From NCBI GenBank assembly GCA_017511865.1, contig JAFWIQ010000007.1:1-43622 (forward strand): DNA of 43,622 bases, given 5' to 3'. This DNA is from Candidatus Saccharimonadota bacterium. Its GTDB lineage: Bacteria; Patescibacteriota; Saccharimonadia; Saccharimonadales; Saccharimonadaceae. The position numbers and the translations under genes are program-made. Shown here one piece after another: positions 1-43,622 of this stretch; position 1 is the stretch's first letter, and each line of letters opens with the position of its first letter. Below the pieces are notes generated by a model. The model was not told the DNA's origin. It made no database searches and worked only from the letters and a program-made list of their open reading frames with translations.

Positions 1-165
1 GGCATCGAGGACAAAAACGCCGAGTTCGAGCTTTTAATTCTTACGAGCGGCACTTTCGCCATTTTGCGTAAATATTACCGCAACGAAGTCTCTGTAACAC
101 TCGAAGATATCCATGACTACCTTAGCTATAAGCTTCGAATAATGTTTGAACGATATATCAAATAA
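1..165 (+). CDS. C-terminal end of a gene cut by the window edge, possibly a TetR-type regulator
   Basis: Frame 1 is open from the first base and stops at TAA (163-165), giving 54 residues. The start lies outside the window. The tail (SGTFAILRKYYRNEVS, then LEDIHDYLSYKLRIMFERY) has the helical pattern seen at the end of TetR/AcrR ligand-binding domains, but no DNA-binding part is visible, so this is only a suggestion. Codons ending in C are more common here (ggc atc gag gac aac gcc) than in genes from 1.9 kb onward. A LiaF-like membrane protein follows on the same strand. Confidence 0.5.
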   Translation, partial: GIEDKNAEFELLILTSGTFAILRKYYRNEVSVTLEDIHDYLSYKLRIMFERYIK

Positions 166-487
166 TCTAATCGCTGGCGTTCACGTCTAATGTAATGCTA
201 ACTTTGTAATCCGGGTATTTTTAGTTGCTATTATACCATTGACATTGTATTTCTTTTATTGTCCTCATTGTCATTGTTTTAAGCCTTTACGACTCCAATA
301 GAGCTGTATTATCTTAAAAGTTCGAATGGAGCGAAGCGACATCCCTATCCCTTTGCCTGTATATATAAATCCAAATACTTTTGGTTTAATGGGCTTTTGG
401 CAAACTCTGCTAAATCTCAAAATATCAAAATGCCCAATCTTAGAATTCTGCTTTGTGCTATACTTAACCTATAAAGGAGTTAAAAAA
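166..487. other. Intergenic region with one promoter-like element
   Basis: No convincing gene lies here. An upstream ATG at 326 is in frame with the following gene, but that extension is hydrophilic, then low-complexity, and has no ribosome site. A good ribosome site and a start at 488 make the extension unlikely. The only recognisable element is the extended -10 at 456-464. T-rich imperfect repeats of 'attgtc' around 237-282 have no clear meaning. Confidence 0.5.
456..464 (+). promoter_or_regulatory. Extended -10 promoter of the LiaF-like gene
   Basis: TGC-TATACT forms an extended -10. It would start transcription near 471, immediately before the AAAGGAG ribosome site at 474-480. No good -35 is visible, as is usual for extended -10 promoters. 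Confidence 0.5.
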
Positions 488-1198
488 ATGAAACAAGCAA
501 AACCTATCATTTGGGGCGTCGCTATTATTGCGTTGGGTATTATTTTTGGCGGTAACGCCCTTGGGTTATTTACGCTAGATATCTTTTTCGATGGCTGGTG
601 GGCTCTCTTTATTATTATTCCGAGCCTAGTTAGCCTTATTACCGATAAAGATAAACTTACTAGTCTTGGTTTTCTTGTTGCAGGTATCATCTTGCTACTT
701 GCTGCTCAAAATGTTTTTGACTATGATGTTGCATGGAAAGTTATTCTTGCTGTATTTCTTGTTATCGTTGGCCTTACCATCATTGTCAGAGGCGTCTTTA
801 AGAATAAAAATGACCAAGAGGTTGCCAAAAAGGTTGAGGAAGCGACTAAAGATGGTAAAACCATGGATTCTCAAATGGCTATATTTTCTGGTAGTGATCG
901 CGTTTATAACGACGAAGCCTTCCAAGGCTCTAACCTCGTTGCGGTTTTTGGTGGCGCTAAACTAAATTTGAAAAAAGCCAAATTCACTAAGGATACCGTA
1001 ATTAAAGCTTTTACGCTTTTTGGCGGTATTGATATTATCGTCCCTGATGACGTTAAGGTTAAACTCAAATCCGGTTTTATTTTTGGCGGGTTTTCTGACG
1101 ATCGTAAAAATGTTACCGAAAAAGGAAAGTATACTATCTATATAGACGCAGCTGGTGGTTTTGGCGGTATTACTATCTCTGACAAAGACGAACGCTAA
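488..1198 (+). CDS. LiaF-like membrane protein (DUF5668 plus LiaF C-terminal type domain)
   Basis: The protein has 236 residues. The N-terminal ~105 residues form about four hydrophobic segments (IIWGVAIIALGIIFGGN; WWALFIIIPSL; LGFLVAGIILLLA; VILAVFLVIVGLTIIV). A hydrophilic linker follows, then a glycine-rich beta domain with repeated FGG motifs (VAVFGGAKLNL, FTLFGGIDIIVP, FIFGGFSD, GGFGGITI). This is the arrangement of the LiaF/YvqF cell-envelope stress family, in which LiaF modulates a sensor kinase. No liaRS-like kinase or regulator is visible beside it. The start at 488 is chosen because AAAGGAG sits 7 nt upstream. The stop abuts the convergent hydrolase gene. The exact role is inferred. 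Confidence 0.75.
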   Translation: MKQAKPIIWGVAIIALGIIFGGNALGLFTLDIFFDGWWALFIIIPSLVSLITDKDKLTSLGFLVAGIILLLAAQNVFDYDVAWKVILAVFLVIVGLTIIVRGVFKNKNDQEVAKKVEEATKDGKTMDSQMAIFSGSDRVYNDEAFQGSNLVAVFGGAKLNLKKAKFTKDTVIKAFTLFGGIDIIVPDDVKVKLKSGFIFGGFSDDRKNVTEKGKYTIYIDAAGGFGGITISDKDER

Positions 1199-1753
1199 TT
1201 ATGATGTTCTGATTTTATCGGAAATGCCTTTTTCTTCACATAGTTTTATGAAATTATCTATTGTTGCGAGTTCTGGATAACCGGAGTTGTTGGTTCTATA
1301 GTGCATTGGAATAATGTATTTTGGGTTTGCCGCTTCGCAAATTTTCGTTGCCATTTCTGCGTCGATTGTATAATATCCTCCTACTGGGATTAGCAGATAG
1401 TCTGCATTGGAAATTTTTGCAAGTTGTTCTTCGTTTGGAAAATGTCCTAAATCCCCTAAATGTACTAATTTTTCGCCATTTTTAGTAATTATAAAAATCG
1501 TATTTGGCCCACGCAAGGCGCCTTGTTTGTCGTCGTGAAAGCTTGGCACTTCTTCGATATTAAAACTTGAATCATCCTCAGTGATTTTTACGCATTCTAT
1601 ACCGCTATGATCTGCGTGTTTGTGCGTACAGATTACTTTTTTTGCTGAAGTTCTTAATGGCTCTAGTCCTGGTACGCTGCCGTCTTTGTATGGATCAATT
1701 ACTAGTTCGTCATCTAGTCTAAAGCAGGCATGCCCTAAATATTCAATTTTCAT
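1199..1753 (-). CDS. Metallo-beta-lactamase-fold hydrolase (UPF0173/UlaG-like)
   Basis: The protein has 184 residues, somewhat short for the UPF0173/COG2220 group. It opens with the family start MKIEYLGHACFRL and carries the metal-binding HxHxDH motif (CTHKHADHSG, about residues 43-52). Later metal ligands fit LVHLGDLGHF and the C-terminal IIPMHYRTN. These enzymes are cytoplasmic and bind two divalent metals; members act on diverse phosphoester or lactone substrates, so the substrate here is unknown. It is convergent with the LiaF-like gene and divergent from glmS. Confidence 0.8.
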   Translation of the reverse strand: MKIEYLGHACFRLDDELVIDPYKDGSVPGLEPLRTSAKKVICTHKHADHSGIECVKITEDDSSFNIEEVPSFHDDKQGALRGPNTIFIITKNGEKLVHLGDLGHFPNEEQLAKISNADYLLIPVGGYYTIDAEMATKICEAANPKYIIPMHYRTNNSGYPELATIDNFIKLCEEKGISDKIRTS

Positions 1754-1844
1754 AAATTGTCTTTCTTGTTATTTAATGAAATTATATCACTTTTTAGATT
1801 GTGATGGTTTGAGTTTTAAATTTGGGAACGGGTTGGATATGTGC

Positions 1845-1850
1845 TATAAT
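1845..1850 (+). promoter_or_regulatory. Promoter of glmS (-10 box)
   Basis: TATAAT is preceded by TG one base away (TGC-TATAAT), with a weak -35 TTGGGA 17 nt upstream. Unlike most promoters here it lies far enough from ATG (1877) to leave a short leader carrying AAAAGGAG. Confidence 0.65.
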
Positions 1851-1876
1851 GATGACAATCTAAAAGGAGTTATTTT

Positions 1877-3703
1877 ATGTGCGGGATAGTAGGATACGTG
1901 GGGGATAAGAATGCGCAAGATTTTTTGATTTCTGGCTTGAAACGATTAGAGTATCGTGGGTATGATTCGGCTGGAATTGTAACTTTGTCTAATGATGGTC
2001 AAGCAGTTTTGATAAAAGCAAAAGGGAAGATTGCAAATCTGGAAGAGAAACTGGCAAAAAATAAAAGGAACGATGGAGTGGGAGTTGGACATACTAGATG
2101 GGCGACGCATGGTGAACCAAGCGAAGTTAATGCGCATCCGCATAGGTCTGGTGAAATTTATTTGGTACATAATGGAATTATTGAAAATTATAAGGAAATA
2201 AAAAAGGCGCTTAAGGGACATGAATTTAAATCGGAAACAGATTCTGAGGTGCTGGCTGCATTGATTGATTCGTTTTATAGAGACGGGAAACATACGTTGG
2301 CCAATGCGGTGGTGCAGGCTTTGAAGTTGGTAAAGGGAACGTATGGGATTGCGGTAATTTCAGTTAAAAATCCGAACGAAATTGTGGTGGCAAGGTCTGG
2401 TTCGCCACTTGTGATTGGGGTGGGGCATGGGGAGACTTTAGTTGCATCGGACGCTTCGGCTTTGGTTGGTCACACGAAGAGGGCGATTTATTTGGACGAT
2501 GGCGAAGTTGCTACAATTACGAAAGATAGTGTAGAGATAAAAACTTTGAATGCTGAGCCGGTATCGGCAAAAGTAGAGGAAATTGAGACAAATCTTTCAG
2601 CAATTCAAAAAGATGGATATGATCACTTTTTATTAAAGGAAATTATGGATCAGCCAGAGTCTTTGGCTGAGACATTGAGAGGCAGAATAAACGTTGATGC
2701 TGGAACGGTGCACCTTGGTGGGCCGGGGCTTTCTGAGGGGGAGCTTAGAAAAATTAAACATTTGGTAATTGTCGGATGTGGCACAGCTTATCACGCCGGT
2801 CTTTTGGCGGGTTATTATATTGAGCAATTTACGCCAGAAATTACGATTGAGACAGTGATTGCATCAGAGTATCGTTATAGGCAGGCTTATATTCCGGAGG
2901 ATTCTGTGGCGCTTATTGTTTCGCAGTCTGGGGAGACGGCGGATACATTGGCATGTCTTAGAGAAATTAAAAAGCAGGGAATTAAGACAATCGGAATTGT
3001 AAATGCAATTGGATCAACTATTGCGAGAGAGGTGGATGGTGGAACTTATGTGCACGTGGGGCCGGAAATTTCGGTGGCTTCTACTAAGGCATTTACTTCG
3101 CAAGTGATTGCGATGATAATGTTTGGTTTGACGATTGCGCAGGCAAAAGGAGTTAAAAATTTGGTTTTGCGTCCGTATGTTAGAGAGATTGCGAAATTGC
3201 CGGACGAAATAGAGAAAGTTTTGAAGGGGACTTCACCTGTTGTTAAGAAAATAGCGAAAAAGTACAAAGATTATGAGCACGCTGTGTATCTTGGGCGAGA
3301 TACGGCATACCCGATGGCAATGGAGGGGGCATTGAAATTAAAGGAGATTTCGTATATAGATGCAAATGCTTATGCGTTTGGGGAGTTGAAGCATGGTCCA
3401 CTTGCCTTGATTGACGATAGGTTTTTTGAGATGGCTTTTATACCTAAAGGCGAACTTTATGAAAAATCTATTTCTAATGCACAAGAAGTGTTGGCAAGGG
3501 GTGGACAAATGGTGGTGGTGACAAATGTGGATAACTTTGATTTGAAAGTAAATGATGTTGTAAAAATTACAACATCATTAGAGATTTTTGTGCCGATTTT
3601 GATGAATCTGGTGTCACAACTTTTTGCATACCACATAACAATAGCTAAGGGATACAACGTGGACCAGCCGAGAAATTTGGCGAAGTCAGTAACGGTGGAA
3701 TAG
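1877..3703 (+). CDS. glmS: Glutamine--fructose-6-phosphate aminotransferase (isomerizing)
   Basis: This enzyme makes glucosamine-6-phosphate from fructose-6-phosphate and glutamine, the first committed step toward UDP-GlcNAc for peptidoglycan and surface glycans. The protein has 608 residues, the full bacterial length. The N-terminal MCGIVGYVG places the nucleophile Cys at position 2, followed by HTRWATHGEPSEVNAHPH and the glutaminase domain. Two SIS sugar-isomerase domains follow (SQSGETADTL near 350; ALKLKEISYI near 485). The C-terminus DQPRNLAKSVTVE matches the family end (LAKSVTVE). AAAAGGAG precedes the start. A leaderless glycan gene follows 18 nt downstream. glmM lies about 6 kb away on the other strand, so the pathway is clustered but not co-transcribed. 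Confidence 0.97.
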   Translation: MCGIVGYVGDKNAQDFLISGLKRLEYRGYDSAGIVTLSNDGQAVLIKAKGKIANLEEKLAKNKRNDGVGVGHTRWATHGEPSEVNAHPHRSGEIYLVHNGIIENYKEIKKALKGHEFKSETDSEVLAALIDSFYRDGKHTLANAVVQALKLVKGTYGIAVISVKNPNEIVVARSGSPLVIGVGHGETLVASDASALVGHTKRAIYLDDGEVATITKDSVEIKTLNAEPVSAKVEEIETNLSAIQKDGYDHFLLKEIMDQPESLAETLRGRINVDAGTVHLGGPGLSEGELRKIKHLVIVGCGTAYHAGLLAGYYIEQFTPEITIETVIASEYRYRQAYIPEDSVALIVSQSGETADTLACLREIKKQGIKTIGIVNAIGSTIAREVDGGTYVHVGPEISVASTKAFTSQVIAMIMFGLTIAQAKGVKNLVLRPYVREIAKLPDEIEKVLKGTSPVVKKIAKKYKDYEHAVYLGRDTAYPMAMEGALKLKEISYIDANAYAFGELKHGPLALIDDRFFEMAFIPKGELYEKSISNAQEVLARGGQMVVVTNVDNFDLKVNDVVKITTSLEIFVPILMNLVSQLFAYHITIAKGYNVDQPRNLAKSVTVE

Positions 3704-3708
3704 TATGC

Positions 3709-3714
3709 TATAAT
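3709..3714 (+). promoter_or_regulatory. -10 box of a leaderless promoter for the sugar transferase gene
   Basis: TGC-TATAAT ends 7 nt before ATG at 3722, so transcription should start at or next to the A of ATG. No ribosome site is present. Confidence 0.65.
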
Positions 3715-3721
3715 GTAGTAT

Positions 3722-5146
3722 ATGCGGAAGAAATCCGATTTTATTTTAAGGTTCAGTTTGATTGTTGGTGACGCTTTGGCGCTGATATTGTCTTTTGCGA
3801 TGGCGTATTTTATTAGAGTCAAAGTGGATCCAAGGCCATTTACTTTTGAGTCGCAGTTTTTTGATTTTATGGCAACTATAGCAACATTAGTGCCAATATT
3901 GTTGATTATTATTATGGCGCTTGGATTGTATAAAAAAAGTATTTTTTTGGGAAAGTCTAGATTGCCGGAGAGAGGGAGGTTGGTTTTGGCGGCAGTGTTG
4001 TCTGTGGCGGCATTGATTGTATATGATTTTTTTAGAGGAGAAGATTTGTTTCCTGTGAGGATAATGGCCGTGACGGCGGTGGTGTTGTCGTTTGTATTTT
4101 TATTGACTGAGCGGATTTTGGTGAGATTTATTGTGAGATTGGTTTTTAAAAATGACTATGGAACAAGAAGAGTGATTATCATTGGGAATCATAAAAATAC
4201 CGAGTATCTAGCTGATTATATTACATCGACTCCCGAGTCTGGATATAGATTAGCTGGGGTGGTGGCGAATAGGAAGTATATTCCAAAAGATCTTAAGGTG
4301 CATCAATATTCGTCGCTGAAAGATGCTTTGAAAAAAGCACGAGTGGACGTAGTTTTCCAAACGGATGAAAAATCTACAGAGTACGTATATAGACAAACAG
4401 TTCTGAGGCATTTGTTATACTATTTTGTGCCAAGTGAGACGGCATTGTCATCGCATTTTGGAGAATTGGAGTTGGTCGGGAATACTCCGGCAGTACTCGT
4501 AATGACGACGCCATTGACGGGCGGGTATGCAGTGATTAAAAGGTTGTTTGATGTATTGTTTAGTTTGGTTGGGATTATTATTGTATCTATTCCGATGCTG
4601 ATAGTGTGGTTGATTTTGAAATTTTCTGATTTTAAACACTCGCCGATTTACAAAGATGATCGTTTGACGCAGTATAATAGGAAATTTAAGTGTTATAAAT
4701 TTAGAACGATGAAAAGTGAATATAGTGGTATGACTGCAGAAGAGGCTTTTTTGAAAATGGGTAAATCTGAGTTAATAAAAAAATATCGTAAGGATGGGGA
4801 TTATCTAAAAAATGATCCACGAATAACAAAAATGGGACGTTTCTTGAGGAAGACTTCTATAGATGAATTGCCACAATTATTTAATATTTTGAAGGGCGAT
4901 ATTTCGTTGATTGGGCCGAGGGCGCTTTTGCCTGGAGAATTACGTAATTATGGGGATAGATCATTGATACTTACGGTGAAGTCTGGGTTAACGGGGTTTG
5001 CACAAGTGTCTGGGCGGCGAGATATTTCGTTTGAAGAAAGAAGGGCGCTTGATATTTATTATGTTAGAAATTGGTCTTTGGGGCTTGACCTTTCAATCTT
5101 CTTTAAGACGATAGCGGTGGTCCTCAAAAGAGATGGGGCGAAATGA
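3722..5146 (+). CDS. Polyprenyl-phosphate sugar-1-phosphate transferase (WbaP/EpsE-like)
   Basis: The protein has 474 residues. It has four or so N-terminal transmembrane helices, a central nucleotide-binding-like region (RRVIIIGNHKNTEYL near 155), another membrane segment near 275-300, and a C-terminal bacterial sugar transferase domain (PF02397 type) with KCYKFRTMKS and DELPQLFNILKGDISLIGP. This family transfers a sugar-1-phosphate from a nucleotide sugar to undecaprenyl phosphate on the inner membrane face, starting glycan assembly. The next gene starts inside this one (ATGA overlap at 5143), so the two are translationally coupled. The sugar is unknown. Translation likely initiates on a leaderless transcript. 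Confidence 0.9.
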   Translation: MRKKSDFILRFSLIVGDALALILSFAMAYFIRVKVDPRPFTFESQFFDFMATIATLVPILLIIIMALGLYKKSIFLGKSRLPERGRLVLAAVLSVAALIVYDFFRGEDLFPVRIMAVTAVVLSFVFLLTERILVRFIVRLVFKNDYGTRRVIIIGNHKNTEYLADYITSTPESGYRLAGVVANRKYIPKDLKVHQYSSLKDALKKARVDVVFQTDEKSTEYVYRQTVLRHLLYYFVPSETALSSHFGELELVGNTPAVLVMTTPLTGGYAVIKRLFDVLFSLVGIIIVSIPMLIVWLILKFSDFKHSPIYKDDRLTQYNRKFKCYKFRTMKSEYSGMTAEEAFLKMGKSELIKKYRKDGDYLKNDPRITKMGRFLRKTSIDELPQLFNILKGDISLIGPRALLPGELRNYGDRSLILTVKSGLTGFAQVSGRRDISFEERRALDIYYVRNWSLGLDLSIFFKTIAVVLKRDGAK

Positions 5147-6288
5147 AAGTTGCGCTAGTTTGTGATTGGTTAACGAACGTTGGGGGGGCGGAGAAAGTGT
5201 TGCTTGAAATGCATCAATTATTTCCGGATGCTCCGATTTATACTTCCAAGTATGATCCAAAAAAAATTGATTGGTTTGCCGATGCAGATATAAGAACTGG
5301 ATGGTTGCAATTTTTCCCGACATGCCTAAGACGCATATTGGGGCCTTTTCGCCAGTGGTATTTTTCGCGTCTCGATTTGTCTAAATATGATTTGATTATT
5401 TCGGTGACTGGTGCGGAGGCAAAGTCTGTGAAGTCGGGAAAATGGCTTCACGAGCATGGTAAGAAATCCGCGAATCCACGAGGAATTCATATTTCTTATT
5501 GTCATGTGCCAACGCAGTATTATTGGCAAATGCAGGATGAATATATGAAGAATCCTGGTTTTGGATTTTTGAATACTTTAGTAAGATTCTTTTTTAGGTT
5601 GTTGATAAAGCCGCTTAAAAGGGCGGATTTTAAAGCTGCACAAAGGCCGGATTATTTCATTACGATATCTAAATATGCAAAGGAACAGATTTCTAAGTAT
5701 TACAAGAGGGAATCAGTGGTAATTAATCCGCCGGTGGAAATTGACGAATTTAAAATGGGGAAGTCGGTAAAAATGATGCGCCCTTCGGATGGTTATTATA
5801 TTACGACGTCTCGGCAAGTTAATTGGAAGAGAATTGATTTGGCCGTAAAAGCATGCGTGATGGCGCAACGAAAATTATTGGTGATTGGTGAAGGTCCGGA
5901 GCATGCTAAATTGGTGGGGTTGGCAAAAAAATCTGAATTGGTGGAATTTTTACCGGTGGTGAAGAAAGCTGAGTTAGCAAAATATTTGGCTGGAGCGAAA
6001 GGGTACTTGTTCCCTAGTTTGGAGCCTTTTGGGATTGCACCGGTAGAAGCTCTGGCGACTGGGTGTCCTGTGATTGCATATGGGAAAGGCGGGGCGCTTG
6101 ATTATGTGATAGATGGTAAGAATGGGGTTTTGTTTCCTAGGCAAACTGCAAAGAGTTTGGCAAGCGCAATATCTAAATTTGAAAAAATGAAATTTAATAA
6201 GGCGAAGGTTGTAGAAAGTGCTGAAAAATTTAGCGTAAAAAGATTTGACAAAGAGATAAAGGAATTCGTGAATGAAAAAACTAAATAA
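5143..6288 (+). CDS. Family 4 (GT-B) glycosyltransferase
   Basis: The protein has 381 residues. The N-terminal Rossmann half starts KVALVCDWLTNVGGAEKVL, with the glycine-rich acceptor-side loop typical of GT4 enzymes. The C-terminal half contains the nucleotide-sugar motif SLEPFGIAPVEALATG, in which the E-x7-E pair is intact. It probably adds a further sugar to the lipid-linked acceptor started by the upstream transferase. It overlaps that gene by 4 bp and overlaps the downstream ligase by 17 bp, so the three form one tight cassette. Donor and acceptor cannot be read from sequence. Confidence 0.88.
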   Translation: MKVALVCDWLTNVGGAEKVLLEMHQLFPDAPIYTSKYDPKKIDWFADADIRTGWLQFFPTCLRRILGPFRQWYFSRLDLSKYDLIISVTGAEAKSVKSGKWLHEHGKKSANPRGIHISYCHVPTQYYWQMQDEYMKNPGFGFLNTLVRFFFRLLIKPLKRADFKAAQRPDYFITISKYAKEQISKYYKRESVVINPPVEIDEFKMGKSVKMMRPSDGYYITTSRQVNWKRIDLAVKACVMAQRKLLVIGEGPEHAKLVGLAKKSELVEFLPVVKKAELAKYLAGAKGYLFPSLEPFGIAPVEALATGCPVIAYGKGGALDYVIDGKNGVLFPRQTAKSLASAISKFEKMKFNKAKVVESAEKFSVKRFDKEIKEFVNEKTK

Positions 6289-7819
6289 AAAAAAAGATGA
6301 GGGTTTGCGGAGTGGCGTCTTTTATAATAAGTTAAGTTCACTGTTTAGATTGTTTGTCTATATTTTGCCTGGGGTTTTATTTTTTTCATATTATCCGTTA
6401 ATGCATTTTGGCGCTAATGAGTCGATGAATTTTGAATTATCGCTGCCGATTATTTGGTTGATTTTGTTTGATATATTAGGGTTTCTGTTGATTTTGAGAA
6501 GAAAGAGGTTTTTTTGCGGATTTAAGAAGTGGTGGGCGTGGTTGTTATTCCCTATCTATTTGACGATTTCGGTGTTGTGGTCACTAAATTCCGTGCGAGG
6601 AGTTTTGGTGGCGGGCGTTATGTGGTTGATTTGTTTTGCTATATATATAATATATAGTTTACGGAATTTGTTTAGTGAAAAAGATTGGGGTAAATTTTGG
6701 AAATGGTTTTTGTGGTCGGCACTTTTGGCTTGTGGATGGTGTTTTGTGCAATGTGTATTGGACTTGATGGGCACTCCGCAGGATTATACTTTGTTATGTG
6801 ATGGATGCACGTATCGGATGTTTGGATTTCCGCATCCGAATGGGTTTGCGATAGAGCCACAGTTTATGGGGAACTTGTTGCTTGCGCCAGCGATAATATC
6901 AATTTGGATGTATGTGAAAAAAATAAAAAATAACTCTGGCTCAGGCTTTTTATGCTCTGGTTTTTTATTGGTTTGTTTTTTCATATTTACTGCGACGTTG
7001 TTTTTAACGTTTTCAAGGGGAGCGATTTATGCGTTTATTGTTGCGATGATTTTTATGACGGCGTATTTATTGGCGGGGGAGAAAAAAATAGCAAAGAGGA
7101 TGTTGACGGTTTGGGGGTTAATTGTGGGGGCGTTTTTGCTTACTTTAAATGTACAAGGAATTATGGCGCAGGTTAGCCCGACGAATGATACTTATGGGTC
7201 TGGGGTAGCAAAAGTTCTAAATCATCTATCGCTTGGGGTTATTGATATAAGGGGGGAAGAAATGAGGGGCGAAGTTGATGGGGGTTCGGGGGAAGTGGAT
7301 ATAGTTCGATTAGATATGACAAGGGGAGGAGCGGAAGATGGGGGAATTGATGTTGTGGAAAACTATGTGGAAAACTCAAGGGACGAGAAGGGGGAGTCGG
7401 TATTTGATGGGTATGTGGTTGAGTCTACGGAAACGAGATTAAGATTGTCTAGTGCTGCAATAGAAGTGTGGCGACAAAATTTTGCGACAATACTATTTGG
7501 CACGGGATTGGGTGGAGCTGGTCAGGCTTTGTATAATGACGGCTTGTCGCCGGCGCCAAAAGAAATAATACAAAATCAATACGTAAGTTTGTTGCTTGAG
7601 ACTGGACTGGTGGGTGTTTCCCTTTTGCTATTGGTGCTAGTTATGGCGATTCGGTTAATGTGGAAAATTAAAGGTCGGATAATAATCCTGAGTTTAATGG
7701 TGGCGTATGGGATCTCGCTTTGTTTCTTTTCTGGGCTACCAAATGCGTTGCATATTTATCTTTTGCCAGTACTTTTGATTGTATTTTTGGACAAACGTAG
7801 TCTGAAAGAGGGAAATTAA
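6272..7819 (+). CDS. O-antigen ligase/polymerase-like membrane protein (Wzy_C type)
   Basis: The protein has 515 residues and about ten or more hydrophobic helices. The Wzy_C-type signature sits around LFLTFSRGAIYAFIVA (near 245-260). It has a large non-membrane loop (about 320-410), then the conserved late segment TILFGTGLGGAGQAL and final helices. Family members polymerise or ligate lipid-linked glycans outside the membrane. The loop contains an unusual acidic, glycine-rich stretch (roughly 325-375: RGGAEDGGIDVVE and similar) encoded by G-rich DNA, which looks like a lineage-specific insertion. It begins inside the upstream glycosyltransferase gene and ends abutting the convergent acetyltransferase. 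Whether it is ligase, polymerase or protein glycosylase cannot be decided. Confidence 0.82.
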   Translation: MKKLNKKKDEGLRSGVFYNKLSSLFRLFVYILPGVLFFSYYPLMHFGANESMNFELSLPIIWLILFDILGFLLILRRKRFFCGFKKWWAWLLFPIYLTISVLWSLNSVRGVLVAGVMWLICFAIYIIYSLRNLFSEKDWGKFWKWFLWSALLACGWCFVQCVLDLMGTPQDYTLLCDGCTYRMFGFPHPNGFAIEPQFMGNLLLAPAIISIWMYVKKIKNNSGSGFLCSGFLLVCFFIFTATLFLTFSRGAIYAFIVAMIFMTAYLLAGEKKIAKRMLTVWGLIVGAFLLTLNVQGIMAQVSPTNDTYGSGVAKVLNHLSLGVIDIRGEEMRGEVDGGSGEVDIVRLDMTRGGAEDGGIDVVENYVENSRDEKGESVFDGYVVESTETRLRLSSAAIEVWRQNFATILFGTGLGGAGQALYNDGLSPAPKEIIQNQYVSLLLETGLVGVSLLLLVLVMAIRLMWKIKGRIIILSLMVAYGISLCFFSGLPNALHIYLLPVLLIVFLDKRSLKEGN

Positions 7820-8260
7820 CTAAATTTCTTTGCGGAAGAAATTGGTGTCGTAGATTTCGGCACCACGGTGTTTGTAGAATTCTTGGGCGGATTCGCGACC
7901 ATGGCCAGAGGTAAAATTGAGCTCTTTGCAATTTTTGGCTTTGGCCCATTGGAGCATGGCTTCCCAGAGGGCGGTGCCGACACCTTGGCTACGACAATCT
8001 TTATCCGTGACGAAGTCTTCGAGATAGGCGTTTTTTCTGATGAGAGGCCCCATGATGATACTGAGCGTAGCGATGCCCTGAATTTTTCCCTGTTCGTCGG
8101 TGGCAAGGAGCATGTCGTGATAGGGCGAATTAATAATTTCGTCAAACCATTCTTTGGGGATTTCTCCACGATCTTTACCACTGCGGGATAATTGAATTAA
8201 TAACTCCCTAACTCTGTCGGCGGTGGGTTGGTCGTATTTGGTGAGAAGAGTGATTTTCAT
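7820..8260 (-). CDS. GNAT-family N-acetyltransferase
   Basis: The protein has 146 residues and shows the GNAT fold. LLATDEQGKIQGIATLSII is the beta strand before motif A, DFVTDKDCRSQGVGTALWE is the acetyl-CoA pyrophosphate loop (R-x-x-G-x-G/A), and a C-terminal NFTSGHGRESAQEFYKHRG is typical of small-molecule or protein acetyltransferases. The start overlaps the glmM stop by 4 bp (ATGA), so it is coupled to glmM. That position hints at a role in amino-sugar or wall precursor acetylation, but GNAT specificity cannot be inferred from position alone. Confidence 0.85.
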   Translation of the reverse strand: MKITLLTKYDQPTADRVRELLIQLSRSGKDRGEIPKEWFDEIINSPYHDMLLATDEQGKIQGIATLSIIMGPLIRKNAYLEDFVTDKDCRSQGVGTALWEAMLQWAKAKNCKELNFTSGHGRESAQEFYKHRGAEIYDTNFFRKEI

Positions 8261-9573
8261 AAGATTTCTCCTAACTCATTTTTTAGTTTATTTGCTAAAT
8301 CCGTTATGATTTTTTCGTCGTTCCCCCACATAGTGATGCGAATTAGTGGCTCGGTACCGGAAGGGCGAACGAGGAGGCGACCGGAAACAGATTTGAGTTT
8401 CTGGTCAAAATCGAGTAATAGATTTTTGGCTTTTTTGGAAGTTTTGAGATTTTCTTTTTGGATGGGTGTGGTGTCCATATTAATTATGACTTGTGGGAAT
8501 TTGGTTATGATAGACGAAAGATCTTTGAGGGATTTTTTGGTTTCGGAGATAATTTTGGTAATCATGAGCGCAGTAAGCATACCGTCGCCTGTGGCTTGAT
8601 CTGGGAGGATGATATGGCCGGATTGTTCCCCGCCGATTTTGATATTTTTTTCACGCATGGCAATGGCAACATTGGAATCGCCAACCGCTGTGATTTCGGT
8701 TGTGATTTTATTTTCATCGGCCCAGTTTAGTAATCCTTGATTGGCCATAACTGTGACGGCTATTTGTTTGAGCTTTAAATACTGAGCAAGAATAGCAATG
8801 ATTTGGTCGCCATCAATAGTCTCGCCGGTTTCGTCAACCATGAGGCAGCGATCACCGTCGCCGTCAAATGCGATACCAAAATTGAGGTGGTTTTTTATGA
8901 CAAGATCTTTCAGCGATTCGAGATGCGTGCTGCCGCAATTGGTATTGATGGCGGTGTTGTAATTAGAATCGTTGTGGATTAATGTGACTTTTGCTCCAAG
9001 TTCTTCAAAAATGGTTTTATTGATGGTGCTGGTGGCGCCGTTGGCACAGTCCATGCCAATTTTAAGATTCTTGAAGTTTGCTGGTTTGAGATATTTTAGC
9101 AAATGATTTTTGTAAAGATTAAGGGCTTCTTCGTGTAGGTTTTCCCTTAGTGTGGCTGAAATGAGCGTGTAAGATTGTTCTGATTCGAGAGATTTTTCAA
9201 TAGCATTGCAGCCGGCCGTACAGAGTTTTTGGCCAGAGTTTTGGCCGCGTTCGAAGATTTTGATGCCATTGTCGGTGTATGGATTATGAGAGGCGGTTGC
9301 GTCGATGGCAAAATCGAATCCCATTTCAAAAAAACAGTAGTTAATTGCGGGAGTTGGAAGAACGCCAGCGTTGGCATATTCAATACCGAAGGTTTCGAGG
9401 GCGGACTCTAAATCGGCGAGAATCCATTCAGTAGATTCGCGAGTATCACCGGCGAGAAAAACTTTTATGTCGGTTCCAGCATAATCGACGAGACCGGCGA
9501 CGATTTTGGTTAAAAATTCTGGAGTGAATTTTTCGGCTTTTTGGCGAATGCCATCTGTACCAAAGTATTTCAT
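8257..9573 (-). CDS. glmM: Phosphoglucosamine mutase
   Basis: This enzyme interconverts glucosamine-6-phosphate and glucosamine-1-phosphate, the step after GlmS. The protein has 438 residues. It begins MKYFGTDGIRQ, the family N-terminus. The phosphoserine loop is DATASHNPYTDNG (about 95-107), the metal loop is FDGDGDRC (about 235), the sugar-binding loop is GGEQSGHI (about 315), and the phosphate-binding loop is RPSGTEPLIRI near the C-terminus. It is a little short and has ATASHNP where many GlmM have MISASHNP, so a phosphomannomutase/phosphoglucomutase activity is possible. AAAGGA precedes the start. It lies between pta (9 bp gap) and the GNAT gene (4 bp overlap). Confidence 0.9.
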   Translation of the reverse strand: MKYFGTDGIRQKAEKFTPEFLTKIVAGLVDYAGTDIKVFLAGDTRESTEWILADLESALETFGIEYANAGVLPTPAINYCFFEMGFDFAIDATASHNPYTDNGIKIFERGQNSGQKLCTAGCNAIEKSLESEQSYTLISATLRENLHEEALNLYKNHLLKYLKPANFKNLKIGMDCANGATSTINKTIFEELGAKVTLIHNDSNYNTAINTNCGSTHLESLKDLVIKNHLNFGIAFDGDGDRCLMVDETGETIDGDQIIAILAQYLKLKQIAVTVMANQGLLNWADENKITTEITAVGDSNVAIAMREKNIKIGGEQSGHIILPDQATGDGMLTALMITKIISETKKSLKDLSSIITKFPQVIINMDTTPIQKENLKTSKKAKNLLLDFDQKLKSVSGRLLVRPSGTEPLIRITMWGNDEKIITDLANKLKNELGEIL

Positions 9574-9582
9574 ATTTTTCCT

Positions 9583-10341
9583 TTACTGATTTGAATATTT
9601 ATATAATGCGACTAGGACTTTTATAGTTAGAATAATATCTTCGGTGGTGCTTCCTCTGGATAAGTCTGCAAGTGGAGCCTTGAAGCCTTGGATGATGGGA
9701 CCAGCGCAAGTAAAGCCAGCAAATTGCTCCAGAGACTTATAGAGAATATTGCCGGAATTAAGATTTGGTGTAATAAGGATATTGGCTTGACCTTTTAGCG
9801 GTGAATCGGGAGTTTTCTTAGCGGCGACTCTTGAATTAACTGCGGCATCAAGTTGCATTTCGCCATCAATTATGTAGTCTGGATGGTTTTGCCTGATTTT
9901 TTCAATAACGAAGTGGATTTTTTCTAAATCGGGGTTTTTGCCGCCTGAGCCGTAAGTGGAATAGGAAAGCATGGCGATTTTGGGTTGTTTGTTGGTGTAA
10001 ATTTTGAAAGTTTCGGCGGTATCTTCAGTGATTACGTATAATTGTTCTTTAGTGGGGGATTTATTGACGCCGCCGTCGGCGATAGCGAGAATCTTTTTGT
10101 CTTTTTGACAGATAAAGCAGCTTGAAAAATAATCGGATTTTAGGGGGAGATGGTTTTTGAAAGCCACAACAACATCGCGTGAGGAGTAATCGAGGCCGGA
10201 AATTATGGAGTCGGCTTGGCCAGTGTTGAGGGCTGCAGTGGCGGCGTTAAGATCTGGCGCGTCAAAAAACTCAATTTCGGGGAAAGCTTGAGTAGCTTTC
10301 TTAAAAATTGAGTTTTTGAGTTCAGGGACAATGATTTTCAT
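9583..10341 (-). CDS. pta: Short phosphate acetyltransferase-like protein
   Basis: Pta converts acetyl-CoA and phosphate to acetyl phosphate. The protein has 252 residues, about 70-80 fewer than typical single-domain Pta. The C-terminal signature blocks are present: AMLSYSTYGSGGKN, DGEMQLDAAV, ANILITPNLNSGNILYK and GPIIQGFKAPLADLSRGST. The missing part is N-terminal. An upstream extension is excluded because dnaK ends at 10359 and a TATAAT box (10348-10353) sits 6 nt from this ATG. It leads the pta-glmM-GNAT operon on a probably leaderless transcript. It could be an acyl-phosphate enzyme of altered specificity. No acetate kinase gene is in the window. Confidence 0.85.
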   Translation of the reverse strand: MKIIVPELKNSIFKKATQAFPEIEFFDAPDLNAATAALNTGQADSIISGLDYSSRDVVVAFKNHLPLKSDYFSSCFICQKDKKILAIADGGVNKSPTKEQLYVITEDTAETFKIYTNKQPKIAMLSYSTYGSGGKNPDLEKIHFVIEKIRQNHPDYIIDGEMQLDAAVNSRVAAKKTPDSPLKGQANILITPNLNSGNILYKSLEQFAGFTCAGPIIQGFKAPLADLSRGSTTEDIILTIKVLVALYKYSNQ

Positions 10342-10347
10342 GCCCCT

Positions 10348-10353
10348 ATTATA
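10348..10353 (-). promoter_or_regulatory. -10 box of a leaderless promoter for pta-glmM-GNAT
   Basis: On the minus strand TGC-TATAAT is followed by six bases and ATG. It lies entirely between the dnaK stop and the pta start. Confidence 0.65.
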
Positions 10354-10358
10354 GCATA

Positions 10359-12251
10359 TTATTTATCGACAACTTCGCCCTCGACGGCATCATCATCAGA
10401 AGATTTGTCGTTGGATTTTGGTTCGTCTTTTTTGGAATCTTCCTGAGTCGATTGGTACATTTTTGCACCAATGGGCATGATTTTGTCGGAAAGCTCTTTG
10501 GCGGCTTCTTCGAATTTGTCTTTGTCTGCGTCTGAGTCGTTGAGAACTTTTTTGGCTTCCTCGACGGCTTTTTTGATGGTTTCCTTGTCGTCGTCGGAGA
10601 TTTTGTCTTTGTACTCGTTTGGCATTTTTTCAGCTTGATAAATAGCATTTTCTAGGTGGTTTTTAGCGTCGATAGAATCACGTTTCTTTTTGTCTTCGTC
10701 GGCGTGAGCCTCGGCTTCTTTGCGAGCTTTTTCGATGTCATCTTTGCTCATGTTGCCAGAATTCTGAATAGTGATGGACTGTTCTTTGCCGGTGCCTTTA
10801 TCTTTTGCGGTAACGTTGAGAATGCCGTTGGCGTCAAGATTAAATGTAACCTCAATTTGTGGTACGCCGCGAGGAGCTGGTGCGATACCATCCAGAATGA
10901 AACGACCGAGGGATTTGTTGTCTGCGGCAAATTCGCGTTCGCCTTGGAGGACGTGGATTTCGACTTGTGGTTGGTTGTCTGAGGCGGTAGAGAAAACTTC
11001 GGATTTGGAGGTTGGAATAGTGGTGTTGCGGTCGATCAATGGAGTGCGAACACCTCCCATGGTTTCGATACCGAGGGTGAGTGGGGTAACATCAAGAAGA
11101 AGGATGTCTTTTACGTCACCTTGAAGGACACCACCTTGTATGGCCGCACCGACAGCAACGACTTCATCTGGGTTAACACCTTGCATGGGATCCTTGCCAA
11201 AGATGGATTTGACTTTTTCGACGACGGCTGGCATACGAGTCATGCCGCCGACCATGACGATCTCATCGATATCTTTAGTGGTAAGTTTTGCATCTTTGAG
11301 AGCTTTTTCGACTGGACTAGCAAGGCGATCTAGAAGGTCGGAGACAAGTTCTTCGAGTTTGGCGCGAGTGAGTGTGTATTCGAAATGTTTTGGTCCGTCT
11401 GCGTCGGCAGATAAGAAGGGAAGATTGATGTCGGTTGAAGTCGATGAGCTAAGCTCTTTTTTGGCTTTTTCGGCTTCATCTTTGACGCGTTGCATGGCGG
11501 CAGCGTCTTTTTTAATATCAATACCGGACTCTTTTTTGAATTCGTCGACAAGAAAATTGACGATAACGTTGTCAAAATCTTCGCCGCCAAGATGGGTGTC
11601 TCCGTTGGTGGACATTACCTCAAAGACTCCGTCGCCGAGTTCTAGAATTGAGACGTCGAATGTGCCACCACCGAGGTCGAAAACAACGATTTTTTCGTCT
11701 TTTTTGGATTCGAGGCCGTAGGCTAGGGCTGCGGCGGTTGGCTCGTTGATGATACGCTTGACTTCTAGTCCAGCAATTTTACCGGCGTCTTTGGTGGCTT
11801 GGCGCTGTGAGTCGTCGAAATATGCTGGAACAGTAATAATAGCTTCGGTAACTTTTTCGCCTAGGAAAGCTTCGGCGTCGGCTTTGATTTTGGAAAGGAC
11901 CATGGCGCTGATTTCTTCTGGCGTATATTCTTTGCCGTCCATTTCTACTGCTACGCCGTTTCCCTTTTTGACAATTTTGTATGGACTAATTTCGGTGTCA
12001 CGCTGGACTTCTTTATCGGAGAATTTGCGACCGATTAAACGTTTGATGCCGTAGATAGTGTTTTTTGGATTGGTGACACGTTGTCTTTGTGCAACCTTAC
12101 CAACTAGACGTTCGCCTTTTTTGGTGACGGCAACTACGGATGGGGTAGTACGATCGCCTTCGGCGTTGGTGATAACTTCTGGTTTGCCTGCGACCATGTA
12201 TGCAAAGGCACTGTTAGTGGTGCCGAGATCGATACCGATAATTTTACTCAT
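10359..12251 (-). CDS. dnaK: Chaperone DnaK (Hsp70)
   Basis: The protein has 630 residues and is complete. The ATPase domain begins [16 protein letters not shown] and has the phosphate loops [15 protein letters not shown] and [12 protein letters not shown]. The linker [19 protein letters not shown] leads to the beta-sandwich substrate domain, and an acidic, lysine-rich lid ends in EGEVVDK. It refolds and protects proteins in the cytoplasm with DnaJ and GrpE. GrpE and the repressor HrcA are encoded 24 kb away rather than next to it, and no dnaJ is in the window. AAGGAGG precedes the start. The upstream region holds a consensus sigma-70 promoter and two CIRCE operators, so it should be derepressed on heat shock. 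Confidence 0.98.
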
Positions 12252-12304
12252 ATTTTCCTCCTTATATATTAATATGTGAGATTTTAGTTAATTTTCGTGA
12301 TTGG

Positions 12305-12331
12305 TTGGCACTCATTGCAGTAGAGTGCTAA
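12305..12331 (-). promoter_or_regulatory. CIRCE operator 1 upstream of dnaK
   Basis: TTGGCACTC, 9 bases, GAGTGCTAA. This is the HrcA-binding inverted repeat with one change from the textbook TTAGCACTC. It lies downstream of the predicted transcription start, in the dnaK leader. Confidence 0.9.
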
Positions 12332-12341
12332 TCTGCCCCTT

Positions 12342-12370
12342 ATTGTAGCAAATTGGCACTCGTATGTCAA
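12342..12370 (-). promoter_or_regulatory. Sigma-70 promoter of dnaK
   Basis: Read on the minus strand, TTGACA (12370-12365), a 17-bp spacer and TACAAT (12347-12342). The -35 box falls inside the spacer of CIRCE operator 2, so HrcA binding would directly block RNA polymerase. Confidence 0.85.
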
Positions 12371-12379
12371 TAGTGCTAA
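12353..12379 (-). promoter_or_regulatory. CIRCE operator 2 upstream of dnaK
   Basis: TTGGCACTC, 9 bases, TAGTGCTAA. One half matches operator 1 exactly; the other has one mismatch to GAGTGCTAA. It overlaps the -35 region of the dnaK promoter. Confidence 0.85.
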
Positions 12380-12447
12380 TAAAGATATGAGGATGACAAA
12401 AATAACATAAGTTGATGTTTTTTGGGTTGTTTTTTGTCAATTTATGT

Positions 12448-12453
12448 TACAAT
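12448..12453 (+). promoter_or_regulatory. -10 box of a leaderless promoter for the surface protein
   Basis: TACAAT ends 6 nt before ATG at 12460; no ribosome site precedes that ATG. This supports 12460 rather than the in-frame ATG at 12412. Confidence 0.5.
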
Positions 12454-12459
12454 GAACTT

Positions 12460-14385
12460 ATGATTAGAATTAGTGGTATTTCGGCTGTTTCTGGTGCTAA
12501 TTGTGATGTTTCTTTTAAGATGTTTTTGGTGACGTTGGTGTTGGTTGGCATTACTTCCGTGTCGTTTTTCTCGCTAATAACTTCTTCGGTCTATGCTGAC
12601 GATAGTGGAGTAGATGTGTTTTCGGTAATGGTGCCGTCTTCTTGTACTATCAATGGCACAGTGGATGGTGATGGACATGTGGCTGATGTTACGAATGGTA
12701 CTTATGTGAGCGGTATTGGTACTACAACTATGAAAGTGTTTTGCAATGATAATAATGGTTTTTCTGTATATGCTATAGGGTATTCTAATAATGAATATGG
12801 TAACAATAAGCTCATAGCTAGAATTAATGATGTACTGAGTCCCGCAAATGATATAAATACTGGAACTGGCACCAATGGGACAGAGACTGGTGGGAATTCG
12901 GCTTGGGCGATGAAGATAAATGCTGTGACTACGGCATCAAGCAGCACCACTCAGCCGTACGCGCCTACTATTGCTGGGGAAACGCAGGGTGATACAGAGG
13001 ATTTTACTGATTATCATATTGTTCCCGCTACGTATACTAAGGTGGCGACGTTTGCTTCTAATACTGATTTTGTGATTGGTTCTTCTATACAATCTACTTA
13101 TGCTGTGTATGCGAAGACAACCCAACCGACCGGTGTTTATAGAGGACAAGTGAAATATACTTTGGTGCATCCGGCGTCGTCAGAAGCAAATATGCCACTA
13201 GCTGAAACTATTGCTAGTCGTACTAAGGGGGTTCAGACTGCTGATGAGCTAAAGGCGGCCATTACTACGGCTAACTCTGGGATTTTTACATATAATGCTG
13301 AGGTTTTTGGTGTTGCGTCTGATGCCTCTAATGATTATCCGATTTATTACTATCGTGGGATCTTGGATAGTGATTTAGACGGAACCGGTGATACTTATGG
13401 CTCTAACGGTGATGGTGTGACCTGGCCTAATTATGTAAAACTCACGGATGCTTATACTGGTACTACTACTTGTTGGAGGATTATGCGAACTACTGGTTCT
13501 GGTGGTATCAAGATGATGTATAACGGTCTTTATGGTGCTACTACGGCGGATTCTTGTGCTAATATCTTTACAGCGGTTAGAACTGGCGCAATAAATTCTG
13601 GGGCGGGTAGGTATTATAGTCTGGCTGGGGTAGGCTATACCTATAACCCTACCTATGCTTCTTCTGGAGCCACTACTCCTACGGCCATTGGTGCAATATT
13701 GGGGACCGATGCCAATCCTGAAGTAAATAGTGCAGATTCTACTATGAAAAATTACATTGAGAATACTTGGTATGATGATGCGATTGGTAGTTATACTGAT
13801 GTGCTGGAGCCTAGTGCTGGATATTGCAATGATCGTACTGTGTATGCTGCTACAGGGAGCTATAGTGCTTCTGATGTTCTTAGTGAATCTACTTTGGTAA
13901 TACCTTATGCTGAAAGGCCTGAGGAAAAACATATTTTTGGTTCTCTTGCTAGGAATGCTACTACCGGTCAGTTGCCTTCGCTTAAGTGTCCAAGAAGCGT
14001 TGTAGATCTTTATACGACATCTGCTGCTACTGATGGTAATGGTCAGCTTTCTAAACCGGTGGCTTTGGCTACGGTGGACGAGGCGTCTTTTGCTGGTTCT
14101 GGGAGCCCTAATGCTAGTAATGGTTCTCCTTGGCATGCCAATTCTTATTTGAGGTCAGCTTCTTCGTTTTGGACGATGTCACCGTATGATAGACAAAAAT
14201 ATACTGATAGTGAAACTAGGGTGAGGTTGTTTTCTATTAGGGATAGTGGCGACACTTATGGACGCAATTATGCGAGTTTTGTGAGTACTTCTTATGGCGT
14301 GCGTCCGGTGATTTCTTTGAAGGCGGGAACTGCCCCCGTGAGTGGTAGTGGTACGGCGGTTGATCCGTGGGTAGTGGTACCATAG
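12460..14385 (+). CDS. Large secreted surface protein with signal peptide
   Basis: The protein has 641 residues. A long N-terminal leader ends in a hydrophobic stretch (FLVTLVLVGITSVSFFSLITSSVYA) with a plausible signal-peptidase site after VYA. The mature N-terminal ~200 residues are a Thr/Ser/Asn/Gly-rich beta-type region that contains SSCTINGTV and a KVFC cysteine. The C-terminal half (about 290-640) has a cysteine and aromatic pattern, TTCWRIMRTTGSGGIKMMY, and ends in YLRSASSFWTMSP and YGVRPVISLKAG. That ending resembles the carbohydrate- or adhesion-associated domains found in Fib_succ_major/DUF6273-type surface proteins. No LPXTG or membrane anchor is visible. It probably acts outside the cell, perhaps in host contact. 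It stands alone between dnaK and a bidirectional terminator. Confidence 0.75.
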   Translation: MIRISGISAVSGANCDVSFKMFLVTLVLVGITSVSFFSLITSSVYADDSGVDVFSVMVPSSCTINGTVDGDGHVADVTNGTYVSGIGTTTMKVFCNDNNGFSVYAIGYSNNEYGNNKLIARINDVLSPANDINTGTGTNGTETGGNSAWAMKINAVTTASSSTTQPYAPTIAGETQGDTEDFTDYHIVPATYTKVATFASNTDFVIGSSIQSTYAVYAKTTQPTGVYRGQVKYTLVHPASSEANMPLAETIASRTKGVQTADELKAAITTANSGIFTYNAEVFGVASDASNDYPIYYYRGILDSDLDGTGDTYGSNGDGVTWPNYVKLTDAYTGTTTCWRIMRTTGSGGIKMMYNGLYGATTADSCANIFTAVRTGAINSGAGRYYSLAGVGYTYNPTYASSGATTPTAIGAILGTDANPEVNSADSTMKNYIENTWYDDAIGSYTDVLEPSAGYCNDRTVYAATGSYSASDVLSESTLVIPYAERPEEKHIFGSLARNATTGQLPSLKCPRSVVDLYTTSAATDGNGQLSKPVALATVDEASFAGSGSPNASNGSPWHANSYLRSASSFWTMSPYDRQKYTDSETRVRLFSIRDSGDTYGRNYASFVSTSYGVRPVISLKAGTAPVSGSGTAVDPWVVVP

Positions 14386-14408
14386 CTAAGTGATTGGAGT
14401 AGGTAATA

Positions 14409-14436
14409 AAAATTAGCCCTAGTTAGGGCTAATTTT
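14409..14436. terminator. Bidirectional intrinsic terminator
   Basis: A perfect 12-bp stem (AAAATTAGCCCT / AGGGCTAATTTT) with a 4-nt loop and T or A tracts on each side. It serves the surface protein gene on plus and the tiny basic ORF on minus. Confidence 0.85.
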
Positions 14437-14450
14437 CTAGCGTAAAAAAT

Positions 14451-14555
14451 TTAGCGGCCGTTTTTGAGGCGTGGGTGTTTACGTTTGTCGCTGTGCTTGT
14501 GGTTGTTGTTGCGGTTTTGTTTGGAAACCGGCTTTAATTTGAATTTTCTTGCCAT
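14451..14555 (-). CDS. Tiny highly basic protein of 34 residues
   Basis: The frame is ATG to TAA. Its product begins MARKFKLKPVSKQNR, continues with a run of Asn, His, Lys and Arg (NNNHKHSDKRKHPR), and ends LKNGR. No protein family is recognised. About half the residues are Lys, Arg or His, as in very small ribosomal proteins. Codons are strongly biased to C endings (AAC, CAC, CGC, GAC, TCC), unlike the neighbours and suggestive of high expression. TATAAT (14565-14570 on minus) lies 9 nt before ATG and a strong terminator lies 15 nt after the stop, so it is a self-contained transcription unit. A nucleic-acid-binding or ribosome-associated role is only an inference. Confidence 0.6.
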   Translation of the reverse strand: MARKFKLKPVSKQNRNNNHKHSDKRKHPRLKNGR

Positions 14556-14564
14556 AGTGTTTTA

Positions 14565-14570
14565 ATTATA
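14565..14570 (-). promoter_or_regulatory. -10 box of the tiny basic gene
   Basis: On the minus strand TATAAT ends 9 nt before ATG, so the leader would be at most a few bases. It faces the tRNA-Ser promoter. Confidence 0.55.
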
Positions 14571-14582
14571 CCATATCTGTGA

Positions 14583-14588
14583 TATAAT
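14583..14588 (+). promoter_or_regulatory. -10 box of tRNA-Ser
   Basis: TGA-TATAAT, an extended -10, ends 7 nt before the first base of tRNA-Ser. Confidence 0.65.
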
Positions 14589-14595
14589 TAAAAGT

Positions 14596-14681
14596 GGAAA
14601 GGTGGCCGAGTGGTTGAAGGCACTGGTCTTGAAAACCAGAGAGCGAAAGCTCCGCAGGTTCGAATCCTGTCCTTTCCGCCA
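14596..14681 (+). tRNA. tRNA-Ser (anticodon UGA)
   Basis: It is 86 nt with the long variable arm typical of serine tRNAs. The acceptor stem GGAAAGG pairs with CCTTTCC. The anticodon loop CTTGAAA gives UGA. The T arm is GCAGG-TTCGAAT-CCTGT, the discriminator is G, and CCA is encoded. Confidence 0.97.
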
Positions 14682-14748
14682 CATTTCTAATGAAATGCAC
14701 AAAAAGCAGGATTCGTTCTTCGAATCGAATCCTGTCCTTTCCGCCACA
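14660..14748 (+). repeat. Direct repeat of the tRNA-Ser 3' end
   Basis: The last 22 bases of tRNA-Ser plus 2 more (14660-14683) recur exactly at 14725-14748, through CCGCCACA. In the second copy the T-stem halves GCAGG (14706-14710) and CCTGT are still present but the loop between them is enlarged. Similarity continues weakly on the 3' side (AAAAAGCAGG against AAAAAGTGGG). It reads as a decayed duplicate of the tRNA tail. Identity to a tRNA 3' end is also what an integration scar leaves, but no integrase gene is nearby. Confidence 0.8.
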
Positions 14749-14788
14749 CGTTTGATGGTGTGCAGAAAAAGTGGGTTTTGTTGTTAAT

Positions 14789-14818
14789 AAAAAGGCTTGT
14801 GAGGGCCTTATTTTTTTA
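14789..14818 (+). terminator. Terminator after tRNA-Ser
   Basis: AAGGC / GCCTT stem with an 8-nt loop, followed by A and seven Ts. It ends the tRNA-Ser transcript before the pyrG promoter. Confidence 0.65.
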
Positions 14819-14833
14819 TTTTTCGTGTTAAAA

Positions 14834-14862
14834 TTGAATTATTAAGCTTATGTTAATATAAT
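14834..14862 (+). promoter_or_regulatory. Sigma-70 promoter of pyrG
   Basis: TTGAAT, 17-bp spacer, TATAAT. Transcription would begin near 14870 and leave a short leader ending in a GAAAGGA ribosome site before ATG at 14889. Confidence 0.7.
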
Positions 14863-14888
14863 GGTGGGCAAAAAAGAAAGGATCCCGC

Positions 14889-16532
14889 ATGAAAAATAAA
14901 AAATGTAAGTATATCTTTGTAAGTGGGGGAGTGTTGTCTGGAGTTGGGAAGGGAATTACGGCTGCGAGCATAGGGGCAATTTTGAAAGCCAAAGGGTATA
15001 AGGTAACGATGCAAAAATGCGATCCATATTTGAATGTTGATGCGGGCCTCTTGAATCCAGTGGAACATGGAGAATGTTTTGTGACGCATGATGGAGTAGA
15101 AACGGATTTGGACTTAGGGCATTATGAGAGATTTCTTGATTTTGAAACTTCTAAATACTCAATTACTTTATCGGGATCCATATATAAAGAATTGATTGAA
15201 AGAGAACGGGCTGGTGGGTTTCATGGAAAAACTGTGCAGTTGGTGCCGCATTTTACGAATTTGGTATGCGAAAAAATAGAAAAGGCTTCGGCAGATAGCG
15301 ACATTCATATTGTGGAAATTGGGGGAACTGTGGGGGATTATGAGGGGTTGCCGTTCATTGAGGCAATTAGGTTGTTTGCAAATAGAGTTGGCAGAAGAAA
15401 TTGTCTGTATGTTTCGGTGGTATATGTACCTTTTATTAATACTTCTAAGGAGCTTAAGACGAAACCGGCACAGAACGCATTGAAGGATTTGAGGGGTTTT
15501 GGAATTATTCCGGATATAGTGTGCGTGAGGACGGAAAAGCCTTGTCCTAGGGCGATATGTGAAAAAATTGCGGCGTTTTCTGGGATACCAGGGGAGGCGG
15601 TTTTGAATTTGCCAGATATAGACTCGGTCTATGATGTACCATTGAATGTGCTGAAATCTGGTGTGCTTGAGATATTGGATGATTTTGTGGGTGATAATAA
15701 AGTGCCGGATATGTCGCGGTGGAAAGAATTTTCTAAAAAACGAGCAAAAAAACATGCCAAAACAGTAAAAGTTGGGTTAGTGGCGAAGTATGTGGGTAAT
15801 GATGATACTTATATTTGCGTGACTGAGGCTTTGAAGGCGGCAGCGGCGTGGGCGGGGGTTAATTTGGAAATAGAATGGATTAATGCGGAGACCGTAACGG
15901 AAAAAGAGCTAGAAAAGGTTGATGGGATTGTGGTTCCTGGAGGATTTGGCGGAAGGGGAGTAGAAGGGAAGATTTTGGCGGCGGATTATGCTCTAAAAAA
16001 GGATGTGCCTTATTTGGGTTTGTGCTTGGGTTTGCAGGTGGCTTGTATTGCGGCAGCAAGAAAAGGTGGAATAAAAACGGCTAATTCGGAAGAATTTGGA
16101 GCTAGTGAAAAAGATAATAATAACGTTATATATATAATGGAAGGACAGAAAGGAAAAGAATCTACTGGTGGAACGATGAGGCTTGGTGACTATCCGGCAG
16201 TTTTGAAAAAAGGGACTAAGGTAGCTGGAATCTATAAAAAAGGATATTCGGAGCGTTATTATATTGACGGGATTGAGCTATTGAAAAATGGAGATGTGAA
16301 AGTGGTTGAACGACATAGGCATCGATATGAAGTAAATAAGAAGTTTTTGGATGAAATTTCGAAAGGTGGGATAGAAGTAGTGGGGACTTCGCCAGATGGA
16401 AAGTTGGTTGAATTTGTTGAAGCTCCGGATTGTAAGTTTTTTGTAGCAACACAAGCGCACCCGGAATTCAAATCGCGGCCACTTAATGTACACCCGTTAT
16501 TTATGGAGTTTTTAAAGACGCTTGTGATATAA
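14889..16532 (+). CDS. pyrG: CTP synthase (glutamine-hydrolysing)
   Basis: This enzyme converts UTP to CTP using ATP and glutamine-derived ammonia, the last step of pyrimidine nucleotide synthesis. The protein has 547 residues, the usual length. The synthetase domain begins YIFVSGGVLSGVGKGITAAS (P-loop-like) and has KCDPYLNVDAGLLNP and VEIGGTVGDYEG. The glutaminase domain has the oxyanion loop VPGGFGGRGVEG, the nucleophile elbow GLCLGLQ (Cys near 378) and the catalytic His-Glu in HPEF near the end. The stop codon TAA (16530-16532) lies inside the -10 box of the next gene, pilB. Confidence 0.97.
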   Translation: MKNKKCKYIFVSGGVLSGVGKGITAASIGAILKAKGYKVTMQKCDPYLNVDAGLLNPVEHGECFVTHDGVETDLDLGHYERFLDFETSKYSITLSGSIYKELIERERAGGFHGKTVQLVPHFTNLVCEKIEKASADSDIHIVEIGGTVGDYEGLPFIEAIRLFANRVGRRNCLYVSVVYVPFINTSKELKTKPAQNALKDLRGFGIIPDIVCVRTEKPCPRAICEKIAAFSGIPGEAVLNLPDIDSVYDVPLNVLKSGVLEILDDFVGDNKVPDMSRWKEFSKKRAKKHAKTVKVGLVAKYVGNDDTYICVTEALKAAAAWAGVNLEIEWINAETVTEKELEKVDGIVVPGGFGGRGVEGKILAADYALKKDVPYLGLCLGLQVACIAAARKGGIKTANSEEFGASEKDNNNVIYIMEGQKGKESTGGTMRLGDYPAVLKKGTKVAGIYKKGYSERYYIDGIELLKNGDVKVVERHRHRYEVNKKFLDEISKGGIEVVGTSPDGKLVEFVEAPDCKFFVATQAHPEFKSRPLNVHPLFMEFLKTLVI

Positions 16533-16533
16533 T
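16528..16533 (+). promoter_or_regulatory. -10 box of a leaderless promoter for pilB
   Basis: TGA-TATAAT overlaps the pyrG stop codon and ends 6 nt before ATG at 16540. Confidence 0.65.
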
Positions 16534-16539
16534 GTGATT

Positions 16540-18162
16540 ATGGACGAAACTGAAATTCAGGCAAAACGTAGAGAGAATGAAGAGCAAGCGACTAAGGATA
16601 GAGCTCGGATTTTGGGGTTGCCATATCTTGATACAAGAGATTTTGAAGATGAAATACCTTTGACGATGGGGCTAATTGATGTGCAGCAGATGCATCAAGA
16701 CCATATTGTCCCGCTGCAAAAAGGTGGTGGCGAAGAGCATTATCAATTTATGGTGACGAGCCAGACGCCTAGAACTTTGATTGAAAGAATGCGTGTGGAT
16801 TATACTGATCAGGGTGAAAAGGTGGATTTTTTCTTGATTTCAAATTCTGCGTATAAAGTTTTTATGCTTCGTTATGACCCTCCGAAGGAAATTCATTATG
16901 ATGATATTAAAATTGCTGGGGAGGGCGACTCGGAGACTATTGCATCTGTATCGCGAACGCTTGGTATAGTTTCGACAGAAAAGGTGTTTGACTTTTTGAT
17001 TGATCAGGCAGACAAATTGGGGGCTTCGGATATTCATATTGAGAATCTTCGAAATGAAATTAGAATTAGAATGAGAGTGGATGGGATTTTACATCCGGTA
17101 GCTACGATAGACCGGGATAGATATAGGATTCTGATGGGAGAGCTTTCTTCTAGGGCCAATGTTTCGACGGCTGCGAACAAGCCGCAATCTGGGCACATGC
17201 AGAAGGAAGTAACTAAGGATGGAACGACGCATCTTTTGAACATTCGTGTAGAAACGATTCCGACTATGTATGGGCAGGACGCGGTGCTGCGGTTGTTTAA
17301 TTTTGATGAATCATTGTTGAATTTGGACTTATTAGGATTGTCTGATGAGGAGAGGGCTGAAATAAACGAGGTTATTGCGCATCCGAGAGGGTTGGTTTTG
17401 ATGGTGGGGCCAACTGGTTCTGGTAAGTCAACTACGCTGTATTCAATGCTTAATGCGCTAAATACAACTGATCGCAAGATTATTACTTTGGAGGATCCGA
17501 TTGAATATGGGATTACGGGAATTTCGCAGATTCCGATAAACACTAACAATGGTGGGTCGTTTGCGGAGGGGCTTCGATCGGTTTTGAGGTTGGACCCCGA
17601 TGTAGTGATGGTGGGTGAGATTAGGGATGCGGATACAGCAAAGACTGCCATCCAGGCTTCGATTACGGGGCACTTAGTGTTGTCATCTTTTCACGCAAAT
17701 TCGACGGCAGCAGCGTTTTCTAGAATGATAGATCTTATTGGTGTGAACCCGATATTTTCGAGTTCAATTAGATTGATAGTTGCGCAGAGGTTGGTGAGAA
17801 AATTGTCGGCTTCTAAAAAAGCACGACCAGCTACTGAGGCTGAGATGAAGTATATCCGTGAAGTCTTTGAAGGGACTTCACGCGAAAAATTAACGGGGGT
17901 GGATTTAGATAATATTACGCTTTATGATTCAGTAAAGACAGAAACAGATTCGTTTGGCTATAGTGGGCGAATGGTGATTATGGAACAATTGGTGGTGTCG
18001 GAAGACATACAGGCGTTTATTAGAGGGGACGTGGCTGACGTTAATACTAAACTGATAGAAAAAACAGCTAAGAAAAATGGGATGTTGACGCTAGAACAAA
18101 AAGGTATATTGGCGGCATTGAGAGGTGAAACAACACTAGAAGAAGTGTCGCGTGTGATATAA
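16540..18162 (+). CDS. pilB: Type IV pilus assembly ATPase PilB (GspE family)
   Basis: A cytoplasmic hexameric ATPase that drives pilus extension. The protein has 540 residues. An N-terminal MshE/GspE-N-like region is followed by the motor domain: KLGASDIHIENL before it, Walker A GPTGSGKSTTL (about 290-300), the Asp box ITLEDPIEY, Walker B DPDVVMVGEIRDADTA, and the His box ITGHLVLSSFHAN. The zinc-binding CxxC pairs found in many GspE/PilB are absent. The start at 16540 is preferred to the in-frame GTG at 16534 because of the -10 spacing. Other pilus assembly genes are not adjacent; pilin-type genes lie 6-12 kb downstream. Confidence 0.93.
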   Translation: MDETEIQAKRRENEEQATKDRARILGLPYLDTRDFEDEIPLTMGLIDVQQMHQDHIVPLQKGGGEEHYQFMVTSQTPRTLIERMRVDYTDQGEKVDFFLISNSAYKVFMLRYDPPKEIHYDDIKIAGEGDSETIASVSRTLGIVSTEKVFDFLIDQADKLGASDIHIENLRNEIRIRMRVDGILHPVATIDRDRYRILMGELSSRANVSTAANKPQSGHMQKEVTKDGTTHLLNIRVETIPTMYGQDAVLRLFNFDESLLNLDLLGLSDEERAEINEVIAHPRGLVLMVGPTGSGKSTTLYSMLNALNTTDRKIITLEDPIEYGITGISQIPINTNNGGSFAEGLRSVLRLDPDVVMVGEIRDADTAKTAIQASITGHLVLSSFHANSTAAAFSRMIDLIGVNPIFSSSIRLIVAQRLVRKLSASKKARPATEAEMKYIREVFEGTSREKLTGVDLDNITLYDSVKTETDSFGYSGRMVIMEQLVVSEDIQAFIRGDVADVNTKLIEKTAKKNGMLTLEQKGILAALRGETTLEEVSRVI

Positions 18163-18163
18163 T
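18158..18163 (+). promoter_or_regulatory. -10 box of a leaderless promoter for the methyltransferase
   Basis: TGA-TATAAT contains the pilB stop codon (18160-18162) and ends 7 nt before ATG at 18171. Confidence 0.65.
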
Positions 18164-18170
18164 ATATGGT

Positions 18171-18920
18171 ATGAGTGAAAAAGTTATTTCTGATTATAAT
18201 GGCTACGATTATAAGAAAAAGTTCTGGGAAGACGTAGATCGTGAATATGAAGATCAGGCTGACAGAATGGCAATTAGGAAGTTGTTGCCAAAGCGGATGG
18301 CGAAGTTTGCCGATATTGGTGGTGGGTATGGTAGGTTGGCTAATGAATACATAAAGAGGGCGCATAAGGTAATTTTATTTGATTATTCAAAAACCGAGCT
18401 TAAGCAGGCTGAGGAGACTTTTGGTGATAAGATTGAGACAAGAGCTGGCGATATTTATGAATTGCCCTTTAAGGATGACGAGTTGGATGGATTAATGATG
18501 GTGAGAGTCACGCATCACCTGAAGCATATGGACAAGGCTTTGGCGGAGCTTTACCGGGTGTTGAAGCCAGGCGGAGTAGCGGTGATAGAGGTCGCTAACA
18601 AGAGAACGCTACCTAAGATGGCGAGATTTATTACTGGAAAATCAAAGGTGAATCCATTTGATAAGAAGGTGGCGAATTATAAAGAAATATCTAAAGATGG
18701 GTTTTATAATTATCATCCTAAGTATGTGGAAGAATTGTTTGATAAGACTGGGTTTAAAATTGAGAGGGTACTGTCGGTGTCAAATTTTAGAAGTCGTGGA
18801 CTCAAAAAGGTATTTAAAACAAATAATTTAGTAAAAATGGAAGATTCGGCGCAACAACTTTTGGCGCCAATAAGATTTGCGCCGTCCATATATTATAAGT
18901 TGAGAAAACCTGAAGAATAA
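18171..18920 (+). CDS. Class I SAM-dependent methyltransferase
   Basis: The protein has 249 residues. SAM-binding motif I is KFADIGGGYGRLA (about 44-56), followed by the acidic residue of motif II (VILFDYS), GDIYELPFKDDELDGLMMV, and the post-motif LYRVLKPGGVAVIEVA. This is the layout of UbiE/small-molecule methyltransferases (Methyltransf_11). The substrate is not evident. Translation likely initiates on a leaderless transcript. tRNA-Arg follows at once, with its own -10 box. Confidence 0.88.
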   Translation: MSEKVISDYNGYDYKKKFWEDVDREYEDQADRMAIRKLLPKRMAKFADIGGGYGRLANEYIKRAHKVILFDYSKTELKQAEETFGDKIETRAGDIYELPFKDDELDGLMMVRVTHHLKHMDKALAELYRVLKPGGVAVIEVANKRTLPKMARFITGKSKVNPFDKKVANYKEISKDGFYNYHPKYVEELFDKTGFKIERVLSVSNFRSRGLKKVFKTNNLVKMEDSAQQLLAPIRFAPSIYYKLRKPEE

Positions 18921-18922
18921 GA

Positions 18923-18928
18923 TATAAT
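18923..18928 (+). promoter_or_regulatory. -10 box of tRNA-Arg
   Basis: TATAAT lies 2 nt past the methyltransferase stop and 9 nt before the first base of the tRNA. Confidence 0.55.
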
Positions 18929-18937
18929 ATAGATAGT

Positions 18938-19012
18938 GGGGTCGTCGTTCAACGGATAGGACATATCCCCTCTAAGGATACAATGATGGTTCGATTCCAT
19001 CCGGCCCTACCA
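18938..19012 (+). tRNA. tRNA-Arg (anticodon UCU) with C at position 33
   Basis: A 75-nt cloverleaf. Acceptor GGGGTCG pairs with CGGCCCT (G1-U72 and U5-G68 wobbles). The D stem is GTTC/GGAC. The anticodon stem TATCC/GGATA encloses the loop CCTCTAA. The T arm is GATGG-TTCGATT-CCATC, the discriminator is A, and CCA is encoded. The anticodon UCU reads AGA/AGG. Position 33 is C rather than the near-universal U. Confidence 0.9.
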
Positions 19013-19065
19013 TTGGCTTGAGTTTTTCTTTATGAAAAGAGGCCTAGTAGAAGAAATTTAGAACA

Positions 19066-19098
19066 AAAAAGAGACGGAAGTAAATTCCGTCTCTTTTT
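19066..19098. terminator. Bidirectional terminator between tRNA-Arg and aspS
   Basis: Perfect stem AAAAAGAGACGGAA / TTCCGTCTCTTTTT with a 5-nt loop. It ends the plus-strand tRNA transcript and the minus-strand aspS transcript. Confidence 0.9.
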
Positions 19099-19099
19099 A

Positions 19100-20905
19100 T
19101 TAGTCTTCTTTTATGATGGCTAAGTGGGATTCTTCGAGTTGGGTTTGGTCGATTTCGGATGGGGAGTCCATCATGAGATCGACGCCTGAACCATTTTTTG
19201 GGAAAGCGACGATATCGCGAATATTGTCAGTATCTTCCAATACCATAAAAATACGATCAAGGCCTGGTGCGCAGCCGGCGTGAGGTGGAGCACCGAATTT
19301 GAAGGCATTGAGCATACCTGCAAATTTTGCTTCAACGTATTCGTTGTTGTAGCCAAGAATATTAAAGACCTTATACATGATTTCTGGATTGTAATTACGA
19401 ACGGCGCCGGAGCAGACTTCGTAGCCGTTCATGACCATATCATACTGGTCCGCAACGATGTCAAGGAGACTTTGCTGAGAGCCCTTGGCGCAAGCTTCGT
19501 TGAGGGCGTCTAGGCCTCCTTTGGGCATACTGAATGGATTGTGGCCGAAGTCGAGCTTCTTTTGTTTGTCATCCCATTCGTAAAACGGAAAATCAATAAT
19601 CCAGGCGTAGGCGACTTCATTTGGATTTTTGAGATTGAAGTGGTCGGCAAAAGAAATACGGAGTTGCCCGAGGATTTTGTTGACTTTGGTGCGATCATCG
19701 GCGCCAAAGAAAACAGCATCTCCGGTTTTGGCATTGGTGAGTTTTTGAACGTTGGCAATTTCGGGTTCGGTCATGAATTTAAGGATGGGGGATTTGGCGC
19801 CTTCTTCTGTGTATAATATATATGCAAGACCGCCGGCGCCGAGTTTTTTGGCTTTTTCTGTAAAGTCGTCGATTTCGCGGCGAGTGAGTGAAGCGCCGTT
19901 TTTGACACAAATGGCTTTAACACAGGGCTGTTTGAAGACTTTGAAATCAGTGTCTTTAAATATGTCGGTGAGGTCGATAAGTTCCATGCCGTAGCGAAGA
20001 TCTGGTTTGTCAACACCATAAGTTTCCATGGAGAACTGATATGGTAGTCTTGGGATTTTGGAATTTTTGTCTAAGTATTGTTTGGCCGGTTCGGATTTTA
20101 GAACAAGTTTTTTGTGCCCAAAGTCGGTAGCGAGTTTGATGAAGAGGGGCTCGATTTCTTGGCGGACGGTTTCTCCATCGTCTACAAATGACATTTCGCA
20201 ATCTAATTGATAAAAATCACCGTATAGGCGGTCGGCACGAGGGTCTTCGTCACGGAAGCAGGGGGCGATTTGAAAATATTTATTGACTCCTCCGACCATA
20301 AGAAGTTGCTTGAATTGCTGGGGGGCTTGTGGGAGAGCATAAAATTTACCTGGATGAAGGCGAGATGGGACAAGAAAATCACGAGCGCCTTCAGGGGAAG
20401 AGTTGGCAAGAATTGGTGTGGTGATTTCGGTGAAGTCATGATCATACATGAAGTTGCGAATAAAACGATAATATTCAGAGCGGTGCTTTAAGATGTTTTG
20501 CATAGATGGGCGGCGTAGGTCTAAGTAACGATATTTGAGGCGCATTTCTTCGGAGGATTTTTCGCCGTCGTCGTGAGTATTGACTGGAAGTGGCTCGGAT
20601 TTGTTGAGTAGAATGAGATTTTCGACGATTAATTCGATTTTGCCAGTAGGAATGTTGGGGTTAATTAAGCCTGGTTCGCGTTCACGCATTTTGCCAGTGG
20701 CTTTTAGAACAAATTCGTCACGAATGGTTTCGGCTAGGGTAAAAGCGTCTTTGGTGTTTGGAGTAATAACCAGTTGAAGAATGCCAGTGTGGTCGCGGAG
20801 GTCGATAAAAATGAGTCCTCCGTGGTCGCGGCGGGAATTAACCCAACCTTCTACGGTGATGGATTTGTTCAAAAAGTTTGCTGATTCATTGGCTAAAATT
20901 CTCAT
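19100..20905 (-). CDS. aspS: Aspartyl-tRNA synthetase
   Basis: This enzyme charges tRNA-Asp, and possibly tRNA-Asn if non-discriminating. The protein has 601 residues, the bacterial length. An OB-fold anticodon domain (VEGWVNSRRDHGGLIFIDLR) comes first. The class II core follows, with the flexible loop TPILANSSPEGARDFLVPS, motif 2 FRDEDPRADR, a GAD insertion (about 285-405, including SPILKFM), and motif 3 as APGLDRIFMVL. The C-terminus is ordinary. TATAAT on minus (20913-20918) ends 7 nt before ATG, so it is likely leaderless. Confidence 0.97.
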   Translation of the reverse strand: MRILANESANFLNKSITVEGWVNSRRDHGGLIFIDLRDHTGILQLVITPNTKDAFTLAETIRDEFVLKATGKMREREPGLINPNIPTGKIELIVENLILLNKSEPLPVNTHDDGEKSSEEMRLKYRYLDLRRPSMQNILKHRSEYYRFIRNFMYDHDFTEITTPILANSSPEGARDFLVPSRLHPGKFYALPQAPQQFKQLLMVGGVNKYFQIAPCFRDEDPRADRLYGDFYQLDCEMSFVDDGETVRQEIEPLFIKLATDFGHKKLVLKSEPAKQYLDKNSKIPRLPYQFSMETYGVDKPDLRYGMELIDLTDIFKDTDFKVFKQPCVKAICVKNGASLTRREIDDFTEKAKKLGAGGLAYILYTEEGAKSPILKFMTEPEIANVQKLTNAKTGDAVFFGADDRTKVNKILGQLRISFADHFNLKNPNEVAYAWIIDFPFYEWDDKQKKLDFGHNPFSMPKGGLDALNEACAKGSQQSLLDIVADQYDMVMNGYEVCSGAVRNYNPEIMYKVFNILGYNNEYVEAKFAGMLNAFKFGAPPHAGCAPGLDRIFMVLEDTDNIRDIVAFPKNGSGVDLMMDSPSEIDQTQLEESHLAIIKED

Positions 20906-20912
20906 AGGCTAT

Positions 20913-20918
20913 ATTATA
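20913..20918 (-). promoter_or_regulatory. -10 box of a leaderless promoter for aspS
   Basis: On the minus strand TATAAT ends 7 nt before ATG; no ribosome site is visible. Confidence 0.65.
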
Positions 20919-20946
20919 ACACTTTATGGGCTAAAATTGAAATTAT

Positions 20947-21516
20947 TTATCCCAATAAATAGTCTAGGAGGTTTTGGATTGTAAAGCAGCCGACGGTGAC
21001 ATTGTTTTCGTCTTGAACGAGAAAATAATAACTGTTGGTTCTTTCGATTTCTTCGATGGCGAATTTGAGTGAATCGGTGGCGTGGAGATAATGAATGGTG
21101 GGGTCCATGTATTTTTCGGCACGGTCGGTTTTTTTGATTTCTAAAGCGTTAAGTGCTTCGGTATGGATGATGCCGATAACTTTATTGTATCTATCAGTGA
21201 CGGGGAAGTTGGTAAAACCAGATTTGTAGAGCTTGTCGAGTACGAGGGGACCGAGTATTTCTTGGTCTTTGACAAAGACAAGATTGTTTTTGGGTGTCAT
21301 TAGGTCTTTGATTTTGCGGCTATCAAAGCTCATGATGGCAGCAATACGATTGCGGTCTTTGGTGCTTAAGATGTTTTTTGGGGTGCGTCTGAGAAGGGCG
21401 ATAAAGTCTGGGAGGCTTTGTGGTGTATATTTAGGCGTAGGAGCTTTGGCCGGGCGATATTTTTCGAGTTTAGGATCGAGGAACCTGACGAATTTACACA
21501 TTAGTCCTTTAAACAT
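20947..21516 (-). CDS. CBS-domain pair protein (CNNM/CorC-like core without flanking domains)
   Basis: The protein has 189 residues. After a short Lys/Pro-rich N-terminus, DRNRIAAIMSFDSRKIKDLMTPK leads into two CBS motifs (FTNFPVTDRYNKVIGIIH near 110-125; SYYFLVQDENNVTVGCFT near 165-182). In CorC/CNNM proteins this pair follows a DUF21 membrane domain and precedes a CorC_HlyC domain; both are missing. It may sense adenine nucleotides in the cytoplasm. The start at 21516 is chosen because a minus-strand TATAAT (21526-21531) ends 9 nt upstream. A longer frame reaches to 21882 but runs antisense through the DsbA-like gene. Confidence 0.8.
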   Translation of the reverse strand: MFKGLMCKFVRFLDPKLEKYRPAKAPTPKYTPQSLPDFIALLRRTPKNILSTKDRNRIAAIMSFDSRKIKDLMTPKNNLVFVKDQEILGPLVLDKLYKSGFTNFPVTDRYNKVIGIIHTEALNALEIKKTDRAEKYMDPTIHYLHATDSLKFAIEEIERTNSYYFLVQDENNVTVGCFTIQNLLDYLLG

Positions 21517-21518
21517 GA

Positions 21519-21531
21519 TATAATAATTATA
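21519..21531. promoter_or_regulatory. Overlapping divergent promoters of the CBS and DsbA-like genes
   Basis: Plus-strand TATAAT at 21519-21524 and minus-strand TATAAT at 21531-21526 are separated by one base. The two polymerases cannot bind at once, so expression is probably mutually exclusive. Confidence 0.6.
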
Positions 21532-21546
21532 ACATAAAGGAGTTAT

Positions 21547-22302
21547 ATGAAAAAAAGAGGCTTTTCTGTAGTGGGGGTGATTATCGGTGTTTTGGTGGTG
21601 GCTTTGATTGGAATTGCTGCTTATATGGTAATTGACGGCAATAATAAAGCAACAAATTTTAATAATTATGATTTTTATACAGCAATAGAGCCAACTAAAG
21701 ATAATGGGGATATTGGTGACCATGTAAAGGGTGATAAAAATGCCCCGGTGTTGATTTTTGAATATGCGGATTTTCAATGTCCGGGTTGTGCGTCTATTAA
21801 TCCTAGAGTGAATAAAGTGGTTGATGAGCTTGATGGGAAATTGGCAGTGGTGTATCGGAATTTTTTGCTTTCCTATCATCAAAATGGTACGGCTGCAGCG
21901 TCAGCGGCGGAGGCAGCTGGGCTTCAGGGCTATTGGAAGGAATATGCTGATAAATTGTTTGCAGAGCAGTCTGAGTGGGAATATGCTTCCGCTTCGGAGC
22001 GTACGGAGTATTTTAATAAGTATTTTAATGAAGTAACAAAGGGGAAGGGCGATATAGAGAAGTTTAATCAAGATATTGCAAGTAAAGAAGTCGCAAAGAA
22101 GATAAGTTTTGATATGGGGATAGGAAAGAGAGTTGGTATAGAAGGGACGCCGGCGTTTTATGTGGATGGGCAGTTGATTACTTGGAGTAGCGAGGGTTCA
22201 TTGGTGCTTAACGGGAAGACTATCACTTGGGATTCGGCTAGGTCGGGTGACGATTTTGGAAAACTTTTGAAAGAGATAGTAGAAACGAAATTATCTGAAT
22301 AA
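21547..22302 (+). CDS. Membrane-anchored DsbA-like thiol-disulfide oxidoreductase
   Basis: The protein has 251 residues. One N-terminal transmembrane helix (VVGVIIGVLVVALIGIAAYMVI) anchors a thioredoxin-fold domain facing outside. The active site is FQCPGCAS (CPGC, about residue 80), within the DsbA layout FEYADFQCPGC. The helical insert carries EAAGLQGYWKEYAD and the cis-proline loop is IEGTPAFYVDG. It probably forms or isomerises disulfides in secreted proteins; the surface and pilin-type proteins in the window contain cysteines. AAAGGAG precedes the start. A bidirectional terminator follows. Confidence 0.9.
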   Translation: MKKRGFSVVGVIIGVLVVALIGIAAYMVIDGNNKATNFNNYDFYTAIEPTKDNGDIGDHVKGDKNAPVLIFEYADFQCPGCASINPRVNKVVDELDGKLAVVYRNFLLSYHQNGTAAASAAEAAGLQGYWKEYADKLFAEQSEWEYASASERTEYFNKYFNEVTKGKGDIEKFNQDIASKEVAKKISFDMGIGKRVGIEGTPAFYVDGQLITWSSEGSLVLNGKTITWDSARSGDDFGKLLKEIVETKLSE

Positions 22303-22311
22303 AGAATGAAT

Positions 22312-22341
22312 AAAAAATTCCCCTTTCGGGGAATTTTTTTT
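22312..22341. terminator. Bidirectional terminator after the DsbA-like gene
   Basis: CCCC-TTTC-GGGG stem extended by A/T pairs, with T8 on plus and a T-rich stretch on minus. It can also end the small minus-strand transcript from 22.5 kb. Confidence 0.85.
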
Positions 22342-22349
22342 GTGAGATC

Positions 22350-22436
22350 TTAAATCTCGATAAACTCTTGCCAGGCGGCAGGAGGAATTTTTGACTTTTT
22401 GCGTTCCATGGAGCGCTTTGGTCGGTTGATACGCAT
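22350..22436 (-). CDS. Candidate 28-residue protein within a small structured transcript
   Basis: The frame starts at the only ATG after an upstream stop and encodes MRINRPKRSMERKKSK, then IPPAAWQEFIEI. No family is recognised. Codons favour C endings (ATC, AAC, CGC, TCC, GCC). An AAGGAG lies 13 nt upstream, farther than ideal, and AAGG lies 3 nt upstream. A sigma-70-type promoter (22544-22572, minus) and the terminator at 22312-22341 bracket it, giving a transcript of about 220 nt with a leader of about 100 nt. The RNA itself may be the functional product, with the frame incidental. Confidence 0.4.
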   Translation of the reverse strand: MRINRPKRSMERKKSKIPPAAWQEFIEI

Positions 22437-22536
22437 GTACCTTAATTTTCTCCTTAATGTTTTTCGCTCTTACGACCGACCCACCTCGCGAAAGACTTTA
22501 TTTAGCCGATAAGTCTATTGGGAATTAATGAGCGAT
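22437..22536 (-). ncRNA. Structured leader or small RNA upstream of the 28-codon frame
   Basis: The predicted transcript has local stems: GACTT / AAGTC around 22496-22516, and TTTCGC / GCGAAA bracketing the GACCGACC region (about 22464-22496). I do not recognise a known RNA family (4.5S, 6S, tmRNA and RNase P signatures were looked for by eye and not seen). Boundaries are approximate. Confidence 0.3.
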
Positions 22537-22543
22537 GGTTTTT

Positions 22544-22572
22544 ATTTTAGCAAAGGTTTTGAAAGCATGCAA
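22544..22572 (-). promoter_or_regulatory. Sigma-70 promoter of the small minus-strand transcript
   Basis: Minus strand: TTGCAT (22572-22567), 17-bp spacer, TAAAAT (22549-22544). It is divergent from the membrane protein gene at 22597. Confidence 0.55.
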
Positions 22573-22584
22573 GCGTAAAAATGT

Positions 22585-22590
22585 TATAAT
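22585..22590 (+). promoter_or_regulatory. -10 box of a leaderless promoter for the membrane protein at 22597
   Basis: TGT-TATAAT ends 6 nt before ATG. Confidence 0.65.
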
Positions 22591-22596
22591 GAATAC

Positions 22597-23268
22597 ATGA
22601 AAAAGCGTGGGCGCTTTAAATTTAAGCTAAAAACTTGGCAGTTGCTTTTGCTTTTGGTGCCTTTGCTTTTTGTGGATGCGACGCTTCTTAGGCTGGATCA
22701 TATTCGGATGACAGAATTAAGGAGTGCGGTGCTTAAGGCAGATGAAGAAGGGGATGAAGAAAAAATCACACAGTCGTTGGAAGAGTTGAAAAAATTTGTT
22801 TTTTCTAATGTTGTGATTAATATTGTTGAGGAGAATGGTGTATATCGGGTGGCATTTGGGACGGGGCCGTTTAATTTGGAGTATCAATATAAGAGAGCGG
22901 CTAATGCGGCGCTTGAGGAGGCAGAGAAAAATATGACTTCGGATGCCAATCCGAACGGAAATATTTATGCTGCGGCATCTGCGATTTGTCAGCCACTTGC
23001 GATTGCGAATGGCTGGAGTTGGGATAACCCTAATTATGTTGATTGTATGGTGACAGAGATAAATAAGTATCCAGCGACGAACGAGATTCAGGATAAGATT
23101 ATGGCAAATATACCAGATACGGGATTATATCGCAAAAATTATGCTTCGCCTATTTGGGCGCCGACTTTAACTGGGTTTATGTTGCTTTTAACCTTGATCA
23201 TTATTGTTGTAATTTTTATACGAGTAATTATATGGGTGATTTTGCGTTTATCCCTGTTGTTTATTTAA
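22597..23268 (+). CDS. Hypothetical membrane protein
   Basis: The protein has 223 residues and is not recognised. A basic N-terminus (MKKRGRFKFKLK) precedes one transmembrane helix (LLLLLVPLLFVDATLL). A mostly helical outside domain of about 150 residues follows, with ELRSAVLKADEEGDEE and two cysteines (AICQPLA, YVDCMV). A strong C-terminal hydrophobic stretch (WAPTLTGFMLLLTLIIIVVIFI and on) forms one or two helices. The two-ended membrane anchoring resembles methyl-accepting or pilus-accessory proteins only in outline. It has its own leaderless-type promoter and lies between the DsbA-like gene and a 67-residue protein gene. Confidence 0.7.
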   Translation: MKKRGRFKFKLKTWQLLLLLVPLLFVDATLLRLDHIRMTELRSAVLKADEEGDEEKITQSLEELKKFVFSNVVINIVEENGVYRVAFGTGPFNLEYQYKRAANAALEEAEKNMTSDANPNGNIYAAASAICQPLAIANGWSWDNPNYVDCMVTEINKYPATNEIQDKIMANIPDTGLYRKNYASPIWAPTLTGFMLLLTLIIIVVIFIRVIIWVILRLSLLFI

Positions 23269-23305
23269 GGGGGCTGAAATGTTTGTCTTTGGCCTCTAAA
23301 ACCTC

Positions 23306-23334
23306 TTGACAATTATCTAGCGGAATCATAAGAT
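23306..23334 (+). promoter_or_regulatory. Consensus sigma-70 promoter of the 67-residue protein gene
   Basis: TTGACA, 17-bp spacer, TAAGAT. A perfect -35 is rare in this window and suggests strong expression. Confidence 0.7.
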
Positions 23335-23365
23335 AAAAATATATTAACTTAAGGAGGAAAGCTAA

Positions 23366-23569
23366 ATGGCTTACGAACATACTAACGGCAAGGGAGTTAA
23401 GTATTACTTGCACAAATCTGAAGTTACTCTTCGTGGTGGCAAACCTCAAACTATCTATTTCTTTACTAAGGATGAAAAAGGTGGAAAAGGTACCCCATGT
23501 GATCTCCCTGAAGATCGTATCGTTTGCGAAAATCCACGCAATGGATTCTTGACATTGAAGAAGAAATAA
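23366..23569 (+). CDS. Small protein of 67 residues, probably highly expressed
   Basis: The product begins MAYEHTNGKGVKYYLHKSEV and contains TLRGGKPQTIYFFTKDEK, then CDLPEDRIVCENPRNGFLTL. Two cysteines are 9 residues apart. I do not recognise a named family, though YYLH...LRGG...IYFF reads like a compact beta fold. A consensus promoter, a strong AAGGAGG ribosome site, C-ending codons (TAC, AAC, GGC, CAC, ATC, TTC) and a strong terminator form a complete single-gene unit. Function unknown. Confidence 0.8.
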   Translation: MAYEHTNGKGVKYYLHKSEVTLRGGKPQTIYFFTKDEKGGKGTPCDLPEDRIVCENPRNGFLTLKKK

Positions 23570-23581
23570 TTAGAGTGAATA

Positions 23582-23612
23582 AAAAGTGTTGTAAAAATTA
23601 CAACACTTTTTT
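23582..23612 (+). terminator. Terminator of the 67-residue protein gene
   Basis: Perfect 13-bp stem AAAAGTGTTGTAA / TTACAACACTTTT with a 3-nt loop, followed by Ts. Confidence 0.9.
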
Positions 23613-23730
23613 GATGGTTTTTGTTTGTGGTAAATATTCTGCAATAAGAAGAGCAAGCTTTTTTTATTTGCTCGTTTCCTTGAAGGGGCGAACCTTTGGT
23701 TCTCGTCCAAGCACCATTTAATAATAAAAT

Positions 23731-23748
23731 AAATCCCTGAAGGGATTT
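23731..23748 (-). terminator. Terminator of tRNA-Ile
   Basis: AAATCCC / GGGATTT stem 10 nt beyond the tRNA 3' end on the minus strand, followed by a T-rich tract. Confidence 0.8.
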
Positions 23749-23758
23749 CTTTTATTAT

Positions 23759-23835
23759 TGGTGGGGGTACTTGGACTCGAACCAAGGACACTGCGTGTAT
23801 AAGACGCATGCTCTGACCAACTGAGCTATACCCCC
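23759..23835 (-). tRNA. tRNA-Ile (anticodon UAU)
   Basis: A 77-nt cloverleaf. Acceptor GGGGGTA/TACCCCC, D stem GCTC/GAGC, anticodon stem TGCGT/ACGCA with loop CTTATAC (U33, anticodon UAU, A37), T arm CTTGG-TTCGAGT-CCAAG, discriminator A, and encoded CCA. UAU reads AUA directly. Most bacteria instead use a CAU tRNA modified by TilS. Confidence 0.93.
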
Positions 23836-23860
23836 GCTACATTATTTTACCACAAAATGA

Positions 23861-23866
23861 TATAAT
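23861..23866 (+). promoter_or_regulatory. -10 box of a leaderless promoter for the DivIC/FtsB-like gene
   Basis: TGA-TATAAT ends 7 nt before ATG at 23874, which fixes this start over an in-frame ATA-type start at 23865. Confidence 0.65.
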
Positions 23867-23873
23867 GATAAGC

Positions 23874-24302
23874 ATGGACGGGATAAAAAGTAGGCTGAGG
23901 AGGACTAATTATAAGTTGAAACATGATTTTTTTACGGTAGAAAATATAGTTTTAATTGTAGCAATTGTTTTGTGCCTTGTTTGGACTTATCAATCCATAA
24001 CGGCGATGTCTAGGAATTGGGAGTTATCGGAGAGGTTGATGGCAGAAAAAAAGGATTTGGAGCTTCTGAGTGTAGAAGTGGAGGCGGCGGAGCTTGAGAA
24101 TGAATATTATGAGACGGCTGAGTATCAGGAATTGATGGCGAGAAAACATTTGGATAAAAAATTGGAGGGGGAGAATATGGTGGTGATGCCAGAGAATTCT
24201 GAGGAGGCCAAAAATAAATATGTAGAAGCGGCAGAAGAAGTGAAAGAGGTGACTTATACGAATTTTGAAAAGTGGATGATGTATTTGTTCCCAAATTCTT
24301 AG
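23874..24302 (+). CDS. Septum-formation initiator-like protein (DivIC/FtsB family)
   Basis: The protein has 142 residues. A basic cytoplasmic N-terminus, one transmembrane helix (VENIVLIVAIVLCLVWTY, about 24-42) and a coiled coil (ELSERLMAEKKDLELLSVEVEA) are followed by ENEYYETAEYQELMARKHL, the DivIC/FtsB hallmark after the coiled coil. The acidic C-terminal tail ends in a hydrophobic KWMMYLFPNS. In the family this protein links early and late divisome proteins with FtsL and FtsQ/DivIB. Here it heads a cluster of pilin-type genes. Confidence 0.75.
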   Translation: MDGIKSRLRRTNYKLKHDFFTVENIVLIVAIVLCLVWTYQSITAMSRNWELSERLMAEKKDLELLSVEVEAAELENEYYETAEYQELMARKHLDKKLEGENMVVMPENSEEAKNKYVEAAEEVKEVTYTNFEKWMMYLFPNS

Positions 24303-24337
24303 GTGGAATTTTGTTTTGAAAAAGAAATTGCTTATGC

Positions 24338-24343
24338 TATAAT
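24338..24343 (+). promoter_or_regulatory. -10 box of a leaderless promoter for the first pilin-type gene
   Basis: TGC-TATAAT ends 7 nt before ATG at 24351. This rules against an upstream in-frame GTG at 24303. Confidence 0.65.
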
Positions 24344-24350
24344 TGGTAGC

Positions 24351-25250
24351 ATGAGAGGGCCTAAGTTTGGTTTTACTTTGATAGAGGTGACGTTGTTTTT
24401 GGCGATAACTGGACTTTTGTTTATAGGTATTGCAGCTGGGGTGCAGAATTCGATATTCCAGCAAAGGTATAATGATTCGGTGCAAAATTTTGCAGAGTTC
24501 TTGCGGAGTATTTATTCGCAGGTGTCTAATGTGGAGAGTGATAAAACGGTGGGCGGAGGGCGCTCTGATCAGGCGATTTATGGTAAGTTGGTGACGTTTG
24601 GGGAAAGTAAAAATTTGGCTGGTGATGATAATACTGATAATGCGATTTTTGTTTATACGGTGGTGGGGGATATAGAGGATAAGTTTGGGAGTACTGGTAA
24701 TACTTGGGAAGATTTAGGAGAGTTAAATATTAATGTTGTGAGTTATAAGGAAGAGGCTGATGAGAAATATGATGTGAGTTTAGCAGGGATTGCGGAGAGT
24801 TATGTGCCGAGGTGGGGAGCCAAGATTGAGTGTGTTAGCAGCAGCGGACTGACGTTTGAACGTGCTTTTTGTGGGAAAGATGGTACTTCTTTTAATGGCT
24901 CTTTATTGATTGTTAGGCATCCGCGTTCTGGAACTATATACACTTATGTTTATAATTTTCCTATAGAGGTGAATGATGTGATGGATTCTAGTCCTACTAG
25001 AGGTTTAGGTTTGGATGGGGCGAAAGAATTTAAGCTACGCAACAATAGAAGTAGTATTGGTGCAGGTTCACAGACGAAAATGCTATATAATTTTAGTTTT
25101 GATCCGGGTGTAGTAGTTGATTTCTGTGTAGATCCGAATGGTGGTGGGGGTGATGTGAGGCGAGATGTGAGGCTTGCGGCTAATGCGCGTAATGCTTCGG
25201 GTGTAGAAGTAATGCCGGCAGATAGCAAGGAAAATAGTTGTAGGAAGTGA
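24351..25250 (+). CDS. Type IV prepilin-like protein (N-methylation motif)
   Basis: The protein has 299 residues. MRGPKFGFTLIEVTLFLAIT has a short basic leader, cleavage between G and F, and Glu at mature position 5, the class III signal recognised by prepilin peptidase. A hydrophobic helix and coil follow (VQNFAEFLRSIYSQVSNVE), then a 200-residue globular part. That part contains a cysteine pair (IECVSSSGLTFERAFCG) and PRSGTIYTYVYNF. It is probably a minor pilin or pseudopilin. It is followed 12 bp later by a second pilin-type gene. Confidence 0.88.
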   Translation: MRGPKFGFTLIEVTLFLAITGLLFIGIAAGVQNSIFQQRYNDSVQNFAEFLRSIYSQVSNVESDKTVGGGRSDQAIYGKLVTFGESKNLAGDDNTDNAIFVYTVVGDIEDKFGSTGNTWEDLGELNINVVSYKEEADEKYDVSLAGIAESYVPRWGAKIECVSSSGLTFERAFCGKDGTSFNGSLLIVRHPRSGTIYTYVYNFPIEVNDVMDSSPTRGLGLDGAKEFKLRNNRSSIGAGSQTKMLYNFSFDPGVVVDFCVDPNGGGGDVRRDVRLAANARNASGVEVMPADSKENSCRK

Positions 25251-25262
25251 TAGGATAAGTTT

Positions 25263-26099
25263 ATGATGAAAAGTGTATATAAAAAGAAGAAAGGTTTTAC
25301 GCTAATTGAACTGTCACTTTCATTGGCGTTTATATCAATATTGGCGCTTGCGATTGCTTTGATTATTAGTAATGCGGTGGCTTCTTACCGGCGGGGGTTG
25401 ACTTTGAACCAGATTAATACGGTGGGAATGGATATAGTGGATGATATGCGCACGGCGATACAGGGTTCGTCGACGAGGGAGCCGAAAGTAGAGGATTGTA
25501 GTGGCATAATTGGTAAGGCGTGTGACAGTAGTGATAATCTTGTCTCGGTGGTGAAGAAGGGCGATATTGATGGTGTGGGCAAAGTGCCTGTAGCTGGGGT
25601 GTTTTGTACTGGGGAGTATTCTTATGTTTGGAATTCTGGATATGCTTTTCTTGGCGATAGCGATAAGATTGCTTTGCGTGTATATAAAAGCAATGATGGG
25701 GATGAGGTGCCAATATCTGAAGACGAGGAAGATTGGATCCCGCGATTGACAAAAATAGCTGATAATTCTCGATCGGCTTGTGCCTGGTTTAGTTTAGAAG
25801 AAAATCAAACTGAGTTTAAGGTAGTTAGCGCTGAGGAGCCTATAGAATTAATATCTAGTCAGGAAGGTGGCAATAATTTGGCAATATATGATTTGTCGGC
25901 AAGGATGTCTGCTGCTGGGGTTTCTATGAACAGTCTTTTTTATTCTGTATCGTTTATACTTGGTACGGTGCAAGGTGGTATTAATGTGAATGCGGCTGGT
26001 AACTTTTGTTCTACGCCAAATGATTTTAATAGCAACTTTGACTATTGTGCGATAAATAAATTTAATTTTGCCGTTCAGGCGACTGGTGGAAGAGAGTAA
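25263..26099 (+). CDS. Type IV prepilin-like protein
   Basis: The protein has 278 residues. MMKSVYKKKKGFTLIELSLS is a class III signal with Glu5, followed by the hydrophobic helix LAFISILALAIALIISNAV. The mature domain contains several cysteines (VEDCSGIIGKACDSS; GVFCTGEYSYVWNSGYAFLG; SACAWFSL; NFCSTPND; DYCAINKF) that could form disulfides, fitting the DsbA-like protein upstream. It is likely a minor pilin. The next gene starts 4 nt after its stop. Confidence 0.87.
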   Translation: MMKSVYKKKKGFTLIELSLSLAFISILALAIALIISNAVASYRRGLTLNQINTVGMDIVDDMRTAIQGSSTREPKVEDCSGIIGKACDSSDNLVSVVKKGDIDGVGKVPVAGVFCTGEYSYVWNSGYAFLGDSDKIALRVYKSNDGDEVPISEDEEDWIPRLTKIADNSRSACAWFSLEENQTEFKVVSAEEPIELISSQEGGNNLAIYDLSARMSAAGVSMNSLFYSVSFILGTVQGGINVNAAGNFCSTPNDFNSNFDYCAINKFNFAVQATGGRE

Positions 26100-26103
26100 T
26101 TAT

Positions 26104-27600
26104 ATGTTTAAGAAAAATGGAACAAAATTTAAAAAAGGAGCAGCATCGTTTTATATTGTGGCGTTTGCGACGTTGATTTTGGTGATTGTAGTGACGAGTT
26201 TTGCAGCGGTGATTGTATCTGAGGTGACGAGGACTTCCAACGATGATCTTGCGCAGTCAGCTTATGATTCGGCGTTGGCAGGGGTCGAGGATGCGAAATT
26301 GGCTTACTATAATTATCGGGCGTGCAAAGAGCAGGGGAATAGTGCGAGCAAACCTACTAGTAGTGATATAAGCTGTCCAGGGATAATTTGGCTTGTGGAA
26401 AGTGAAGAAGGTCAGAAGGATTGTGATATGGTAGCTAAGATTTTGGGGAAAATAAGCCCTACTGGATCTAGCGAGAATGATGGTGGGGTTTTGATTCAGG
26501 AAAATACTTCTAATGGTAATATGATGCAGCAAGCATATACTTGCAATAAGATATCGATGGGCGCATCTGATTATCGGTCTACATTGACTGAGGCGAATCC
26601 TACGAAGTTGATACCAATACAAGTGAGCGGAGATACGACGAAAGCGGTATCTAAGATGAAGATAAGCTGGTACTCTAATAATTCGACGGATGGGGGAAAG
26701 TCTTCGAGTTATAATTTTGATACTGCGGGAGTGGGGGCTTTGCGTTTTCCGTCATCCAGTGTTGGTGACGAGAGCGTTCCTACTCCGCCAATGATTTCTG
26801 TGCAGTTGATACAGACAGATGAGAGCGGTTTTAGGCTTAGCGATTTTGATAAGACGGTTGATGAGGCGGGTGATATTAGGAATGAGCAGACCAATCGGGC
26901 AACTATGTATTTGGTCCCGGATTATCTGGCGAGCAGGGCCGGCACGGATAAGCCAGATTCTTACATAGGTACTTGCTGGAAGAATGGTGAAGTTGATATG
27001 GATGGGGGGAGATGTGTATCTGATGAGGACAAAGCGGATGAAACGGTTAATTACATATTGGCTAGTCAGGTCGTAAAGACTAATGACAGAAGCGTAAAGA
27101 ACTTGCCTTTTGTGGTGTATTGTCCGAGAACTAGTGATAATGAATTTGTTTGTTCTGTGGAGATTGAACTACCTTATCCGGTTGGTGCAGAAAGAAATGA
27201 CGACACGTTTATGATTGCGGTGTCGTTGCCATATGGGCGACCGAGTACGGATTTTGCTTTGTCGTTTTATTGTAAGGCGGGGCAATGTAGTGAGAGCGCA
27301 GCGACGATCGGTAATGAGCCTGATGGTAGTGGGGATATACAGATTATGTTGAGCAGTATGCAGGCGAAGATTGATTCAACAGGGCGAGCAAATAATTTGT
27401 ACCGTAGGGTTGAAGCAAGAATAGACTCTTTTGGGAGTTTTCCATATCCGCTTTATGGGATTGAGTTGTTAGGTGAGGATAGCTCGTCTGGGTCATTATT
27501 AGATAAGAATTTGATTGTGACGTCGGAGCACAGTAATGGTAGCTATGGGACAGCTTTGGACACGAGTGGAAACTGGGGCAACGGAAATTATAATAAATAA
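26104..27600 (+). CDS. PilX-like pilus assembly protein
   Basis: The protein has 498 residues. KKGAASFYIVAFATLILVIV opens a hydrophobic helix without the GFTLIE motif, as in PilX_N-type minor pilins. It continues EVTRTSNDDLAQSAYDSALA and AGVEDAKLAYYNY, the typical repetitive Ala-rich start of PilX proteins. The rest is a Ser/Asp/Gly-rich extracellular domain with cysteines (KEQG.. SCPGI; CPRTSDNEFVCS; YCKAGQCSES). The start at 26104 is preferred over an in-frame ATG at 26068 that would lie inside the upstream gene. Probably a pilus tip or minor component. Confidence 0.8.
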   Translation: MFKKNGTKFKKGAASFYIVAFATLILVIVVTSFAAVIVSEVTRTSNDDLAQSAYDSALAGVEDAKLAYYNYRACKEQGNSASKPTSSDISCPGIIWLVESEEGQKDCDMVAKILGKISPTGSSENDGGVLIQENTSNGNMMQQAYTCNKISMGASDYRSTLTEANPTKLIPIQVSGDTTKAVSKMKISWYSNNSTDGGKSSSYNFDTAGVGALRFPSSSVGDESVPTPPMISVQLIQTDESGFRLSDFDKTVDEAGDIRNEQTNRATMYLVPDYLASRAGTDKPDSYIGTCWKNGEVDMDGGRCVSDEDKADETVNYILASQVVKTNDRSVKNLPFVVYCPRTSDNEFVCSVEIELPYPVGAERNDDTFMIAVSLPYGRPSTDFALSFYCKAGQCSESAATIGNEPDGSGDIQIMLSSMQAKIDSTGRANNLYRRVEARIDSFGSFPYPLYGIELLGEDSSSGSLLDKNLIVTSEHSNGSYGTALDTSGNWGNGNYNK

Positions 27601-27626
27601 ACATAAGAAGGGATTGAGATAGTGAA

Positions 27627-30600
27627 ATGATTACAAATAAGTTAAGAGGTGACACACTGATCGAAGTTACTCTTGCAGTCGGAATTTTTTCTATGGTTGC
27701 TATAGCTGCTGTGGCCGTATTAAGTGGCGGCACCTCCAGTGCTCAGACCGCTCTAGAAGCCACTCTTGCTCGTGAAGAAATTGACGCCCAGTCAGAAGCT
27801 ATTCGTTTCATTCAGTCCGCATATCTTGCTGAGCGCGATATGGGGGGAGGTGCCTATAAAGCACTATATGAGAAAATAGCTAGTCTTGCAGGAGAAACTA
27901 GCGGATATACGGGTACGAATAATAAATCCTGTGATGATATGTATAATAATAATGTTTATAAGACTGGGAATGCCTTTATTATTAATACCCATAAGTTAAG
28001 TGGATATGCTGATAGATACAATAATGCTTCTGACAAGAATGAGGTGATAAATGAAGTTCTTATTGTTTCTGATGATGATAATCGTGAAGAAGGTAGAAAT
28101 AAGTTGTTTAGAAAAACCCAAACTTACCCACACCTAATTTACGGTAATAATGCCACCAATACCGATAAAGACAAACTTATAAATGATGATTTAGGAGAAT
28201 CTGTTTTATATGCTGCTGCTGGTATTTATGTGGTAGCAGTAGCTGATAATGGGACCACTAAGATAGTAGATGATAAGGGTGATTTAGGTAATAAAAAAGG
28301 TTTTGATGATTTCTACGTTCAGACTTGTTGGTATGGCTCTGGCTCCGATACAGCATCTACTATCTCTACTGTAATTCGTTTGTACAATCCTCAAGCCGAC
28401 ATTGCTCAGGGCACATCTATATATACAATTTATTATAATGGTAATGAAGACGCTGATGCACATAGTGGTGGTGCAATGAGTAGAACATACAACATGACAA
28501 ATAGCGAGCAACCGGCTACTGTTTTGGCAAATAGCTATACCAAGCTTTGCTATGATCCAATCACTGCTAAAGATATATGGCCGGATAAAGCCGCAGCTGA
28601 TACTCGGCCAATTTGGACCACTAAGTCTTATTATGAGGAATGGAAGAATGCGAATCCTTCTTTGTTTAATCCAAACGGAGAGAACTTATATGGTGTGAAT
28701 GTGCGTGAATATAGCGGACGCAAGGGGGCCATGGATGCAGCTCATGATTATTTGAGAAAAAAGGAGGAAAGTTACATAGAATATCTTAGGGATAAATTGA
28801 AACCAGGAGGTGATGCTTATTATTTTGAGGGTGATGAAATTAAGATACCGGAAAATAAGGGCAGCAATCAATATATCACTTTGTTCGCTCAATGGCATAA
28901 AGATTATAATCACAATGTTTGTTCGCCTTTGTATGTGGGATATACTAATACTGGTGCAAGTCCTAATTTGGCTGGGCAAAGTGAAGTAGAACCTAATGAA
29001 AGCTATTCTGGCTCGACTCAAGGTTTTATTATTCCGGATGAGCGTGCCTGGTATGACAAAAATAAAGGACTGCCTGCTGTGGCTGCCGTAAAGGAAAGAA
29101 AAAGCGGTGATTATATAATAACGCGAAGTAGGCTTAAATTCCCAGTTTCGGAATGCAAAACGAGCAGTAATGATTGGATATTTATTTCCGATAAAGATTC
29201 TAATAGTTATAATTCTGTGAATAACACGATGGAACTGATTGTTTTTGGCGGTCAAAAGTTGAAGATAAAAAATATTACTAATTTTAATGAAGATGATGCG
29301 GGGTATATTAAGACTGCTAAGTTTGCTAATGGTAAGTTATCTATTCTGAAGGGGAATAAGGAGGATAATAACTCTGAGCCAGCTGCAGTGTTTTTCAATA
29401 TTTCTTGTCTTGCACCGTCTATGCAGGCTGATGTAACGATGGAATTTTGTAAAAAAGAGGCTTATGGGAAGGAAATTTTGGTACGAGACGAGAGGGATGG
29501 CGAATTATATACTATAGAGTATATAGCGTTAAAATCAAATGATGATTTTATAAATTCTATACAATCCTTACTCTTTGGTGGTTTGGATTTATTAACTTAT
29601 GTTCCGAAAGGGCAAGATACTGATGGGTTTTGTATGATGACCCAGAACTTGCGTTTTGAAGGAAGATCTAATAAGGGGAAAAACGAAAAGGATATACAAT
29701 ATTCTGAAAGAGAAAAGACAAATGAAGATGGGACTACTGAAATGATAAGCGTGGGATCTAATATGGGTAAAAATGACGAAGGAATAAATTTGGTAGAAAC
29801 GATTCCTGGCAAAGAAATAGGTGATGGATACACTTGGAAAAGCGAAGAAAATGGGAAAAAATATGCGAGATATGTTTCATCTCAATATATAAAAGAAGGT
29901 ATTGCTGGAATATCATTAAAGAAACAAATAGAAGATTTGCTTGGCAAGGGTTATCATTTTAGCACTAGGTCTCAAGCTCTCAGGCGGGCGGATTGGGATA
30001 ATCGGTGGCAAATTGATGATCATGGGATTGCGATTGGGGGAAGCGTTGAGAATGTAGACGACATAATGGAACTTGCTAGAAAGGATATTGGTACTTGGTA
30101 CAACTTTAATGCAGCTTCTGCGGGCTATGAGATTAAACAACCGGAGGAACCAGGAATAAAAATAGTTGATCTTACTTCTAAATCGGAACGGCTTATCTCG
30201 GGTAGCGTGGGTATGCTTCTTTTTGAAACTAAACTCACTGATATTTGTCCGGCTGGATGGCATATTATGCATGGAACTGCCATTGGCGTATCCTCCAGGT
30301 TTTTTGCTGGGGCGACAACTAGATTGGCTCGTGCTGGGAGCCGTATGCACTATTCAATTTTTTATGGTAGCGGCGGTTATGCTGAATGGAGAGGTTTCTC
30401 GCATCCTGAAATTTTGGTTGCAAATGGTGAGAATAATGTTAGTCTTGGTTATTTCGGAGGAGAGTGGGGCAAAGAAGCACGGTTTTATAATTATGTTGAA
30501 ACATGGAGAACTGAAAATGGTAGAAGACGGACTACTAACGTGGAGACAGTTGATGGAGAATTGCTTGGAGGTACTGGTGGTATAGTTTTGAATACGCCTA

Positions 30601-30755
30601 ATTTCAAAGATGATCCTGGATATGAGGACGAATCTTATCAAGAAGACGGCTCTGTCACTGAGCAGCGTGATGGGGCAGGATATTGGGTTAATTATCCAAC
30701 TTATAGACATGTACGTTGTATAAAATCTGATGAGTCTGTGTGGGGTATGCTTTAG
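27627..30755 (+). CDS. Giant pilin-type surface protein with adhesin-like domains
   Basis: The protein has 1042 residues, very long for a pilin. MITNKLRGDTLIEVTLAVG carries a class III signal (G before D, TLIE) and a hydrophobic helix (FSMVAIAAVAVL). The long external part has a segment at about 265-425 reading TIYYNGN...YITLFAQWH, like an InlB B-type repeat. From about 665 on there is a Fib_succ_major-like domain (DGFCMMTQNLRFE; DICPAGWHIMHG; near the C-terminus TYRHVRCIKSD). It is the last gene of the cluster and probably displays an adhesive domain on a pilus tip. DNA at the 5' end has more C and less G than the neighbouring pilin genes. Confidence 0.82.
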   Translation: MITNKLRGDTLIEVTLAVGIFSMVAIAAVAVLSGGTSSAQTALEATLAREEIDAQSEAIRFIQSAYLAERDMGGGAYKALYEKIASLAGETSGYTGTNNKSCDDMYNNNVYKTGNAFIINTHKLSGYADRYNNASDKNEVINEVLIVSDDDNREEGRNKLFRKTQTYPHLIYGNNATNTDKDKLINDDLGESVLYAAAGIYVVAVADNGTTKIVDDKGDLGNKKGFDDFYVQTCWYGSGSDTASTISTVIRLYNPQADIAQGTSIYTIYYNGNEDADAHSGGAMSRTYNMTNSEQPATVLANSYTKLCYDPITAKDIWPDKAAADTRPIWTTKSYYEEWKNANPSLFNPNGENLYGVNVREYSGRKGAMDAAHDYLRKKEESYIEYLRDKLKPGGDAYYFEGDEIKIPENKGSNQYITLFAQWHKDYNHNVCSPLYVGYTNTGASPNLAGQSEVEPNESYSGSTQGFIIPDERAWYDKNKGLPAVAAVKERKSGDYIITRSRLKFPVSECKTSSNDWIFISDKDSNSYNSVNNTMELIVFGGQKLKIKNITNFNEDDAGYIKTAKFANGKLSILKGNKEDNNSEPAAVFFNISCLAPSMQADVTMEFCKKEAYGKEILVRDERDGELYTIEYIALKSNDDFINSIQSLLFGGLDLLTYVPKGQDTDGFCMMTQNLRFEGRSNKGKNEKDIQYSEREKTNEDGTTEMISVGSNMGKNDEGINLVETIPGKEIGDGYTWKSEENGKKYARYVSSQYIKEGIAGISLKKQIEDLLGKGYHFSTRSQALRRADWDNRWQIDDHGIAIGGSVENVDDIMELARKDIGTWYNFNAASAGYEIKQPEEPGIKIVDLTSKSERLISGSVGMLLFETKLTDICPAGWHIMHGTAIGVSSRFFAGATTRLARAGSRMHYSIFYGSGGYAEWRGFSHPEILVANGENNVSLGYFGGEWGKEARFYNYVETWRTENGRRRTTNVETVDGELLGGTGGIVLNTPNFKDDPGYEDESYQEDGSVTEQRDGAGYWVNYPTYRHVRCIKSDESVWGML

Positions 30756-30766
30756 TGCTTGTTTTC

Positions 30767-30795
30767 TTGACAGGATGGCTGCTCTGAGATATAAT
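30767..30795 (+). promoter_or_regulatory. Consensus sigma-70 promoter of initiator tRNA
   Basis: TTGACA (30767-30772), 17-bp spacer, TATAAT (30790-30795): both hexamers perfect, 15 nt before the tRNA. Confidence 0.85.
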
Positions 30796-30809
30796 ATATA
30801 TTATATTGT

Positions 30810-30886
30810 CGCGGGGTAGAGCAGCCTGGTAGCTCGTTTGGCTCATAACCAAAAGGTCGCTGGTTCAAATCCAGCCCCCGCCACCA
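30810..30886 (+). tRNA. Initiator tRNA-fMet (anticodon CAU)
   Basis: 77 nt. C1 is unpaired against C72 (CGCGGGG/CCCCGCC), the initiator hallmark of no first Watson-Crick pair. The D arm AGAGCAGCCTGGTAGCTC is initiator-like. The anticodon loop is CTCATAA. The T arm is GCTGG-TTCAAAT-CCAGC, the discriminator is A, and CCA is encoded. The anticodon stem is TTTGG/CCAAA, so only two of the usual three GC pairs beside the loop remain. Confidence 0.92.
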
Positions 30887-30907
30887 AGTTTTAAGAATTA
30901 GCTTTTG

Positions 30908-30960
30908 GTTCAACCTGAGTTACCCCCCTAACTCAGGTTGAACTGAGGGCTAAATTTTTT
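30908..30960. terminator. Long-stem terminator between tRNA-fMet and the flavoprotein gene
   Basis: A perfect 15-bp inverted repeat (GTTCAACCTGAGTTA / TAACTCAGGTTGAAC) with a loop of six Cs, then TGAGGGCTAAA and a T tract. An outer AATTAGC/GCTAAATT pair may extend the stem. It can act for both strands. Confidence 0.7.
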
Positions 30961-30970
30961 TGTATTTTAA

Positions 30971-32341
30971 TTATTTTTTGCCGATGAGATTTTTGGCAGC
31001 TAATTTAATGAGATAACTATAATCGTTTGTTGGATGAGGTGTACTGGCGAGTTCAATGGCGGTGAGATTATGACGAATAGCAATAGCGATTTCGGCAGAT
31101 AAGAATTCGGCGTTGGGAGCTACAATGGTGGCACCGATGATGCGATCGTTCTTTTTGTCGGCGAGAAGTTTAATGAAGCCATGTGAGAAATCGTTGATTT
31201 TGCTTGCGGGGATTTCGTTTAACTTGACGATGGATTTTTTGTATTTACGGTCGCGACGAATTAGATCATCTTCATTGAGCCCGATTGTGGCGATGCTGGG
31301 AAGCGTATTGACAATGCGGGCAAAGCCTTGATAATTAACTGAATTTTTGGCTTTGTGGATAAGATTGGATGACAATATTGAGCCTTCATATTCAGCGAGC
31401 TCGGTGGAGGAATCTTTGCCGAGAACATCGCCGATTGCATAAATGTTTTTGGCGGAAGTTTCAAAATATTTATTGACGATAATGCCGGTGTTTTTATATT
31501 TGATACCAGCATTTTCTAGGCCAAAGTCTGTAGCTGGCTGACTTCCGGTGGCGAGAATGACGCAGTCGGTGCGAACCATTTTTTCGTTGCGGCTGTTTTG
31601 GAAGATGATGCGTTTGCTGAAATTGTCTTGTTCTAGGGCGACTACTTTGCAGCTTGGTAGTACCATGATGCCTAATTTGTGGGTAAAGTAGTCAGAGATT
31701 GCTTCGCTGACTTCTTTGTCTTCGCGTGGAAGGATGCGATCGGAGGATTCTAGCAAAATGACTTTAACTCCAAGTTCGGCGAAATATTCGGCGATTTCGC
31801 AGCCAGTGGAGCCACTACCTACGACGACAGCAACTTTTGGTAGACGACGAACTTTGATGGCTGTTTCTGGGGTGAGATGGTGAACTGAGTCAGTACCGGC
31901 GATGCCAAAGGTTTTTAATTTGGCACCGGTAGCAATAATAAAACTGCGTGCAGTAAATTTTTGATCGCCTACGGCTATGGTGTGTGAATCTAAGAAATTT
32001 GCGTAGCCGTTGATGCAGGTGATGTTTGCGGATTCGAGAGATTTTTTGTTGTCTTCACTGAGGCTAACGACGACTCTTGATTGATGGGAGAGTGCGGTGG
32101 GAAGGCTGAAAGAGAGTTCTTGATTTCTGAATTCGGGCAGAGAGGAGAGTTTGGTGTAGGTGTGAGAGAAATTTAATGCAACTTTGTACGGTATGTCACG
32201 AGTATTAAGATTGGAGCCACCAAAATATTTACCCTCAACGAGTGCAACGTGTTTTTTGGCTTTGGCTAAATTGAGTGCAGCAGTGGAGCCGGCTGGTCCG
32301 CTGCCGATAACTATGTAGTCAAAATTATATTTTTTACTCAT
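30971..32341 (-). CDS. Pyridine nucleotide-disulfide oxidoreductase-fold flavoprotein lacking the redox cysteines
   Basis: The protein has 456 residues with the full class I architecture of glutathione reductase, lipoamide dehydrogenase and mercuric reductase. It has an FAD loop IVIGSGPAGSTAA (about 11-23), an NAD(P) loop VVVGSGSTGCEIAEYFAELG (about 172-191), a second FAD motif IYAIGDVLG (about 295), and a C-terminal dimer domain with TPHPTNDYSY retaining His. The active-site loop normally GGTCxNxGCIPSK reads GGSNLNTRDIPYK, so both cysteines are replaced (N44, D49). It cannot use the usual disulfide mechanism; a transhydrogenase- or NAD(P)H-oxidase-like direct flavin reaction is possible. It is last in a minus-strand operon with a 79-aa protein and a membrane protein. 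Confidence 0.88.
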   Translation of the reverse strand: MSKKYNFDYIVIGSGPAGSTAALNLAKAKKHVALVEGKYFGGSNLNTRDIPYKVALNFSHTYTKLSSLPEFRNQELSFSLPTALSHQSRVVVSLSEDNKKSLESANITCINGYANFLDSHTIAVGDQKFTARSFIIATGAKLKTFGIAGTDSVHHLTPETAIKVRRLPKVAVVVGSGSTGCEIAEYFAELGVKVILLESSDRILPREDKEVSEAISDYFTHKLGIMVLPSCKVVALEQDNFSKRIIFQNSRNEKMVRTDCVILATGSQPATDFGLENAGIKYKNTGIIVNKYFETSAKNIYAIGDVLGKDSSTELAEYEGSILSSNLIHKAKNSVNYQGFARIVNTLPSIATIGLNEDDLIRRDRKYKKSIVKLNEIPASKINDFSHGFIKLLADKKNDRIIGATIVAPNAEFLSAEIAIAIRHNLTAIELASTPHPTNDYSYLIKLAAKNLIGKK

Positions 32342-32343
32342 CT

Positions 32344-32583
32344 TTATATTATTTTATCACGATTTTTATAAACATAAGCTAAATCAGTGTTATATTTTTT
32401 TAATTCTTTTGCGACTAGTCTTTTTAAATCGTTGTTGGTGATGGTATTTTTGGTTTTTAAAGATTTTTTGACTGCTTTGACGGTTTTTTCGATAAAGACT
32501 TCGGCGGCACCGATAGGAATGCCGACAGCTTTAGCGTCGATTTTTAATTCTTTAGTGAGAGCTTTTTCGTCGAAATCTTTCAT
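32344..32583 (-). CDS. Small 79-residue protein, possibly ATP-cone-like
   Basis: The product begins MKDFDEKALTKELKIDAKAV and continues IPIGAAEVFIEKTVKAVKKS to a C-terminal VAKELKKYNTDLAYVYKNRD. It is predicted all-helical, basic and cytoplasmic. The last 30 residues loosely resemble the end of ATP-cone domains (L..L...A...Y..R), but length and motifs are not enough to claim it. It starts within the stop of the membrane protein gene (ATGA overlap) and ends 2 nt before the flavoprotein start, so it is translationally coupled to both. Function unknown. Confidence 0.7.
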   Translation of the reverse strand: MKDFDEKALTKELKIDAKAVGIPIGAAEVFIEKTVKAVKKSLKTKNTITNNDLKRLVAKELKKYNTDLAYVYKNRDKII

Positions 32584-33290
32584 GGTATTAAAATCCTAAA
32601 TGTAATAATTAGAGCGGCGAGGGCTAAATATAAGAAACTAATGAAAAAACGGAAGAAAGTTTTGTTTTTGGTGCGGAGTTTTGCGATATCAGCGAGATTG
32701 TGGTCGGTACGATAAAATATTTGAGTAATAAAAAGTGGGCTAACAATTATCAAGGCGCAGAAGATAATTATACATGAGCAGGAGATTGGTGAAAAACTAG
32801 ATTGTATAAGAGTGATGGTGGACAGAATATATAATGGTATTGTGAAAATGAATTCTGGAATGCCAGAGACTAGACCTAGAATAAAAGCATCGGAACGGTT
32901 TTTGACGGATTTTGCCTTGAGGTTGAGACATTGTGCGATTTTGCGAGAAATGAAAAGTTCGGTGCCGGAACCTTTTCGGAAGTAGAACAAAAAAGTGGAA
33001 AGGCTTAGGGATATAAGGATACCGATAATAATCCAGGTGAGGATGTTGTTGCCTAGGGTTAGGAGATTTGGTGGCAGAATATTAATTAGAGTATTGATTA
33101 AAAAGAAGGCAAGAGCAACCATGGTTTCGGCGCCTAAAATGAAAAAAACGCTGAGATCATCGGTTTTTCTTTTGGAATATTTACCGGAAGCATAATGGAA
33201 AAAAAGTGCAAAAACTCCGGGCACAAGCTTCATGCAGACCACTATAAGCATAGACAGAATTAGGATTCCTAAAGAGATAAAAACGGTCAT
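32580..33290 (-). CDS. Six-helix membrane protein of unknown function
   Basis: The protein has 236 residues with about six hydrophobic helices (FISLGILILSMLIVVCM; FFILGAETMVALAFFLI; ILTWIIIGILISLSLSTFLF; AFILGLVSGIPEFIFTIPLY; SCSCIIIFCALIIVSPLF; FFISFLYLALAALIITF). A cytoplasmic loop rich in Lys/Arg lies between the third and fourth. I recognise no family. The start at 33290 is chosen because a minus-strand TATAAT (33297-33302) ends 6 nt upstream; an in-frame ATG at 33320 lies upstream of that box. It heads the operon with the 79-aa protein and the cysteine-less flavoprotein, so they may work together at the membrane. Confidence 0.75.
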   Translation of the reverse strand: MTVFISLGILILSMLIVVCMKLVPGVFALFFHYASGKYSKRKTDDLSVFFILGAETMVALAFFLINTLINILPPNLLTLGNNILTWIIIGILISLSLSTFLFYFRKGSGTELFISRKIAQCLNLKAKSVKNRSDAFILGLVSGIPEFIFTIPLYILSTITLIQSSFSPISCSCIIIFCALIIVSPLFITQIFYRTDHNLADIAKLRTKNKTFFRFFISFLYLALAALIITFRILIP

Positions 33291-33296
33291 GTTTAG

Positions 33297-33302
33297 ATTA
33301 TA
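33297..33302 (-). promoter_or_regulatory. -10 box of a leaderless promoter for the membrane protein operon
   Basis: Minus-strand TGC-TATAAT ends 6 nt before ATG at 33290. Confidence 0.65.
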
Positions 33303-33350
33303 GCATAAAGGGGGTTGCAATTCTAGGATGGGAGTAGTAGGTTTGGTGTC

Positions 33351-34730
33351 ATGAAAAAAATTTTAGTGTTTGTGAGTATTGTTTTGTGGATGAGTTTGGG
33401 ATTTTTTAATTGGTCTTGGGGTATTAATGCTCCAGATGTTTTGGATGTGAATGAAGAATTGCCAGAACTTTATATAAAAGCCATTAACCCTGGTTATGTA
33501 GTTGATGGCGTAAATAATGTCGGAGAGATGATTGAGATTGCCCGTAGAAACTCCGATGAACCGATTTTGCTCGCTGGAACTGCTGTAGGCTATACTAACT
33601 CAAGCGGGAATGATTCAATTTTGTTTGAATTTCCTGAGAACAGCTGGATGACTGGCGAGACTATCCTCCTTCGCTTGGCCAGCTCACCTTCGAGTGAGCT
33701 GGCAGCCGTGAATTATACTAAAACTATTGCCTTGAAAGCTGGGATAAAACTGGTTCGAGGAGAGGAAGTGGTGGATTTCGTTTGTTGGACCGGAAAGGAG
33801 GGGTGCGAGAAAGAGTTTAAGTCGGCTAGTCCGACGACTTTGGTGAGGGATTTATTGACTGGGGGATTTGAGCATTTGGAAGAGTACAAACCTTTATATA
33901 ATCCAGATAGTTATCATGTTGAAAAAGAAGAGGAAGGATATGGCGAAGCGGTAGGCAAGTGTGGTACTTTGATGTTTTCGGAAATTTTGAGTTATTATGA
34001 GTCTTCAAAAGCGGAACAGTTTATTGAAATTTATAATTTTGGGACAGAACAAGTTTTGATGGATGGGTGTGGTATAAAGTACAAAAGTAAAATATATTTA
34101 ATTTCTGGGATTTTGCGACCTGAGGAATATTTTGCATATTTTCCGACGGATTTTAGTTTGACGAAAAATCCAACTAATTTTAATACTTTGGAATTGATTG
34201 ATGTGAATGGGGCGGTAGTTGATAAGCTGGAGTATCCGAATGGTCAAAGAAAGGGGACTGCGTATGCTTTTGTTGGCTATGATGAATTTGGGAAAGAAAT
34301 TTGGAGAACAACCTATGCTCCAACGCCGGGTGGTGCAAATAATTATCAGGAGTTCAAAACTTGTGAGGAGGGAAAAGTAATAAATGAAGCGACCGGTAAT
34401 TGTGTGAAGGCTACCGTCGTAAAGGAAAAAATTTGTCCGGAAGGGCAATATCTGAATATTTTGACTGGTAGATGTAAAAAATATGAATCTGTGACAGAGA
34501 AGACTTGCAAGGAGGGATATTATTTAAATCCTGATACTGGTAGATGTCGTAAAATACAAGAAAATAATGGAGCGGATTATAGTTTGGAGCCGGAAAACTA
34601 TGAAGAAAAATCTTCGTTTGTAGCATTGTACGTGGTTTTGGGGTTGATGGGGCTAGGCGTGATTTATTTGGTTTACGAGTTTAAGGATGAGATTTTGAAG
34701 TTTGTGGGGAAGATTTTTAGAAAGAGATGA
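33351..34730 (+). CDS. Secreted lamin-tail-domain surface protein with C-terminal anchor
   Basis: The protein has 459 residues. The signal peptide is KILVFVSIVLWMSLGFFNWSWG. Two lamin-tail-like (LTD) beta domains follow: one at about 30-150 (GEMIEIARRNSDEPILLAG...), and one at about 205-330 (GTLMFSEILSYYESSKAEQF IEIYNFG...; ELIDVNGAVVDKLEYP; TPGGANNYQEF). Then come three cysteine-containing repeats (TCEEGKVINEATGNCVK; ICPEGQYLNILTGRCKK; TCKEGYYLNPDTGRCRK), a Glu-rich linker, and one C-terminal transmembrane helix with a basic tail (KIFRKR). Bacterial LTD proteins are extracellular and often in cell-surface or nuclease contexts; the role here is unknown. No clear ribosome site or -10 is seen for this start. 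Confidence 0.85.
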   Translation: MKKILVFVSIVLWMSLGFFNWSWGINAPDVLDVNEELPELYIKAINPGYVVDGVNNVGEMIEIARRNSDEPILLAGTAVGYTNSSGNDSILFEFPENSWMTGETILLRLASSPSSELAAVNYTKTIALKAGIKLVRGEEVVDFVCWTGKEGCEKEFKSASPTTLVRDLLTGGFEHLEEYKPLYNPDSYHVEKEEEGYGEAVGKCGTLMFSEILSYYESSKAEQFIEIYNFGTEQVLMDGCGIKYKSKIYLISGILRPEEYFAYFPTDFSLTKNPTNFNTLELIDVNGAVVDKLEYPNGQRKGTAYAFVGYDEFGKEIWRTTYAPTPGGANNYQEFKTCEEGKVINEATGNCVKATVVKEKICPEGQYLNILTGRCKKYESVTEKTCKEGYYLNPDTGRCRKIQENNGADYSLEPENYEEKSSFVALYVVLGLMGLGVIYLVYEFKDEILKFVGKIFRKR

Positions 34731-34731
34731 C

Positions 34732-35352
34732 TTAATTGTTTTCAGAAGCTTTTTGGTAAAGTTTTTCGATAATTTCTGCAAAAACTGCATCGCGGGGTTG
34801 ATTGCCGTTGACTCTGATTAAAAGATTAAGGGTTTGATAGTGTTGTAATACTGGTAAAGTTTTCTCGCGAAATTCTTTAAGGCGAGTTTTGAATGTGTCT
34901 AAATCTTTGTCGTCGCTGCGGTCCCCGCGATCATTGAGGGTTTTGGCGGCATTGAAGCGGTTTTCTACCTCGGTTTCTGAGATATCTAAGATAATGGCGG
35001 CTTTGATTTCGTGCCCAGCCCCGGCGGCGATGGATATGACTTGGTTTTCTTCTCCAGACCAGCGGCCAATTGAAGACAGGATGAGGGGGTATTCAAAGAG
35101 ATCACGACGTTCAAAGTAGGGCAGTACCCATTCGTAGAATATATTGGTAGGGATAAGCTCGCCATGTTCGGAATAGTTTTGTTTGGTTTCGGATTCCATA
35201 GCTCTAATAATCATGCCGGAAGATAGGAATTTGGCGTTTAGGGCTTCGGCTAGACGAACGCCTTGGGTATCTTTGCCGGACATTGGTAGACCAAAAATAT
35301 TGATAGAGCCAGTGTCTAACCAAGTTTTGATTTTGGAAATTTTTTCTTCCAT
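34732..35352 (-). CDS. adk: Adenylate kinase family nucleotide kinase
   Basis: The protein has 206 residues. It interconverts ATP + AMP and 2 ADP. The P-loop is INIFGLPMSGKDTQG (usual GxPGSGKGTQ, here M and D at variable positions), followed by FLSSGMIIRA (AMP-binding, as in STGDMLRA), a glycine-rich IDGFPR-equivalent ILSSIGRWSGEENQV, and the lid arginines NDRGDRSDDK. Zinc cysteines are absent from the lid. The departures from canonical Adk leave room for a related NMP kinase. TAAAAT (35359-35364, minus) ends 6 nt before ATG, giving a leaderless-type start. Confidence 0.8.
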   Translation of the reverse strand: MEEKISKIKTWLDTGSINIFGLPMSGKDTQGVRLAEALNAKFLSSGMIIRAMESETKQNYSEHGELIPTNIFYEWVLPYFERRDLFEYPLILSSIGRWSGEENQVISIAAGAGHEIKAAIILDISETEVENRFNAAKTLNDRGDRSDDKDLDTFKTRLKEFREKTLPVLQHYQTLNLLIRVNGNQPRDAVFAEIIEKLYQKASENN

Positions 35353-35358
35353 ATTTTT

Positions 35359-35364
35359 ATTTTA
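35359..35364 (-). promoter_or_regulatory. -10 box of a leaderless promoter for the adenylate kinase
   Basis: Minus-strand TAAAAT ends 6 nt before ATG at 35352. Confidence 0.5.
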
Positions 35365-35368
35365 GCAC

Positions 35369-35401
35369 AAAAAAGGGGCCCTAACCAAAATGTCAGGGCC
35401 C
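35369..35401 (-). terminator. Terminator of the 88-residue protein gene
   Basis: Minus strand: GGGCCCT / AGGGCCC stem with a 12-nt loop, then CC and six Ts. It separates the 88-aa gene from adk. Confidence 0.85.
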
Positions 35402-35413
35402 GAGGCAGAAAGG

Positions 35414-35680
35414 TCAAATAGCTGGCTGAGCCTTAACAAAGTGATTGAGAATTTTCTCTTTTGTTTTTTCTGTGAGCGGAACATCACTATTGTCGTTGTG
35501 CCAAGTGCCATTAATGATGTCGTAAACTCCGACGATGATATTCTGGCCTTTGGCGGTACGCGAAATGCGTACGGTGATTTTGCCATTCTTCCGAAGGCAG
35601 GAATAAGTGATACCGTTATGGGTGATTTTCCTTGGCTTTGCCTTATATCCTGCATTGGTATTCGATTTTATTTTTGACAT
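35414..35680 (-). CDS. Small basic protein of 88 residues
   Basis: The product begins MSKIKSNTNAGYKAKPRKIT and contains THNGITYSCLRKNGKITVRI, IIVGVYDIINGTWHND and a C-terminal KEKILNHFVKAQPAI. It is basic and probably cytoplasmic, with a beta-rich centre and a helical end. No family is recognised. The start at 35680 has a near-perfect GAGGAGG ribosome site 7 nt upstream; an in-frame ATG at 35710 has none. Many codons end in C (ATC, ACC, GGC, GTC, CAC), as in the other small, probably well-expressed genes. It has its own terminator. Confidence 0.7.
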   Translation of the reverse strand: MSKIKSNTNAGYKAKPRKITHNGITYSCLRKNGKITVRISRTAKGQNIIVGVYDIINGTWHNDNSDVPLTEKTKEKILNHFVKAQPAI

Positions 35681-35772
35681 ATCTAATCCTCCTCTAAAGG
35701 TACTAGCCAAAAAGTATTTGGCTGATTTGGGTGTTTTTTTATTCTAACATATGAAAGTGGAGGTGTAAATAG

Positions 35773-35799
35773 TTGGCACTCTTGTCTTTTTACTGCTAA
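35773..35799 (+). promoter_or_regulatory. CIRCE-like operator of hrcA
   Basis: TTGGCACTC, 9 bases, TACTGCTAA. The left half is identical to the left half of both dnaK operators; the right half has two mismatches. Its right half lies 5 bases upstream of the hrcA -10, suggesting HrcA autoregulation. Confidence 0.75.
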
Positions 35800-35804
35800 T
35801 TATA

Positions 35805-35810
35805 TATAAT
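35805..35810 (+). promoter_or_regulatory. -10 box of a leaderless promoter for hrcA-grpE
   Basis: TATAAT ends 7 nt before ATG at 35818. Confidence 0.65.
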
Positions 35811-35817
35811 ATATGGT

Positions 35818-36561
35818 ATGGAAATTACTCAACGTCAAAAGGAAATCCTCTGTCAAATAATTGAGGAATATGCCGAAACGGCTTCGCCGGTAGGTAGTGT
35901 GACGTTGGCAAAGCTGTTTGGTGTATCCCCGGCGACGATTCGGGCAGAAATGGCTAAGCTTGAAGCGCTTGGTTTGATTGCGCAGCCGCATACTTCGGCT
36001 GGAAGGGTACCGACGGACGCTGGATATAGATTTTATGTGAATAATTTGGATGGGACTGAAGGATTTGGTAAGAATGCAGGTTCGGAAAGGGCGATGGCGG
36101 AACGAAGATCACTTGAGAGAGGAACGCATGCGATAGCGGTGAGGGTTAGCTCTCAGTCTAGAGCTGATGCAGCAATAAGAGGGGCGGTGGATGCTTTGGT
36201 GGAATTAACGGGCAATTTGGGGTTGGCGACGATTGGCGAGCAACTGTATTTGGCTGGTATTTCGCGACTTTTTACTCAGCCGGAGTTTGGAGACACTAGA
36301 AGGGTGCAAGCGGTGGCGAAGTTGTTAGATAATTTAGAGCCATGGTTGCGTGAGGCTGCTCCGGGTGAGGCGTTGAATATTTTTATTGGTCACGAAAACC
36401 CAATTGGCAAAAATTCGGAAGTTTCTTTGATTATATCTAAGTTTCAGTCGCCTTTTTCGGATAGGAGTTACATTGGCGTGTTGGGGCCTACTAGGCAAAA
36501 TTATTCGAGGGTGATGTCTTTGGTGAGGCATGCTGGTAGTATGTTGGAAGAGATTTTGTAA
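35818..36561 (+). CDS. hrcA: Heat-inducible transcription repressor HrcA
   Basis: HrcA binds CIRCE operators and represses chaperone genes. The protein has 247 residues, about 90-100 fewer than typical HrcA. The winged-helix DNA-binding part is complete ([20 protein letters not shown] through [19 protein letters not shown] and [17 protein letters not shown]). The C-terminal effector part has [13 protein letters not shown] and a final [17 protein letters not shown]-like signature, but the inserted dimerisation region is reduced. The three CIRCE-type sites in the window are its expected targets. grpE follows 12 bp downstream. Confidence 0.92.
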
Positions 36562-36573
36562 AAGGAGAATTAT

Positions 36574-36996
36574 ATGAAAGAAAAGAAGGTTCAAGAAGAT
36601 AATAGAATTGTTGAATTGACTAACGATTTGCAAAGGACGCGGGCTGATTTTGAAAATTTTCGCAAGCAAGTAGAGAATCAAAAAGAAAATGAGAGGAAAG
36701 CTGCGAAACTGGCGACGGTTTTTAAGATGCTGCCGTTGCTTGATGATATGGATCGGGCAATTTTGAGCTACGAGGAATTGAAGCCGTTGGAAAAAACATT
36801 AATAAAAACATTGAATGATTTAGGTTTAGAAAAAATTGATTCTTCGGAGGGGGTAGAATTTAACCCAGATTTATTTGATGCTGTGATGGTAGAAGGGGAA
36901 GGGGAAAAAGAGGTGGTATCGGAGACTTTGAGGCCTGGATATTACTATGAAAAAGAAGTTTTGCGACCAGCAATGGTAAAGGTAAAAAAGGTTTGA
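36574..36996 (+). CDS. grpE: Nucleotide exchange factor GrpE
   Basis: GrpE releases ADP from DnaK. The protein has 140 residues, short for the family because the N-terminal acidic region is nearly absent. A coiled coil (NDLQRTRADFENFRKQVENQ) is followed by the four-helix part MLPLLDDMDRAI and the beta-wing signature FNPDLFDAVMVEGE, EVVSETLRPGYYYEKEVLRP, ending MVKVKKV. AAAGGAG precedes the start. It is co-transcribed with hrcA and therefore under HrcA control, as is dnaK 24 kb away. Confidence 0.94.
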   Translation: MKEKKVQEDNRIVELTNDLQRTRADFENFRKQVENQKENERKAAKLATVFKMLPLLDDMDRAILSYEELKPLEKTLIKTLNDLGLEKIDSSEGVEFNPDLFDAVMVEGEGEKEVVSETLRPGYYYEKEVLRPAMVKVKKV

Positions 36997-37017
36997 CCAG
37001 GTTTTCTTATCTTGGCA

Positions 37018-37045
37018 TTGAAAAATAACAGATAAGTGATATAAT
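37018..37045 (+). promoter_or_regulatory. Promoter of the L25 gene
   Basis: TTGAAA, 16-bp spacer, TATAAT (extended, TGA-TATAAT). It leaves a leader of about 20 nt carrying AAAAGGA. Confidence 0.6.
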
Positions 37046-37070
37046 TATCTAAAAGTAAAAGGAATTATTT

Positions 37071-37754
37071 ATGGCTGAATATAAATTAGCGTTAGAGACG
37101 CGTGAGCTAACTGGCAAGAAGATAAAGGAATTAAGAGATAAAGGATTGATCCCCTCGGTGATTTATGGTGGTAAGGAGCCAATGCTTTTAGCCTCTGAAT
37201 ATGTAGCGACAGAAAAAGTTTTGGAGAAGGCTGGGTATCATTCGCCGATTGATTTAGACATTGCTGGCAAGAAACGGATGGCAATTGTGAAGGACGTTCA
37301 GGTTGATCCGGTTACGAGAAAGATTATCAACATTGAATTTCAGGCGATTTCGGCAAACGAGGTAGTGGAGGCGACGACTCCAGTAATAATTGTGAATTTT
37401 GAAGAATCAGAAGCTTCAAAAATTTATCATTTTGCTATGACGCAATCAATTGAAGAGTTGGATGTAAAAGCAAAGCCGGCCGATTTGCCAAAAGAGCTAA
37501 CAATTGATGCGTCTGGAATGACTACGGTGGAGGATAAATTAACAGTAGCAGATATTAAGTTGCCGAGCGGCGTGGAATTTGCTGATAAAGAGTTGTCTGG
37601 TGAACAAGTGATTGTATCGTTGTATGATCCAGCAGCTGAAGCCGAAAAGCGTGAAGCAGAAGAGAAAGCTGCGGCTGAGTCTGAACCGGTGGATGCGGCC
37701 GATGTGCCTGCTGACAATGGTTCAAAGCCAGAAACTGAAGAAGAGGCAAACTAG
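37071..37754 (+). CDS. rplY: Ribosomal protein bL25 (Ctc form)
   Basis: bL25 binds 5S rRNA in the large ribosomal subunit. The protein has 227 residues, the long Ctc/TL5 type. The L25 domain (LALETRELTGKKIKELRDKG; IPSVIYGGKEPMLL; KRMAIVKDVQVDPVT) is followed by the TL5 C-terminal beta domain (TPVIIVNFEESEASK; SIEELDVKAKPADLP). A low-complexity acidic tail rich in Ala, Glu and Asp ends in PETEEEAN. It has its own promoter and converges with the aldolase fusion gene, whose stop overlaps the end of this gene by 4 bp. Confidence 0.93.
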   Translation: MAEYKLALETRELTGKKIKELRDKGLIPSVIYGGKEPMLLASEYVATEKVLEKAGYHSPIDLDIAGKKRMAIVKDVQVDPVTRKIINIEFQAISANEVVEATTPVIIVNFEESEASKIYHFAMTQSIEELDVKAKPADLPKELTIDASGMTTVEDKLTVADIKLPSGVEFADKELSGEQVIVSLYDPAAEAEKREAEEKAAAESEPVDAADVPADNGSKPETEEEAN

Positions 37755-39619
37755 TTATTTGATTTTTCTAATGCCTCGGTGTTAGCAATGAGGCGAGAGA
37801 GGAAAGCGGAGCGGGCGGCGTCAGTATTGGCGCCGTTTCCTTTCCAGGCGTATAGTGCTGGATCTTGAAGTGCACGAGCAAAACTAAAAGTGACTGGCCA
37901 TGGGAACGGACCGTTGGCTACGATGGCGGCAAGATTGTCTGTGGCTTGTTCTACGGTTTGGCCACCGGAGAGAAAGACGATGCCGGCGAGATTTTTGGGA
38001 ACGTGAGATTTTAGAACTTCAGCTGTTTTTGTACCGACTTCCTCTGGGGTAGATTGAATTTCGTATTTTTTGCCGGCCAGAATCATGTTGACCTTGAGGA
38101 TGCAGGCGCGAAGATTTACTTGATGATTGGATAATTGTTGGAAGAGTTGATCGAGTATTCTACTGGTGATACTGGCGGATTTGTCGATATCGTAATATCC
38201 ATCATAGACTAGTTCTGGTTCGACGATGGGGACGATGTGTGCGTCTTGGCATTCGCGGGCGTATTTTGCTAAAATGTGACAATTTTCTTTGATGGCATAA
38301 TCCGTAGGGGTAAGGATGTTACCTTGCTCATCTAGGCGAATTTCGAAAGCGGCTCGCCATTTGGCGAATCGGAGACCCATTGAATGATATTCTTTAAGGC
38401 GGTTGCTTAATCCGTCTAGGCCTTTGGTCCAAGTTTCTTCTGGGTTTGCCGAAGTGGAATCGGCAAATTTTTCAAGACCTTGGTCGACTTTGATGCCGGG
38501 GATAATTCGTTTGCCAGTGAGGAAATCGACGAAATTTTGACCATTGTCGGCGAGTTGGCGGGTGGTTTCATCGAATAGAATGACGCCGTTGACGTATTTT
38601 TCTAGATTCGGCGTGGTAAAGAAAATGTTGCGGTAATCACGACGATTTTCGTAGGTATCGGGGATGTTTAGTTGTGCAAATTTCTTGCTAATTGAACCAC
38701 CGGATTCGTCGGCAGCAAGGATGCCCTTATTTTTGAGAAGGAGATTGGCAGCAATGAGTTCGAGCTCGTCAGTCGGATGGAAATTACTAGCGATTTTTTG
38801 GAGTTCGGACAAAGAGAGGGAGGAATTTAGTCTTGTTTGTTCGGCATTAATGCGGGCCATCCTGAAACTATCTTCAATAGAAAAGCCCAGAATAAAGCAA
38901 CCAAGAACGGTAGCTGAGGCGATGGAGTAGGCGGAGAGATGAGTTAAGACATCTATGTTGCCAGTGGAGACATTTTCTGTGATGCCGAGACAAGAGAGCT
39001 GTTTTTCGGAGATAAAAATGATTTTTTCGGGAGGAATTTCTGCTAATTCTGGTGCATAGGATGCTTTTGGTGACTGTTTGTTGTTTTCGATAAAAAGTAA
39101 ATCTGCGCGATTGATAAGGGAATTTAAATTGGGATTGTTGAAATTGCGAATGTAGAGAATTAATTTGGTTTTGGCGGAAATGTCGAGGTAGGCATTAATT
39201 TTTTTGGCCGCATTGATGTTTATGTCGGCGGAGCGGTCAACATAAAGATAGTCAACTGATTCGGCTGGTGGCGAAAAATTGGTAGTTTTGAATTTGCTAG
39301 GGGCAAAATAGGTGACATTGTTGTTTGCTATTAAAATATAACGATACGCCGAGGAGGAGGTGTCAATGGTGGGATTATTGTCGGAAAGATTGAAGTCGGA
39401 GTCTGAAATTGAAGAAGAGATTCCCATTTTTTGGAAAACTTCTAGAGAAACTGCAGCTCCGCCGAAATTGCTATTGCGATTGAAGAAATGATGTTCGCTT
39501 GCGTTGAAGGCAAGATTTAGCCACTCTGTGCCATGTTGGTCGGTTTCGAGGTTCTCCGTTCGATTGTCTAAATCCAAATAGACGTCTTTTAAGACGTTGC
39601 CCACGATTAGGATATTCAT
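37751..39619 (-). CDS. PfkB-like domain fused to class I fructose-bisphosphate aldolase
   Basis: The protein has 622 residues. Residues ~1-270 form a ribokinase/PfkB-type domain (NILIVGNVLKDVYL; NFGGAAVSLEVFQKMG; ATVLGCFILGFSIEDSFRMA). The position of the catalytic Asp in the usual GAGD motif is Gly (near 240), so kinase activity is doubtful. Residues ~280-620 are a class I aldolase with GILAADESGGSISKKF, AKWRAAFEI, VPIVEPELVYDG and the Schiff-base loop ACILKVNMILAG (Lys near 509), then FLSGGQTVEQA. It lacks the extreme C-terminal Tyr of animal enzymes. The aldolase cleaves fructose-1,6-bisphosphate in glycolysis. TATAAT (39626-39631, minus) ends 6 nt before ATG. Confidence 0.88.
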   Translation of the reverse strand: MNILIVGNVLKDVYLDLDNRTENLETDQHGTEWLNLAFNASEHHFFNRNSNFGGAAVSLEVFQKMGISSSISDSDFNLSDNNPTIDTSSSAYRYILIANNNVTYFAPSKFKTTNFSPPAESVDYLYVDRSADININAAKKINAYLDISAKTKLILYIRNFNNPNLNSLINRADLLFIENNKQSPKASYAPELAEIPPEKIIFISEKQLSCLGITENVSTGNIDVLTHLSAYSIASATVLGCFILGFSIEDSFRMARINAEQTRLNSSLSLSELQKIASNFHPTDELELIAANLLLKNKGILAADESGGSISKKFAQLNIPDTYENRRDYRNIFFTTPNLEKYVNGVILFDETTRQLADNGQNFVDFLTGKRIIPGIKVDQGLEKFADSTSANPEETWTKGLDGLSNRLKEYHSMGLRFAKWRAAFEIRLDEQGNILTPTDYAIKENCHILAKYARECQDAHIVPIVEPELVYDGYYDIDKSASITSRILDQLFQQLSNHQVNLRACILKVNMILAGKKYEIQSTPEEVGTKTAEVLKSHVPKNLAGIVFLSGGQTVEQATDNLAAIVANGPFPWPVTFSFARALQDPALYAWKGNGANTDAARSAFLSRLIANTEALEKSNN

Positions 39620-39625
39620 AAGTAT

Positions 39626-39631
39626 ATTATA
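39626..39631 (-). promoter_or_regulatory. -10 box of a leaderless promoter for the aldolase fusion
   Basis: Minus-strand TGT-TATAAT ends 6 nt before ATG at 39619. Confidence 0.65.
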
Positions 39632-39640
39632 ACATAACCG

Positions 39641-39669
39641 AAACCTAATATTTTTGAAATATCGGGTTT
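39641..39669 (-). terminator. Hairpin between the HAD gene and the aldolase fusion
   Basis: AAACCTAATATTT / AAATATCGGGTTT forms a 13-position stem with one mismatch and a wobble, overlapping the HAD gene stop codon. It has only a short T run on the minus strand, so it may be a weak terminator or an RNA processing hairpin. Confidence 0.45.
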
Positions 39670-40435
39670 AGTTTATGACGCCCAAGATACCTCTTAGGGC
39701 GAAGGCGGTGTCTTCGTGGTTTTTGACGGTGATAGTATCAATACCCATTTGGACAACTGGATAATCGTTGCCGCCGGGTTGAGTCATGTCGCCAAAGTAG
39801 AGGATGTCTTCTTTTTTGACGTTTAATTCTTCGAGGAGATGAGTCATGCCAAAGGTCTTGTTCATGCCCGGGGTGATGGCGTTGATAGAAGTAGTGCCAC
39901 CGATTTCGTAGTCAAATTCTGGAGCTAGCTCTTTGCAACGAGCGACGATTCGTTCACGTTTTTTGTGATCGGGGTCCCAGGCGTATTTTTCTTTGGTGCC
40001 GGCACGTTGTCCGAGGGCAGAAAAAGTAACTTGAGAGAGGCGGTTTTCGATGATTTCGTCGCCTTCTTGGAGTTTGTCTTCCTCCCAGAGCCCAAGTTCT
40101 TTGGCGGCCTGTTCGATGGTGGCGGTGATTTTGGCAACTTGCTCGTCTGTTAGCGGGTAATTGTAGACTTGTTCCCAATCTTTTTGGTCTATATTGTAGC
40201 GGTAATATTGAGTGCCTTGAGCGACAAAAAGATGCAAATGAGACAATTGCTCTGGTGTGGGATTTTTAAGTTGGTTGACGATTTGAATTAAAAATTGATC
40301 AAATTTTTGGCCGGAGATGGGGCAGACTTCAAAATGGTCAAGACATTTGACAAGTAAATCTGCAATGTCTTCGGTAATTGGCGTCTTGGCGACGTTTAAG
40401 GTTTGATCGATATCGAATGCTAAAACTTTCTTCAT
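39668..40435 (-). CDS. HAD-IIB phosphatase/phosphomannomutase-like protein
   Basis: The protein has 255 residues. HAD motif I is LAFDIDQTLN (nucleophile Asp near 8), motif II lies at VCPISGQKF, and motif IV is YFGDMTQPGGNDYPVVQM (GDxxxxGGND). The cap region contains IENRLSQVTFSALGQRAG and GGTTSINAITPGMNKTFGM, matching eukaryotic-type phosphomannomutase. That enzyme converts mannose-6-P to mannose-1-P, a glycan precursor. A plain sugar-phosphatase role is the main alternative. TGA-TATAAT on minus lies 9 nt upstream of the start, facing the tpiA promoter. Confidence 0.82.
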   Translation of the reverse strand: MKKVLAFDIDQTLNVAKTPITEDIADLLVKCLDHFEVCPISGQKFDQFLIQIVNQLKNPTPEQLSHLHLFVAQGTQYYRYNIDQKDWEQVYNYPLTDEQVAKITATIEQAAKELGLWEEDKLQEGDEIIENRLSQVTFSALGQRAGTKEKYAWDPDHKKRERIVARCKELAPEFDYEIGGTTSINAITPGMNKTFGMTHLLEELNVKKEDILYFGDMTQPGGNDYPVVQMGIDTITVKNHEDTAFALRGILGVIN

Positions 40436-40456
40436 AGTGTTTTGATTATATCATGT

Positions 40457-40462
40457 TATAAT
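40457..40462 (+). promoter_or_regulatory. -10 box of a leaderless promoter for tpiA
   Basis: TGT-TATAAT ends 6 nt before ATG at 40469. Confidence 0.65.
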
Positions 40463-40468
40463 GGATTT

Positions 40469-41239
40469 ATGAAAACTTATATCGTGGGCAATTGGAAGCT
40501 GAATTTTACAGTTGGAGAAGCTTCCATCTATCTTCATAAATTGTTAAAAACATTACCTAATTATCGGGACATAGAGGTCGTAGTGGCGCCATCTACGATT
40601 GCTTTGCAGCCACTATCTTTGCAGGTTGATAGGCACAAGATAAAGCTTGGGGCGCAAAATGCATTTTATCGGGATTATGGAGCGTTTACGGGTGAGACTT
40701 CTTTTTCGCAGCTTAGGGGGATTGCGGACTATGTAATTGTGGGACATTCTGAAAGAAGGTATATATTTGGCGAAAATGATAAGATGATACAAAAGAAGGT
40801 GGCGGCAGCGATTAGAAATAAGATCATGCCGATTCTATGTATAGGAGAAACCGAGTCAGAAAGGGCTTTTGGCGAAACTACTGATGTAATTCGTGATCAA
40901 TTGATTGGTGGTTTGACTGATGTGGCTGACGACGATTTAAGCAAAGTGATAATTGCTTATGAGCCAGTTTGGGCGATATCTAGTACTAAGGCGGCTAAAT
41001 TGGCAACTCCGGATGAGATTGCTGAGGTGGTAAAGTTGATTCGTAAAACTTTGGCGGATATTTATGGGGAGAAGAAGTCAGAAAATGTACCAATTTTGTT
41101 TGGTGGAAGTGTGGGCTCGGCGAATGCGGGTGCGTATTTGACCATCCCTGGAGTTAATGGTCTTTTGATAGGGGGAGCGAGTTTGATTTTGAGTGAGTTT
41201 GTTGATATAATCGATACAGCTAAAAGAGTGAGATCATGA
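40469..41239 (+). CDS. tpiA: Triose-phosphate isomerase
   Basis: Interconverts dihydroxyacetone phosphate and glyceraldehyde-3-phosphate, the products of the neighbouring aldolase. The protein has 256 residues. KTYIVGNWKLNFT carries the substrate Asn and Lys, YVIVGHSERRYIF the catalytic His, IIAYEPVWAISS the catalytic Glu and loop 6 region, and LFGGSVGSANAGAYL the phosphate loop. The start at 40469 is supported by the canonical N-terminus and the -10 box 6 nt upstream; an in-frame ATG at 40442 lies before that box. The next gene begins inside its stop codon. Confidence 0.97.
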   Translation: MKTYIVGNWKLNFTVGEASIYLHKLLKTLPNYRDIEVVVAPSTIALQPLSLQVDRHKIKLGAQNAFYRDYGAFTGETSFSQLRGIADYVIVGHSERRYIFGENDKMIQKKVAAAIRNKIMPILCIGETESERAFGETTDVIRDQLIGGLTDVADDDLSKVIIAYEPVWAISSTKAAKLATPDEIAEVVKLIRKTLADIYGEKKSENVPILFGGSVGSANAGAYLTIPGVNGLLIGGASLILSEFVDIIDTAKRVRS

Positions 41240-41886
41240 ATAAAAAGTACATGGATTTTGTGCCGGCTAAATCTAATAAGACGTCGGTGAATCGTGCTAG
41301 GAAGATGGCTAGACCTGAATCTAAGCCGGAGATTGTGTACCCGAAGGTTAAGGCTGAGGCGGTCAGGTCGAAGCGAGAAAAACGTAAGACAGTTTCTAGT
41401 GTAGCAAGGCCTTCTCTTACAAAAGTAAGCGAGGGGATTGCTTTGGGCGTGGTGGAGGATTTGGAATTAGGTCTTGTGGAACCTGATACAATAGAACGTT
41501 CATTGAGCAAGCCTAAGGATGCTGATTCTGGTCGGCAAGAGGTTTTGAAAGCAAAGTCGGAAAAAGTGGGAGCTCGGAGAATGATACGAGGGAAGAACCG
41601 GCCTGTGGAAAAAGTTGTGGAAAAAAGCAAGGCGGAAAACAAAAAAGACGTTTTTGTGCCGCCAAAAAATCCATTTATTAACCAAGAGAAGGTCATAAAG
41701 CGACCGCTTTCTAAGAATGTTTATCAGAAAAAAGTGGAAGTACCTAAAGAGGAGCCAAGGGGTCCGGTGACGATTATTGCCAAACCAGAGAAGGATGCAC
41801 ATGTGAGTTTGGTGGTGGCGGTAATCTTGACGATTATATTAGGGGCAGCGGCTGGAACAGTGGCGTTTTTGCTTTTGCCTAAGTAA
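41236..41886 (+). CDS. Basic, low-complexity protein with a C-terminal membrane anchor
   Basis: The protein has 216 residues and no recognised domain. The first ~185 residues are strongly basic, rich in Lys, Arg, Pro, Val and Glu, and probably disordered (RARKMARPESKPEIVYPKVK; VEKVVEKSKAENKKD; FVPPKNPFINQEK). A single C-terminal helix (SLVVAVILTIILGAAAGTVAFLLL) ends PK, giving a tail-anchored topology with the basic part in the cytoplasm. It overlaps tpiA by 4 bp, so it is made with tpiA. A link between nucleic acid or polymerase and the membrane is conceivable but unproven. Confidence 0.7.
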   Translation: MNKKYMDFVPAKSNKTSVNRARKMARPESKPEIVYPKVKAEAVRSKREKRKTVSSVARPSLTKVSEGIALGVVEDLELGLVEPDTIERSLSKPKDADSGRQEVLKAKSEKVGARRMIRGKNRPVEKVVEKSKAENKKDVFVPPKNPFINQEKVIKRPLSKNVYQKKVEVPKEEPRGPVTIIAKPEKDAHVSLVVAVILTIILGAAAGTVAFLLLPK

Positions 41887-41894
41887 AGGAGTTT

Positions 41895-42206
41895 ATGAAT
41901 AATCCCCTTTTGAAATATGTCATGAAGACGAAAAAGACGGATGTTTTTCATTCGTCAGTATTTGGGAGGGCTCAGAATGGAAGTGGGGTTGGCGTGGTTT
42001 CTTCGGGGAGTTTTTCGGAGAGGCGTTCTTTGAATAGCAATCGCGGGATACTTGGTGGTTATGGTAAATCTAGAATAGTGGGTGAAGCAAGAGGCGCTGT
42101 TCCCAGGGCAAAGCAATACGAAAAGCCTCAAGTGGCTAAGCCACAACTAGATAATGGACCCAAGGTGGCATCTCCAGTCAGAGGAAATCCTGGCATTTCG
42201 AGATAG
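41895..42206 (+). CDS. Small basic protein, probably disordered
   Basis: The protein has 103 residues: MNNPLLKYVMKTKKTDVFHS, then a Ser/Gly/Arg-rich region (VVSSGSFSERRSLNSNRGIL) and KPQVAKPQLDNGPKV near the end. No family, membrane segment or fold is evident. AAAGGAG stands 4 nt before the start, and it follows the tail-anchored protein gene by 8 bp. The frame is in a leading-strand operon without overlap with other frames, which supports it being real. Confidence 0.55.
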   Translation: MNNPLLKYVMKTKKTDVFHSSVFGRAQNGSGVGVVSSGSFSERRSLNSNRGILGGYGKSRIVGEARGAVPRAKQYEKPQVAKPQLDNGPKVASPVRGNPGISR

Positions 42207-42208
42207 AT

Positions 42209-42403
42209 ATGAAACGATTTTTGCTGTATTTATGTAGGTGGCAGTTGTCTAGCCCTATATTGGCATTGTGTTTGTCTTGGCTAGAGCCAGTGGGCACGGC
42301 ATTGGCTACCGTGATAGCAAATTTAATTGGTGGGGCAATTTTCTATTGGGTGGATTTGAAAATTTTTAGAAAAGATGACAAGAAAGATGAGGATGAAGAA
42401 TAG
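42209..42403 (+). CDS. Small membrane protein of 64 residues
   Basis: The product has one or two hydrophobic helices (SSPILALCLSWLEPVG; ALATVIANLIGGAIFYWVDL) after a basic N-terminus MKRFLLYLCRW, and a charged tail KDDKKDEDEE. It begins 2 nt after the preceding stop with no clear ribosome site, so it depends on translational coupling. No family is recognised. It is the last gene of the tpiA operon as far as can be seen. Confidence 0.6.
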   Translation: MKRFLLYLCRWQLSSPILALCLSWLEPVGTALATVIANLIGGAIFYWVDLKIFRKDDKKDEDEE

Positions 42404-42438
42404 AAAGTTGCTTATTATGGATATATATTGATTTCATG

Positions 42439-42455
42439 TATAATGAATTTAGGAG
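42439..42455 (+). promoter_or_regulatory. Promoter and ribosome site of the nuclease-repeat gene
   Basis: TATAAT at 42439-42444, then AGGAG at 42451-42455 and ATG at 42461. The leader would be about 10 nt. Confidence 0.55.
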
Positions 42456-42460
42456 AAACT

Positions 42461-43622
42461 ATGAATTTAATAGAAACGACACATTTGTCTGGAGAATCAA
42501 ATGAAGTCGAGCAAAGAGCTAATTATATAAAAATCAGTAAAGGAGTTTTAGGGGTTTATGATCAAGCTCCAGAAGGCAATTTGGTCGGTAAAATTGATAT
42601 TAATGCGCAAAATGCGGACGAGGTTTTGAGGAGTGAACTTGGAGAAAATGAAGATATTTACTCACCAGAAGAAAAAGATATAATTGTAGAAACAACAAAA
42701 CGTGTTTCTTTTGGCACAAGTTTTCCGGAAAACGCAATAGCTTTTTATTTAGCAAAAACTAATAGTGCTATTACACAGAGGTCAAGGCCGGATTGGCTTA
42801 AGAATCCAGACACCGAGCGTAATTTAGAAGTGGATATATTTGTTGATCCGCCTGGAGTTGGAATCGAATACGATGGCTGGCGGTATCATCAAGATTCGGA
42901 ACGCGACGTAAAAAAGGATCAGATAGCAAGAGAGCATGGTTATCGTATTATTCATATCCGTGAAAAAGGTTGCCCAGATCTTTCAGAAGATTCAGTCTGT
43001 ATTGAACGTGATAATAATGGAAAAAACAGTGATTTGAGTGAGTGTATTAGGAAGTGTTGTCGATTGTTGGGTGCTCCCGAATTGGATATCGACGTTGCTC
43101 GCGACAAGAAGGAAATCATGGCCTTTATGCAAAAAACAATACTTGATAAACTTAAGTCCATCGATGCTTTAATTAAACTCGGTTACGAAGAAGATGATGC
43201 AAAGGATATTACTAGTAATATTACACTTTCGGACCTTAATTTGTCTGGTAAGATTTACAGAAATTTTGTTTTTTTGCAAGAACTTGGTTACTCACGAGAT
43301 GAGGTAATTAAGATGACTAAATCATTGCCAACTATTTATAGTCTTTCAATTGACAATATGAAACAGAAGATTTCAGATATGCAAGGACTTGGTTACTCAC
43401 GAGATGAGGTAATTAAGATGACTAAATCATTGCCAGCAATCTATAGCTATTCAATTGACAATATGAAACAGAAAATCTTAGATTTACAAGAACTGGGTTA
43501 TTCACGAGACGATGTGATTAAGATGACTAAATCATTGCCAACTATTTATAGTCTTTCAATTGACAATATGAAACAGAAGATTTCAGATATGCAAGAGCTG
43601 GGTTATTCACAAGACGATGTGA
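42461..43622 (+). CDS. DUF559/Vsr-like nuclease domain fused to mTERF-like repeats (3' end outside window)
   Basis: The frame is open to the window edge, giving 387 residues. Residues ~85-172 read like a PD-(D/E)XK endonuclease of the DUF559/very-short-patch-repair type: SFPENAIAFYLAK, then RNLEVDIFVDPPGVGIEYDG (Asp, Glu and YDG core), VKKDQIAREHGYRIIHIRE. After a helical linker and one divergent repeat (~235-272), 35-residue units begin at residue 273: LQELGYSRDEVIKMTKSL, PTIYSLSIDNMKQKISDM. Three full copies and part of a fourth are seen. Leu-x-x-Leu-Gly, Pro after the helix and Leu/Tyr spacing match mTERF motifs of mitochondrial and plastid nucleic-acid-binding proteins. It presumably binds nucleic acid with the repeats and cuts with the nuclease; the target is unknown. 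Confidence 0.8.
   Translation, partial: MNLIETTHLSGESNEVEQRANYIKISKGVLGVYDQAPEGNLVGKIDINAQNADEVLRSELGENEDIYSPEEKDIIVETTKRVSFGTSFPENAIAFYLAKTNSAITQRSRPDWLKNPDTERNLEVDIFVDPPGVGIEYDGWRYHQDSERDVKKDQIAREHGYRIIHIREKGCPDLSEDSVCIERDNNGKNSDLSECIRKCCRLLGAPELDIDVARDKKEIMAFMQKTILDKLKSIDALIKLGYEEDDAKDITSNITLSDLNLSGKIYRNFVFLQELGYSRDEVIKMTKSLPTIYSLSIDNMKQKISDMQGLGYSRDEVIKMTKSLPAIYSYSIDNMKQKILDLQELGYSRDDVIKMTKSLPTIYSLSIDNMKQKISDMQELGYSQDDV
43277..43622 (+). repeat. Near-identical 105-bp tandem coding repeats
   Basis: Units at 43277-43381, 43382-43486, 43487-43591 and the start of a fourth at 43592. They keep frame and differ by few bases, many silent. The high DNA identity implies recent expansion by slippage or recombination; copy number could vary between strains. 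Confidence 0.95.

Follow-up and report, generated by a model that had tools for sequence, protein, structure and literature searches.

Gene Structure and Genomic Context

The window, i.e., the complete stretch of DNA analyzed, represents the entire contig C17 (43,622 nucleotides) of a 600-kb draft genome of a Candidatus Saccharimonadota bacterium comprising 18 contigs. At its right end, an open reading frame (ORF) encoding a nuclease domain followed by mTERF-like repeats was observed (42461–43622, plus strand). It starts with an ATG codon at position 42461, is preceded by a Shine-Dalgarno-like AGGAGA motif (42451–42456, plus strand) and runs without a stop codon up to the contig end at position 43622. 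Extension beyond the window, as proposed in the initial annotation, recovered the 3′ end of the gene at the end of contig C9 (L004:7469–7999, minus strand), but an unassembled gap between C17 and C9 persists. The C9 end opens inside the same repeat and in frame with the C17 part, encodes approximately three further units, leaves the array via a segment beginning with DFYDSVSMHDL and then reaches a stop codon; this part matches the mTERF family (PF02536) at 67.1 bits. The stop codon is followed by a gene encoding a 100-aa mTERF-like partner protein (L004:7166–7468). Since no exact overlap between the C17 and C9 ends was found, the number of repeats (at least six units seen) represents a lower bound.

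In genome G003 of the same genus, the gene order is TIM, 216-aa gene, 103-aa gene, tRNA-His, tRNA-Gly, 597-aa gene, 427-aa gene and 350-aa gene. The first three of these constitute the end of C17 and the remaining ones the end of C9. Since the G003 order is contiguous across both contigs, the two ends are most likely neighbors in the genome, and the assembly most likely broke the fusion gene within its own repeats.

An erroneous join of nuclease and array by the assembler is very unlikely, even though the fusion was found in one genome, its contig stops 1.2 kb into the gene, and the draft is fragmented (86% complete, 4.9% contamination). The two parts are fused in frame without a stop codon, the array starts with its native N-terminal cap, and both flanks are syntenic with genus relatives. 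Furthermore, the array (G523) and the nuclease (G462, G518) each occur in this genus, and contigs of G523 and G1050 also end within arrays, which points to repeats, rather than the junction, as the source of the assembly trouble.

In G003 and G018, the tRNA-His gene lies approximately 27 bp behind the stop of the 103-aa gene, with a TATAAT-like box in this interval. The window’s genome has more than 2.6 kb at this site, occupied by the fusion gene together with a 64-aa ORF ahead of it and the 100-aa partner gene behind it. Because the site is empty in G003 and G018, the fusion cassette is interpreted as an insertion, with the 103-aa gene (41895–42206, plus strand), which is conserved beside tRNA-His in both genomes, as its left border. 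The G+C content is 0.36 in the in-window part of the gene and 0.33–0.34 in the array and the partner gene, compared with approximately 0.41–0.42 in the surroundings; since some further 1-kb segments of the window come close to the G+C content of the gene, this lends weak support to an insertion. An integrase island was considered, and no integrase was seen in the readable parts of the inserted segment. The 64-aa hydrophobic ORF (42209–42403, plus strand) has no family match and no homologue in the compared neighborhoods, and probably encodes a membrane protein.

The tRNA-His gene at the insertion (L004:6887–6963, minus strand) is approximately 78–81% identical to those of most genus members and 85–89% identical to those of some other members of the genus and order. 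Its divergence was considered as a mark of an altered target; this idea was rejected, since comparable tRNA-His variants were found elsewhere in the order.

The Nuclease Domain

Residues 85–205 (42713–43075, plus strand) were assigned to a Vsr-like PD-(D/E)XK nuclease domain based on alignments, an AlphaFold model and a structural match to Vsr, in agreement with the core proposed in the initial annotation. The putative catalytic residues E90, D125, E136, D138, H143 and D149 (with E136 and D138 in an E-Y-D-G motif) occupy alignment positions that are invariant or almost so among homologues of approximately 30–65% identity over the domain. Among these residues, E90, D125, H143 and D149 represent the E, D, H, D pattern of EDxHD/Vsr enzymes, and E136-x-D138 is additional to this pattern, as in DUF559-like relatives. 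A Pfam search returned REase_MTES_1575 (PF18741) with an E value of 2e-4 and 21.8 bits, which is below the curated cut-off of 38.2; the nuclease was therefore counted to the PF18741/DUF559 fold class without family membership.

The AlphaFold model of the ORF has a mean pLDDT of 77, with values of 83–93 across most of residues 91–240. In the VIA comparison, it matched Escherichia coli Vsr (1cw0, Z 8.5, rmsd 3.2 Å over 103 residues; 1vsr, Z 8.1) with scores in a range that common folds also reach, the Vsr fold being backed by the catalytic motif. NGO0050 (3hrl) was matched as well (Z 8.8). When the nuclease was used as query in a sequence-profile search of the PDB, no real match was obtained; the likeness to Vsr emerged from the structural comparison. 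The homing endonuclease I-Bth0305I was absent from the Foldseek and VIA lists, which is no argument against kinship.

Two PHROG families were matched weakly, namely phrog_3339 (‘homing endonuclease’, E 9e-5) and phrog_559 (E 1e-6). The wider nuclease family is represented by at least 600 matches in viral contigs. When the whole ORF was used as query against viral contigs, phages and plasmids, no pTERF array was found, and the phage and plasmid matches covered the nuclease half only.

The pTERF Repeat Array

The presence of 35-residue mTERF-like repeats downstream of the nuclease, also predicted in the initial annotation, was substantiated by a match to mTERF (PF02536) over residues 227–375 (E 5.8e-20, 71.9 bits vs. 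a cut-off of 23.1), whereas 14 control genomes gave zero matches, and by Tandem Repeats Finder, which reported a 105-bp unit with 3.2 copies and 87% matches. The array starts with an N-terminal cap (residues 231–274; 43151–43282, plus strand) common to nuclease-free pTERF proteins. Units 1 (43283–43387), 2 (43388–43492) and 3 (43493–43597) follow on the plus strand with T S L, A S Y and T S L, respectively, at the variable residues 17/20/21, and the contig ends within the first part of unit 4 (43598–43622, plus strand). Three helices per 35-residue unit were predicted by AlphaFold with good confidence, and the array matched human MTERF1 (3mvb, Z 9.4, rmsd 2.9 Å over 159 residues; VIA). Both folds expected from the initial annotation were thus predicted.

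The closest array relatives are those of G523 (70% identity) and of two clostridial metagenome-assembled genomes (MAGs; L015 and L016, 55–71% by segment). As judged by the repeat type and the clostridial hosts of its relatives, the array was classified as pTERF. According to Hu et al. 2024 (PMC11417379), pTERFs are arrays of 3–11 units in bacterial MAGs, mostly of Bacillota; pTERF1 and pTERF2 are sequence-specific dsDNA binders, pTERF1 binding ACTNNNAGTC with a Kd of 1.87 nM and pTERF2 preferring a different motif. Bacterial mTERF repeats have thus been on record since 2024, whereas the initial annotation regarded mTERF proteins as known mainly from mitochondria and plastids.

Comparison of 27 clostridial units revealed positions 14, 15, 17, 20 and 21, which flank the invariant proline 16, as the most variable ones; positions 26 and 33 vary too, showing I/M/Y exchanges. 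Among six units of the window’s group, 45 nonsynonymous vs. 12 synonymous differences were counted at the five variable positions, compared with 16 nonsynonymous vs. 102 synonymous differences at the other positions within 1–30, the five positions having been picked from the same data in which variability was measured. For this reason, a resampling figure (1 in 200,000) was dropped as a test.

In order to relate these positions to DNA contacts, unit positions were aligned to MTERF1, whose residue numbers were taken from chain 5crj (mutant F322A) and verified by R162A and F243A in 3mvb. R162 falls on position 14, R202, R350 and F243 on position 17, F322 on position 20 and R251 on position 25. 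Direct base contacts of MTERF1 are made by R162, R202, R251, R350 and R387 (PMC4705650). Repeat variation is thus located largely at DNA-touching positions of MTERF1 (R162 at 14; R202, R350 and F243 at 17; F322 at 20), and this placement suggests a modular DNA-reading code. Since the pTERFs described in PMC11417379 bind dsDNA specifically and the units vary at MTERF1 contacts, a dsDNA target addressed by the array is proposed.

An RNA-directed protein built on the plan of FASTK proteins would likewise combine helical repeats with a Vsr-like domain in a single chain; for FASTKD4, a Vsr-like character and RNA binding have been described (PMC11879112). FASTK proteins differ in being mitochondrial and RNA-binding, and the likeness drawn here is one of plan. 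Given dsDNA binding by published pTERFs (PMC11417379) and DNA homing endonucleases as relatives of the nuclease, this explanation is considered the least likely one.

Array Exchange and Distribution among Relatives

Residues 57–236 (42629–43168, plus strand), comprising the linker behind the last helix-turn-helix (HTH) unit, the nuclease and its C-terminal helices, form a module that recurs in HTH-array nucleases from the same bacterial family, with identities of 60, 56 and 61% to L021, L022 and L195 from genomes G462, G518 and G1050, respectively. In G462 and G518, six 67-residue HTH units are located ahead of the nuclease, and at least two are present in the truncated G1050 gene. In these three proteins, the HTH units resemble each other, most differences falling in the region of the recognition helix. 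In G462 and G518, the gene for the HTH-array nuclease is immediately preceded by a gene encoding 117–123 aa (L188:5569–5922 and L189:6354–6725; 66% identity to each other), which has no Pfam match and was not found in the window’s cassette.

The window protein retains the post-HTH linker (approximately residues 57–85), followed by the nuclease and, from approximately residue 231, the pTERF cap. In the simplest history compatible with this arrangement, a pTERF array would have been added at the C-terminus of an HTH-array nuclease whose N-terminal array was lost. A further nuclease relative in G502 (45% identity) carries a different HTH-like repeat, and in distant nuclease relatives from the same genus, the array consists of DUF4379 treble clefs. 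Their arrangement comes close to an architecture reported in PMC12350094 as a large unrecognized outgroup of EDxHD/Vsr homing endonucleases. One nuclease type thus occurs in combination with at least three different arrays predicted to bind DNA, namely treble-clef, HTH and pTERF.

The distribution of both parts is sporadic. Among 174 genomes of the genus, the nuclease module was found in 17, the pTERF array in two and both in one gene in a single genome. No second fusion was detected among the matches in overlapping samples of 394 family, 393 order and 380 phylum genomes (the latter searched with PF02536), the stronger matches having been inspected and the weak ones only in part, nor at the pTERF loci retrieved from 292 clostridial genomes. 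Likewise, no nuclease domain was present at approximately 30 fetched clostridial pTERF loci. The second pTERF gene of the genus, in G523, encodes no nuclease in its assembled N-terminal part, is accompanied by the same partner gene (85% identity) and appears to be located between the RNase HII and YchF genes, with a local inversion. In the rabbit-gut clostridial MAGs (L015, L016), the cassette consists of an array gene, a gene for a 132-aa mTERF-like partner and another array gene; this partner gene is also the one found behind the window’s gene (L004:7166–7468) and in G523. Moreover, pTERF-like arrays with 33–34-residue units and no recognized nuclease were observed within the same phylum in G238 (L008) and G868 (L199 and L200), the latter holding two paralogues.

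The occurrence of pTERF genes elsewhere without a nuclease and in multi-gene cassettes would fit a DNA-binding regulator or roadblock in which the array does the work and the nuclease is idle or rarely nicks. Conservation of the catalytic residues throughout the family, and retention of all of them here, argue against this option, which is regarded as improbable. Furthermore, no finding pointed to the roles in competition or genome regulation raised in the initial annotation.

Proposed Function

Based on these results, the fusion protein is probably a site-specific dsDNA endonuclease that uses its array as an address, a statement covering both homing and defense. A homing-type DNA endonuclease, probably free-standing and selfish, is the favored reading, with a probability of roughly 0.5. 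It is proposed because the catalytic residues and the Vsr fold are retained, PHROG homing families are matched, DUF4379-array relatives exist, the empty site is clean, the distribution is sporadic and the insert is low in G+C. rRNA-insertion homing endonucleases are already known in this bacterial radiation (PMC11270868). Counting against homing, the fusion was seen in a single genome with the gene split over two contigs, and the co-inserted partner gene, which also accompanies nuclease-free pTERFs, is atypical of a lone homing endonuclease gene.

According to the proposed mechanism, a pTERF array probably took the place of the HTH array in a related nuclease, and the gene would have arrived by horizontal transfer and inserted beside tRNA-His. 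The C-terminal pTERF superhelix of at least six units would wrap dsDNA and set the address, with variable side chains near the conserved proline of each unit reading bases like the aligned residues of human MTERF1, and the Vsr/EDxHD-like PD-(D/E)XK domain would cut. Cleavage of alleles lacking the insert would then enable selfish spread. If the protein homes, its target should lie at the insertion site or close to it.

Alternatively, the host may keep the protein as a site-specific cutter directed against phage or plasmid DNA, with an address evolving by unit exchange. Fast retargeting would fit the array exchange and the near-identical units, and sporadic presence is also compatible. However, the nuclease part had no PADLOC match up to an E value of 0.1, no known defense gene was recognized alongside, and the relatives match homing endonuclease models. 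The defense role put forward in the initial annotation accordingly ranks second behind homing and is rather unlikely. The programmable cutter envisaged there fared better: a site-specific enzyme is plausible, and programmability would agree with the variability largely at MTERF1-contact positions and with the two pTERFs that bind different motifs (PMC11417379), the code itself being putative here.

A more far-reaching suggestion, advanced tentatively, is a plug-in system in which a Vsr-like module repeatedly swaps arrays and a TALE-like pTERF code resides at positions 14, 17, 20 and 21. It is equally tentative that ultrasmall bacteria would, in that case, possess natural re-addressable nucleases. 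We know of no established base code for the mTERF-repeat scaffold. A pTERF code would be directly testable, since nature already supplies units whose differences are mostly concentrated at the putative reading positions.

Comparison with Known Systems

Neither component is new: pTERF arrays were described in 2024, and homing nucleases of the Vsr-like type are established as well. Their combination was not found in a literature search, with most subscription journals outside its coverage. Tandem three-helix mTERF-like units and close array relatives in Clostridia are shared with the pTERF family, for which the accessible parts of Hu et al. 2024 (PMC11417379) report no nuclease fusion. Human mitochondrial MTERF1–4 share the fold and repeat pattern, but have diverged repeats, no nuclease and roles in transcription or at the ribosome.

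CapR/DUF4379-array EDxHD/Vsr homing endonucleases (PMC12350094) and I-Bth0305I (PMC3943268) likewise combine a Vsr-like core with modular DNA-binding repeats and have a phage or mobile-element setting in common with the fusion. In contrast to zinc or NUMOD modules, a C-terminal pTERF array is present here, and no intron was seen. The HTH-array nucleases of G462, G518 and G1050 share the nuclease module (56–61% identity) and the linker, but their HTH address precedes the nuclease.

If the proposed function is correct, mTERF repeats have been turned by nature into a TALEN-like enzyme, site-specific nucleases would be seen to change their target via whole-array exchange, and a new programmable binder and cutter of DNA could come within reach. 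No TALE model was among the Pfam matches listed for the ORF, and the nuclease is unrelated to the FokI domain used in TALENs. With regard to its mode of operation, however, the fusion protein looks like a natural counterpart of the engineered TALEN, in which near-identical helical units of 33–35 residues with few variable positions are likewise joined to a nuclease.
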